From: Tubulanus polymorphus
Taxonomy: Eukaryota; Nemertea; Palaeonemertea; Tubulaniformes; Tubulanidae
DNA length: 64,000 nt
Assembly (NCBI RefSeq): GCF_964204645.1
Contig: NC_134031.1
Coordinates: 2,339,001 to 2,403,000 of the forward strand
Direction of reading: 5' to 3'
Below are positions 1-64,000 of this stretch, piece after piece. Position 1 is the first letter of the stretch. Each line of letters begins with the position of its first letter. The notes below the pieces were generated by a model that made no database searches, was not told where the DNA came from, and saw only the letters and a program-made list of their open reading frames with translations. The position numbers and the translations under genes are program-made.

Positions 1-1857
1 TCTTGAATGGATAATGAAGGTCGCGGAACAGAGCCTTGTCGATTTGTTTTTAGTCGAATGAGTTTGCGCTTGTTCGGAGAGAAGAGAAGGTATGTCTGAA
101 TAATTATCGTATATCGATAAAGCATAGACTCGCAGACGAGAAGTTTCGAAATCAATCGATTGAAAGTTTGCGAATTCGCGTTTTGCGTTACGGCATATTG
201 TGACGTATATACTGCACGACAGATGGAAGTTAAACACATACCCCGAAATTCATAATTTCGTGACAGGAAACTAACAAAGCACTCGCTAATTCACTGAAGT
301 AGCGTGAGAAAATAAGGACAGGATGTTCTCGAGCGCTAACTTTAATTATAACATCCGAGTTTTCATCCATACCCAGTTTCAAAATTAGTTCCGAAAGTTT
401 TGTGATAGTTTGATTTGTCTCAAAGATAGTTCTTTTCTGGCATTTTAACTCGAACATCAAAATGAACCTACATTTTGTCTGAGCGCTCTAAATGACGTTA
501 CAAGATGCTAGCGATAAGCTGACACAGTGATGTTAGATAATACAGAGCTATAGCTAACCTTTTAAACGAATTGATTGCAGTTTGTGAGATAATACGCCGA
601 TACTTCCATTTGCAAAAAGTGATGCTCGTATTTTTCCGGATCTTTTCAATTGCTGTTATTGGCTTCCATTCAACCGGAAGTCGCGAGCACGCAATCAATC
701 ACCAAACTGCAGAACTACGAAGCGGAAGTAGTTTTCTATTTTTTCCGCTACTGTTTTACATACACGATCGAGAGAGTGGAATTATTCATGATTTGTGACG
801 TTTTGTTTTCGATTGTATGGTGTCGTAATGATTCTACATCTGAGGCTTTCGTGTTCTAAGCGAACATAGTCAGGTAATCAATGATTTAAGGATATTCTCA
901 TTTTTCTTTTTTTGGTGATATTCGCGGTATAATCCGTCAACATCGTGATACATGGCTGGAGTTGGAGATACACGCTGGTGCTAATAATACCAAGCATATC
1001 TGAAAAGCGCTCTGAGCAGTCAGTCATGTTGCATTTAGCGCTATGTAAGCCTCATCATTGTCATCAGCAGTCCAATATGCGATGCCCCGTGATGTGTATA
1101 AGGCCACCCATCGTTCCCTAGAGTAGCTTCAACAGTACCTGTTTTAACAGTCTTCAAATGGATATTGGCAGCCTCAATTCCGACGAGCAGTTGAACAAAC
1201 TAATACGCCGCAACTGGCATAACATTGCCCCGGCAACACGGTGGGATTCCCGACAGATTGGTCCGCGCCACTATACATCCTGTAGTGCAGCCGCACCGGT
1301 AGTCGAAGGCTTTCAAAACATTACGTTTTACCGGCTATCACGATAATGCGCATTATTCTATCTCACTATGGGTTGTGCTGATGTTGTTTTTTTTTTTACC
1401 ACAGAAATCCGGGTGTGCGCTAAGCGAAATGTAAAAGCAAAGTGTATTAACCTAATCAACGGTTCTGAGTCCGTGTGATTGCGTTACGCCTCAACCTAGA
1501 GAAATAAGAAGCTATTTTCCTTGAACGTGTTCTTATGTGTACCTGCAACTTATACGGTTGCTGATAATTCGCTTAAGCGCAAAAATTTTACCAGAATATC
1601 AACCCCGATCAATAAACCTGCGAAACCCAAATGAGGACACGTGCCATCGCCTAGTCCCGCTAGATAGCGTACGTTTCCATAGGACAACGCGATTTTCCAA
1701 TTAATTTACATCTAGATGTTGATATAGCATCCCTCGTAAAACATTATAAGGCAAATTTTGTCACTTGATAAAGATTGATGTTTAGAAATCGTGTATAGGG
1801 TGACTTAATCATCATTCATGGATAACCAACAAATCCGGACGTCATTATCCCTACATT
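1..1857. other. Non-coding stretch, nothing recognised
   Basis: Mixed-composition DNA with only short open frames (under 80 codons) that have no recognisable domain. I see no splice-bounded exon, repeat array or RNA gene. Confidence 0.5.
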
Positions 1858-1918
1858 CACACTGGTGACACCTGGTGAATCCTCGCTTGCCACAGGCGGA
1901 ATCCTCGATTGCCGCAGT
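1858..1918 (-). repeat. R1 dispersed repeat, copy 1
   Basis: On the minus strand this reads as two imperfect half-units in tandem: GGCAATCGAGGATTCC, then about 8 bases later GGCAAGCGAGGATTCACC. The same two-part layout occurs at several other places in the window on both strands, so it is a dispersed family. This copy lacks the GGTTCGCTAGTAG tail found in the fuller copies. Confidence 0.6.
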
Positions 1919-2559
1919 CAAACGTTTTAGGGAAAATAGTCTAACAGTTACTACAGTCGACCTCATTACTCGTTGTGATATGCTCTTGACACTGTTTCAA
2001 AGATGGAACGATATAAAGTAACAACAGAATGTCTTTCAAGTCATCGCTATCACGTGTGGAGCTCGAAGAGAATATATATTACATCTTGTGATATACGCGA
2101 TAAAAGCTTGGAAATGGATCGAGTTTTACTTTGCGCTCGCTAATGGTTTTCTTTCAGGACTTACTAGGTGAATGCATATTCATCGACTACTTACGAACTA
2201 AGTGAAACTGAATGTCAGTTAGTTCGAGCTATGTTATAGGATTGATCGCGGTCGTTGTGGTTCAGATCTAGTTCCAAGATGGCGGATTCAAGTGAAATGC
2301 ATTAGCTGGAAGCGCGTTCGGTTATCAACCCCGACCACTAGGGCGACTAGTTATCTTGTGGTTCACGATTTTGAGCTACAAATCGGACCTTGGGGTATAT
2401 AATCATTTGACAAATGGTAAAATGGCTTCCAAATGGAAATGTTGTCAAACAAGTCACCAAATAGATATAAGATTGAGGTGCCCAATGAGTGTATGGTACA
2501 GTTTTACTGTAAATTGATTTAATAATGAGAAAAATTTATTCGAATTTTTTTTTAAATGA
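1919..2559. other. Non-coding spacer
   Basis: No open frame of note and no clear repeat between two R1 copies. The last part is A/T-rich and may belong to the degenerate A/T-rich end of the adjacent R1 copy, since a similar run follows the copy near 50.4 kb. Confidence 0.4.
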
Positions 2560-2650
2560 AGAAGAAATTGAAGAAAGGTAACCGAATAACCACTAGCGAA
2601 CCTGGCGGATCCTCGCCTGCCATACGTAAAATCCTGGATTGCCGCAGTAG
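2560..2650 (-). repeat. R1 dispersed repeat, copy 2 (near full length)
   Basis: On the minus strand it contains in order a GGCAATC..GGATT half-unit, a GGCAGGCGAGGATCCGCC half-unit, AGGTTCGCTAGTGG, and a pyrimidine-rich tail with TTCAATTTCTTCTTC. The order and tail match the plus-strand copies near 34.1 and 50.4 kb, which fixes the repeat as about 90 bp long. Confidence 0.7.
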
Positions 2651-4059
2651 CGGTGCCGGTATACGTCTGCCGCTGGGATAGTACTCGATACTATTATCGG
2701 GTCTACCACATTTTGACGGGTATTTTCCGAAATTAACTTAAACATTTTAAAATTTCAAACAATATGTCGAAATGTAATATCATTCATCGTGGAAGTCACA
2801 TCGCGTAGCTGTGATATCCAGTTTTAACATGCTGTTTTGAAACTGAGAATACTAGCAGAGTTTACCATCAATCTCCTAGCTAGTTTGCGGTATTGTTGAC
2901 GTTGTACCCTTAGGATCATTTCTGCAAAATCAACCGATGAATTCGGTTTATTTTTCGCTGAGAAACTTCATGTCAAAAAGCGGCTAACATTTTGGAACAT
3001 CCGTCGATTCTTAAAGTGTGTGTCAATCCGGGGTCCTGGAAAAAAACAGCTTTTCGTTTGAGGAAAAATAACTTGATAGAAAATGGATTCGCAGATTTCT
3101 GCGGGCGTGCACGCGCCTCTCGCATCAACACACAGACACACGTATACAAAATCGGATTAGACGTTAAATAGTTTCTTTGCCGCGACTTCCATGTATGAAT
3201 TTCCGAACGTCATTAGGCAAAAAGCAGATTGAATGAAATAGCCTTAAGTCGAGTGTAGGCTTCTCAGACACATCGCAGCTGATGCACAACTTAAAAGCCA
3301 ACTGTAGCCAAGTGAAGTTTCGACGCGTGATAATCAACAAACAGGCTGATGATTTCCTAATGGATCCCCGTCCTAATTCCCGATCAGACCGAACCGTGAA
3401 GATGTTGTTAATAATTCAGCCGTCAAAAACTCACCGGTTTATTAAGTGAATTACCACCCGTATGGACGAGTTGGGCCCGGTGAAACAGGGCTTCCTGCTA
3501 CTATAAGCTTCCAATTATGAGGCACTTACACCGGCTCAGAGGACGGTAATCAGAGATCGTTATTTCCAAGCCTGTTACATCCGACGTGTCATATATTATA
3601 GACGGCAATCTGAACAAACCATACACACGCGCACATGCAACAACTTGAGTGGCATTTCTACGTCCTGCTATTTGAACAGTTCGTGTTCATAATTGACGTG
3701 TATGGCCCGAGAATAGAAAAGCTGAACTTCCTAATGAAAATATCATCGATGAAAAATGTCGAAACGATTCACTTTCATAACAACAACAAAAAAACGAAAA
3801 ACACGCGTAACATGAAACGGAATGTCTAAAACTGATATTGATTTTTTTAGCCCAGACGACGACATCTGTTTCAGTTCTCCGATTTGCAAGGACCCGCGTC
3901 TGAGTAGATGACGAAAATAGATTCAGTTTTTGTTCAGTTATACGAGATCCTGTGAGTGGAATGTTTTTTTAGGAATTGAAGTCCTCTCAGAGTATCGCAT
4001 AAGGCAAAGGAACGCGTTTCGCGTTTCGTTTGAACCATCAGGAACAGAACTAAAGTGGT
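2651..4059. other. Non-coding stretch, nothing recognised
   Basis: Only short open frames without domain features. No long repeat or RNA gene seen. Confidence 0.45.
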
Positions 4060-4085
4060 CGACTGTGGCAATCGAGGTTTCTATT
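4060..4085 (+). repeat. R1 fragment (first half-unit only)
   Basis: GACTGTGGCAATCGAGG matches the first half-unit of R1, then the similarity stops. It is a short fragment and could be chance, but the 12-base core is exact. Confidence 0.4.
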
Positions 4086-6367
4086 TGTTTCGATATGGTG
4101 TAGTGGGATTAGGACATTGGATTTCTTCTGAACTAAAACTAGTTCTCAAATTGCCATTGAACCAAAAATATCAATCTACGTAAGTTTATCTAGGCGCCTA
4201 ACTTTTGGTCATCGGCCTATCAATCTAAATAACAATTATTCGAAAAATTATCTCATTTTGATTATGTATGTCCGATTACCAGGCACGCCATCTGGTGGGG
4301 TAGCTGGAAGCACGGAGTTTGATTTAAGTGGTATCGACATTTTTAATCAATGTAGTGGCGTTTCCTTAAGAGTACAGCGCGAAATACTATACCCAACACC
4401 ATCACCAACGAGAGCCAACGTCTCATATCAGCCACATGTTGATTTCTTGAAAGCTTTTTCTAGATATAATTCGATTTGCGGAAACTAATTTCTGACAGCG
4501 CCGAGTCGGCGATGCGGCAGTCGCGTGAAGAGACCGCTCGCCAAATGACGAAATGATTGATGGATTACGGTCGAGTCGAGATATTGAAATCAACCCTTCG
4601 GGGAAACGTCGTGACATACACTGTCGCAAATTATTAGCAATCATGTTACGCGTAGGTAAGAAAGAACCAACAAGACGCAATAGAAACAATACGAACGCCA
4701 AATCCCCGGAGTACGGTTCATCATACGGAAGATACGTAGTTATCTTGGTCCTAGACACACGGGATTCAATCCCAGATGGGTTTGATAGGACCGGAAATAT
4801 GAACGAGTCGTACGCTTATTACTTGTCCGTTCATTATTGCAGAATATTATGCCATGGATCTATACCTCCACTTTTCAAATCACTGGTCCATTCGGGAATA
4901 AGACAAAATCATTTCTAATCATTTTTCATGAGAGCTTGTAACGTCGGGGATGCGGCTCCTGGGGCCGGTTCGCAGTAATCCAATTCAACCCGACGTTACG
5001 AATAAAAAAAAAACTCAATAATAGGAATAACGGAATAGTTTTGAAATGTTCCCTGGGTTAAACTATTAATTGAAATTTACATCTAAAATTGACACAAGAG
5101 TCTAATTAACTTTTTGACCTTATAAGATCATTAGTCCATTAACAATTGACATGAGACTAAAACCAGCCATTACCTAAGCAAGATCTCCAAGTAGTTGAGC
5201 TTTCAAGTTTTAGTTATACCTTGAATATTTTTCCACTGGCTCTAAACCTTACAAGACCGTTAAACCCAATCGGTACTGCTTAGAAAACCGGCCTAAATTG
5301 CCGATAATCTTAGAAAAAATCCCACAAATAGTATTGCTTTCTGTCTAAGGCTAACGAATTTAAACACATTAGATCATACCTTGAGAAAAAATATTTCCGC
5401 TGGTATATCACAAATAGAGTTGGCGACAAAAGCTGCTACTTTTGATTCCGACAAGTCTTCGCATCAATAAATCAGTGTCACGACGACTCGGCCGCGGTGG
5501 CCGCGCGCGCGTGTCATTCGGCCAGAAAGTCGATTAAGCACCTCTTATACAACTCATTAATATTAGCCTATTCGTCGATGTCCGGAGTTAACTGAACCGT
5601 TTGCGAACATGTGTCCCGATCGATAGATTTTAATTAAACCGCAACAAAGAGACAAGAAGTGGCTTATCAAATATATGGACGTGGGAGACAAGCACACTTT
5701 ATCGAGAAATCGAACTAGACCTCGCAGGTGTGTTGATCCATTATGATTCCAAACGTATTTTATGTACATATGTATACAAATGTATTCCACTGGAGTTTTG
5801 AGTATAAGCATAGTTCGTATGTACACAAAATTATGGATACATTTCTATATATTTAACAAATACTTTCTATATTTCCCTATTCGTGTATTCTTCGCGTTTA
5901 CTATACGGGCGATGTTGACTCGCTACGAATTATGATCGTTTAGCGAAAGGCCGTGTGGTTATGTCGCGACCTGTATTTGTTTACTGGCTGATTCGAGCCT
6001 AGGGATTTTGAAATTGATGTTTGTGATCAGACCGGACTTCTGTATACGTATTTTAGTAAAGCACTACATCGCCGTCAGGTTCCATTTGACGAACTGAAAA
6101 TCGAAAATCGCACTTCCCACTTCCCACTTTCATTATTAGTTCTAATTCGCACCTTGCGCCTCTCTCATTTTGCCCGATGATTACTTTTGACGCGTATGTG
6201 AGAATCGACTAACTGGGTAGTGGTCAGGGTAACGCGAGGGTCGCGGTCTATGTGTTTATGAATACAAAGCTAGTCTCCGGAAACCGAGATTCGAACGACG
6301 TAAGGCAAGACAAACAAACAAACAATGCTGAAAATCACATTCGAACGAAAGTGGATGGCATTCGCTG
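4086..6367. other. Non-coding stretch with small GC-rich and tandem patches
   Basis: A 121-codon open frame at 4553-4918 and a 111-codon antisense frame overlap each other. Neither shows a domain, and frames of this length are expected by chance here. There is a short GC-rich run near 5490-5512 (CGGCCGCGGTGGCCGCGCG) and a triplicated CTTCCCA heptamer near 6111-6130. No gene is supported. Confidence 0.45.
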
Positions 6368-6616
6368 ATGCAAGACAAATCTTCCAAAAAGGCCCATGGA
6401 GATTCAAACGCACAAATCATGGATGAGGCGCGGGTAGTTTCGAACTTCGACTACAAAAGGTTCTTTCGGATGCACGATAAGACAATAGTAATTAAGTTTC
6501 AAGCCGCAGTTAGCCAAACACCACTGCAACTCAAGAAGCCTCTACAACCTGTGAAGATAATAAAACAGCGCGAAGTCGAGGATTTCATTATTAGGAGACG
6601 ATATTCTCCGAAATGA
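6368..6616 (+). CDS. Hypothetical 82-codon open frame, weak candidate
   Basis: I do not recognise this protein. It starts with ATG and is rich in Lys, Arg, Asp and Glu, with a basic C-terminus (IIRRRYSPK). It has no signal peptide, membrane segment or known motif. An AATAAA lies about 25 bases after the stop, which would suit a last exon or a tiny gene. Against it: a frame this long is not rare by chance in AT-rich DNA, and there is no visible homology. It is convergent with the candidate at 6845-7111. Confidence 0.17.
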   Translation: MQDKSSKKAHGDSNAQIMDEARVVSNFDYKRFFRMHDKTIVIKFQAAVSQTPLQLKKPLQPVKIIKQREVEDFIIRRRYSPK

Positions 6617-6844
6617 CTTTTTTATTCATTTATTCCCAGTAATAAAACCATATCGATATTGATGCGTATTTAATTCGGTAGACAGTGTCCGTATTAGCGA
6701 GTTTTACTTAATATACCTTAGTGATAAACGGCAACCTCGGCAACTCGTAAAGCCATTGTCGTGTCCGTATTGTAATAACACGGTTTTCTTTTTTTATGCC
6801 CAGGCGATAAAGCCGTATCATACGGACGGTCGCTTGGCGTTATT
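6617..6844. other. Short spacer with a small palindrome
   Basis: Lies between two convergent weak open frames. Contains CCGTAT-C-ATACGG near 6813-6826, a short perfect inverted repeat with no clear role. Confidence 0.3.
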
Positions 6845-7111
6845 TCATCCATAAAACACGGCATAATCACCTGGAAAGTGTTGTTTGAATAATTCACTGG
6901 TAGCGTCTGCTAACTTTTCGACCTCGTCGCAAATGGACACAACACGGACCCCGGGGTTCATTATCATGTTACGAAACGACCGACGCATAATTACTTCAAC
7001 AACTCTCAAATGGCACCGTATAACATGGATCCCAATGATTTCGATATGATGATTCATAGGAGCAAAATCGGTCTTGATCCTGTCTGAACATAAGCCGCGA
7101 TCACCGAGCAT
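6845..7111 (-). CDS. Hypothetical 88-codon open frame or exon, weak candidate
   Basis: The C-terminal part (EVEKLADATSELFKQHFPG, then DYAVFYG) has protein-like composition with spaced hydrophobic and aromatic residues. That spacing (A, F, F, Y, final G) loosely recalls the centre of LC8-type dynein light chains. The N-terminal half shows no such match, and the frame stops where the LC8 fold should continue. I therefore treat the resemblance as weak and probably accidental. It has ATG and TGA, no obvious splice sites and no close poly(A) signal. Confidence 0.18.
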   Translation of the reverse strand: MLGDRGLCSDRIKTDFAPMNHHIEIIGIHVIRCHLRVVEVIMRRSFRNMIMNPGVRVVSICDEVEKLADATSELFKQHFPGDYAVFYG

Positions 7112-10100
7112 AGTTTTTTTGCCCGACCAAAAACGTCAGTCTATGTTTAAGCATTGTTTAGCATCGAGCGAGTGCTTTACGTGTGAACATCTCCACGATT
7201 AGGCACGGGCCAAATTTGACTGATCTGGGCCAATTTAGCAGGGGGACAAATTTATTTCATCTCGATCAAAGCGATTAAAAACCGAAAATGTATTAGAAAG
7301 TCAAAATGGCATTGCCTAAAGACGACATCCATCAAAATACTGCAATATACTTTGTGCGGCTTGGTTTGTGCTTGTTCGTTCACACATGGCCGTCAAAATG
7401 GCCATCAACTCATGAATTTTTCTCCGATGGCACTTAGGCATTCATACGTACATTCATAAGGACTATAGCTTGTAGAAACCACCGAACTAGAGAATATGCA
7501 CAACCGGCGAGATATCGTAAATGTTCTCTTCAAACGATTTCGTCGAGCTTCTGTATTATGCCATCTTCAATATTCAAACCGTCACGCGATTCCGGCTGAC
7601 AGATTATCAGTAATAGATAACGACACAATTACGAAACCACGACTTAAAAGCCATAGCCGGATGCTCGAGCAAGGTCGTCAACAACCCTATTATATTCGTA
7701 TTGAAATTAACTGATTTTTTCTTAATCTAATAAACGCGATAACGACCGAACAGGGAATTATTGTTAGCTGTGTTTTCATTAGCTCAAACTACAACTGACA
7801 TAACCATAACGGTTAAAAAGTCGTCAGGCTAATCAGAACGCGACTGGTATATATACACGAGTGCGACATTTTGACGAAATGAGATTAGATAGTCATTTAA
7901 CAATCCCCGGAGTCTTAGAAATTAATTTTCTCTTGAGAAATCCGTCCAACGACCGTTTAATCCGAAATCCACGTTTTTGACTTGAATATTCCCTATTTTT
8001 AAGGACGGATAAAAATGTTTGATTCAGGATAAAGATGTAAAAAAATTCAAAAAAATGTATTCGTTTTCCAAAAAAGGCAAAATAATCTTCTAGTAAATCA
8101 GTATTCCTGTTTGTATGTGATGTTAGTTAAAGGTTTTATCCTTATCATGTCTGTTTTCCCTTTCCTATTAAGTTTTTCTTTATATTTCTTGCTTTTTTAA
8201 CTCTCCATCATCGGCTGCTTTCATGCGAGCTAACTTAATTGCTTCGAGCGGTCTTTCATCTTGTATTATTATATTCTTATGTTTACTTCGAGTATCACTT
8301 TCCTACAGTCTACCCTCGATTACCTGCCCTCCATTTATCTGCTACTCTCGCCATCCACCCGAAAAATCACACTGTAAGGATTCCCCTGCACGTTATTCGT
8401 GTTCGATTATTTGCCAAATTGTACATAATTCGATACAGCAAAATTCTGGATTTTTCTATCTAAACAACGACGGATTTTTCAGTACATATCCATGATATTT
8501 CTATGGTTATAAAAGCTATAGTTTGGTTGGGATTAAAATTCGTTGATTTGATAGTATATATATCTTCATTATAAATGTTTTAAATTTTTTTTTTAATTTT
8601 TATTTTTTTCGCGTGGTTTGATTTCATTCAGTCATCCGCTTCCTTCAATCATTTATTATCTCCGAAAATTAATTTTTTTATTTTATGAAAAGAAAATCAG
8701 AGTGCCTGTCGTCTATGACTTTTTACTTACCCTGCGCTCGAGGAACTTTGTGCAAAAACATCTACCGTGCGTATACTCACATGGTACTGGTAGAAAATTG
8801 TTGTTCGCTTTTTGGACTGAAAAAGTTCAGGATTATCTTCGTCTTTTTCATCGAAGATTTTATCAACGGATGGAACGAGAATACGTTTTCGAGCGGAATC
8901 CGATTTAAGAAATGAAAGTCTCGAGTTTTGATTGAAACGAGGAACTATTTATAACTCAAACGAATCCCTCGAAACCTTAGACTCCAATCAACGATCTTCA
9001 AAAAGAATATAGTCAGGTGTTCATGTTTTGTTCTCAAAATTGGGAAATTGTGCTCATGACCGACGGCAATTCCCGAACGGGATCAAACGATCTTTCATCG
9101 ACGATCAGTAAAATTCACGATTAAAATAGAGCGTCTAATACGAGTACCCGCCGGCGAGAACAGAAGTGTCTGGCATTCGCATTGAGGAGGCCAATTTCAA
9201 CGAAACATCATAGTTGAATTAAAGTTCAGATTTGAAATCCATAGTTTATTCGAATCAAATAAAGTAACGAGACGCGAGATTCTTGAAAGGACGATGTTGT
9301 TGAAAGAAGCGATCGCAAGCGTGGGTTGATAGTTGAAAGAACTTCGAGAGTTATAAAAACGAAAATTGCCTGGTTGCCAAAACATCGCCCATTGATAAAC
9401 TACGAGCGTCTTCGCCGGTATCAAATTGCTCAAAGTGAGCTGTGTATCAATCGTCGAAATATTCAAAGCATCTTGAAGAAGTATCGACCTTTTCAAACAG
9501 ACATCATTTGAAACTAGATACACTGTAGGCGCCGACTTTTAACAAGCCATTCATTGTTTCGCGCTATGTGACATTTTCAAAACTTATCTTCAAACCAGTA
9601 CCATAATGAACAACGCCTCGGGAAAGATAATAAGGGTACAGAAAAAGGATATAGATTATCGCGAATGTCAGAGGTAAATAAATCAAAGAAATCGACGAAA
9701 GGGGTTGAGTCACTGATATGCTAGAGCGTGTCAACAGTTTGAGAATCATTTTACCAAAATCGATGTCCAAATTTCAGTTTAAGTTTTAACAAGAAAGTTT
9801 TACGAAGAAATTGAAAACAAAATGCACAGTTCTGAGTCAAAATTTGACTGAAGGGTCAGAAAATAAACTCTTAACTAGTGAAACAAGGTCAGAAGGTTCA
9901 TCGTTACAAAAATAGAAAATAGAACCAATGAAATGGAAAAATTTGTCCCCGAAGTAATTTGTCCCACAATCGATCGTCATCGGTGCCAGTGATCGAGGGC
10001 TTTTACGGCTGAAGTTGTCTGGCAGCGATATAAGTTGTATGTATAATTAGTAACGATTGGTTGGTTTTTGAGATCTAGAAGAGATCGGTAGCCGTGTAAA

Positions 10101-10379
10101 CAACGCAACTCATCGCGTGTCGTGCTAACATCCGTCGTCGTCTATATTCCGTGTCCCGACGAATCGACAGCTATCACCAATCAGGACTTTTGATCGTCGG
10201 GAATGAATTCGATTTCCGTGGCCGTTATCTTGATTACAGGCTGCAGCGCATCTTACTCGATCCTATACGAGCAGAGAGAGAGGGGGAACGAGCCCGTGCT
10301 CGAAATTGCACGACGCTCCATTAGGCACCGAGAACGTAGGATCGGTCTCTCCATCGCGGTCATTCCAAATTGGGGCTCG
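7112..10379. other. Non-coding stretch left of the transposon
   Basis: About 8000-8700 is T-rich on the plus strand, with several overlapping short open frames there that are low-complexity artefacts. A pair of overlapping opposite-strand frames at 9197-9523 has no domain. No repeat array, RNA gene or exon is supported. Confidence 0.45.
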
Positions 10380-10515
10380 CCGCGCTGAGCGCTGCCGCGA
10401 GATGGCGCGCGCGTGTTAGTGGCCCTAGTGATTTGAATTTGAATTGTAAACAACATTTTATTCATCTCCGCGTTCGAGCGAATTGACGATTTGAAAAGCG
10501 CTTGAATCTATTATA

Positions 10516-12218
10516 ATGCCTCGCTATTGTTGTGTACCCCTTTGTAAGTCAAGAGTAGGCGGATTTAAGTTCCCTACGAACACAGATTTGAAAATGAAAT
10601 GGCTTGTTGCGATAAAACGACTACAGAGTAGCGAGAAATCTGCAAAATTATGGCAGCCATCGGATACAGCTATCGTATGCCATCGACATTTTTTACCAAC
10701 GGACTATAAACAGACACTTACCGGTAAATATGGCTTTCCTATTGAGTTTTCCAACTAAGGTGAAATAAGCGGTCAAGATCCAAGGCAGGCTGATTCGTTT
10801 AGGCCTCAGCTTGGGCCTATCGATATTATGCAATGTCGATGTTTTGAACTTTTTTTAAAAAGCCAGGCGCTTATTTTCATATCATCATAGTAGTTTGTTG
10901 ATAACAGGATAATGATATAACTCAATTATGATAATAACAACAATAGGCCTAATAATTTATGTGGTAGATTTATCTTTTTAATTTAAAGGTTGTTGACTTG
11001 ACTGGCAGCTGTTGATCTTTGAGTAGAAATATGTTTTTTTCTTTATGTGTTTCAGGTTCTAGAAGAAAATTAAAAGAGAATGCCATTCCGCGTATATTTG
11101 CCTTCACACCACCAGTTTCCTCAGATTCAGAGAGAGAAAGTAGAGCCAGTCGGCGAAGATTAAAACTGGAGGAAGAACCTGTACACCATGACATAGCCAC
11201 TGAAGTTGAAATAGGCCTACAACATACCAGCAATTACAGAATGGACATAATAGAGGAACCAACCAATAAAAACACTAACTTGGATAAGAATATTCAGTGT
11301 TCCCTCCTTTCAGATCAATTTTTCTGTATCGAGAGATTTATGGTGGATCCTAGGTCGATCAAATATTACACCAGTTTTAAAGACTATGAACATTTGATGA
11401 TGTTTTTCAGTGTACTAGGACCTGCTGCGTACGATTTGAATTACAAATGTCAGAAACTAACACCGGTCAATCAATTTTTCTTGACATTAATCAAATTAAG
11501 GCGTGCCAAGGAAGATATAGAACTGAGTATTCTGTTCGGCATATCAGAGAGTGTAGTTTCTAGGATTGTGTTAACCTGGGTAAACTTCATGTATTTCCAA
11601 TTAAGTGAAATCAATACATGGCCAGAGAGAGAAGAGATAGACTGTTTCATGCCCAGTGGCTTTAAGCATCATTTTCCGTCAACCAGAGTTATTTTAGATG
11701 CTACAGAGATTCCAATTGAAAAGCCGTCGAATGTAAAATCTCAAACTGCAACTTTCAGCACATACAAACATAAGAACACGCTTAAAACTATGGTTGGAAT
11801 ATCACCGAGAGGGGTCGTTAGTTATGTAAGTGAAAGTTATGCGGGTTCAACAAGTGACCGACAAATCATTGAACGATCCCAGCTGTGTTCAAACACCTCA
11901 AAATACTTCAGCTCGAATGACAGCATCATGGCCGATAGAGGTATAATGGTACAAGATCTTTTTGCTACCAAGAACATTAAGGTGAACACCCCAACTTTAT
12001 TGAAGGGCAAGAGTCAACTTGAACCTGAACAAGTAGTTCATGATCGTAGAGTAGCCAGTAAACGCATCCAAGTAGAAAGAGTAATCGGATTGTCAAAAAC
12101 TTTTCTTATTTTGAAAAAAGACCTGCCGCTTAGTAAAGTCAATATGGGTTCTAGGATAGTTTATGTTTGTTTCAGTATAAGCAATTTCAGACCAGCTATT
12201 GTGAACGAATTTGCTTAA
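10516..12218 (+). CDS. THAP-domain DDE transposase (two exons)
   Basis: Cuts and joins the element's own DNA in the nucleus. Exon 1 is 10516-10723 (donor G|GTAAAT) and exon 2 is 11056-12218 (acceptor TTTCAG|GT). Both splice in phase 1, giving 456 residues. Residues 1 to about 82 form a THAP zinc finger for binding the transposon ends: CCVPLC, the aromatic/basic core, VCHRHF, and the closing IPRIF motif supplied by exon 2. That motif is strong support for the splice. Residues about 205-247 match a transposase helix-turn-helix (LTPVNQFFLTLIKLR to SESVVSRIVLTW). The catalytic core follows, with Asp284 (LDATEIPI), Asp363 (MADRGI) and Glu410 (QVERVIGLSK), as in the DDE_Tnp_4 family. The start is the first ATG before the THAP cysteines. 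There are no stops or frameshifts, so it is probably functional. Confidence 0.92.
10724..11055 (+). other. Intron of the transposase gene
   Basis: Begins GTAAAT and ends TTTCAG after a T-rich tract. Removing it joins the THAP zinc-binding part to the IPRIF motif in frame. If it is retained, translation ends 35 bases into the intron at TAA, after a bare 80-residue THAP peptide. Such a peptide could bind DNA without cutting it. Confidence 0.8.
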
Positions 12219-13011
12219 CCTTATTGTTAATGTCTGTTAATTGATATCTAAAGTATATATTTTTGAGTTTTGTTTTGAGATTCATCGAAACCCCTGCTTT
12301 AAAGAAACATCATTGTTTCTCTTAATAGATTATTTAGGTAAATCCCAAATTCTTAGATATCAATTATGGGCCTGGACTGTAATTAATTGTCTGTCGTTGA
12401 TATTCAAAATCTGTGCGCAATATAACCTATTTCACTTTGACTTAATCCACTCTTTTGCAGTGTTTTCAATTCAAAGGACAAACTAATTTTCATTCCAGTA
12501 ACAAACCCTTTTATTGATTTAAAACTGGTAAAAACCAAAAATACAACAACGCTACATAAAATCTTTTTAAAATGCATGATAACACAGATATTTTATGTAA
12601 AATGGAAGAGTTTGAGTTTTGGGACTAAAGCATTCATGCCATAGTCAGGCGCAGCACATAATGAAATAATAAATAATCATGGTAATGAAATATGGTCAGA
12701 AAAGGAGTAAATCATTAATTTTCAAACTTTTGACCCACCATCGTCAGTAATTATGCATATAACTACACAACCTGACAAGTATATCTGTTTGAAATAACTA
12801 TATATGATAAAAAATATTGATAATAGATGATAAAAAATATTAAAACTTAAAAGTATCAACAAATAGTAAGCCGATATTGACATGAAATCTATATCATACA
12901 ATTGGGATGTACATGTATTTACAAATTTAGTTGTATGAAGATATTAATGCCAAAAACTATGGAATCTTCGGAAAATATCCGATCTATATCTCCAGGAATA
13001 ATCTAGATGTT
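12219..13011. other. AT-rich region between the convergent transposon genes
   Basis: Holds the 3' ends of both genes. It is very AT-rich, with short direct repetition of GATAAAAAATATT near 12805-12842. No further frame with protein features is present, and no single poly(A) signal stands out. Confidence 0.5.
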
Positions 13012-14859
13012 TTAGAACGCATGCATTGTTAAATACTTTGAATAGTACTTCCTATAAAAGATTTCTAATTTTGGAAGCAGAGATAGTTCACAGTGTTTTT
13101 GATCATGATAAACCCTCTCTACATAAAGGTCCTTATGAGTATAAACAACGAAATAGCACATTTTCCGTTTGCAAATATGCAACTGTCCTTGAATCTGATC
13201 ATAGTAATTATGCGAACGTTTCAGCTTCTTATCTTTTGCACTAAGAAACTTGAAGTATGGCCCCGGAGCAATAAGTTCATTTCTACCGCGATACGGACAT
13301 TTCACTTCAACAATGGCATCCTCAGACACAAGGCCATCTGGGCTCGCGCCTAGATAATCTATATCTGGCCTCACATGAAGTCCGCAAGGCTGTACTTTAA
13401 CGGAGAATTTACCTTCAAAAGCCGCTATCGCCTTACTTTCGAATGTCTTTCCATGGCAAACAGCAGCATTTCTCAACGGAATATTATCGTGAAGAGATTT
13501 ACACAATTTGTCGATATTGCGCCTTTTCGTGAGCGAAACAATTTCACCGAAACGAGATGCAGTTAATCGTAGCTGCCTTTCCTGAAACCATTGACTAGAT
13601 TCTGCCTGCTTCCTAGTACTCCTTTCTAGTAATATTGCCTGTGTTTCATTTAACTGAAAAGGCAAAATGGAATATTAATTATAAGCACAGAGGGAAGGAT
13701 AACATAGGTCACTCTCAGACACGTTGATTAAAAACTTACCTTAATAGAGTTTTCCACCCAATATTCAAGCAAAGTTTTTTTCAGATAATCATGGTCAATT
13801 GCTGCTGTTTTGATATCGGCTTTCTTGTACTTATACTTGATGGGTAGGTCTAAAGACGATACAGAGCAGTAATTAAGGACAATTCCCCGGACATAATCCT
13901 CGTATCCAGCTGATTTCCGGTATTTCACAGGCCTTGGATCCTCCATTGATACCTCGCGTTTCTTTGATTTTGATAGAGGTAAGTCACCAGCCTTGACAGG
14001 GGAACCTGTTAAGAAGTGACGGGTAAATTTAAACAAGGTCACAGCCGAGCTAAAAATTGAAAACCAAGTACATTATGTAAAACATTGCCATTACATCAGA
14101 ATTTATAAAAAATAAGATATATAGGGTACGAATTTGCTGAATGGTGGCGATGTAACCAAACAACTTACCAGTATAAACAGACTTGGGCTTATGGAATGTT
14201 TGTAGATTTTCCGTACACGATTTAAGTATTTCGGGAGCGTTAGGCCCATCTGATGACACAAAATTAGCAAACATCAAAAGTACAGCCGCGACATGCTTAC
14301 AGGTCCCATTAGGACCCTTACCGGCAGGGCACTCACAATGGCTGTTTCTGAATTCACCAGTTGTTTGAGACAATGATATCTGGTACGAGTATGAGATCTG
14401 CAATGAAATATAAAAATAAACTAATCAACAATGTTTGCTACATTACAACCTTTTAAGAATACAGTTGTATTGCAGATTTATGTGGATTTAAAGGAGGGAA
14501 TATTGTGTTATTTTGATGAAATATAAAACTGGCCTACCTTTTTTTTCATAGCAGCACCAACTAATCCAGTCAGATAAACAATTCCGCTTTTGATGAGAAT
14601 ACTGCAGGCTTGAACACGTTGCGATTCTATGAGCTGCTGACCCTTCTCAATAGCTTTAATGTCTTTGGTACAGTGGTTGTCCATTGCCATTCTATACGTG
14701 AAATATGCAGTTACTGTGTCAATATTGAATTTTGGCAATACAATCTTATGATCATTTGTAAGCTGTTTGAAACCGCATGTGGGCCATTCCGGAACTGTTT
14801 CTTGTGGTAATGTTATGGCCGGTCCCCTAAAATCGTTGTTACGGCCGTATGCTTCTAAT
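13012..14859 (-). CDS. SWIM zinc finger + YqaJ-type nuclease, second transposon protein (four exons, 5' end open)
   Basis: Exons are 14859-14538, 14397-14169, 14005-13740 and 13653-13012. All junctions are GT-AG (GTAGGC, GTAAGT, GTAAGT; TTGCAG, AACAG, TTTCAG) and in phase, giving at least 485 residues counted from the Leu codon at 14858. Residues 128-142 are a SWIM zinc finger, CxC-x9-CxH (CECPAGKGPNGTCKH), in the second exon. The last exon is a YqaJ / lambda-exonuclease-like PD-(D/E)xK nuclease with Glu344 (GKTFES), Asp378 (GASPDG), Glu388 and Lys390 (VEVKCP), and the YYDQIQGQLHI motif. The role in transposition is unknown; processing of DNA ends is an inference. The first exon begins with the last base of a codon, so an upstream exon is missing. 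One phase-compatible candidate ends at about 15075 (TTG AG|GTGACG) and gives a 39-residue hydrophobic leader, but the donor is weak. Confidence 0.88.
13741..14005 (-). other. Linker exon of the nuclease gene
   Basis: Between the SWIM finger and the nuclease domain. It encodes GSPVKAGDLPLSKSKKREV, a Lys-rich stretch that could be a nuclear localisation signal, then SAGYEDYVRG and a predicted helical region ending NSIK before the splice into the nuclease exon. The SPVKAGDLP segment appears to be a conserved feature of this protein type, as I recall it. Confidence 0.6.
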
Positions 14860-15059
14860 CTGCAATGAACACGAAATAATCATGAAATATAAACATCTAA
14901 TGTCAAAAATCATTCAATCAACTAACAGAAAGTTGACCCAGAGTTGAAATGTTACATCGAAATGATTACTCCAAGCATGGACGTCTATACGTCCATGGTC
15001 ATACAGATTTGTATTTAACTCAACTGTGTTGTGGTAAGAAGGTATATAAGTAAGGTATT

Positions 15060-15497
15060 CAGTTTACCGTCACCTCAAGTTGATCAGGGTTCTGACTATA
15101 ATTCCAATAACATATAAAAATTCAATAGAGACTAGACACAGCAGCAGACATGTCCAATGATTTATGGATACATTGGCAGTAAAATTTGGCATCAGCTTCA
15201 ATTCATGTTCGATAGATGGCGCCAGTGGTAACTCAGCTGTTGCGATGGTTAGCTGACAAGGCGTCCTACATCCCGATAATAATCCCTACATTTCAAGATA
15301 TAAACATTGCCATCTAAACTTCTCAAGGCAATCATAATATCAAATAGTGATTTAAAAAACGTTTTATCGATGACTTTTATGTGCATTATGTTTATTTTCC
15401 GGACATGAAAACCGAAAAATAATGAAAGATATCGCGGGACGGGACGCGTGGGACCGGCCATAGCCATCCTCGCAGCCCGGGCTGGTGACGGTAAACT
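15060..15497. repeat. 14-base inverted pair around the right end of the transposon
   Basis: AGTTTACCGTCACC near 15060-15073 is repeated as its exact reverse complement, GGTGACGGTAAACT, near 15484-15497. The match extends poorly on both sides. It may mark a small nested inverted-repeat element at the transposon's right edge, or one arm may belong to the transposon end. Confidence 0.35.
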
Positions 15498-17185
15498 TGT
15501 ACTATACCCTGACCCACAACCCACTGAGGTTTAGCTTTCATCTCTGGATCTATTAAAACACGTTCATTTCACTTGAGCATAGGTCTAGAATCATCGATGA
15601 TTTTGGCAAAAAATCACTGTTGATTCCATGATCATTGCAACATTTTTGCGCAGACTAAACGACTGAACACCATCAACCGCATGGAAATATGATCGACATT
15701 TAAATTACCTTTCAATTAGGTTGATTTTCCTCCCATAGGTTACCGCACCTCGTCGGCTTAACTCTTGTTTCAGCTTCGGTACAGTCCATGACCCGTAATT
15801 CTCTGACATTATTACAATTTAAAAGTAGGAAATCGAGCGCGGAAGTGAGCGGAAGTCGATACGCGATGGCTACTAACGCACACACGCCACCTGGTGTCCA
15901 TAGCGACGGCGAGCCCCATTTCGCAGTATCACATGAGGACAGTTGCACGTCAGAGACAATGCCGCCACTCCCGCTTTGTGTGTGTGTATAAAACATATAA
16001 GGCCCAGGTGGACAAAAAAACAATGATTGCATTCATACGTGCAAACCATTCGGTATTTCACGGAATTCGTTGGTAGTAGATCGTACTGATGAGCCAAACA
16101 AGGCCAAAGTGCGTATCACACTTCGAGATGGAGTGGTCTTTTGACGTGATAATCCGCGTCGAGTTTGCCAGTAGCCTGACGCCAGGGACGGACGTGTCTC
16201 GACGCAATTACCAACAGTAAATTACCCATTTACAAACATATTCCTTCGACTCGAACTTCTGGGAGAAAGAAAACAATCTAGTTACGCAAATGAGCAAACA
16301 GCTGTGGCCGGGGCTTCCGATGGTGGTAATGTTGTTTTACGGACAAAAAGCTAACACGGGCCAATGAAGATCTAAGCCCGAGCAAACACAATTTAATTTT
16401 CATCTCGTCACGTTTGGTAATTCGGCAAGAAAGATGCGCACGTTCTTGTCAATATATAACAGTAACCAATATATACAGTGGACAATACGACGGAATTAAC
16501 TGAAGTAGATATATCCACTAATACTAACAAAGGAGCAACACTCATTTTTCACGTCGACGACAAAGTCTCGCTTGACGCTGTAACAAAACTTATTTATCTG
16601 CAGCACCGGGGAAAAAAACGTCGTACCGGGAAATCGGTTAACCTTGCGGACAATACCGAGAAAAGCACAATGAATCTGGCGTCGTCCCCGCGAGGGCGAA
16701 GAAAAACTACAGCCGTCGCAATTCTCGAAATATACCCCGGAGGAAAGGACCGTCGACGATTGTCATCGTTTGGGTCTATCTTCCCCCGAAGCTCGGACTA
16801 GTAAATCTACACGATATACGATAAAAGAATTACGAAGCAAAAAACGAAATTTTTTGCACCTCCTGCAGAAGACGGTGTAGCAAAGGTGATATTTACTTTA
16901 TTCGCGTCATTTCGATTTGTTTGACATTCAAGACAGTTATCGCCTGAGGTCAAGCAATAATCGAGTGGAATGTTTTTGATGTCTCGCATATCGAACAGAT
17001 TCCACGTCATCGCTGTGGCACCCACTAACATCGAATTAAACGGCGTCTTGAGTTGCGAAACGATTAAGCCAGGGTCAAACGGGCCCGAACTAGACCCGTG
17101 TCAGATTTGGCTCGCATGCTTAATAAGGAGAGCGCGTTCATACGTAAATCACTCACTCGTTACTAAAATGCTATAAAGACGATAC
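15241..17185. other. Non-coding stretch right of the transposon
   Basis: Several mid-length frames overlap on opposite strands. One (16478-16801) begins at GTG rather than ATG and encodes a basic polypeptide with no domain. I support no gene here. Confidence 0.4.
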
Positions 17186-17215
17186 TGTGGCAAGTGAGGT
17201 GCACTAACTCCAGAA
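17186..17215 (+). repeat. R1 fragment (half-unit)
   Basis: ACTGTGGCAAGTGAGGTGC resembles one half-unit of R1. Very short, so low weight. Confidence 0.25.
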
Positions 17216-18084
17216 CCAGTAAAAATTTATACTCAATGATTTTCCCGGTGCTAGAATGTGGTATGGGCCTGATCCGCCATTTTTTGGTCGAGCTATATTT
17301 GGCCCACACCAAGCAGGCACGGTCCCATTTGGCCCGGGGTGAATGAACCCATTCGGGACCAGTGACCCGATCATGGCACGAACCAAATTATATCTAGGTC
17401 CAAAAGCTCGTAGCTTTGCATGTCGTCAAAAAGGTCAATACAGAAAGTGGCACACCCAAATCATGGGTGCTGGGGAGGGAGCAGTCGTTATTTCGGATCT
17501 CAGGCATTGACCTCGAGCATCGATAACGCAATCAAACGAGACCCGGAGATTTCTATAACGCGGGACGCCGTTTTCTACCCGCCGATTATCGAGCGTCTTG
17601 TGCCCTATACAATCCAGAGAGCGGAACCTTCGATATTTAGTGAACATATCTGTTAATGAATCGATAGAATATTGCCAAATGACGGACTGGGAATTTTGTC
17701 AGGTGTTCAGTTTGCCGTTGGCGCATGACCCGACCGGCTCTAAACCGACGAGGAATAAATACACCGCCCCGTAGCAAACAGTGGTGCATTTGAAGCCCGA
17801 TCAAAGCGATCAAAGAGCATCATTTACCGTAAAATCCTACGATAACGGATATAAAAAAGCGTTTTGCTTATGGAGATAAATGATTGATATTCACGGTTTT
17901 TGTTTGCTCGTTATTTTGATGCGGCGGTTTTTCGGAAGGCTCTCTCCGTATCGAGAGTATGAAAGCGTAGCCGCCTAATAACTGCTCGATATACCAACAA
18001 AAACCGATGGCGTAACGCGATGTCTATCGATACGAAAATGCCACGAGCTAAATCGTTATCGCTACATGTTTATTGAAGTGTAAA
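17216..18084. other. Non-coding stretch with GGGCCC-rich words
   Basis: Between about 17245 and 17380 the words TGGGCC, TTTGGCCC and CCCGATC recur at irregular spacing, as they do less clearly near 7200-7230. This may be a decayed tandem repeat. No gene seen. Confidence 0.3.
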
Positions 18085-18440
18085 ATGAAGAATTGAATTC
18101 GTCCGAGAAATTGAATAGCTGGACAGGCGTCTATGGCTCGGCCTATCGTCGTAGAGTTTATAGGGGGTTTGTGAAAAGATTTGCAAAATACAGTCGTAAC
18201 TTTCGTCGTAACTTTCAGGATGAGGGAGTTTTGAAAAGGTTTCTTCAATTCCAGTAAAACTCGATTCATTTTGAGTGCAAAAATAGAATTGAATTTGTCA
18301 AGAAGATAGGACAGCTGGACAGGCTTCCCTCGATTATACTAGATGGTTAGGCCTATCATCGTAGATATTTATTCAAATTTGGGGTTTGCAAAAATATTTT
18401 CCAGTTTATAATAATTTCCACTTCGGGAGGATGGAGGATA
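18085..18440. repeat. Diverged tandem duplication, about 196-216 bp period
   Basis: Two consecutive units share AGAATTGAATT.GTC, AGCTGGACAGGC, GGCCTATC.TCGTAGA and GGGGTTTG...AAA in the same order. The offset between matching words grows from 196 to 210 to 216 bases because of small insertions in the second unit. It is non-coding and shows an old local duplication. Confidence 0.65.
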
Positions 18441-19182
18441 AGAAGGTCGTTTCCACTTCGATTCCAGTCCCAAGATCCTCGCCTACGAGCGGCGGTTTAA
18501 GTCAACATCGGGCTTCTGCCTATAAGCCGGAATATGATAAGAGGACGTGGGTTCGGCTTAATCGCTCTTAAACAACCTCTTACTGCCTGTGTCCGCCTTT
18601 TTAAAATGTTTCCGTATCAAAGGTTTAAATCAAGAAAAATTAAAAGGGATAGGTCTAGATGATGATCAACGGCATACTTTTTAGACATTACAGCGAGTGA
18701 GCGATTTATCGATAAAATCGATGACGCATTTCAAAATATAACGGTTAAGTGGTCATCCGAATTTTGTATCATATGAATGTATTTTTTTCACTTTACTCAT
18801 CATCGGCGCAAATTGGAACAACGATGCATTATACATATATAGATATTGTATATACCGATGACATTTTACTGCATCAGCTAATTAGAATATAAAACGACGG
18901 GTAATGTACGCGAGCGTGTCAAACAAAGACCATTAAATCGCGAAACGAAAATTCGACCCGACGAACCTATTTAAGTTGATGAATATGGATGTTTTATCAG
19001 ATAACGCCACAAACATGTACGAAACAGAGTGGATAATTTGCTAACACTGATTACATACTTTGTCTTCGCAAACGATCGTGGCATCTTCTGTACAGGGAAA
19101 GGCTTCTGCTTTTTAAAATAGACCTCATGCGTTGTTGTATGGACCTGCAGCGGCCTTTAAAGAGGGTTTTGCATCGGAGCGG
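18441..19182. other. Non-coding stretch, nothing recognised
   Basis: AT-rich sequence without a convincing frame, array or RNA gene. Confidence 0.45.
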
Positions 19183-19445
19183 GGCATAACAATATTTACG
19201 CCGCGACAACAGGGCCGTCAGCTAGCGCCCTCTTAGCCAGCGGGCGCTGCTGTTTGTAACCGCGTCTATCATTGGCTACACTTTTCTGCCAATCACAGAT
19301 AACTTCCGGGTCATTGTTGGTAGTCTCGGCGTAAAAACTTGTAGAAATGCATTCACCAAGAATCTTAGTGCCTGATGTTACCACAAGGTACTGGGATCGT
19401 TGAGCGATGGAGGTCGCTGTGGATACAACCATTCCCAGGACTGGG
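19183..19445. repeat. R2 dispersed repeat, fullest copy
   Basis: The first half (ATAACAATATTTACG, CGACAACAGGGCCGTCAGC, GGGCGCTGCTG, then an ATTGG..CCAATCA pair) aligns with the copy at 24.5 kb. The second half (GGATCGTTGAGCGATGGAGG, GGTCGCTGTGG, ACAACCATTCCC, GGACTGGGTGA) aligns with the copy at 45.9 kb. Only this copy carries both halves, so the unit is at least about 260 bp. A 92-codon minus-strand frame runs through it but is the repeat read in frame, not a gene. Confidence 0.65.
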
Positions 19446-19569
19446 TGAAAAAATGCCATGATCCAGTTACACAATCCTGAGTTTAGATTTGATTCGTTAA
19501 CTATTTGAAAATGAAGTAATTTTATCTCAGCGTCAAATAAATAGTTAACCTTTATAGTACTCGTCTCGT

Positions 19570-19620
19570 TATTTAAGTTTATATAAGTTAACTCTATAAC
19601 TCATAACAGTGGAACCGGGT
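19570..19620 (-). repeat. R3 dispersed repeat, minus-strand copy
   Basis: Reverse complement of AGTTAACTCTATAACTCATAA followed by CAGTGGAACCGGGTTC, matching the GGTTCCAC-AGTT-ATGAGTTA-AGTTAAC layout at 32.6 kb. Confidence 0.5.
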
Positions 19621-20774
19621 TCATGTCATTTTTGAATATGATAGAGAAATAAATGGATTCGGTTTCCAATTTCATTTCAAAATGTTTCTTTTATGTATAA
19701 TAGATGTATATATCATTTCGTAATGCCGAGTTCGGTCGTTATGTATATAATATTCACTGACAGCAATTCACCGCGAAATTTATTGCATCTTTTTACGACC
19801 GAAACCATTATTCGCTCAATTCGAGAAAACAACGTTTACGAGTATTTCGATACTCATAAAAACGCGATGATATTATCCAGGAATGAAAGCATTAAAGCGA
19901 TGCGCTCCACGTCAACTCTAAATCGCGCGACACGCAGATAATAAAAACGACTGAAACCGAAAATAAGATGACTAGCTCGCGTGTAAAGTTTTCAATATCG
20001 GGACTCGAACCGCGTGGAATTTTGATTCGACTCCCGAAACTGAAATTGGAAATAATTAAACCTCAATGGAATCATAAGCAGTTATCTACGCTTCAGATAT
20101 CATCGTATCGCGTACTTATCTTTCACGCTAGGCGAACAACTTTGATTTCAATCGCTGAGACCGGGTTATTAGATAGTTCGACACGAGCATGCATGAAATA
20201 TCCATCGTTCCAGTTCTAGCCAGAGGCGCGAGCGTTTTGATTTGAAACGCTCTTCAAAGATTATCGCCCCGTGGTGGATGCCTCTTTCGTTTTGATAGTA
20301 AATTAACACGTAGTAACACTAAACGCTACTTGTAGTGTGTACGAGTTTTCAGGAGTTTGGAACGACATCGAAATTGGACGCTTTAAGTAGAATTCGTATT
20401 TTTTCCAGACTGTTGAACGCGTTAATGCCTCCTGGGCTACCCATACTTCAGTATCTGATTAAGATGATCTTTTATTTCGAGGAAAAATCGGTATTGCGCG
20501 AACGCATGCGAAGCGCTCTCCAATCTTTTCCAATTTGCTTCACGCTTTCGAGACGTTTTCAATTTGTTTTTAATGCGATCCCGGTCAAAGAGGAATTTAT
20601 CTCGGGGTTCAAACAATCTGCTAGGCGTCGGCGTTTTGAACGTTAATTAAAATTGCGCGTTCGGCCGTACGTAATTTCCTGGATATTTTAATTGCAGTTT
20701 GTCTAATCAAGTCTGATCGAACGGAACGTTCGGGGATTCGCATCAAAACCATCGGGCGTAACGTCAACTTTATA
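19621..20774. other. Non-coding stretch
   Basis: Contains a run of adjacent short plus-strand frames (19693-19941, 19968-20219, 20335-20646) with no domain and no splice signals joining them. Confidence 0.4.
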
Positions 20775-20810
20775 GATATGTGGCAAGCGAGGGTCTACCG
20801 GAGGTGACCT
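20775..20810 (+). repeat. R1 fragment (second half-unit)
   Basis: TGTGGCAAGCGAGGGTCTACCGG matches the second half-unit of R1; the tail is not recognisable. Confidence 0.4.
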
Positions 20811-22556
20811 ATTTTGGCGTTTTCAACGAGAACTCGAAACGCGAAATGACGTTATAAGAAAATGAATTTCGATCTATTTCAAAAGAAAGTAAATATGAGA
20901 GATAAGTGGTTTTTTTCTTGTAGAAATCCTTAGGACTCACGATCAAAGGGATTTAACTATACGCAGATTCTATACGTATTTACAACGACGTAGAAAAATA
21001 CATAAAAGAAAGTTATATACACAATTCGTTGCCGTGTTGTGACGCATGCGAGCGTCTTTTTTCGGAAACTTTGACTCCTTTCGTTCTCGAACGGTATAAG
21101 ATCCCGCGCGCAACAGATCAAACGAACGGATTTTCGACGGATTGATATAGGATTCGCTCCCCGTCGTCGTCGCCGAGTAAAACGAGAAAAAAATACCGAT
21201 CCGATATCAACATGAAAGAGCGTTTTAGTGAGGAGGATAGCGGCGACAAGACGTGAACGAAAAGGGAACGACAAATTGATGTTAAAGCCTCGTTACTATA
21301 TACGATGTTTAAGAGGAGAGGCGAATTTCTAAGTGATGTCAAATATGAGAACAAACTCCGATCCTTTTTAAGTCAAAAAATCATAAAAACATCCCCGGAA
21401 AGTATTTAGTACACCGACCACCGATAAATTAATAAATTTAATGGGCAAAACAAATTACGTTCGAAACATTTCTAGATTTGTATAAGTTATGGAAAAACGA
21501 TGATTACTAATGTTGTGCACACAGTTCCTGATTGTTTTGACTGCAAAATGTTGCTTCCATCTTTAAAGATGTGTCAACATGTATGTTATTAGTTTAAGTA
21601 GGGTTGGAAAGATTTGTGGCCAAAAATTAACGAAACTTGTTTGAGTTCTTGTGGACTTGCTTCTTCTTATGCCGGAGACTAGATAAACAAGGCCCTGGTG
21701 TCTGCCAGTAGAAGCTATGCTTATTTTGTTCAACCCACCAAAAGTAACGATTCGTGGTTAGTAAATATTCATCTCGACCAGAACGAAATGAACCCACTTT
21801 GATGATGACTGTATACATATATGGATGTGCGTTCATACATATAACGCATGATTACGTGATGTTTTTCCCAAACTACTATCAAGGCCCGATACACGGGTTC
21901 GATTGACGACCGCGCGCGAGGTTGTGTCCGTGTTTTGAACGCCGGAGACAAATCACCTCAATGACGTATACAGCGTCACCTGCGAAAGAGCATTTGATTT
22001 ATTACCTCGGCGACTGGAGAGGAAATGGCGTTAGTGCCGTCGGGGCTTAGTTGAAGAGGTGCGTCTTAACCATAATAGACGCCGCGAGAAGATTACAGTG
22101 AACGAGAATAAAACTTCAACAAATCACAGCAGTGCGGCCAACATTTGATTTATTTGCACGGCACGATAATGGTGGTCGCAAAGGGTATTTTGCTTGTAAC
22201 TGCGACGTACTGTAATGAATAGTTTCGGGGCGACAGCTCGCTAAGTGAGCGAACTGTCTGATCGTTCGAGTGCCTATAATTAGCGGGTCGCTCTCACGAG
22301 GCTGGCTCCGAACGAGTCTTTGTCACCCAGTCACCCAGTCGCTCGCTCGCTCAGCGGTGATGAATGAATAAACCCTGTAATTTCAATAAAAAACGGAACT
22401 GGTTTCCACGTCGTTACGATAATAATTTAGGTTTTATGAAGGAAACTTTCGTTTTTGTCATCCTCGCTTACCAGGGTTTGTTCGCCTCCAGCAAAGTGCA
22501 CGCTAGTACACATCCGTCTTGATGAGACGAGAAGATACACAATATCCGTGTAACAT
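20811..22556. other. Non-coding stretch
   Basis: Short overlapping frames only. A direct repetition of GTCACCCA and GCTC occurs at 22321-22351 (CACCCAGTCACCCAGTCGC). CATCCTCGCTTACCAGGG near 22459 nearly matches a word at 26.14 kb (CATCCTCGCTTGCCAGGG). Confidence 0.4.
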
Positions 22557-22701
22557 GATAACGAGAGAAATCCCAAAAAAATGAAGCAAAAACACTTGAA
22601 TAGAAGAGTATTATATATTTGCGCAACGTTTCGGCTAAAGACTATTAGCCATCATCAGGCGTACTTTTGGCTGAATCTATTGTGGGATTTCTCTCGTTAT
22701 C
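22557..22701. mobile_element. MITE-like element, 145 bp, 19-bp perfect terminal inverted repeats
   Basis: The ends are GATAACGAGAGAAATCCCA and its exact reverse complement. Inside lies CAACGTTTCGGCTAAAGAC, then ATTAGCCATCATCAGG. I associate that GTTTCGGCT...AGCCATCATCAG motif with small dispersed elements in invertebrate genomes. It has no coding capacity, so it would depend on a transposase made elsewhere. Target duplication is not evident: the flanks are TAACAT and TGTCTTG. Confidence 0.75.
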
Positions 22702-22875
22702 TGTCTTGTGAACTCGGGTGAGCACAACCAAACCCTGTGACACTGCATATTCTTACAGTACACCACAAACTGAGTCTGAACTTTTGTTTATTTGTTCGGC
22801 TATCACAATCCCGTGGGTAAAGTGTATAGACAGGTAGACGTATATAAACCCCGGAGATCGTTTGAAATCTACCAT

Positions 22876-23100
22876 TTAGCCCAAAAAAAATCGATACCTT
22901 GTTTCTCCGCTCTGCTGAGCTTAAATGTTGACCCGGCCGACCGCCTATCTACCCTATACATTACTTTTTTTCAAAAATCGTGATCAATTTCACCATAACA
23001 GACCCGGCCGCTATAGAAATGAACTGTTTATAAATTTTATCATATTTTACAAAAATGACCCGGCCGCTGCGGAGAAACAAGGTATCATTTTTGTTTAGCC
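22876..23100. mobile_element. Second inverted-repeat element, about 0.2 kb, with three GACCCGGCCG words
   Basis: GATACCTTGTTTCTCCGC at 22893-22910 recurs as its exact reverse complement at 23069-23086. A weaker A-rich outer match (TTAGCC.. and ..GGCTAA) continues on both sides. Inside, GACCCGGCCG occurs three times (near 22930, 23002 and 23057), the last next to the right arm. It is non-coding, likely a non-autonomous element or a large hairpin-forming repeat, and lies about 0.2 kb from the preceding element. Confidence 0.65.
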
Positions 23101-23370
23101 TTAATTCTATGGTTTCTCATTGTTAACTCATACGATGCGGATTTGAAACCGTTCATGTCTAATGAGTCCCAGCTGCCAGTGTTAACCGAGACTGCTGCGG
23201 CAGAAACCGCCCACTTACCGGACTCATCATCAAAAACAAAGACGTGAGTTTGTTCAAATAAAGCGTTATGTAAACAAGATTGAGGTGCCGTAAACGGATA
23301 AGATTATCAATCAAATTTCCTGCAGATATCGAAGATTTTTCCGTGTGAAGGAGTAGCGGCAAGACCGACT

Positions 23371-23428
23371 ATACTACTAGCGAACCTGGCGAATTCTCGC
23401 TTGCCACAGCCAGCTCCTCCGTAGTATC
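23371..23428 (-). repeat. R1 dispersed repeat copy
   Basis: On the minus strand: GGCTGTGGCAAGCGAGAATTC, then GCCAGGTTCGCTAGTAG. The first half-unit is degenerate (GGAGGAGC). The junction GGTTCGCTAGTAG is exact. Confidence 0.65.
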
Positions 23429-24541
23429 AAAATGAAAAAAAAACCTTTCTGTAAACTTCAGTTCATCTAATGAGCAAAGCTTGAAACTGCACCTCTCGAC
23501 GCGTTGAGTATTTTGTATAGATGTGAAGTACGGTAATTTCGCCGATATATTGTAGCATAAACGTAATGAAAGATTAATAGGGGTCTGCAGTATATACACT
23601 GATAGAGAAACAAGTATAGATGTCAAAGCGTGAAAACCGATATCGAATGGCCACAGCCTGAAATTCGCTATATTCGAAAAAATGTTACGGTTAATTTGGT
23701 CTGTATCTAGTTTTATTGTCGGCCAATCTGCATATTGGTAAATCGATACAGCACCTCGCCTTACTTGGAAATACCCAAATCCGGGCTTTTGACTATAACT
23801 TGGATAAAAACGAACTCATTCTTTGATTGCCTATCTTATCTTTTCAATTCCTAACTCGGACCGACTCAACCAAGGTCACCAATTGCCGACTTCCGTCCAT
23901 ACGAAAGGTCATTAGCATAAAACAACGGCGTGACAGACAACGGGAAGCGGGGGACTTTCAATCTACATTAACGCACCGATTAGACAGCAAAGTAATTAGA
24001 CAGCGAACGGTACAGTGCAAAAAGAGGAAGCGTTTGAAGGCTGCAGAGAGAGACAGAGAGAGAGATAGATCACTTTCTCGTTGTTGTTAAGAACACATTT
24101 TCCCAGTGCGAATATCATACAAAGCAATTGGATATTTACGTACCATATTATATTCGCTGTAATTATATATATATATACATCAGATTGACACTCGGCCAAG
24201 TCACACTCGAATTGAGGAGCAATGCACTTGAAGATATCGGATGATGAATTCATCTATCTGCACACGAACCTCGTTGTCTTCGTAGGGGTATACGATCAGT
24301 AAGACATATGTCGCCACAGACCACGACGTGATTCTATAGATATCGATGATATATATAATACGCTTTACAAAGTATAATGAAGTTCAGATGTTACTCGAGC
24401 TATAGTTCGAAAACAGCGGTAATCGAAATCAAGCTGTGAGGAATGACAACATCGGAAAATATATTCCTTACAATACACTGCAACAGATTGTCACTAATAA
24501 TTCCTCTATAAATAGTCAACAACCTTACCGTCCTTTATATA
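23429..24541. other. Non-coding stretch with AG-rich and TA-rich tracts
   Basis: An AG-rich tract (AGAGAGAGACAGAGAGAGAG) near 24044-24063 and a short TA tract near 24164-24177. Frames crossing the AG tract give Arg/Glu-rich translations that reflect the repeat, not a gene. Confidence 0.45.
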
Positions 24542-24676
24542 GGTATAACAGTATTTAGGCCACGACAACCGGGCCGCCAGCTAGCGACCTGCTTCCCAGT
24601 GGGCGCTGCTGCGGGTAACCACGTCTGTGATTGGTGTAACTGCTCTACCAATCAATGACAGCATCCGGTTTATTCT
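24542..24676. repeat. R2 dispersed repeat, 5' half
   Basis: Aligns with the copy at 19.18 kb from ATAACAGTATTTAGGCC through CCGGGCCGCCAGCTAGCG, GTGGGCGCTGCTG, GGTAACCACGTCTGTGATTGG and CCAATCA to CATCCGGTTTATTC. By eye, identity is roughly three quarters. Similarity then stops. Confidence 0.7.
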
Positions 24677-29755
<5,079 letters not shown>

Positions 29756-29914
29756 AAACACGGAAACATGAGATTGAAACATGTTTCCGGGCGTTTCCCT
29801 GTGTCGTGTGCGTGTTACGAGAAACGAGAAACACGGTTTTGATAGAAATTGTTTCCAAGATCAAACATGTTTGATTCCGTGTTTCTGTGTTTCCCTGTGC
29901 CGTGTGCGTTGGGT
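29756..29914. repeat. Self-similar patch of GTTTCC / GAAACACGG words
   Basis: GTTTCCCTGTG.CGTGTGCGT occurs twice about 100 bases apart. GGAAACATG and CATGTTTCC flank a 9-base loop near 29764-29790, and GAAACACGG also occurs twice. The words can pair with each other, so this may be the remnant of an inverted-repeat element. Short frames on both strands are by-products. Confidence 0.4.
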
Positions 29915-32564
29915 TTCAACTCGCGCATCGACGATGTTTTTGTCACATTCCGTTGCATGGATTTTGTTGACTGTGAAGAAAATACAGTCTTAAACAGCAA
30001 CAACTCGATGGTGAATAATCCAACCTTGGCAGGAAGCAATCAAACGTATATTGCAGCTGCGAGCGGTGGCGAATCCATCAATATTCTGGACCAAGTGGCA
30101 TTCACGTCGATCCTTACCGTAACAGCATTGTAAACACGCGAATTATCGAAATCGACAAAACGAGATGCGCTTGTATTAGTCATAGTACGGCTAATATTTG
30201 CGGTCATTAAAACAATGCGTTTTCACCTCGTCACAGTAACATGTTTGAATACATCGATTTGTGTGTACTCTCCTCTCGAGACAGTTCGATGAATGACACA
30301 TTCGCTGTTTGCGTGTTGTTTGTCCATTGCCGAGGCTTTTCCGATCCCGAGCGTCGAGCGAGCTCTTACCCTTGTCAAGAGGAATTGCTATAAATGTTTA
30401 CCGCTCCGCTCAGACTACAGCGGTTGAACATGGAAATCAAATAAAAACGTCGTTATAGACACATTGCTTGACGAGTTTCCACAAATCTTAGCTAATGATA
30501 AATGAATTGTGTTAGAAGTTAATTTCATATCGCGTATCAATCTATAACCTAGCGATCACATTTTGAAAGTGTGCTGATAAAGTTTTTAATGTCTGGTGCT
30601 TTAGTTTATTTTCAATTGAAAATGAAAAGTAAAGTTTTGATCAGTTTTTGAAAGCGTGTGCCGATAAAATGTCAAAGGTTTGGTGTTTTTTAGTTCATTT
30701 TTCAATCACAAATATCCAAGGTGAAGTCTTGAATACGCGTGAAGTCCAGCACGATCAAATAATTCGAAGAATATCTGGGGTCAATGGGCCCAGGCAGATG
30801 GTTGATACCCGCATGCAGAGCATTGCCCGATAAGATTTTTGTAGGGCACGTAATATTGAAAGGTTATGCATCATCTTTTATCATAGTTACAGGACTAGGA
30901 AACGGAGTGCTGGTATTCGCAATGACGAGTTCGTTCGGGTATTTCATATCACGTTGAAGTATATCTGTAATATATATGTATATAGCCCGTGTTTCATCAT
31001 CGGATCCAACAAATCAAGGTAGTCAGCTTGTACAAGCCGTGGTTAATCTGATTGCGCTGAGTTTACGTAAACATGATCGTATTTGCATCGCAAATTGTGA
31101 CACACGAGTCGAATCAGATCGAATAGTCATCTGATCAATCTCTTACCGCGGCGTGCGCTGCCTTCCAGCCACCGATGAAGCTTACCCCCGATATAGGAGC
31201 GATAACTGCCGGAATGTTGTCGTACACCTTCCCCGTCGTCTAATTGATGCGTAACCAGAGTTTCGTATTTCACGCGAACACAATATCACGACTAATGAGC
31301 GAATATATCATACCTAAAAAAACCGGTTAAAACTTATCGTCTTGTTATGCCAAAGAAGTGACGTCGCGTCAGTTCGTTGCGTCGGTCTCAAGCTCCGGTT
31401 TTCACGAGTGGTTTCTAGCTAACTTTTTCCGGAAAACCAGCCTTAACCACGGAACAGCGATATAACCCGTTTTTGGCTTAAGCATCGTGGGCATATTGAA
31501 CTTTACCCGTCTGTGCTAGGTTATGAGCGGGTCGAATAGACCTTAACATGCTATCATTTTAAACCATATCTCTAGCTTTAGTTGTTTTTTTCTAACATCG
31601 ACCTAACACCATAAAGCAAAACAGTTGTATATTTAGTTTAGATTGACTCGATAATTTCAAAATAAGATAACTTTTGTGTCTCAAGGTTCTGGGTCGCAGA
31701 TTCACCTGTAGAGCTATCATAGGCAACGACCCCGTTCTTAATGTCGTATATACATTCGCTTTGCTCGGGCGGTGCGAACGGATGGACTGTTTTCATTGTC
31801 ACTTACATATGAATTTTTTATCAACGAGACCCATCAAAGACTGTGAGAGCGTTTATCTGAAATCACTTGATTGCGCAGTGACGTGAACCAATCAATAATA
31901 ACAGTACCCGGTATACCGGACATTCGACTTTTTTTTCCATTTTCAACACGTTACTTCTATTTTCCTGCGACAACTACGGTAACCTGAGAAATAAGAGATA
32001 CAATGCTCGTTCAGTTCGACTTTTTCGACCTACCTCCTTATGTTTGAATTATGGAACGAATTCGCTATTTATGATGACGTCATCGGTGTAGGGTAATTCG
32101 CAGACGACAATTCACCAAACGGCGCCGACAATATCGTCAGTTCCCACGGAGACGCGCCGATCGATAAAGCCTGTAAGATATGAAAAAAAAACGGAAGATG
32201 GATGAAAGTGAATATCGAATGAGTCAAAATTGAATAGCAGAATCGTCTCTCGTATTCCCAGGGTTTAAGGAGGCACTAGATGTCTATACTAGCCTATTTC
32301 TAGCTTTATTCTATGAATTGCCGGATGGGAGTTTTAAATCTGTGTTTGATGATTCGCTTCAGTTAGAATCGATTCGATCACGCGCGCGATGGTTAAACGG
32401 TGGTTAAATCGAACTAGTTGAAGTCATTTTTTCCTCCGATAGCGGAGGGCATTGACTGATATTGCATCCATTGTAAGCGGCGAACTTTTTTCTGTCGCGA
32501 TACTTCAAAAGATCTCATCATTTTATAAATGCTCGATGCAACGAACAGTTTTTTCTCATCCCCG
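29915..32564. other. Non-coding stretch
   Basis: No convincing frame, array or RNA gene. Frames at 30648-30833 and 31674-31886 are short and featureless. Confidence 0.4.
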
Positions 32565-32665
32565 TTGCATCACAGTTATGAGTTAAGAGTGAGTCGAATA
32601 TCTCTGGATCTAGTTCCACAGTTGTCAGTAAGAGTTAACCGTTAGATGTTGAGTTAGAATTAGTT
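32565..32665 (+). repeat. R3 dispersed repeat, two head-to-tail units
   Basis: GCATCACAGTTATGAGTTAA followed by GAGTGAGTC, then GTTCCACAGTTGTCAGTAAG followed by AGTTAACC. The two units share the order CACAGTT-GAGTTAA. Related copies occur on the plus strand at 53.9 kb and on the minus strand at 44.2 and 19.6 kb. Confidence 0.5.
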
Positions 32666-32830
32666 CATTTTCTGCTGAAACAACTTGCGGTCAAATCCTA
32701 ACTCGTTACGGTTGACTCTATTCATTTCCGACGTTGCAAAATTTACCGAGAACAATGCGGAACTAACCGTTCCTGAAAATAAACTCATTCCAACTTTGTT
32801 ACAATAACTGCTATTATTCAGAAAATAAAT

Positions 32831-32935
32831 ATATGATATGATATGATATGATATGATATGATATGATATGATATGATATGATATGATATGATATGATATG
32901 ATATGATATGATATGATATGATATGATATGATATG
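32831..32935 (+). repeat. (ATATG)21 pentanucleotide array
   Basis: Twenty-one exact copies of ATATG with no interruption, 105 bp. Minus-strand frames across it translate to repeated HIISY units, which are artefacts. The perfect state suggests recent expansion. Confidence 0.97.
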
Positions 32936-33231
32936 CTCAAGGGGTGTAGTCTGTTTATGTACTGGTTGTTGGTTGTCGATGGATGTAAACGACGCCAAAT
33001 CGACTTAAAGCCAGCCACGTGTGACGAGCAGTAAGCACTGCGATGCCGCAACGATTCCTGCTTACCTTCACTCGAAGGAACAATCGTCGGATAATTGGAT
33101 CCGCTTCAATAATTCGATTCTTCCGACGCATCGTCGATGTTTGCGTATATCGGATAATGTAAACAACGTCGCGAACTGAGGTTGATTAACGTATGTTTAC
33201 TTGATGACCGCGACTATGAACGCGATGCGCA

Positions 33232-33255
33232 TTATCCTTATCCTTATCCTTATCC
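33232..33255 (+). repeat. (TTATCC)4 hexanucleotide array
   Basis: Four exact copies of TTATCC, then CTCG. The overlapping frame gives a PYPYPYPY run that should not be read as a protein feature. Confidence 0.9.
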
Positions 33256-34071
33256 CTCGTTTATCTTCTCACGCACAAAATATCTATTCATCTGTGAACC
33301 ACGTCCCTGCTTTGAAGTTGGCGCAGTCTTGAAAGGTTTGTATGCATGCTATTGTAATATGTGCGTTTGTAACTGGAAGACGCCGTTGTCTTACAATCAT
33401 ATCTATATCAATATGCATGGATGTAGAAATAAGAGATAAAGTCGGATTGTATTATATCACCTACGAGCTATTATCTTCACTCTTGATTACTCGTAAATCA
33501 CACGCAGATCGTCACTACCAGCGTCGTTCGTCTACAGCGGGGTTCGATTTGTCTCTATACCGTCTCCGGAATACTTTTCTGGCAAGTTCTTTTTGACCAG
33601 AATACGGCTGTATCTATTTCGGAAATAGCATAATCTGATAGACGCGGCCGAGATTCAAATGTATTCTGAAACCGTAATGTACGATCGAAACCTAACCGCC
33701 TCACAAGTCACCCATGTCCACCCTTTCGATGTTGTTTCTTTTTTATCTCTTCCTCCCCCGTAATGTTCGAGACATTCTGGTGTGTCTATATTCCCTTCGA
33801 TCCTTTCTGATCCCTAAAAGCGAATTAATACCAGAAACAATGTTTTAGTAAGACACACTTCGTAACCAGGGAAAATAGAAAACCCAGTCCGGTCGATTGC
33901 GTGCTTTTTCAAAACAGAAATCATCCGATGATTAATTAATAATTCAAATTAGAATCATTAGCGCTAATGCGTGTGTAGATAGGTTTCGACATAATCGACA
34001 TCCTGGTTAACCTCACGAGGACCATTAACAGAATGAATTATATTCCACAAATCCGCTCGTATACCTTTGAA
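33256..34071. other. Non-coding stretch
   Basis: No supported gene, array or RNA. Confidence 0.4.
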
Positions 34072-34160
34072 AATACTGCAGGATTCCACTTATGGCAAGC
34101 AAGGATCCACCAGGTTCGCTAGTAGTTACTCGATCTTCAACGTTCGATTTCTTCTATACA
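34072..34160 (+). repeat. R1 dispersed repeat, near full length
   Basis: GCAGGATTCCACTTATGGC, AAGCAAGGATCCACCAGG, TTCGCTAGTAGTTACTCG, ATCTTCAACGTTCGATTTC. The same segments in the same order occur at 50.4 kb on this strand and at 2.6 kb on the other. Part of the first half-unit is deleted. Confidence 0.7.
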
Positions 34161-35877
34161 TACAGTTGAAATCGGATAAAGTTTGAATTCGACGTATATG
34201 GTGGGTCCTGTGATATAGAATGAATTCGGAAGGCTAAAAATCCAGTTCAAAAAATTATTGAAAATGAGCTAATTCCGACAAAATAAGGCAGAGAGCTCTT
34301 CGTGCCGATTCCATTGGAATTAAGGATTAGAAACAGATTTAAAACGAAAGAATAATTTTTTCCTATTCTCACAGCGACCATTCTTTCGGTGTAACCTGGA
34401 CTGAGAAACAGTGCATGCGGTGAGAAGATGTTTTGTCTCGATAAAAATCACGACTCCTTGTTTGAAAGATTATGCAGACAATATGTAATTTTTTATACAA
34501 CTAATACCACTATGTCCCATTGTGGTTTGATAACAGTAATTGCGGGTGATAACATAGTATCGGTCGCTGTTTTGATTAATATCGCTAGAATGGAACGACA
34601 TTTTACGGCAAATTTACGACTGGCTCTCGTGGTTTTTTACACCGGTGTAGTAAGTTTCAAGTTTGGTTTATTGCGGTTTTCGAAGTAACGCAAATTTCCC
34701 TCCGGTAAAGTTAATACGCGTAATACGGAGATGGTTTTTTATCATCATAACTAACGACGTTTCAAATATCGTCAAAAGGTAGAATTTGTCTCAACGGAAA
34801 ATATGCCCGCAGCAATGGGTTTATTTCACCCACCTTGTGCCAGGGAACTGTAACTTTGAATCAACACCGTTGGATGTAGCTCCCAACCATTAATCCAAAA
34901 AAGTTAAGCCTAAAGAGACTTGAATTTTGCAATTTTAAATCTGTGTTTTAACTAAACAATAAATGCCTCACAGGTTTCGGAAATCTGGTTTCAAGATTGC
35001 AAAAAGTTCCATCGACTTTGACGACCCTTTTATACTGGAGGTCGGCCTTTAACGTGCAATAATCACGTTGATGACCGCTTGTTTCCCGCTTTCGATATTA
35101 CAAAAAGCAAACGACGTATGATTGAAAATACCATAGTCGTACCTTAAGTCCGATGATTAAACGATTATCTCTAAATTTACATATAAGGGCTTATACCTAA
35201 CATAAAATATAGTTAGTACCAATTAGCGCCAAGTCGGATAGACGTCAACCACTAACTCGCTAATGAAATTCCGCGGAAGAAATGGTTGCCATTAACGAAG
35301 CAAATGCTATCCTCGCAATCTTTTTTCGACATCTCCTCTTTTTTTTGCCGGAACGACAATCTTAAATGTTGCTGATAGAAGTCGAGCTAAGAACGGCGGC
35401 TTATTTAGTCTTTACGGGCGCACACCGAACTTCTATAATACGGTTGATGAACGTCGTAAAACCGATATCTTCTGTCGCAGTTAACTGTCTCATCTGGAAT
35501 CGTCAGTGAATTTATTGCCGCCGTAATAACACGAGAAAGTGGTCGTTAACTTAACGCGCATCTTCCGTAGAAAACCGGTTTTAAGTCCATGAATGAATGA
35601 GGTGAAGTTTTTTTGCTCAGCCACGCACGTGGAATGTTGATTTTCAGCTGTTTCGGTGTAAACGCGATGCCCCGCTGATTTTTCATGTCGCCGTTCAAAT
35701 TCCGTGACGTAATTGTTGGTTAGGTTTTCTCGAGTTTCTTTAGTCAAATTATTGCCTTTCGTGTTGCCATGTTGTCGTTTTCTTTTCCGATCCTCCTTAT
35801 TACAAAATGCCAATAATGCTATTTGATGTATTCTGTTTATTTAAATCATATATTAGGGGATTATTTTTACCCCTTCC
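34161..35877. other. Non-coding stretch
   Basis: A 107-codon minus-strand frame (35490-35813) is hydrophilic and has no recognisable domain. No gene supported. Confidence 0.4.
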
Positions 35878-36143
35878 CGCCATTTGCAATTTTGTAAATT
35901 TGAATGTGTGAACGTGTGCATGCTTGATGAGTATATGTGTTTTGAATGCGTGTGAGGGATAGGTGTCTCATACTCGACAAGCAACCTTGCTTTTAATGAG
36001 CACCTACCACTGATATTGGAACATCCTTTATAAATATAAAATTTGTTACAATTTCTTGTGGAAATAAAATATCATTATTATTATTATTATAATGTTAACC
36101 ATTTATATGTTACGGTGCAATAAAGATGATTGAATTGAATTGC
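35878..36143 (+). repeat. Possible 3' end of a retroposon
   Basis: GGAAATAAAATATC followed by (ATT)n near 36073-36091, and then GCAATAAAGATGATTGAATT followed by GAATTG. Polyadenylation-type hexamers followed by short tandem tails are typical of non-LTR retrotransposons or SINEs. No reverse transcriptase frame is present upstream, so if real it is strongly 5'-truncated. Confidence 0.35.
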
Positions 36144-36458
36144 TGTGCGGTCCGGGACAAGTTCAACAGTTGCGAGTTTGACCCTGAACTAATTAACTAT
36201 CATCATAAATTTGCCTGACTATGCGGGGGACTGGATCCGGGAAATTCAAGATATGATATTTAGCGAAACGACACTTCTGACGTTGACCGATAGTCCACCG
36301 TCTTCCTTACCACGCGAAAGTGCATTATACTTGTCTACACAAAAGCCCTCATTGTAAGATAAACAAGGCAAACAAAGAAATGGGGATAAGACAATATAAT
36401 GGCAATTCCTCGCGAGAAAGCTATGGAGGGACACATTATATCTCAACCCACGCTTCAT

Positions 36459-36692
36459 GGCCAGCAGTATATAATTTTGACGTCGGTGCGAGTTAGATCC
36501 ACCGATTTAACACCGCATGTCTGACCTATTGGGGGTGGCTGGCAGTTTATCATTTTTGACGTCAGTACTAAGCGCACGTAAAATCCGACGATTTAAGACT
36601 GGCTATCCGATTTAAGACTGCGTGATGACCTTTCGGGTGATGGCGAGCAGTGTATCATTTTGACGTCGGTACTTAACGCACGTCAAGTCCAA
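36459..36692 (+). repeat. Three tandem units of about 80-104 bp with TGACGTC motifs
   Basis: Each unit carries GGC..GCAGT.TAT.ATTTTGACGTC followed by a GGT/AGTAC, GCACGT, TCCGACGATTTAA series. GACG starts at 36479, 36558 and 36662, giving periods of 79 and 104. The middle unit is longer because CGATTTAAGACTG is duplicated inside it. The middle unit has TGACGTCA, a perfect CRE/bZIP-type octamer (36557-36564). A decayed minisatellite is the safest reading. Confidence 0.65.
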
Positions 36693-38869
36693 AGGTGAAA
36701 GAACACCAAATAAAATAGTCAATATCCACATATCCCGAGAAAATAAGTTGTCTCAACACCAAATCCGGAGTTGAAATGAGGTTTTTTTTCGGGTAGACGA
36801 CGCAGGAAGATATTCAAAGTAAAAAACGTCAATTCTAGATCGGGGATCATGCATGCAGCACACACTGGTGGTACTCGTGATATACCGATAAAAGCTGCTC
36901 AACAAATGACGCTTTTTAATTACATAAAAAAACACTTTATATTTACATAGTCATCGCGTATTGATCGGTATAGGCGTTCAACGATGTACTCATAACATAA
37001 ATGGAAAAAAGCTTCGTTTGAACAGATGGAAAATCGTCATTTTTGACGTTTATTGTTTTGGTGAAGTATTTGAATCAGATGTTTCATCGCTGTTTGATAG
37101 GCATGTCTGTATACTTAGGAGTTATGTTACATTTTATACTGATAATTGGAATGGCAGAAAACAACGGCTGAATAAGCGAAACTCGATGCATTTACTAACC
37201 ATCTAACTAGATTACGTTTTTTACACCGAAACTTATATTTCCCCACCGCATTTCGTTGAAGATTTAAAAAGAACGAGAACCATCAACTAAAATATTTCTT
37301 CCTTCGAGTTTGCCGCAGCACTTGGCCTGCCTTCTATTTTCTATTGACCCCGACTGGTCTTCAAACACACACAACCCCTGGAGATGCCTATAACAAAGCT
37401 TATGGTTGTCCTGTGGAGTCCTGGACAGACCGGATCCAATGGGCAGGGCCATATACACGGGGAATCGAGCCGGCGTCAGATCCCTCGAAGTTGCGAGACC
37501 CATCGATATTTATTGAATTCATTTCAATGCTCCAGGCATTATCTATAATAGTACAACGACCTCGCAGTCTAATACGGGCGGTCATCGCTACTGCCGATGA
37601 TATATACGAGTCTAATTAGTGATTTAGATACGTCTGCACCGACGACCGAACAAATGAACATCATTTCGAGTAGATTGTTCCTCTGTGCCTTTTACGACAA
37701 ATGGAAAACTAATCTCCAGAAATATACGGCTAAGATAATTGCTCGCAATTCGATTTCTAAGAGCGTGGTCGTTACCCTGTAACAGAATTTCAGTTATTAC
37801 GTCAATGCATCGGGACAGTGAAAATATCCAAGGGTTTTTCAAAAGTTTTTTTTCGTCACAAATTTCCCTGGTAGATATCATAATTGACTCCTATGAATCC
37901 TACTGGGACTGATTACTGCACTCTTACGTTGGCAACAGCTTAGCTATTTTTGTCATTTAAAAAACTATTTTTGAGGTGTTATCTGCAACTGCCAGGGCCT
38001 TGGAGCTATTTAGTTGCACTGGATAAAAAAGAAAGAAAAATATTCTGATTTTGATCCTACAAATAAATCTCTAAACAGATCATAGAATTCATTACTTTGA
38101 AACGGCTCCTCGAGTTGTAACAACATTCATTAGAAAAAAACATTTGAACATTACATTAACGATAATGCGGACTCGTTATCGCTTACTACCGATCAAAACC
38201 GAGGTTTATTTCGCTATCAAAAGTTCTATTCCTTTCTAATACTCGCCCTCGAAAAAACACGTTATACGCGTCCATAAATCCGGCCAACGGGAAATCGAGA
38301 CCGCCACGAAGAACAACGCGCTTACATTGGCATTTTTCCATCATTATCGAATCTGACTTTCGAATGACAGAACAAAAACCTCGGTGTTTCTTTCCACATA
38401 TCGTGTTTCTGGATGCAGTGTGAAAGCCGAAGCTTAAAACTTCACGAAAGCCGCTCTATTTTTTGTTCAGAGTTTCCACTCATTTCTATAACGATTTATG
38501 CACTCAGTTCGGATAGATAGAATATTGAGAAACTAACCGAATATACAAATTTCAAAGATTGAAAGTTATCTTTTGAATTACAATCACTCTCGAACTCTAG
38601 GGTTTGGGTCAGACATCGTCAGGTGTGATGAATAAACGTCCTTTTTAATCTTACGAATTTTACATCATACTTTCTATTCCGAGTGTACGGGCTACCCTAC
38701 CACTTTTGATAAAGCTGATAACCCGGGTTTCAGCGTGAAATGACACAAATATATGCAATAAACTAAAGAAACAATGACAAAAATGAAACAATTTCATATA
38801 AACACTCACAGATTTCTTGAAATCCTGCAAAAGTCTGGCGTGATTTATAGAGGTTATCCAAGACAATTC
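36693..38869. other. Non-coding stretch
   Basis: Overlapping opposite-strand frames at 37344-37619 and 37400-37585 have no domain. Nothing else recognised. Confidence 0.4.
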
Positions 38870-39130
38870 GAATATACGAAACAAACCGTTGATCGTCAGT
38901 TTGAGATAAAACGGACAAGCGAATCTCGACCAAGGCGACGAAGACAGCAGCTGTCTGCTCGGAGCGCGCGTGTGCGTGGATACTACACTTGCAGCAAACC
39001 TGGCGGTGAATCAACTGCTCGCTTCATCATCAGCCAATGACAGCAGAGACAGACGCGAGCGCGCGTTTCACTGAAACAATCGTCTCCGTCGCTGTAAGAT
39101 CATCGAGTCCGTAACGACAAGAAACACAAC
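38870..39130. promoter_or_regulatory. CpG-rich patch, speculative promoter or 5' exon
   Basis: Local enrichment of CG-containing words (CGACCAAGGCGACGAAGAC, GGAGCGCGCGTGTGCGTGG, GACGCGAGCGCGCG), then CGCTGTAAGATC, which could be a splice donor. No coding frame confirms this. It is reported only because it contrasts with its AT-rich surroundings. Confidence 0.15.
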
Positions 39131-41627
39131 TCCGCTGATTCAAGCGTCAACAAGCAGTTGTAAAGTTACATCATCCATTCCCCTCGAGGTGTTTTTAACG
39201 AATTTGATATAATAATGATACGAATCTTTTTTTTTAAATAGAATTAATAAATGAATAAGCTGTAGATTACTCGAGTGCGCACTAATGATTGATATTAATA
39301 TTAGATGAAGGAGTGCTTTGAAGGAAGAGTTTGTTCGTACAAATGAAAGCAGCATTTAGAAAATTGAGAAAATAAAGGCAGAAAAACTGGATGTACCAGG
39401 GGTGAACAGTAAGGATCATACTTTCAACTGACATGATGTATATTTTGGTCTCGTTTGGAATTTAGGAAGAACTGATTGACAACAGTTTACCAACCAATTT
39501 ATCGAAACACGTAGAAACTGATGAATGCAGCTCAGCGGTGTACAGAAAAATCTTTGAACATTTACCATCGAACGATTTGATATTCGCTTCGCTTTTCATC
39601 GCGGTGAAATTTGTCGGTTTCAAATTGACTCCACCTTCAATGAGACACAGCCCTCGTGGATTAACACTGAGCAAACTTATTATTTCCTTTTCTTAATCAA
39701 TGACGTCAAAATTATTAAGATTCGAAAATCTGTGTATTATCATTATCACGTACATACGACGCGCGCGATCAGGCGATAGTTAACTATAACTCAGACTGCA
39801 GCGTGAAATTCACTCCAAGATCGTGATAATTTTCTTTATTGAAATGTCTTACATTTCATATCGAACATGAACTTAACCGTGCATTAAAGATTTTATTGAA
39901 TCGAATCTAGGCGAATTGAATCAAGCAGATATTAGTTATAGCCACCACTTACGAGTCTGCTAAACCTACAATGTAACATCTATACCGTCTATTTCTCATA
40001 TAAGTTCGCCACTTTTGGTATCACATCAATATTCAAATATTTGTTTTTTTTCTACAATGAGGTCGCGTCACGCTATAGTTGACATCGTAACGGATATTAC
40101 TAAACGATGTGCAAAGACTGTGAGGCCACTTCTCAACAGCTAGAGGGAGATGGCGGGTACAAGGTGTAACAATTACAACCAGAACGAACCCAGATGCTTG
40201 CAAAATTCTTCTCATTGCCGATTTTACGCAAACATCATCTATTAAGAATTATGAGCAGAGATTGCAAGGCATTTATTCATATCGATTCATTCAATTGCGT
40301 CAATTTTCTTTTAATCCTCGATCTAGTGCTAATACGATCGACGCTGGCAAAAGACGGAGATGAAATACCGGCTCGGAAACAAGATCACTGCAGCATTCAT
40401 TTATGCACTTTAATAGCTGGGATTACGAGCAACCACGATCGAGTTTCAAATTGAAATGAAACATTTATACCATTTCCGCTGCCTCCTATCGAAAAGGTAT
40501 AGGGGACACATACATAAACGAATTCGAATGCTTTACGCGGCATGGATTTAGAAATTGATTTAAACATCGCTATCTGAGTAGAGTCGCCTATGTTTCCTGC
40601 CTCAACGTAAGTCGTTGGTACAATCTCAGACTAAAAAGGTGAGTGAGCCTCGTCAAGGTCACGACCGCAAATCTGACGGTTTACGTTATTGAAATCCTTA
40701 GAGAAATGATGAGACCACGAATGACGTCAGCGACACGTCATTATTGGCCGTTACTACTAAGAAGTGACGGTGAAATTATGTGCATCCATCGGGATTCGAA
40801 CCCAGGCGTCTTACATCAGGACCCAGTCCCAAAGTTGACACTATTCTGGAGTTAAAAATGTCAATGCCAACCGACAACTGTGTTACTGGAACCAATAGAA
40901 CTAATGCACGCTATTGTCGTATTTGGTAAATACGATGGCGGTTCGTTCGCAATGACGAATAGTGTTTGACTAGGGGGGGGGGGGGTTGTATTGGGTTATA
41001 TGTGTATATTCGTCTATGGCTGCTCTTCGCTGTCAGGAGCATTCTACTCAGTCATAATCTTCACCTCACGGAGTTGAGGATTCTGTGGGGGACGATTGTG
41101 TCGAATGCCGCGCATAGAATCGACTTCCTTCGTTTAGAACGAGCGAGCGCGCGTGCGTTATCTTCGTCTGTTGAAAAAAAAGTCAAAGCCGAAAATCACG
41201 GCGACCAATTTACATCAATCATTGCATGACGTGGAACGTGGTCCATCGAATATCAGCTGATCGAACCTGCGATTAAACACGAGGCCTTTGATGTTTTTGA
41301 ATTTCATGTAAATCACGGTAAATTTCTCAGTGTTATCTGTCGTGGCCGGTTCAAGCTGGGAATAAGAGCGAATAATACGATTGATATCTTGGATTACAGA
41401 CCCGAAAATCTCCGAATATCACACTCGTATATGAAACAACATTGCGACAAGCGCAGTTGAAAGTTGACGCATTTTGCATCTTAATAATTGTTATCCGATC
41501 GTTTTCGTGACTTCTCTCTTTGTAAATTATTGATGTGTTTATTTTTTTTCTTTCTTGGGTGCTAAAACTCAGCAGCAGGCTTTGTGAGGCCGACATCTTT
41601 TCTTGTGAATTCCGAATTTTCTAAGCA
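39131..41627. other. Non-coding stretch
   Basis: Contains a 13-G homopolymer at 40973-40985. Minus strand near 40780-40800 has GGGTTCGAATCCC, a tRNA B-box-like word, but no tRNA fold around it. No gene supported. Confidence 0.4.
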
Positions 41628-41654
41628 AATAAACTGAATTGTATTGAATTGAAA
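41628..41654 (+). repeat. Possible retroposon tail (AATAAA + TTGAA repeats)
   Basis: AATAAACTGAATTGTATTG then AATTGAA closely parallels the tail at 36.12-36.14 kb (AATAAAGATGATTGAATTG). Two tails of the same type suggest one retroposon family. The body upstream is not recognisable. Confidence 0.35.
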
Positions 41655-42950
41655 TATGGACGTCAGATGAGCGCATGACATTTTTGTATGATATACTAGA
41701 ATTCTAAGCCCGGTGTGGTGATTAGTTCACTTAAGGAGAGTTTCAAATTGGGTAAAACGACGAAGCTTTCAGGTCGCGCGCAAAGAACGCCGTGTGTGGG
41801 GTGAGATGAGAGTGGAGCGGAGCGCTGTCAGATCGCGAGAATCAAAATAAGAGCCGTTGTAACCGCGCGTTTGATCAGCTCCGGTTGCGAACATTTATCG
41901 TTGGGAAATTATATTAGTTATCGTTTTTGCCTGTCAGTTGCATTTCAAATCATCGCGATTGTAGCCACGCCCCTTTCCCCGCGTTATGTAATGAATTCTT
42001 TCTCGGGTCGATGTCATATTCGACGGAGAATTATGTCGTTAAGCCACCTAACCTTCAAACACGCGCACCTGTTGAAACGACTTCAAACGCTTTGCTCGGA
42101 AACTAATTTAATAAGGCGATAATTGAATAAGGAAGAATGGAATTGACGGCGTATCATTTGAATCCGCCCCGAGAAGGAAATAGAAAGTCGGGATCCACGC
42201 AACTGGCGCCATTTTCACGTTGGCTATACCTTTCAACGTTTTATGTCGATATAGGTTATGTACGTACGTCATATTGGCCGTCGTCCGTCTCAAGCTGCTA
42301 AAAGGGCGAATTTCCAACTGATAACCGAACTCACTCACATGTCTTAACGCATTTTACAGTGTCGGCCATTTTGGAACCAGGTCCCATCTACAGCGACCGT
42401 GCTCAATCCTGTGGTTCACTATTTCCGGAATATAGTTCCGATTAACTGACATTGAGTTTCATTAAGTTCGCAAATAGTCGACTAACTCCGATAACCGAGG
42501 TTTGCCAAGTGAACCATACGTGTGACATCCCTGTATAACACGTGTTCTGTATGCCGAATACACGAAATTCCTGTATTTTTTTTATCGTCCTTGAATCTTG
42601 AATCGTTCAGATCTCTGAGCGATGGCTTAGGATTAGGATTAGTACGGCGCCTCTCAGACACCTTTGGTTCGGAATTAACTCGAGCAACCTTTCTCACAAC
42701 ACGAAAATATCCAAATATAGGAATAAGATTAAATATGACATTAAACACGACTTCAGACGCAGTGCCTGGGTTTAGAATCGCTTTACCGAAAAACCGTCGC
42801 AATCTTTAGTAAATGCATTTAGTAAATAATTTTTGACTCCGCGAAAACCGTTACATTATGTTTCTATACATTGATACCTAAAATGCGATTTTATGTCGAG
42901 TTATCATCTCCACATTCATTCATTAACGATTAGTAACAGGTTTTTCCCAA
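41655..42950. other. Non-coding stretch
   Basis: Contains TTAGGATTAGGATTAG near 42628, a short TTAGGA repeat. It is not telomeric in length and not exactly TTAGGG. Overlapping frames at 42482-42809 are mirror artefacts. Confidence 0.4.
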
Positions 42951-42980
42951 TTTTATGTTGAGATATGTCTCAACATAAAA
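42951..42980. repeat. Perfect palindrome: 13-bp stem, 4-base loop
   Basis: TTTTATGTTGAGA, loop TATG, then the exact reverse complement. It could form a hairpin in single-stranded DNA or RNA, or a cruciform. No gene ends next to it, so a terminator-like or 3'-processing role has no support; a collapsed inverted-repeat element is possible. Confidence 0.9.
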
Positions 42981-44185
42981 CAGATTTTTCGTAAATGATG
43001 TTCCCAGGACGCTTCCGTAAGATATCTCTTATTCCATATTTGACGATTTTCTTATCATTCGTTTTGAGAGAATATATCGGGACATGTCAATTCAATCCAA
43101 TAATCGATATTCAAATTCAAAATAACTTTATCGATCCTTTATATCATAGTTTATATTATATCATTTAATTGTCGACAATATTATGCAATGATGTGTTATT
43201 TTTCAAGGCGTCGATAAACTTTCATATTTCATTTTGCTTGAAGTAAAATTGCCAAATGTGCGTAATCATAACGTATAACGTAGCATGTAATTTGTTAATA
43301 AGATAGCCCTGTACAAACGCAGGCAAAGTATAAAACCGAACGTAGAATTATAACATAGAACTGTTTTGATATAGAAACAAAATAATACGGTATAGTTTGA
43401 CAACACGTGATGAATGATCGCCACGAGCACGTGAGTTAAAACATCGCTTTTAGCCACGCCTGTCGTGTTTACACAACCGATCGTTACTTATTTCATCACA
43501 GACGAGATGTTTTTTCGTCGTCAGCCCGAGTTTGTGAGTCAATGTTTGGGTTATTATTCGGGGTTTTGTGGACATCATCAATTTCTAATCCTTCCACGAA
43601 TGCTAAATTGGGCGTCCAAATATTTGATACGTTCCAACCCAGCGGCGTTTCAGCAGATTGTTGATTCCATCTCGCTGATTATTAGTCACAAAAATATGTT
43701 ATGTTTATAGCTGTTTCTAGCAACGAATAAACAAGAAATCGATTGTCGAAAATCGAAAACTGCAATAGAATATTCAAGTAAAACATAAACCGGTAACTTA
43801 GTCATCGGAACCGGCAGTAGTTATAACGAAAAAAAAATTGGTACTGAAATCGTATTTTTCTGATGGAATGTGCTGTGTAACTTGAATATTAATTATCTTT
43901 CACGTGAAGCAACATTTGATAAAAGTCAGTCATTCAACAAAATCATATAATCACACAAAACCCCGAGTTAATCAATCTATTTGTTTATTGGTAAACGATG
44001 TGCTATTTGATTTCTTAGATCGATATTTCTGAGAGGTTCAATCCAAGCAGTCAACTAAGATTTCACAGAATAGGTAACAAAATGGTGCCAGGGAGATAAA
44101 GGAAACGCAAAAGGAACCATAATTGATCATCTTGGTCAAGCAAACGACATCTCCCAGGGCACAAGCTCCAGTTCCACCGATGTTG
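42981..44185. other. Non-coding stretch
   Basis: AT-rich, short frames only, nothing recognised. Confidence 0.4.
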
Positions 44186-44255
44186 CCTTTGAGTTAATTT
44201 CTACGAGTTAACTGTGAGTCAAATCCCTTGTCAGAACCCTGGAACTGTTTTCTGG
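44186..44255 (-). repeat. R3 dispersed repeat, minus-strand copy
   Basis: On the minus strand: AACAGTTCCAGGGTTCTGAC, then GATTTGACTCACAGTTAACTC. It matches the plus-strand copy at 53.9 kb (CAGTTTTACAGTTGTTAATT, then GATTTGACTCAG...AGTTAACTC). Confidence 0.5.
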
Positions 44256-45904
44256 TGTTAAGTCACTCGTCCTTGTAGAATCTACGCGATCTTTCGGTAC
44301 ATTGCGATCAAGTATAAGAGATCTCGTGGACAGATTTCGCGTTGAGCTCCGAGAGCTTCGTTAGAACAATATTTATTAGAACAATAGTCATTATCTGGCA
44401 GTTTATTTTCCCCACGTCGCGTCGTTCGGCCATAAAAACCAACTACATATCCACAATTGTCGGTGGTTAATTGTCCGCAGCCTCGGCGCAGCAAATGTGA
44501 TATCTTGTTCGTAAATTGAATATACCAGTGCAAGGCCATTTCGATTGTATCGGCCATGTTTACCACGCCGGTCGATATAGGATACATCACACAGCGTAAA
44601 AGGCTAAGAAATAATTGCAACAAAAGGTCTGTAATGGATTCCAAACCATCCGGTGCCCTGGATAACATCACCACCATAGCCCACCAGAATACGAAGGACC
44701 TAATTTCAAGAGCGTGTTATTGATCTGCACCATTTTGTACTAATACTCTTCGACACGAAGTGCTACGGGCAGTTTACAGTTTCGTATAAACTATTTCAAT
44801 TATTTGTCGGGAATGCGATAAGTTTTTGATTCGGCTTTTTCAATTTCTATTTTTTCTTTCAATAAGTTTGTCGCCGAGCGTCGATAGCTCGCAGTTCCCT
44901 CACGCCCGGGGTGAAGTGAATCGAGAGAGAGAGGCTTTTATCGCGTAACGATCGGTGTCGCGATGATCGCGTAATGTGTCACCAAGCGTTGCCAACTGAT
45001 TGAACTTAAATTCGACGGAAACAGCACTTGATTTCACTTGTCGCATTTCATAAATTGAAGCGCGCTTAAATCTGTAATCCCCGCAGGCGAGTTACAGTCA
45101 ATACGGTTCGACTCATCGTCCGTCTCGCGGCGATTCGCCGGGAACGAATCTCGCCGAACTCTCGTTGAACTCTCGTGTTGGCGTGCGCTCTCATTCAGAA
45201 AATCGAGACCTGTCAAATCGGTCGGTTCGGATCAGTGCGTAGACCGCTACATGCCGCAGTTGTAAGGTCTAGAGCTTTACCTGAGAAGCTGATTGAATAT
45301 AGTTACACGATTTTGCCATTTTCGAATGGCGTGCTTTCATCTGCGGCCTGTAAAGCGTCGTGTAGTCGTCATTCATTGAAAAATACGCAACGCATACGAA
45401 ACACCGGAGGCTTCTTAGGCGCACGTCAAATAACACACTATCCGCACCGTACTCGTTTACACACCCGATTACGCCGAATAAAACATAGTACGCGGTAAGC
45501 ATGACGGCAAACCTGCGAGGTTTCCATTCGACGACAGCGGCAAAAAACCACGTCGACGCCATCCGCGGTAAAGTAGGATGGATAGTTAATTGAAATAAAA
45601 ACCGCCGTTTTCGCTCGGTCGACTCGCGAGGCGCGCGCACAAAATTACCAACTGATAAACGACGCTACGTATTAATATAATCGATCCTCGATGAAATGAA
45701 ATGAACATCGATCAAATTGAATTTGCGCACGAATCGCTTAAAATGACGGTTTTAGGTCTGACGCAGTATTAAAACGCTTTATGTATTATTCCCCTCAGTT
45801 ATCATTCTAACCTCTTCACCAAGAACCTTGTGTCCACTGATGTATCTGTTTCCATAGACTAGCTACCTCTTAGTTTTTTCTTCTTACTGCGCATTTATCA
45901 ACTT
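44256..45904. other. Non-coding stretch with the longest non-transposon open frames
   Basis: Minus-strand frames of 131 codons (44282-44677) and 123 codons (45269-45640). The first translates to a hydrophobic N-terminal part and a Cys-containing C-terminal part, open for about 14 more codons upstream to a TAA. Neither has a motif I recognise, and several frames of 110-130 codons are expected by chance in 64 kb. The 45060-45640 part is relatively CpG-rich. Confidence 0.4.
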
Positions 45905-45985
45905 ATCCACTGATGTACACTAGGATCGTAGAGTGACGGAGGTCGCCGTGGAAACAACCACTGCCGGTACTGGGTGAGGTCACAT
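45905..45985. repeat. R2 dispersed repeat, 3' half
   Basis: AGGATCGTAGAGTGACGGAG, GTCGCCGTGGAAACAACCAC, then CCGGTACTGGGTGA. It aligns with the second half of the copy at 19.18 kb in the same orientation. Confidence 0.6.
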
Positions 45986-47810
45986 AGCCTGGAGTACAGG
46001 CCTGGCACATTCACCCTCTGCTTCGATCTGGTCGTCTCGAGCCTGGTCCAGCCGCGGATTCATAATGAGGCTTTATTCGCTCATTCGATATGTCCTGTTC
46101 TTTCTTTCAACCACAGCATAGAAAAAAAGGACAACGGAAAACTTCATCGCTTTGCCGAGTTTGGTCGTGATCGCGGACGGACACCGTCGGTCATCGGCTC
46201 CGATCTCATTATCTTCATCGATGACAAACACCTTCTGGTTGTATCCCAGAACTCACGCCTGATTTGCCGCATACTGCGTGGAAATAAAAACGCAAACAAA
46301 CAGCGAACGGGCGTAAAAACACTGAGTAAAACTCAGATGTGACAGACAACCGAGATGTCGTAAGCAATGGGCCGTAAACGAAAGACTTATCGGGAATATT
46401 CTATCCGAAAACTGGGAGCGCGAAGGATACTTTTTGAGAAAATGAAGATTATACTAAACGTCCAGGAAGATTCCGAATGCGCAGCCATTGATTACATTTC
46501 TCTTTAGATTAGTAACCAACGTGTTAAAAATGAATTTCTATATTTTTCTATGAAGACGAACTCGTTTTGGTCGCAGACACACGAAACGTTTTTTGAATCA
46601 CCTACAATTAGCCACGAAATGAAACAAGTTGTTTTTGGAGTATCCATTGTTTACAAGCGAAGTAATGGAGTAAATCATTGTTATTATAGACAAGTTACAA
46701 CAGAAATATGTAGCTCAGTTCTATTCAGTTTCGTGTCAATGTTTGCTTCATTACGATGATCTGTACAGTAAGTTCGAAACCTTGTCGTCCTTTTTTGCGA
46801 TGAATAAATTCTTTTAATCTTTTAAATTTGTGGGATCTTTAATCACTATCTAATCTGTCTCCGCGTCTGAGTGTAGCTGCTCTACTACTATGACCTAAGT
46901 CTTACCGGGCTTTGAACTAACCACACAAGTAATCATCTCATTCACAGTTTGATTCGTCGGATACAAGTTAACGACACTAAATATATTAATTAGAATAGAT
47001 GGACTGACCTGACAAATAGATGAGTGTCTATAGAGATCCAGTGCCGGAGAAAAACAGTGAGTTCACGATAGCAGAATGCTCGCTCCCTGACACCAGGACG
47101 ACCTCGCCGTACACGGCAAACTTATCACGACGATACGATGAAATAATTATTTCAGAGCAGCTTCTCTGCCGCGATCGATTCCGCGACGGCTCGGATAAAG
47201 AACGGACGAACTGTCCTTCAACTCCGAAACCCCCACACACACACTGTTTCTTCGATCGGTTCGGTCTCAAGGACGACGCGTGGTGACGACTGAAAAAAAC
47301 ACGGTGTTTTCACCGAATGGGGAAATCTATATCGAGATTATTCCCGTCGCGCTCAAAAAAGAGGAGTTTTTCTCTACGCTTTTACCATTCGAAACACGTC
47401 GATTTTTGTACGACCAAAATACGATCCATCGGCCACGATTTTATGCGCGGAAGCAACCGATTGGAAAATGTAAAAGGGAAAAATTATACGATTTGGATTT
47501 GTACAGATCACCGGTCGCCAGACCGACCCCACGGGTGATGTAAATGAAACCAAATGAGACGTGTAATAATGGGAGTTATGACAATTTTTCAAAAAGTTCC
47601 CGGTCAGAATATCTACATAATTTCTCGCGGAAATAAGCTTCGATGAAGGCAGGCGACAAAATATGAAAAATGTGTAAATAACGACTAGCTTCCAATTTCC
47701 GTCGAATATTATTCATCGTCAAGTCGCACAAATAACAATAAAAAAAACCATTTTTATAGATATCTACAAGTGAAGAGATCAAATATATGAATATGTAAAT
47801 GGGCTTTACA
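45986..47810. other. Non-coding stretch
   Basis: A 122-codon plus-strand frame starting in the R2 flank (45974-46342) has no domain. Frames at 47020-47543 overlap on both strands. No gene supported. Confidence 0.4.
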
Positions 47811-47865
47811 ACCCACTGTGGCAATCGAGGATTTCTTTTATGGCAACTAATGAACTACTAGGGGT
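47811..47865 (+). repeat. R1 dispersed repeat, decayed copy
   Basis: CCACTGTGGCAATCGAGGAT, then TTATGGCAA and CTACTAG at the expected spacing; the rest is diverged. Confidence 0.5.
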
Positions 47866-50364
47866 AGAAGTACAAGTTAGTTAGTATTATTCCTCCCTGG
47901 ACTTGGCATACACGCTTAGTGGGACAAAGATGAAAATATGAAGCAACAACAATAGATTTACAATTAGGGGGGATTATTCTGAAGTAAGATATAAAAAATC
48001 GTGCTTCATGTCTTTTCGAATCTTGGTTTTCCAAGACTGACCTTAGTGGACTGTTCATTAACCATCATGGACTTTCGTTTCTTAGTCCACGATTTAACTC
48101 ATCACTCAGCTCTGATTGCTGTGAATACAACAAAATCACGTATTAACCCACTGACCTACTGAGACTGCTGTTTGGCCGACCGTTAGTAACGCCACCTGTC
48201 GGGATCGGTAGATTTGCGTAAAACGCATGCCACACGTACCATAGTCTCATCCTCACTAGATACTAGTCCCAGGTGTCTACCGAGACCGATGTATCATCGC
48301 TGATTAGGCTGTGCTTTTTGTGGTTGCAACTCTAATGGAACGCATCTTTGATTAATGAGTCGTGTCTATTAATTGGATAACGTACGTTACGTCGTTTCGG
48401 ACGCAAACGGTCTGTTACGTTGTTACGTCGTCGATGTATTTGAACGGTCGGTCGTGTGTTCATTTGTGTTCATTCGAAAGTTGCGTGTCGTCGAATTCCA
48501 CATTACAACATGTTTGATCGTTTAAACACGACGAATTAGTGGCGTTTTCCCCCCGTCCCTGATAGTGATCGATCGTCAATTCGCGTGACCCGTTGTTTTC
48601 TTTACCGAATTGCGTCGAACAGTCGAAATTCCCTTCAGGAAACTTTCGAACGAGACTTTTTTCGAATGCCTGATTCACGGCTCGTTGCCGCGTTAACATT
48701 AACGGGGGAAAAATGAGGAGGTCGAAGAAAAATGGATCGAGTGAAAGGACCGAATCGAAAGAAGATTGATAATAGTATAACGCGGTATATACTAATGGTT
48801 ATTCCAAGGTTATCCCTTTTGTGAATCGAAATTCGAGTCGCGTCATGTTTTTGATATCCAGGACCCTCGGGGAAAACCTAATGGAAAATGTACGTACATA
48901 ATTCATCGGGTTAAAACCGCTGTTGACAACGCGGGGGATACATTGTTCCGCGCTAAAAATCATTTCAATCAAAGGGAGATACCCCGTGGTCCCTTGTCAT
49001 CCCCGCGGTTATTTTGCAGACGATGAAAACAAACGTGAATTATTTAGGCGGTAATAACGCGCGGCTTTTTAATAGTTAATTAATTGAGCTCGGAACAACA
49101 AGCCGCCATATTCGATTTCACCCAACTGCGATGAAAGAGAGAAAAAGTGGCGAGCTCTATGGATGAATTCAGACGAACAAAAGGGTGTGCAATATCCCAA
49201 AGCTAGCGCGTTACAGCACGAAATGAAAAACAACAGTAACTTTCGCGTTCTAACGCACAACTAATAAACAACGATTTCAACTCGACGAGAAAAAAAATTG
49301 TTTTTGTAGTTAAAGATCACAGGCGTTAATTCCGCGCGCGATGCGCTTTTAATGAAAAACCTCATCAAAGATATTCGATATCGAGCGAGATTTATTCGTT
49401 GAAGAAAGCGTCGTTTTTCGTTTCAGAGAAAAATGGCAGCATCGCAGTACACAGTCTAGGGAGAAACCGTTATTTATACGATACTGTAGTCCGATAATGA
49501 AAAATGTGTTTTCCTTGTGAAGAAACGTTTCTGACGTGTTTTGTTCTGCCGCGTGCCGTGCGTTGATCATCTCATCAAAACCTATAATTCGAAACGTTTT
49601 CTGAAAAACTTATTTTCTCTTTTGATGAAACAAAACGTTTTTGCCGTGTGAAATGGGCCTTAGCATATTCAAACAAGTATTTACATTTGGACTGTGTACT
49701 GTATTTCGATATCTCGTAAATCGAGCCCACGTTTGTATCAAACACGGATAATGACTCTATTGCATGGCCCGATCACGTTTGACAATTATACGGATATATG
49801 CGAGACGATTCGACGACTCTTTGCTTTAGCAATTTGTGCCTAGTTGCAAATCATGCCGGTGACCGATTCAGGCGAGTGGCAGCGTCTTAAACGTTTCCCC
49901 AGTTTGACAAAAACTGAACTTTTCGGGGTAAACAAGAAAAGGCGTTGTAATTTTCGAATAAATCAATGCGTTGTAGCCGTTGTTTGATCGGCCTCGTCTC
50001 TGGACGCGACGAATAAGAATGTTATTTATGATGTTATCTGATTTATTTCAGATTAAACCATAAAACTAAACGCGTATATCTGCGACTCATCTCGGTTCTT
50101 ATCTGCAGCGAGCAATTCAATTCCTGCGAAAAGTAATCGGGAGCTTAATCGACAAAGGAGTGAGTTTAATTTCCTCCAAGCGCGACGTTTCGCCATCGCT
50201 TAAGAATGATCATTAAATGGCAGATCTCTGTTTTGTAATAAATGCGTATTCTACTGCTGGGGAATTGACGATCTCGTTTATAGGCGACGAGGACGATGTA
50301 AGCGCCGAGTTACGAAGCTAGGATATGCCAGCTTTGAAAATAGGTCGATCGGGAACTGTCAACG
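47866..50364. other. Non-coding stretch
   Basis: Short frames only. On the minus strand, GCTAAGGCCCATTTCACACG near 49643-49664 looks like the terminus of a DNA transposon (a TAAGGCCCATTTCACACGG-type end), but I could not find its partner. Confidence 0.35.
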
Positions 50365-50460
50365 CTACTGTGGCAATCGAGGATTCCACTCAAAGCAAGC
50401 TAGGACCCGTCAGGTTCGCTAGTAGCAACTCGATCTTCTGCTTTCAATTTCTTCCACATT
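50365..50460 (+). repeat. R1 dispersed repeat, best-preserved copy
   Basis: In order: CTACTGTGGCAATCGAGGAT, TCCACTCAAAGCAAGCTAGG, ACCCGTCAGGTTCGCTAGTA, GCAACTCGATCTTCTGC, TTTCAATTTCTTCCAC. All blocks recur at 34.1 kb and, inverted, at 2.6 kb. An A/T-rich run follows, as at 2.6 kb. Confidence 0.75.
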
Positions 50461-53400
50461 TCAATGAGAATCTAATTAAATTTTCTCTAAAATAAATCAA
50501 TTATTACCAATCGCCATCAATGTATGTTTTACCAATGTATTCAGTGATATAGAATCAAGGTTCATCGATAATGAATCGATTTCTACGAGTGTGCAAGTCA
50601 CGCCCTCTGGTGGTATCTGGTCCTCCATCCATTGGTAGGATTTCTAGATTGGAATATCTTACTTACAATGTAGTTGGAATAGAAAGGGACATTCTGTACT
50701 ATCAGTGGGTGCTGAAAATCGATATTCCACCTTCGAGCACTAAGGTCATATTTTTCACTGTAGCGATGAACTCAGTCATCTTTCAATGTATACAACACTT
50801 CTAGGTCTATGATATTCTAGCAGTTTCCGCCTCGGTGCATTCTACTATTTCTTCGTTTTGTCATCTCCCACGGTGTACAATTCAATCCGCCTCCAGTGTA
50901 TATGATATTCCATCTGAAATATGTCACACGGGGAAATGCTCTGATAATAAAGATATCGTTACTGTAATCATCATTGTTATCGTTATCAAATTCATTTTTA
51001 GTATCCGGGTCTTACGTTTAAGACCTTTCGTTATTTAGTATACCCGCAGGTATCGTATAAGATAGATCTATGCGCTACTGTAGTTGGTGCATTCACCGGC
51101 GGTTGGTCTTAATCAGGATTTATTTCGTTGTGCGCACGCCGACGGAAAGGCGACCCGAACAATTCCGGATTGTGACTTCTGAAAGATCGCTTGCTTTACG
51201 TTCATCTGACAAGTTAATAGTTCACGAATGTTTTTGTTTTTGATCGATGGACTTTCAGCCGCAACAAGACGACCAGACGCAGAGAGGGAGAGAACGGCAA
51301 TTCGACTGTATCGGCAAGATGATACATCGTTTCGTTTTGCCGCATTTTGCCGCAATCGAGCGCGATAACGACAGGTGACCGAATTCAACATTAGCTCGCT
51401 TGTGGACATCATCGATGTGCTAATTGAAACAAACCTTCAACATCGAAACGACTGATGATATAGACCTTGAACAGGTGACAGTATAGCGGCCAGGGCCGGT
51501 ATAGGATGAATATACACGAGTATGTGCAGTGCTCGAAATTCAAAGAAAATCGATTGATCGGACCAAAATCGAAATAAATGCTTTCAATGTCAATTAGGAA
51601 TTTTCCACTAAGACATCTGTTAACAGTGATAGTAATCATACTTGTATGACATTTCACATCGACTTTAAGGCGTTTAATAACATACCATTTATGTAGCACC
51701 CCAAGAGGCAATTTCCCCGTCTTTTTACGTTAACATTATGAAGAGGGAATTTTCCGATGCGAAGACAGGAGATTGATAGATGCTGTAAGTCTATTTATCA
51801 GATTGATAAATTCATAGATGCTTGAATCCTTCCAATAGTATTGGGGCATATGAAATGCTCCTCGGGCTGTTATAATATACACAGCAGAGTAAAAGATGGT
51901 ATTTGACTTCGATTTGGTTCGCGCTTCGTCTCTAATACACCAATGGTTTTGCGTGGGATTTGTGTCTCAGTCGATCTACCAGTAACGTAACATTCGGAAA
52001 TGAAATTTTTTTTGATTTATTGAACGTGGTCGGCTGTCTGTTGTATATATACTTCTAAATGACCTGGCGCATGATCACGATAGGAACTATTTCTATTTAG
52101 AAATATATTCTCCCTCCACACAATTAGGCAGACAGCTGAGGTAATTTCATGCGCGCAAAGCTGGCCACGTCGCTTTCGCCAAATTGCTTTCCGTCGTTGA
52201 AAAGTCCGTTTCCTCCGAAGGCCGAGCGTCTCTATTTGTCAATCGGTCGTCATCCGAACGCTGGTTTTATAGCCACCGACAAAAAAGGCAAAAAAGCAAT
52301 TTAGATAGCGGTGCAATACATTTTCCGCATGATCAACGGGAACCCGCCTGGAAATGATCTAGGTATATTCACCGTCTGACTGACATGTCACGAGCGATAC
52401 GGATTAAACCGTAACAGCCGTAACCACAGCGCACGTTTCGCTGGTCGTCGATCATTTTCCGCCGCCATCTTTCTTTCCATTCCATTGCGAGGTAATAATT
52501 GACATGAAATCTACGAAAAACGAGGTCTATTTACGTAAGATTGAATGTGCGTATGCGAAGTGGCCTATCTTCGTGATTATCGTGGCAATTTGTGCAACGA
52601 TAAATGTCAGAAAAGGCTGCTGTGTTTTATGGAAGGAAATGACCCTTCAGTTAGTGCGACGTTTATGCCTTAACGCAAAGAAGAATATGTTTGCTACTGC
52701 CATTATTTTGTTCGAACAAACACATTGTCGTGTTGCTGAGGACAGCCTTGTCCATAAAAGCAAACAGTTTGTTATAATGGACACCAGCTTCAAGATCTGA
52801 ATGTTATAAGTACAAAATGCCCAACATGGACTGACATGAACCGTGTTACATCTAAGTCTGATATCGAGATTGTGTCGCTTATAGAATACAAATCAACGAC
52901 GCACGAAGTATGGAAATAAACAACACCAGCTCGAATTAAATGAAAGCTTACAAATATGAGCACAGCTAGGAAGGAAACCATACGAACGTAATAACACTAG
53001 CAGAAAAACGATCTTTATTCAAAGAAGTTTTTCAAGTTCCTGAAATAGCATCTAGAAAAGGCTTTCGTCGTCATCGCCCTATTTCACTGCAAAAATAGGA
53101 ACATTCTCCAAACGGAATTCACGGCACAAGTCGCAGATAGGTCATCATGTTTGTCTCCTGGTTATGCTTAACGTCGTTTGGATCTTGGTTTTCCGAGACT
53201 ATTATATATAACCCCTACTTCATCATCGTTCATTTAACCTCCGAGGATGCGGCGTTATATCGTCATTTTGAACAGTCTATATACTCGAAATAAGTTGCAA
53301 TCTATCAAAATGAGATTGTTGATAAGATGTAAGGCGTTGTTCACCGGTGCGCCTCAGGGCCACCAGACGTTGTTAATCACGTTGTTCATCAGTAGAAGTA

Positions 53401-53850
53401 TAAAGTGCGTGTCTAAAACTAGAAATTATAGGAACCTTTTTGTATATTAAATACATCAAACATGTCAAGGAAAATGAATGCTTTTCGAAGCCGTGATGTG
53501 GACTAATTGTTGATTTTATTCTCGACTGTGTCATTACGTTATTGGACTAGAACTGCAAGCGAAGACAATCTGTGTCCGCGCCGGAGCTTTTAATGTTTGA
53601 TTAATGAAATCATTAGCGTTCGGTCGTCTCTCGTCCCGGCGTCGATAGATTGGAAGTTGACTAATCGCGTCATCATTGTCAACCACCTGTCGCCATTAAA
53701 AGTCCAAACGAAAATATACTAATCCCAACTGAGGCGCCATCGACACTGCTGATGTATATCATCACTATCACTATATGTTTATGTAGAGAGGAGTGATCAC
53801 TCCGGTTCATGTGGCAAATCATTTCATCATATTACCCCTATATAGATCGG
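50461..53850. other. Non-coding stretch
   Basis: Frames up to 100 codons (51113-51412, 51409-51711, 52504-52800) without domains. The last has one hydrophobic stretch and scattered Cys, but nothing I recognise. Confidence 0.4.
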
Positions 53851-53945
53851 CTCCTGGACCCAGTTTTACAGTTGTTAATTAAGATTTGACTCAGCCTCAT
53901 TGAATTGAACTGATTTTCACTCAGAGTTAACTCTAACTCCTGTCC
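53851..53945 (+). repeat. R3 dispersed repeat copy
   Basis: GGACCCAGTTTTACAGTTGT, TAATTAAGATTTGACTCAG, then after about 35 bases CAGAGTTAACTCTAACTCC. It combines words found separately at 32.6 and 44.2 kb. Confidence 0.5.
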
Positions 53946-55282
53946 TGGATGAGTGGCATACAGATGAGTGGGGACTGAATAATCCTGGGAATGTTTAGAA
54001 TTTTTTTCAGTTTTTATCATGGTTTCTCATCGCTACTATTGACATGGTGTTTGTCACCTCTAGGGGTAACGTTGTCACCCCGTCTATAAAACTGGGCCCA
54101 CGATGATGTTTTGGAGAGATGCCATCCTCCTAGCGATACATAACGCGAGCGGCTTAAAGGTTATTTGCATGACGTCAAAGCGCATCTTATTGGCTGAAAT
54201 GTTAAAAGTTACAATTAGTGCAGCCAATATGATGTTTGAGGACAATTTGGCGGTGGTTTCCTGCCACAGGAGAGGAATGACTGACGACGACAATAAACAG
54301 ATACGCACGGAGTGGCGATCATCACGATATTCACCCAACCAAATAGCCGTATCCTGGGGGAAACAAGCGCGCTGACAGCAATGAGCAATTTGGCTAATTA
54401 CTCGTCTAGAAAACTTCCGAACCACATTCTACGCGTGGCCCATAACAGCTCAATGCTCGTTGTGATGTGTGACCGCGCAAAAAGCGCAAAGTTCTCGCGA
54501 GAAATGAGCTAATGGAAGCGAAGCAACCGACCGTAAATGACCGACCGTATCGCTAATGCGTGATGTGTACCTACCACTTTACTGCTATACTGATAGCTAT
54601 TATCAGTCTGTGTCCGAAGATGCGATATCCGGACAAATCGACGGAAACCCCGCGCGTAAACCTGATATTAAGTCAGAAACGGTCGCTGTCTCTTTTTCCC
54701 TAACAGCCGTGATTAGGTAGAGATTGCAGTAGAAAAGTAGCCACGACCTTTTGTCAGTGGATTTCTAGAAGATTAAAATTCCGATGCCGAGGCTCTTGGT
54801 GGGGTAGGATTACGATATAAGTCGGCACAAGTGGCCTATTTGTACCAGGAGGTCTCTCGCATTTCACTGTTGCACCAGCGACACCACGGAGAAAGTATGT
54901 TAGCGAAATAAATTGATTATGGCAGAAAACTTTGGTTTAATTCTATGATTTTTCAGATAGTTAGAATAGTTCAATGGGGGTTGTGCTAGTGCTCTGATGG
55001 GCACCGCTTGCCTCGTTACTCGACCAGACTCGGGATACTCGATAAAATATACATTATCGCAACTTCTTTCGCTCTTGAGGCTTCGACAGAGCACTAGTCA
55101 CAAATCATGCGCAATCCACTGCGGAGACATTTTCAGTAAGTTTGACAGGCACAACACAAAAGAGAAGATTAGAGTGTAGTGAGCGCATTAACAGCCATAC
55201 AAAAACGTCGCCGTTATTTATGGTTGCTTTAGAATCCATCGTTTGTCACAGTCGACTTTCGGTATAGGGAGCGAAGGCAGAG
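53946..55282. other. Non-coding stretch
   Basis: Overlapping opposite-strand frames at 54084-54425 and 54103-54375 carry no domain. Nothing else recognised. Confidence 0.4.
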
Positions 55283-55314
55283 GCGGAGGGAGAGGGAGAG
55301 GGAGAGGGAGAGAG
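55283..55314 (+). repeat. (GAGAGG)n purine tract
   Basis: About four GAGAGG-type units in an uninterrupted purine run. The antisense frame reads as Pro/Leu repeats and is an artefact. Confidence 0.85.
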
Positions 55315-57990
55315 CCTGAGGTGGAGGTGTAATTTTCATGAAATAAAATATCAGATAAATACTTCATTTTTAATCCGAATTTTAAATGCCCCAGGCCAAC
55401 AATAATGTCATGCACAGATTTCATGAACATTAATTTCTGAATGTTTTGAGCAAACAAATTCAACACATGTCTCGTATCGATGTCGAAATCTCGATCCATC
55501 ACCCTGAAAGGCTCATATCGCATCGAAAACAGCCCAGTTTCCAGACGAAAACATATTCTTCATGTTTTGTCTAGACAGACTGGAATTCTAATAGGGATTC
55601 GATATCAATTTTCGAAAGGCTTTTTAATGCATTTTGCAGCGTTTCAAACAAAACATTGAAAAAAACAACTGTCGAACCGCCGGGGACCCGATAAACAAGA
55701 TAGATTGCCTCTTAAATCTTGTGTCATGTGTTTTACAGAAATTAAATGTTCGTTGTTTGAAAGCATCGCGTTGACTTTCCACTTGATGTAGTTCGGTTAT
55801 CACTGGCAATTATAGATTTTAGGTTTCTGGGCATTGATAAGAATTAAGCCCAGTCGATCCCCGTAATGAGTATTGACCGTGTATATCTATGATGGTGTAT
55901 GTGGTCTTGTATGGTAGTGCGCCTATATACAATTTAATAAGTTACGGAAATTTGTTATCGAATCAAGGTATCCTTACACTACGATATCGTACAAGAAGGC
56001 ATGATCTTAGATCATCTACGCCTGCAATTAGCTCTTGTTTTATGGAACATTGTTCTCAGTTTTATTTGGCAAGCTCGTGCAGTGTTAATGATCTATAAGC
56101 GGGCTTTAGAAACTCATTTTCATACGTAAAAGACATTTTAGTTGATATTTGCCTTGTGTCTGTGAATGATTTGTTCAGCATGTTTACAGTGCATTATACA
56201 TCTTCATCGTATGTACATCACTTTAAAGCATTGGAATAAAGCGATATATATATAAGATAAGTAACGATAACAATATTGATAATCTGCGTGTATATGAAAT
56301 CGGTTGAAGTTTACACAAGGCGTTTGCGAGTTTGATAACATTGCAATGGGGTTATATTATCGAAATTTTCTGTGATAAAGAACCGCGCGAAGCTGTAAGA
56401 CCAAAGTCACCGACGGACAACCATTTTCTTCCCACCCAGTGCGGTTCCGTTTTGAGTAGTCATTTTACTGCTATATAACTCTTAACTGGGATTCTTTTAG
56501 ACGCAATGCGCTTTGAACGGTTAATATCTGGATTTAACACCGCATAAATCTCTTCATTAAATCATTGATTCCTGTGTTAGCCTTCCCGTTTAATATTAAT
56601 GCCGATTGCCACGACAGAGCAGACGACAGAGCAGACGACAGGCGCTCATAAACTTCAACTAAACCAATGAACTGTATTTTATTTCCCGGTGAAACGAATC
56701 GGTTAATCGCGTCTAAACGCAATTTGTCAATTCGACATCGAGCGCTGTTTGTTCTCGAGAAGATAAAAAAAGGTTTTATGCGGCTATGAAAAGCTTGTCG
56801 TCGAATACGAAGACGAATGGACGGTCTATCGACGACTGTAGGGCGCGGATTATTTTCATATTTCCGAATCACGTAATGTTTCGTCATCAAACTAGACCTA
56901 ACCAGCGTATTTGATAACGACCGATTTTCTTAGTACGAGCGATAAAGATTCTTCAACTCAGACAGCGCCGTCAGTCAGACATCGTGTTAGGTTCGTTTCC
57001 CGTTGCGATTGGATTTTGCTTAACATACTCCCCGAACCTAATGAGGTTCGAATCCACGACAATAAACGATATGATATTTTCATTTCTATAATGGCATACC
57101 GGTAATCACCAGTTGGCGCAAATCGACAACACACTGGGTTATTCGTGAAAATCAGTTCATTTTCGATGAAATTTGGACTTGAATTTTTAGGCCGCCCAAT
57201 CCGAAAATCATCAAACTTAGGACATCTGATAGATATAAGATTTGTTTTCTCACTCGGTGTTTTGTATAGATTTCTCTGAAAAATGATTTTGACGTTTGAA
57301 TATCAAAGATGCTGCAAGGCAGAAAACCCGTTATTGCAGCTTTGCAGCTTTGGTGTATCTTAATTGAACAGCAACTTTCAAAGATCCTTCCAATTACGTC
57401 ACCAGTATTTGCAAGCCACCAATGCATATATGTCACAGACAAACGCGCTAAAATAAAAACAATTTATATTTGCGATCGCGTGTTTATCCATCGACGGATT
57501 GTCTTTCTGAAGAACAGAAAAGTTTTTCTATCCAGACAGATAAGAAAGAATTGACTTTCGATAACGCTCCGAGCTGAATATTCGTGTCATATATATGTAT
57601 ATATATATATATGTGACTGTTTCGGAATAACATGGGCGAACAAATAATGGGCTTTATGAAGGAAACTGATGATGGATTCTAATACGCACGTACTGGGACT
57701 TTATCGACTGGAAAAACCTGCAGTCAACATCCGATATATGTAAACAGTTTTTGTGAATTATCTATATACAATTGAACATTCTTTTTCACTTAATCGAGAC
57801 GAAAATTTTCATCGCGATCAAGACGACGAAAACAGGGAAATTAATTGTATCTTTCACTTTAAATACTTTAATCTTTCCTTTCGCATGTATTATATATAAG
57901 AGGCTTGTATTTGGATGTGTTGGATGTGTTCACTAAATGGATGGATAAATATGCCCGTCAACAAAAAAAACGGAAATTAATTAATGGCAA
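55315..57990. other. Non-coding stretch
   Basis: Contains a doubled GACAGAGCAGAC unit near 56612-56640 and a short TA tract near 57587-57612. A 118-codon minus-strand frame (56534-56890) crosses the doubled unit and has no domain. Confidence 0.4.
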
Positions 57991-58545
57991 ACTTTAGTTT
58001 TGGCGGGGCGAATCTAGGATTTTCAAGGGGGTGCTCTGCTGGTCACCCCCCCCCCTCCCCACAACACTTTGACGAATTAGTGCAATTTTCATGCATTCTG
58101 GGCGTTTCAGGCACTGTTTAATCTTTTTATCGTTTTATATCTAGAATGTATCTTCTACTTAAAAATGTAGCGCTGAAAAACTGAAAATGAATATTACGAG
58201 AAATTTTCCAAATTTCAATTCATTTCATAAGAAAGCATGTTTTACGAATATTTACAAACAGAACAAAAATAAAATTGAAAAGGCTTTCTTATGTGATTTA
58301 GGAACAAAATTAAAATTGAGAAGGCTTTCTTATGTGATTTAGGAACAAAATTAAAATTGAGAAGGCTTTCTTATGTGATTTAGGAACAAAATTAAAATTG
58401 AAAAGGCTTTCTTATGTGATTTAGGAACAAAATAAAAATTGAGAAGGCTTTCTTATGTGATTTAGGAATAACATAACACTTGGGCTTATCGCGGAGATGG
58501 GAGTTAGAGTAGCTGGGGTGCTCGAAAGCCCGCGCCTGCGCGGCT
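57991..58545. mobile_element. Possible non-autonomous element with a minisatellite core
   Basis: The left part has GGCGGGGCGAATCTAGGATT followed by TTCAAGGGGGTGCT, a layout I associate with ends of some DNA elements. The right part, read on the minus strand, has GGAGCCGCGCAGGC..., GGGCTTTCGAGCACCCC. The two ends share only a rough pattern, so terminal repeats are not proven. The core holds the 41-bp tandem array and a C-rich run (ten C, T, four C) near 58036. Confidence 0.25.
58261..58470 (+). repeat. 41-bp minisatellite, five copies
   Basis: The word AAGGCTTTCTTATGTGATTT starts at 58280, 58321, 58362, 58403 and 58444, an exact 41-base period. The joining segment is AGGAACAAAATTAAAATTGA(G/A), with only one to three differences between copies. 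No frame of note crosses it. High similarity suggests recent amplification. Confidence 0.95.
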
Positions 58546-59907
58546 CCACTTTAAGCCTGTGAATGTCAGGATATAGTCAGTAGTTAAATGTATTACGTTT
58601 AAGAGAAGAGTGAAGACCATAACGAAGGAAGCTGCGTGATTGATGATGACCTTTCGCCCGATTTCAAAAACCGCAAATCAATTCTGGCTCAGAGAACAGA
58701 GAACAAATTATCTTCGTTATACAAAGTGTTAATTAATATATTGACGGTGAGAAATTAGACGTTCGCGAGACAAATATGAAGAAAAAAAAATATACGTAAG
58801 AAATGATTTATTACTGGATCTCAGGCGCCGAGCTCTAGCCGTCTAAATAATTAATTAGTTTGAGGTTATAGGCGATTAATACGGTTGTTTTATAGAAATT
58901 ATTTTCATCCTTAGGAAATTTATTAACTTAGAATTCAGTTTGATGGTTTTCGATTGTTTGACTGTAGATCAAAATTCAAACGGTATGACCTTTCAGATAT
59001 TTTCCAATTTTCATCGATTCCAAAATATTCCTTTAAGAAAAAGATGAATTATTGCTGCTGGTAATCTCGGTCAATTCAATACAACTGACAAACGCACAGA
59101 AAATAGTACAGACCGGGTACCACTTAGAAATTAGTGTATTGAACCAACGTATGAATTTAACAAGAAAGTTAAGTCCGCGCATTAAGAGTGCTTTTGCTGT
59201 TGTTTGCAAAGTCGACTAACACTAGTTTCGAATAATTAATTCCTTGGCTTCTAAGAACTACAAGAACCAATTTAAAACTAACGGTTTTTAGCACGGGTGC
59301 GTGCGCACAAAGCGCAGCCTCTTCCTGTGTGCGTCGGATTTTACCTAAGCTGGATTAGATACGCTTAATCCATAGATTAATTGCATACCTTCACGGGGTG
59401 GGGATTAAAATAAAATCGATCAAAGACGTTATGTCGCGAGAAAGGGATTTACAAATAAAATGGATGAGCGTGCTTAGATGTTATCTAAGGCGCAGCAGCA
59501 GCACGGGAGAACAGTGGGGCTCATTGTCGGTACCGAGGACGATTTCAGGCGCACCTGGTACAAAATAAATCACTTGCAGATAAGATGATCTAATGAGAAA
59601 AAGATAAGTATTCGGATATCAAATACCCGTAGACGCCAGCCGCCGCCGTCGCTGGATGTCACAGAACGATCTAAAACTCCAACAGAAATGCTGCCTTCCG
59701 TGAACTAAATGCTGGACGCACAAATATCGTCGTTGAATCATTTCGTCGCGTTGAAAAATTCTAAAAGTTTACTAGTTCATGATTGGCTAGTCGGTAGCTC
59801 GATACTTTAAACCAATCAGGATACAGTTCCAGTCGCTGTAAACCATTATATGCCTTCAGACATAGATTGATCGAAATGAACTGATTTTTACGAGCTGATT
59901 TATGCAC
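58546..59907. other. Non-coding stretch
   Basis: AT-rich, no frame of note, nothing recognised. Confidence 0.45.
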
Positions 59908-59956
59908 TGGCTGGCTGCTGGCTGGCTGCTGGCTGGCTGGCTAGCTGGCTGGCTGG
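59908..59956 (+). repeat. (CTGG)n-type array
   Basis: GGCTGGCTG and CTGGCTGG units repeat for about 50 bases with small variations. The antisense frame gives a Ser/Ala/Gln-rich tail (QLASQPAASQQPAS) that is not a protein feature. Confidence 0.85.
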
Positions 59957-60149
59957 ATAAAATGCGTAAGAATATGCCGTGAATGTCGGCCACGAATCTG
60001 TGTAAAAGCGTAACCATTTAACACATATACACACACAGCGTCGAATAATCAAATCAGCGAAATCTCGCGGGGAAAAGAAACCACTTTTTCCGAGCAATTT
60101 CGTTTCAATTCGATTGTCTGGCGAGGAGAGCAACGCGAGCGCCTGTGAC

Positions 60150-60165
60150 GTCGAATCGATTCGAC
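60150..60165. repeat. 16-base perfect palindrome
   Basis: GTCGAATCGATTCGAC equals its own reverse complement. It lies in a CpG-rich patch (about 60050-60500). It could be a dimeric protein-binding site, but no gene start is visible. Confidence 0.5.
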
Positions 60166-60734
60166 GCATTTAAAGTCTAATCGGGCGACGATAAGAAGTT
60201 GTTCGCCAGCTTGTCGATGCCGTGTAAATTGTAGCGACCGTTTGATCGAGTAGTCGTAAATGAGTTGAATAGAAAAACGGCAACGAACCGACGAGCGACA
60301 GACAATGAATAACCATGACTGCTATTGAATGCAGGTAATCATCAGGACGGCTCCTGCTCCCAGTTTCTCGAATTTATCTACCGTGCGTTCGCTGTCCGAG
60401 TTATTTAGTGAACTGACGTATGTACGTGACCATCAATAAAAAAATCGACTAGCCCTGGGCGGCGGTGACGGACGACGCCGCGCCGGAAGAGCAATAGTTA
60501 AGAAACTATTTGCGACGAGAAGAGCACTATAGAAACCACTTGATTAGCCATCTATACTGCCACTTCCGTCCGCATACAGCAAATTGATACGTCGTCCATA
60601 AAATATGATGAGAGAGCAATACAGGAATATATACGTGCGGCATAGCAGTCGAAAACACATTGCGGACAGGAGAAAACAAGAGAAAACATCAATCTTTTTA
60701 GGTCGAGATTATTTCACAATTTCTGCGGCAGGTC

Positions 60735-60900
60735 AATAAGTAGGAAATCCCACCAGAAAAAAAAAGATCTTATGTTCTGTTCATAGTTGTTGATATATTT
60801 CTGCGATGGTTCGACAGTATGATCGATGATGGCTATTAGCTAAAAGCCGAAACGTTTCTGAAATATTTACATCTAAACACAATGTTTCGCCTTTTCTCTA
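60735..60900 (-). repeat. Decayed relative of the 22.56 kb MITE-like element
   Basis: Read on the minus strand, GAAACGTTTCGGCTTTTAGC followed by TAATAGCCATCATCG matches the interior of the element at 22.56-22.70 kb. An AAATCCCA word lies at the expected side, but the 19-bp terminal repeats are gone. Confidence 0.5.
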
Positions 60901-63900
60901 AATTTATTGTGCCATTTTCTACTCGTAGCGTCCTATGTGTGCTGATTAACGGTATCTTTCTGTACATAGCCGAACCGGATATTGTAATCCGGCACTGAGA
61001 TTTGAACCGTTATGTTTCAGGTAACGTGTTGTTCAGTGAAGATTTCTCCATGTCATCGGCCGAAGACTCAACGATACAGTACTTATCGATGTTTTCTGTT
61101 TTCTGGCGCGCCATATTTCGAAACAAAGTTTTTCTGTTTGTGGTTTAGTTTTTCTGTTTGAAACGTGTTTTTCGATTGTTATTATTATAATTGCGCGCGC
61201 ATAGCTTCCGTCACAATTATAGTTCATTCACCTCGATATGATATATAGATCATGATTGCTACAACGGACAGCCATACCAGTTTGAAGCCTGGACAATGTC
61301 AGACCGTATCATGATTAGTTTTATATATGACCTGCATGTGAATTATGATACGTCGAGGGATATTATACGTGACGATAACGGTCAGAATTAAGTTTGTCAT
61401 CGGGAAATAGAATCATCTATACACTTCAGCCCCGGGCGCCATTTGTCATCTGATAAAGTCAACCACTACCCCCTCCCTCCCCGGGAGAGGCTGATATCCC
61501 CGATATTTTCGCCGCGGTAAAATGACCACGTCCTCGAGTCTCCGTGGAGCGAACTCTTGTCATAGATGCATGAAATTCATTTTATTTATCATAAATCAAA
61601 ATCGTAAATAGAAAAAAGGATCACCGATAAAACAGTAAAGGAAAAAGTGAACTAATCTAATATCTACAAAGTGAAAAATAGATACATTCAATATTCTTTA
61701 AGTGATATTTACAAATCTTTTAAATCGATATTTAAAAGAATTGGTTTGTTGGAATTAATGAAGGCCGAAAGGAAAGTATCTAGGTTTAGATTTATTATGT
61801 CATATCTAATTCTTAGTAATCCTTAAGTTTACAGTATGAAAGAAAATGGGTTTCGTTGCCAGTAACTTTAAATTTGTAAGATAATGATGAATGTTGAATG
61901 ATTACTCCACAAGGTAAGAGGAACCACGGAGTTTGCGGTATCATGTTCTTCCAAAATTGTACTGTTTCAATTAATTTTTTGGACCGAAGTCTTTAAACTA
62001 GACTAGAACATTTAGGTATACGTTAAATAAGACCGAGCTGTTCCTCCGTTGTTTGGTCTGATAGCGCGTTTCGATGACGCAGGGCGCTCATGGTGTCTAG
62101 AGGCTGATCTCGTACTTTGTTGATATTGACTGAAATGGAGACGATATTACGGTGACTGAATATGTTTTCTCTTCCGATATGTCCACCTGAACCAGACACA
62201 AATACCGATCTATTCTGATATCTGATACAACAGCACTGAGGGCAACTAATGATTGCTGTACTGCATCCACTTGCTTCAAGCTAAACGGGTTTTGCACCAA
62301 AAATCCCCGGCAGACATCAGACACCAGTTTCTTGCGATTCATGATTTACGGCGTTATGTGATGAGAGATGATGGTAACGCGAGTATCCTCCAACATCATT
62401 ATTGTTGCACGACGCTTAAAGCAAGCATCAGGTTTACTATTTCATTCGGCCAATTAAGCGAAAGACTGATTAATGTACGCATCTAGTTTTTTCTGGCATT
62501 GATTTGTTGCTAATGAAATATTTCTGTTGTATTAGTGGACGTTGTACACCACCTGGTTGTTAATACTGAGAGCCGATTTACGAAAGCCGGGTTAGCAAGG
62601 CGAGCAACAGCCACTTAACAGCAAGCTTCCGTGAAGCCTCAAAGAGTTCTGAAGCTTGTTAAATTCTGTGTCTAGATGCATTGGTCTATCATTGGCCGTC
62701 TGATATAAACTGGCCGCCTTTCAAGATCTCATCATACTATTAAAGCAGTGGAGATAATCGTCGATGAAAGCATTCTTCATTAGTCGGTTTTTGAGATTGA
62801 AATGCTTATAATTTGATTAATGGCTTAAGATGTTTTTCTTTCATTTGTTTTGCTTTCGTGTTTAGCCTTATCGAACTCAATTTCAAGCCGAATATACAAC
62901 TAGATCGGTATAGAGGCAAATATCTACCATTCTGAAGTCTATACCGATATCAGAGTATTTTCCCTGGGAACCAGGTTGGTTGGGCGCCCTGTATAAGCGG
63001 CTAAAGTGCGCGAGTCGCATTAGATTGGATTAGGTATCTTCGTTATAGAATTGAGCTGCGCGATACGCGATACATCCAGCAACTTAATTAACATGTCAAT
63101 CACCGATGGACCGAGTTAAGAATATCATTTCTTTTTGCCGATAAAATTCACCTCGTCGTCGAACGGGAGAAGAAGCCTCATATAGTATCCCCTCTAGTAA
63201 TAATACTCGATCGTACGGGTTTTCCGCGCGGTGTTTGTCCGTTCAAAAAGAAAACATACCTAAACCTGATGTTGAGACTTTTTTTCTCGTCGGTGTCGTT
63301 TCAATTCGTGATTAATTCATCACCGGTTTTACGACGCCAGACAACGAAGGTCAAGGTCGTCGATCCTCTTCAGACGACGACAACGCTTCGTTTAATCCCT
63401 CGTAAATACCCTTAAATGTTCTTACCGAACGGGGGGATACCGAACGTGCTTATTTTAGGTGGATTTCTGGAGTGGCGGTAATTTCGATAGACCAGCGACG
63501 GTTCTAATTATAGCGATGAATCAATTTTTGCAGCTTTCCCCGATGGAAAAAAATAAGGACTACGAAATCATAAGTCGACAATAGTAGAGATTTCCAGTTC
63601 CAAAAATGATGGCAAGAAATCTCGTGTCGCAAGTTTCAGCTCGTTTCGATCAAGAGACGCGAAAAATATGAAAAGTTGCTAAAGAGTTTATTTTTCTGTT
63701 CAGGCGTATGCATGATCGCAATCATAATGCGCTTCATCTCAGTTTGCGCTTCTCGCCATTACGACGAAGCTACGAACGTCTGGTTTTGAAAGCGAATTTT
63801 TCAATCCTCACGACGCGTTAAGTCTTCAGTTTCGTTTCGATGATCTAAGAGAGCAACAGTCACTTAAATCTTATAAACAGATTGTAAAATCTCGCACATC

Positions 63901-64000
63901 ACGCGTAATGATAAACCAGACGAGTGGGAGCCATTCGCTTGACTCGTGCACATGCATATGTATGGGCTTTTTCGACAGCATTTTTGACACAAAGGCGCTT
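60901..64000. other. Non-coding stretch to the window end
   Basis: Overlapping opposite-strand frames at 62097-62342 and 62253-62486 have no domain. No array, RNA gene or exon is supported. An exon of a gene reaching beyond the window cannot be excluded. Confidence 0.4.

Follow-up and report, generated by a model that had tools for sequence, protein, structure and literature searches.

A two-gene ISL2EU-type transposon with a predicted YqaJ nuclease and near-identical copies in the genome of Tubulanus polymorphus

Results

Gene content of the locus

The DNA analyzed here, a stretch of 64,000 nucleotides from Tubulanus polymorphus (hereafter, the window), carries a transposon in which a transposase and a nuclease are encoded by separate, convergent genes. 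The features are as follows.

10369..10371, no strand: left target duplication of the window copy, ATT (3 bp)
10372..15917, no strand: complete element assigned to ISL2EU, 5,546 bp, delimited by flank comparison among copies
10372..10441, plus strand: left terminal region, 11-bp perfect tip GGGGCTCGCCG and subterminal GATGGCGCGCGCGTGTTAGTGGCC motif
10516..10723, plus strand: transposase exon 1, THAP domain
11056..12218, plus strand: transposase exon 2, HTH_Tnp_4 and DDE_Tnp_4, stop included
12942..13536, no strand: stretch absent from three derivative copies, 595 bp
13012..13653, minus strand: nuclease exon 5, YqaJ domain, stop included
13740..14005, minus strand: nuclease exon 4, its start the least certain junction (second open acceptor, first base 13909)
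14169..14397, minus strand: nuclease exon 3, SWIM-like CxC...CxH with a Pfam match below threshold
14538..14859, minus strand: nuclease exon 2, conserved in the relative L022
15052..15508, limits approximate, no strand: nested MITE-like repeat within nuclease intron 1, with inner inverted repeat AGTTTACCGTCACC...GGTGACGGTAAACT
15709..15809, minus strand: nuclease exon 1, SAP domain, outside the interval first proposed
15848..15917, minus strand: right terminal region, tip GGGGCTCGCCG inverted and subterminal GGTGGCGTGTGTGCGTTAGTAGCC motif
15918..15920, no strand: right target duplication of the window copy, ATT

Across the whole window (1-64000), just two closed stop-to-stop frames of at least 150 aa occur, both within the ISL2EU element.

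The transposase gene has one intron, and its predicted spliced frame is open over 456 aa, matching Pfam THAP at residues 5-84 (E = 4e-13), HTH_Tnp_4 at 202-253 (2e-12), and DDE_Tnp_4 at 283-446 (2e-39). All three DDE residues described from the sequence alone were recovered, in the stretches VILDATE, SIMADRG, and QVERVIG, which start at residues 281, 359, and 408 and which, by motif, we take to hold the three acidic residues. On the minus strand, the nuclease is predicted to comprise 519 aa in five exons separated by GT-AG introns, with SAP at residues 4-38 (2e-6) and YqaJ at 327-467 (7e-13); a SWIM match at 160-183 (E = 0.0039, 17.1 bits) lies under the Pfam cut-off of 19.6. Both genes can be spliced into full frames with canonical sites, as the sequence-only reading had held, and among the domains it had named (THAP, HTH_Tnp_4, DDE_Tnp_4, SWIM, and YqaJ) all but SWIM were matched above cut-off. 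Its count of five introns (one plus four) also agrees, although its first nuclease exon must differ. A first exon in the 15070-15285 frame was considered and dropped in favor of the one at 15709-15809, which yields the SAP domain, is in phase, and has a conserved counterpart in L022 and weaker matches in further relatives. For exon 4, the open acceptor at 13909 was not kept; 14005 was chosen because relatives such as L035 match model residues 215-307 in one piece.

Exon 5 alone matches solved exonucleases, the best being 3syy (1.2e-9), with lambda exonuclease 1avq at 2.9e-4, and from these matches the predicted fold of the nuclease is lambda-exonuclease-like. In a 12-row alignment of YqaJ exons, D106, E116, and K118 are present in 12/12 rows and E72 in 11/12 (D in L025). 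By analogy with lambda exonuclease we presume these residues to be catalytic, and their recovery bears out the E...D...ExK nuclease core noted earlier. No report of a SAP domain on an ISL2EU nuclease was found in the open-access literature searched, although one may still exist; the portion of PMC12730594 consulted makes no mention of YqaJ.

Within nuclease intron 1, the block at ~15113-15430 has many genome matches, several of them near YqaJ genes, which first raised the suspicion of a coding exon or internal promoter. Alignment then revealed the termini of a MITE-like repeat, and the block was classed as a nested repeat. Among the other repeat loci aligned, 17/18 match the block at 70-79%, and L062 matches in two pieces at 79 and 82%. 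The MITE-like repeat occupies the same place in L022.

Copies in the genome and target sites

With 10400-15240 as the query, a search of the genome that contains the window (268 Mb in 77 contigs) returned ten full-length, nearly identical matches, three further matches interrupted by an internal gap, and weaker hits. Matches between copies continued beyond 15240, and comparison of copies with their flanks showed that the element runs from 10372 to 15917 and has the tips GGGGCTCGCC and GGCGAGCCCC. The limits of 10400..15240 proposed from the sequence alone were wrong, the right end falling 677 bp short and leaving the first nuclease exon outside. The first 401 bp of the element have exactly 13 genome matches (13/13 candidates scored), while the last 678 bp match 13 places at 100% and 27 others at <=88% (40 scored of 56 candidates). 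Nine copies, including the one in the window, show zero differences over 5,546 bp. In copy L017/L072, the THAP exon has lost 3 bp in frame, and a single A-to-G change at window position 11764 replaces Tyr with Cys; the 70,310 bp of copies (9 x 5,546 + 5,543 + 3 x 4,951) hold one substitution and two deletion types in total.

Target duplications are AT in 10 copies, each with A before and T after, GT in one, ATT in the window copy, and AAT in L072; the 3-bp duplications could alternatively represent a 2-bp duplication accompanied by a minor alteration at the junction. The L004 insertion sits in a minisatellite with a unit of ~47 bp (around L004 1320-1472 and 7018-7180), where, in the part inspected, GACTCAATTCTATGAG is the sequence of two complete units on each side of the element, and one unit on the right differs. 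The filled unit is GACTCAAT - element - ATTCTATGAG; the neighboring units preserve the empty site and are therefore a direct control for the 2-bp AT duplication.

The extreme identity of the copies, in a single assembly examined without reads, might suggest an assembly artifact or gene conversion rather than recent jumps. This is very improbable, given 13 places with different flanks, each with its own target duplication, three copies sharing a private deletion, and one with private changes. Likewise, the MITE-like repeat nested in the first nuclease intron could hint at two neighboring or nested elements lying together by chance, and copies ending elsewhere, which the sequence-only reading had named beforehand as evidence against a single element, were looked for. 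In 13/13 copies the same two tips enclose both genes (the nuclease shortened in three), so both belong to one element, and the pairing recurs in relatives; for the two genes, a chance association is already refuted and merits virtually no credence. The 13 copies, their target duplications, and the domain matches uphold the earlier description of an apparently intact two-gene transposon, and the copies and duplications support the recent mobility that had been deduced from its intact state.

The sections of PMC4482050 on ISL2EU describe a transposase with THAP, HTH, and DDE domains, a YqaJ second ORF, AT duplications at A|AT|T, GG tips, and a mean length of ~4,840 bp. All five features were found here, in line with the ISL2EU link that the sequence-only reading had proposed: the three transposase domains (Pfam on the spliced protein), a second ORF with a YqaJ domain, AT duplications at A|AT|T in 10/13 copies (the exceptions being one GT and two of 3 bp), tips starting with GG (GGGGCTCGCC), as is usual in the group, and a length of 5,546 bp, a loose criterion because only a mean is given in that source. 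We therefore assign the element to a new family of the known ISL2EU group, membership being judged by these five features, and regard it as almost certainly an autonomous cut-and-paste transposon that was mobile very recently.

Nuclease-dead deletion derivatives

Copies L018/L073, L019, and L020 share the same 595-bp deletion with 2-bp microhomology, are otherwise identical, and retain the transposase; because the microhomology is GA, placement of the deletion is ambiguous by 2 bp. The exon 5 frame of L073 runs for ~40 native residues, then 3 others, then a stop, so that E72, D106, E116, and K118 are lost. Since the three insertions have separate target duplications, the deletion form moved at least twice after arising. 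Two derivatives lie 149 kb apart on one contig, the pattern that local hopping would give. The derivatives show that the nuclease need not be supplied in cis, from which dispensability does not follow; the spread of three nuclease-dead copies fits supply in trans and dispensability equally.

Relatives in the same genome

Pfam YqaJ gave 61 genome matches, ten of them full copies of the window element and 51 others. Thirty YqaJ loci were fetched with 1.5-kb flanks, 20 from the 51 non-copy matches, and an ISL2EU-type transposase match was present in the fetched flanks of 17/20 of the latter, with none at L025, L028, and L030. Transposase and nuclease lie tail-to-tail in 16/17 paired loci and both on one strand in L033. 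Transposase and nuclease distances correlate over 16 of the 19 elements with both proteins (r = 0.81, 116 comparisons; window element and L022 included; L031, L036, and L051 dropped for short matches), 0/9,999 permutations being as high (p = 0.0001, the floor of the test). When L022 and L048 were left out (14 elements, 87 comparisons), r was again 0.81 with the same p. In L022, L035, L027, L025, and L049, a SAP-like stretch precedes YqaJ on the same strand (E <=0.003), with weaker matches in L024 (0.058) and L048 (0.11). The remaining loci searched gave short chance-level hits or none, and Pfam SAP was not found in the frames tested of L037 and L034, which may lack the first exon.

At L028 (790-1788, minus strand), the YqaJ frame continues into unrelated protein sequence with a GDFES stretch, which we take to recall family-B DNA polymerase exonuclease motifs. 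Viral contigs, when scanned, yielded 79 loci of distant YqaJ relatives, with best segments at 24-36% identity.

Constraint and a possible mosaic history

L022 (1145-6150), an older, decayed ISL2EU relative on another contig, is flanked by an AT duplication of its own, and its left tip reads GGGGAGCACC. It matches nuclease exons 1, 2, 3, and 5 at 80-91% at the amino acid level; exon 4 is mostly missing, and part of the transposase is unmatched. Between the nucleases dN is 0.041 and dS 0.349, a ratio of 0.12 over 419 codons, with individual pieces ranging from 0.05 to 0.58, the highest value coming from one 41-codon piece; for the transposase, pN is 0.142 and pS 0.855 over 281 codons, with synonymous sites saturated. 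Similarity between the two elements is 90-94% for nuclease exons 2 and 5 and for intron 2, 88% for exon 1, and 84% for exon 3, against 60% for distal intron 1, 72% for the right end, 60% for the 3' flank of exon 5, and ~71-73% for the transposase. The simplest reading would be that the nuclease core was exchanged between related elements; this is drawn from one relic, and uneven constraint may contribute to the contrast. In L021, a broken relative, transposase exon 2 is 92% alike.

Horizontal transfer of the element was considered, and the finding that only 13 copies share its 5' end speaks for it. Against this, the existence of older relatives (L021, L022) and of a nested repeat that L022 has in common with the element suggests that the lineage has been resident for a long time.

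Discussion

Proposed roles of the transposase and nuclease

By analogy with the family, the THAP domain would bind the shared subterminal motifs, and the DDE domain would excise the element and join it to a 2-bp staggered target. The SAP-SWIM-YqaJ protein may be a lambda-exonuclease-like 5'-3' nuclease acting in trans at the donor break, where it would resect the donor ends and so direct gap repair toward copying of the element from the sister or homologous chromosome; such homologous copying would turn cut-and-paste into a net gain of copies. Resection of the donor break for homologous repair is the role we favor, as a tentative proposal. Internal deletions with microhomology are the kind left by interrupted gap repair, and the 595-bp deletion with its 2-bp microhomology, being of that kind, counts for the repair idea, as does the YqaJ core, which looks exchangeable between elements with diverged ends. 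The nuclease might also be a general resection module, supplied in trans, independent of the ends, and exchangeable between elements, on which the nuclease-dead derivatives ride, a reading that we consider rather doubtful.

SAP and SWIM are DNA- or chromatin-binding modules, and this, with the SAP-like stretches upstream of YqaJ in several relatives, would suit a DNA-binding or assembly partner resembling the Harbinger Myb-like protein, with nuclease activity secondary. Harbinger needs that protein, which aids nuclear import and binds the TIRs, according to the relevant part of PMC9179366. Such a partner role seems somewhat unlikely here: the presumed catalytic residues are kept across families, the ISL2EU transposase already has its own THAP domain, and the YqaJ core of L022 is far closer to that of the window element than are the ends and transposase, a contrast that argues against end-specific binding by the YqaJ core.

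Alternatively, the nuclease may act outside transposition chemistry, for example in host silencing or the clearing of extrachromosomal DNA, or be dispensable. Three copies without its catalytic part have spread, and native Spy transposases are active in assays (PMC11304231), while no YqaJ ORF is described for Spy in the relevant part of PMC4482050; because Spy is reported as the sister clade, ISL2EU-type chemistry need not require YqaJ. Set against these points are the constraint on YqaJ (dN/dS 0.12) and its persistent linkage to the transposase in relatives, and we judge a role elsewhere, or none, to be possible but not probable.

Comparison with known systems

ISL2EU is a group of the PHIS superfamily and a superfamily of its own in Repbase. 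The YqaJ gene is its published hallmark in the sections of PMC4482050 and PMC9179366 that treat the group, so the pairing of a transposase with such an enzyme, which the sequence-only reading had called mechanistically unusual, is normal for ISL2EU; the remark retains its force insofar as PMC4482050 describes what the additional ORFs do as unknown. The authors of PMC9179366, writing in 2022, knew of no report proving ISL2EU activity, although transcription was seen in fish.

KolobokE, like the window element, is a DNA transposon lineage with a lambda-exonuclease-like nuclease (PMC9587614, relevant part), but its nuclease lies downstream of the transposase domain, unlike the separate convergent genes here, and Kolobok makes 4-bp TTAA duplications, of which there were none among the 13 copies. 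PIF/Harbinger shares a related DDE transposase and a second ORF (PMC4482050, relevant part), whereas that ORF is Myb/SANT and the duplications are 3-bp TWA; neither protein of the window element had a Myb/SANT Pfam hit, and TWA was absent from the 13 duplications. The transposase clade of Spy is reported as sister to ISL2EU in the pertinent text of PMC11304231. Unlike the window element, Spy makes no target duplication, inserts at AAATTT, and has no YqaJ gene described; here, 13/13 copies are flanked by duplications of 2 or 3 bp. Lambda exonuclease 1avq and exonuclease 3syy match exon 5 and have the E/D/ExK residues in common with it, whereas the window nuclease is joined to SAP and a SWIM-like finger and resides in a transposon.

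With ISL2EU itself, the window element shares the transposase domains, YqaJ ORF, AT duplications, and GG tips; its family differs in having 3-bp duplications (2/13) and GT (1/13), a SAP domain on the nuclease, and near-identical copies. Less ordinary here are the freshness of the copies and the spread of nuclease-dead derivatives, along with the occurrence, in several relatives, of SAP-like stretches ahead of YqaJ and the signs of YqaJ core exchange between lineages. Having nine full-length copies without differences, naturally occurring nuclease-dead derivatives, and a clean empty site, the family makes ISL2EU activity and the function of the extra ORF directly testable, and the value of the element is as a test case for an unexplained nuclease.
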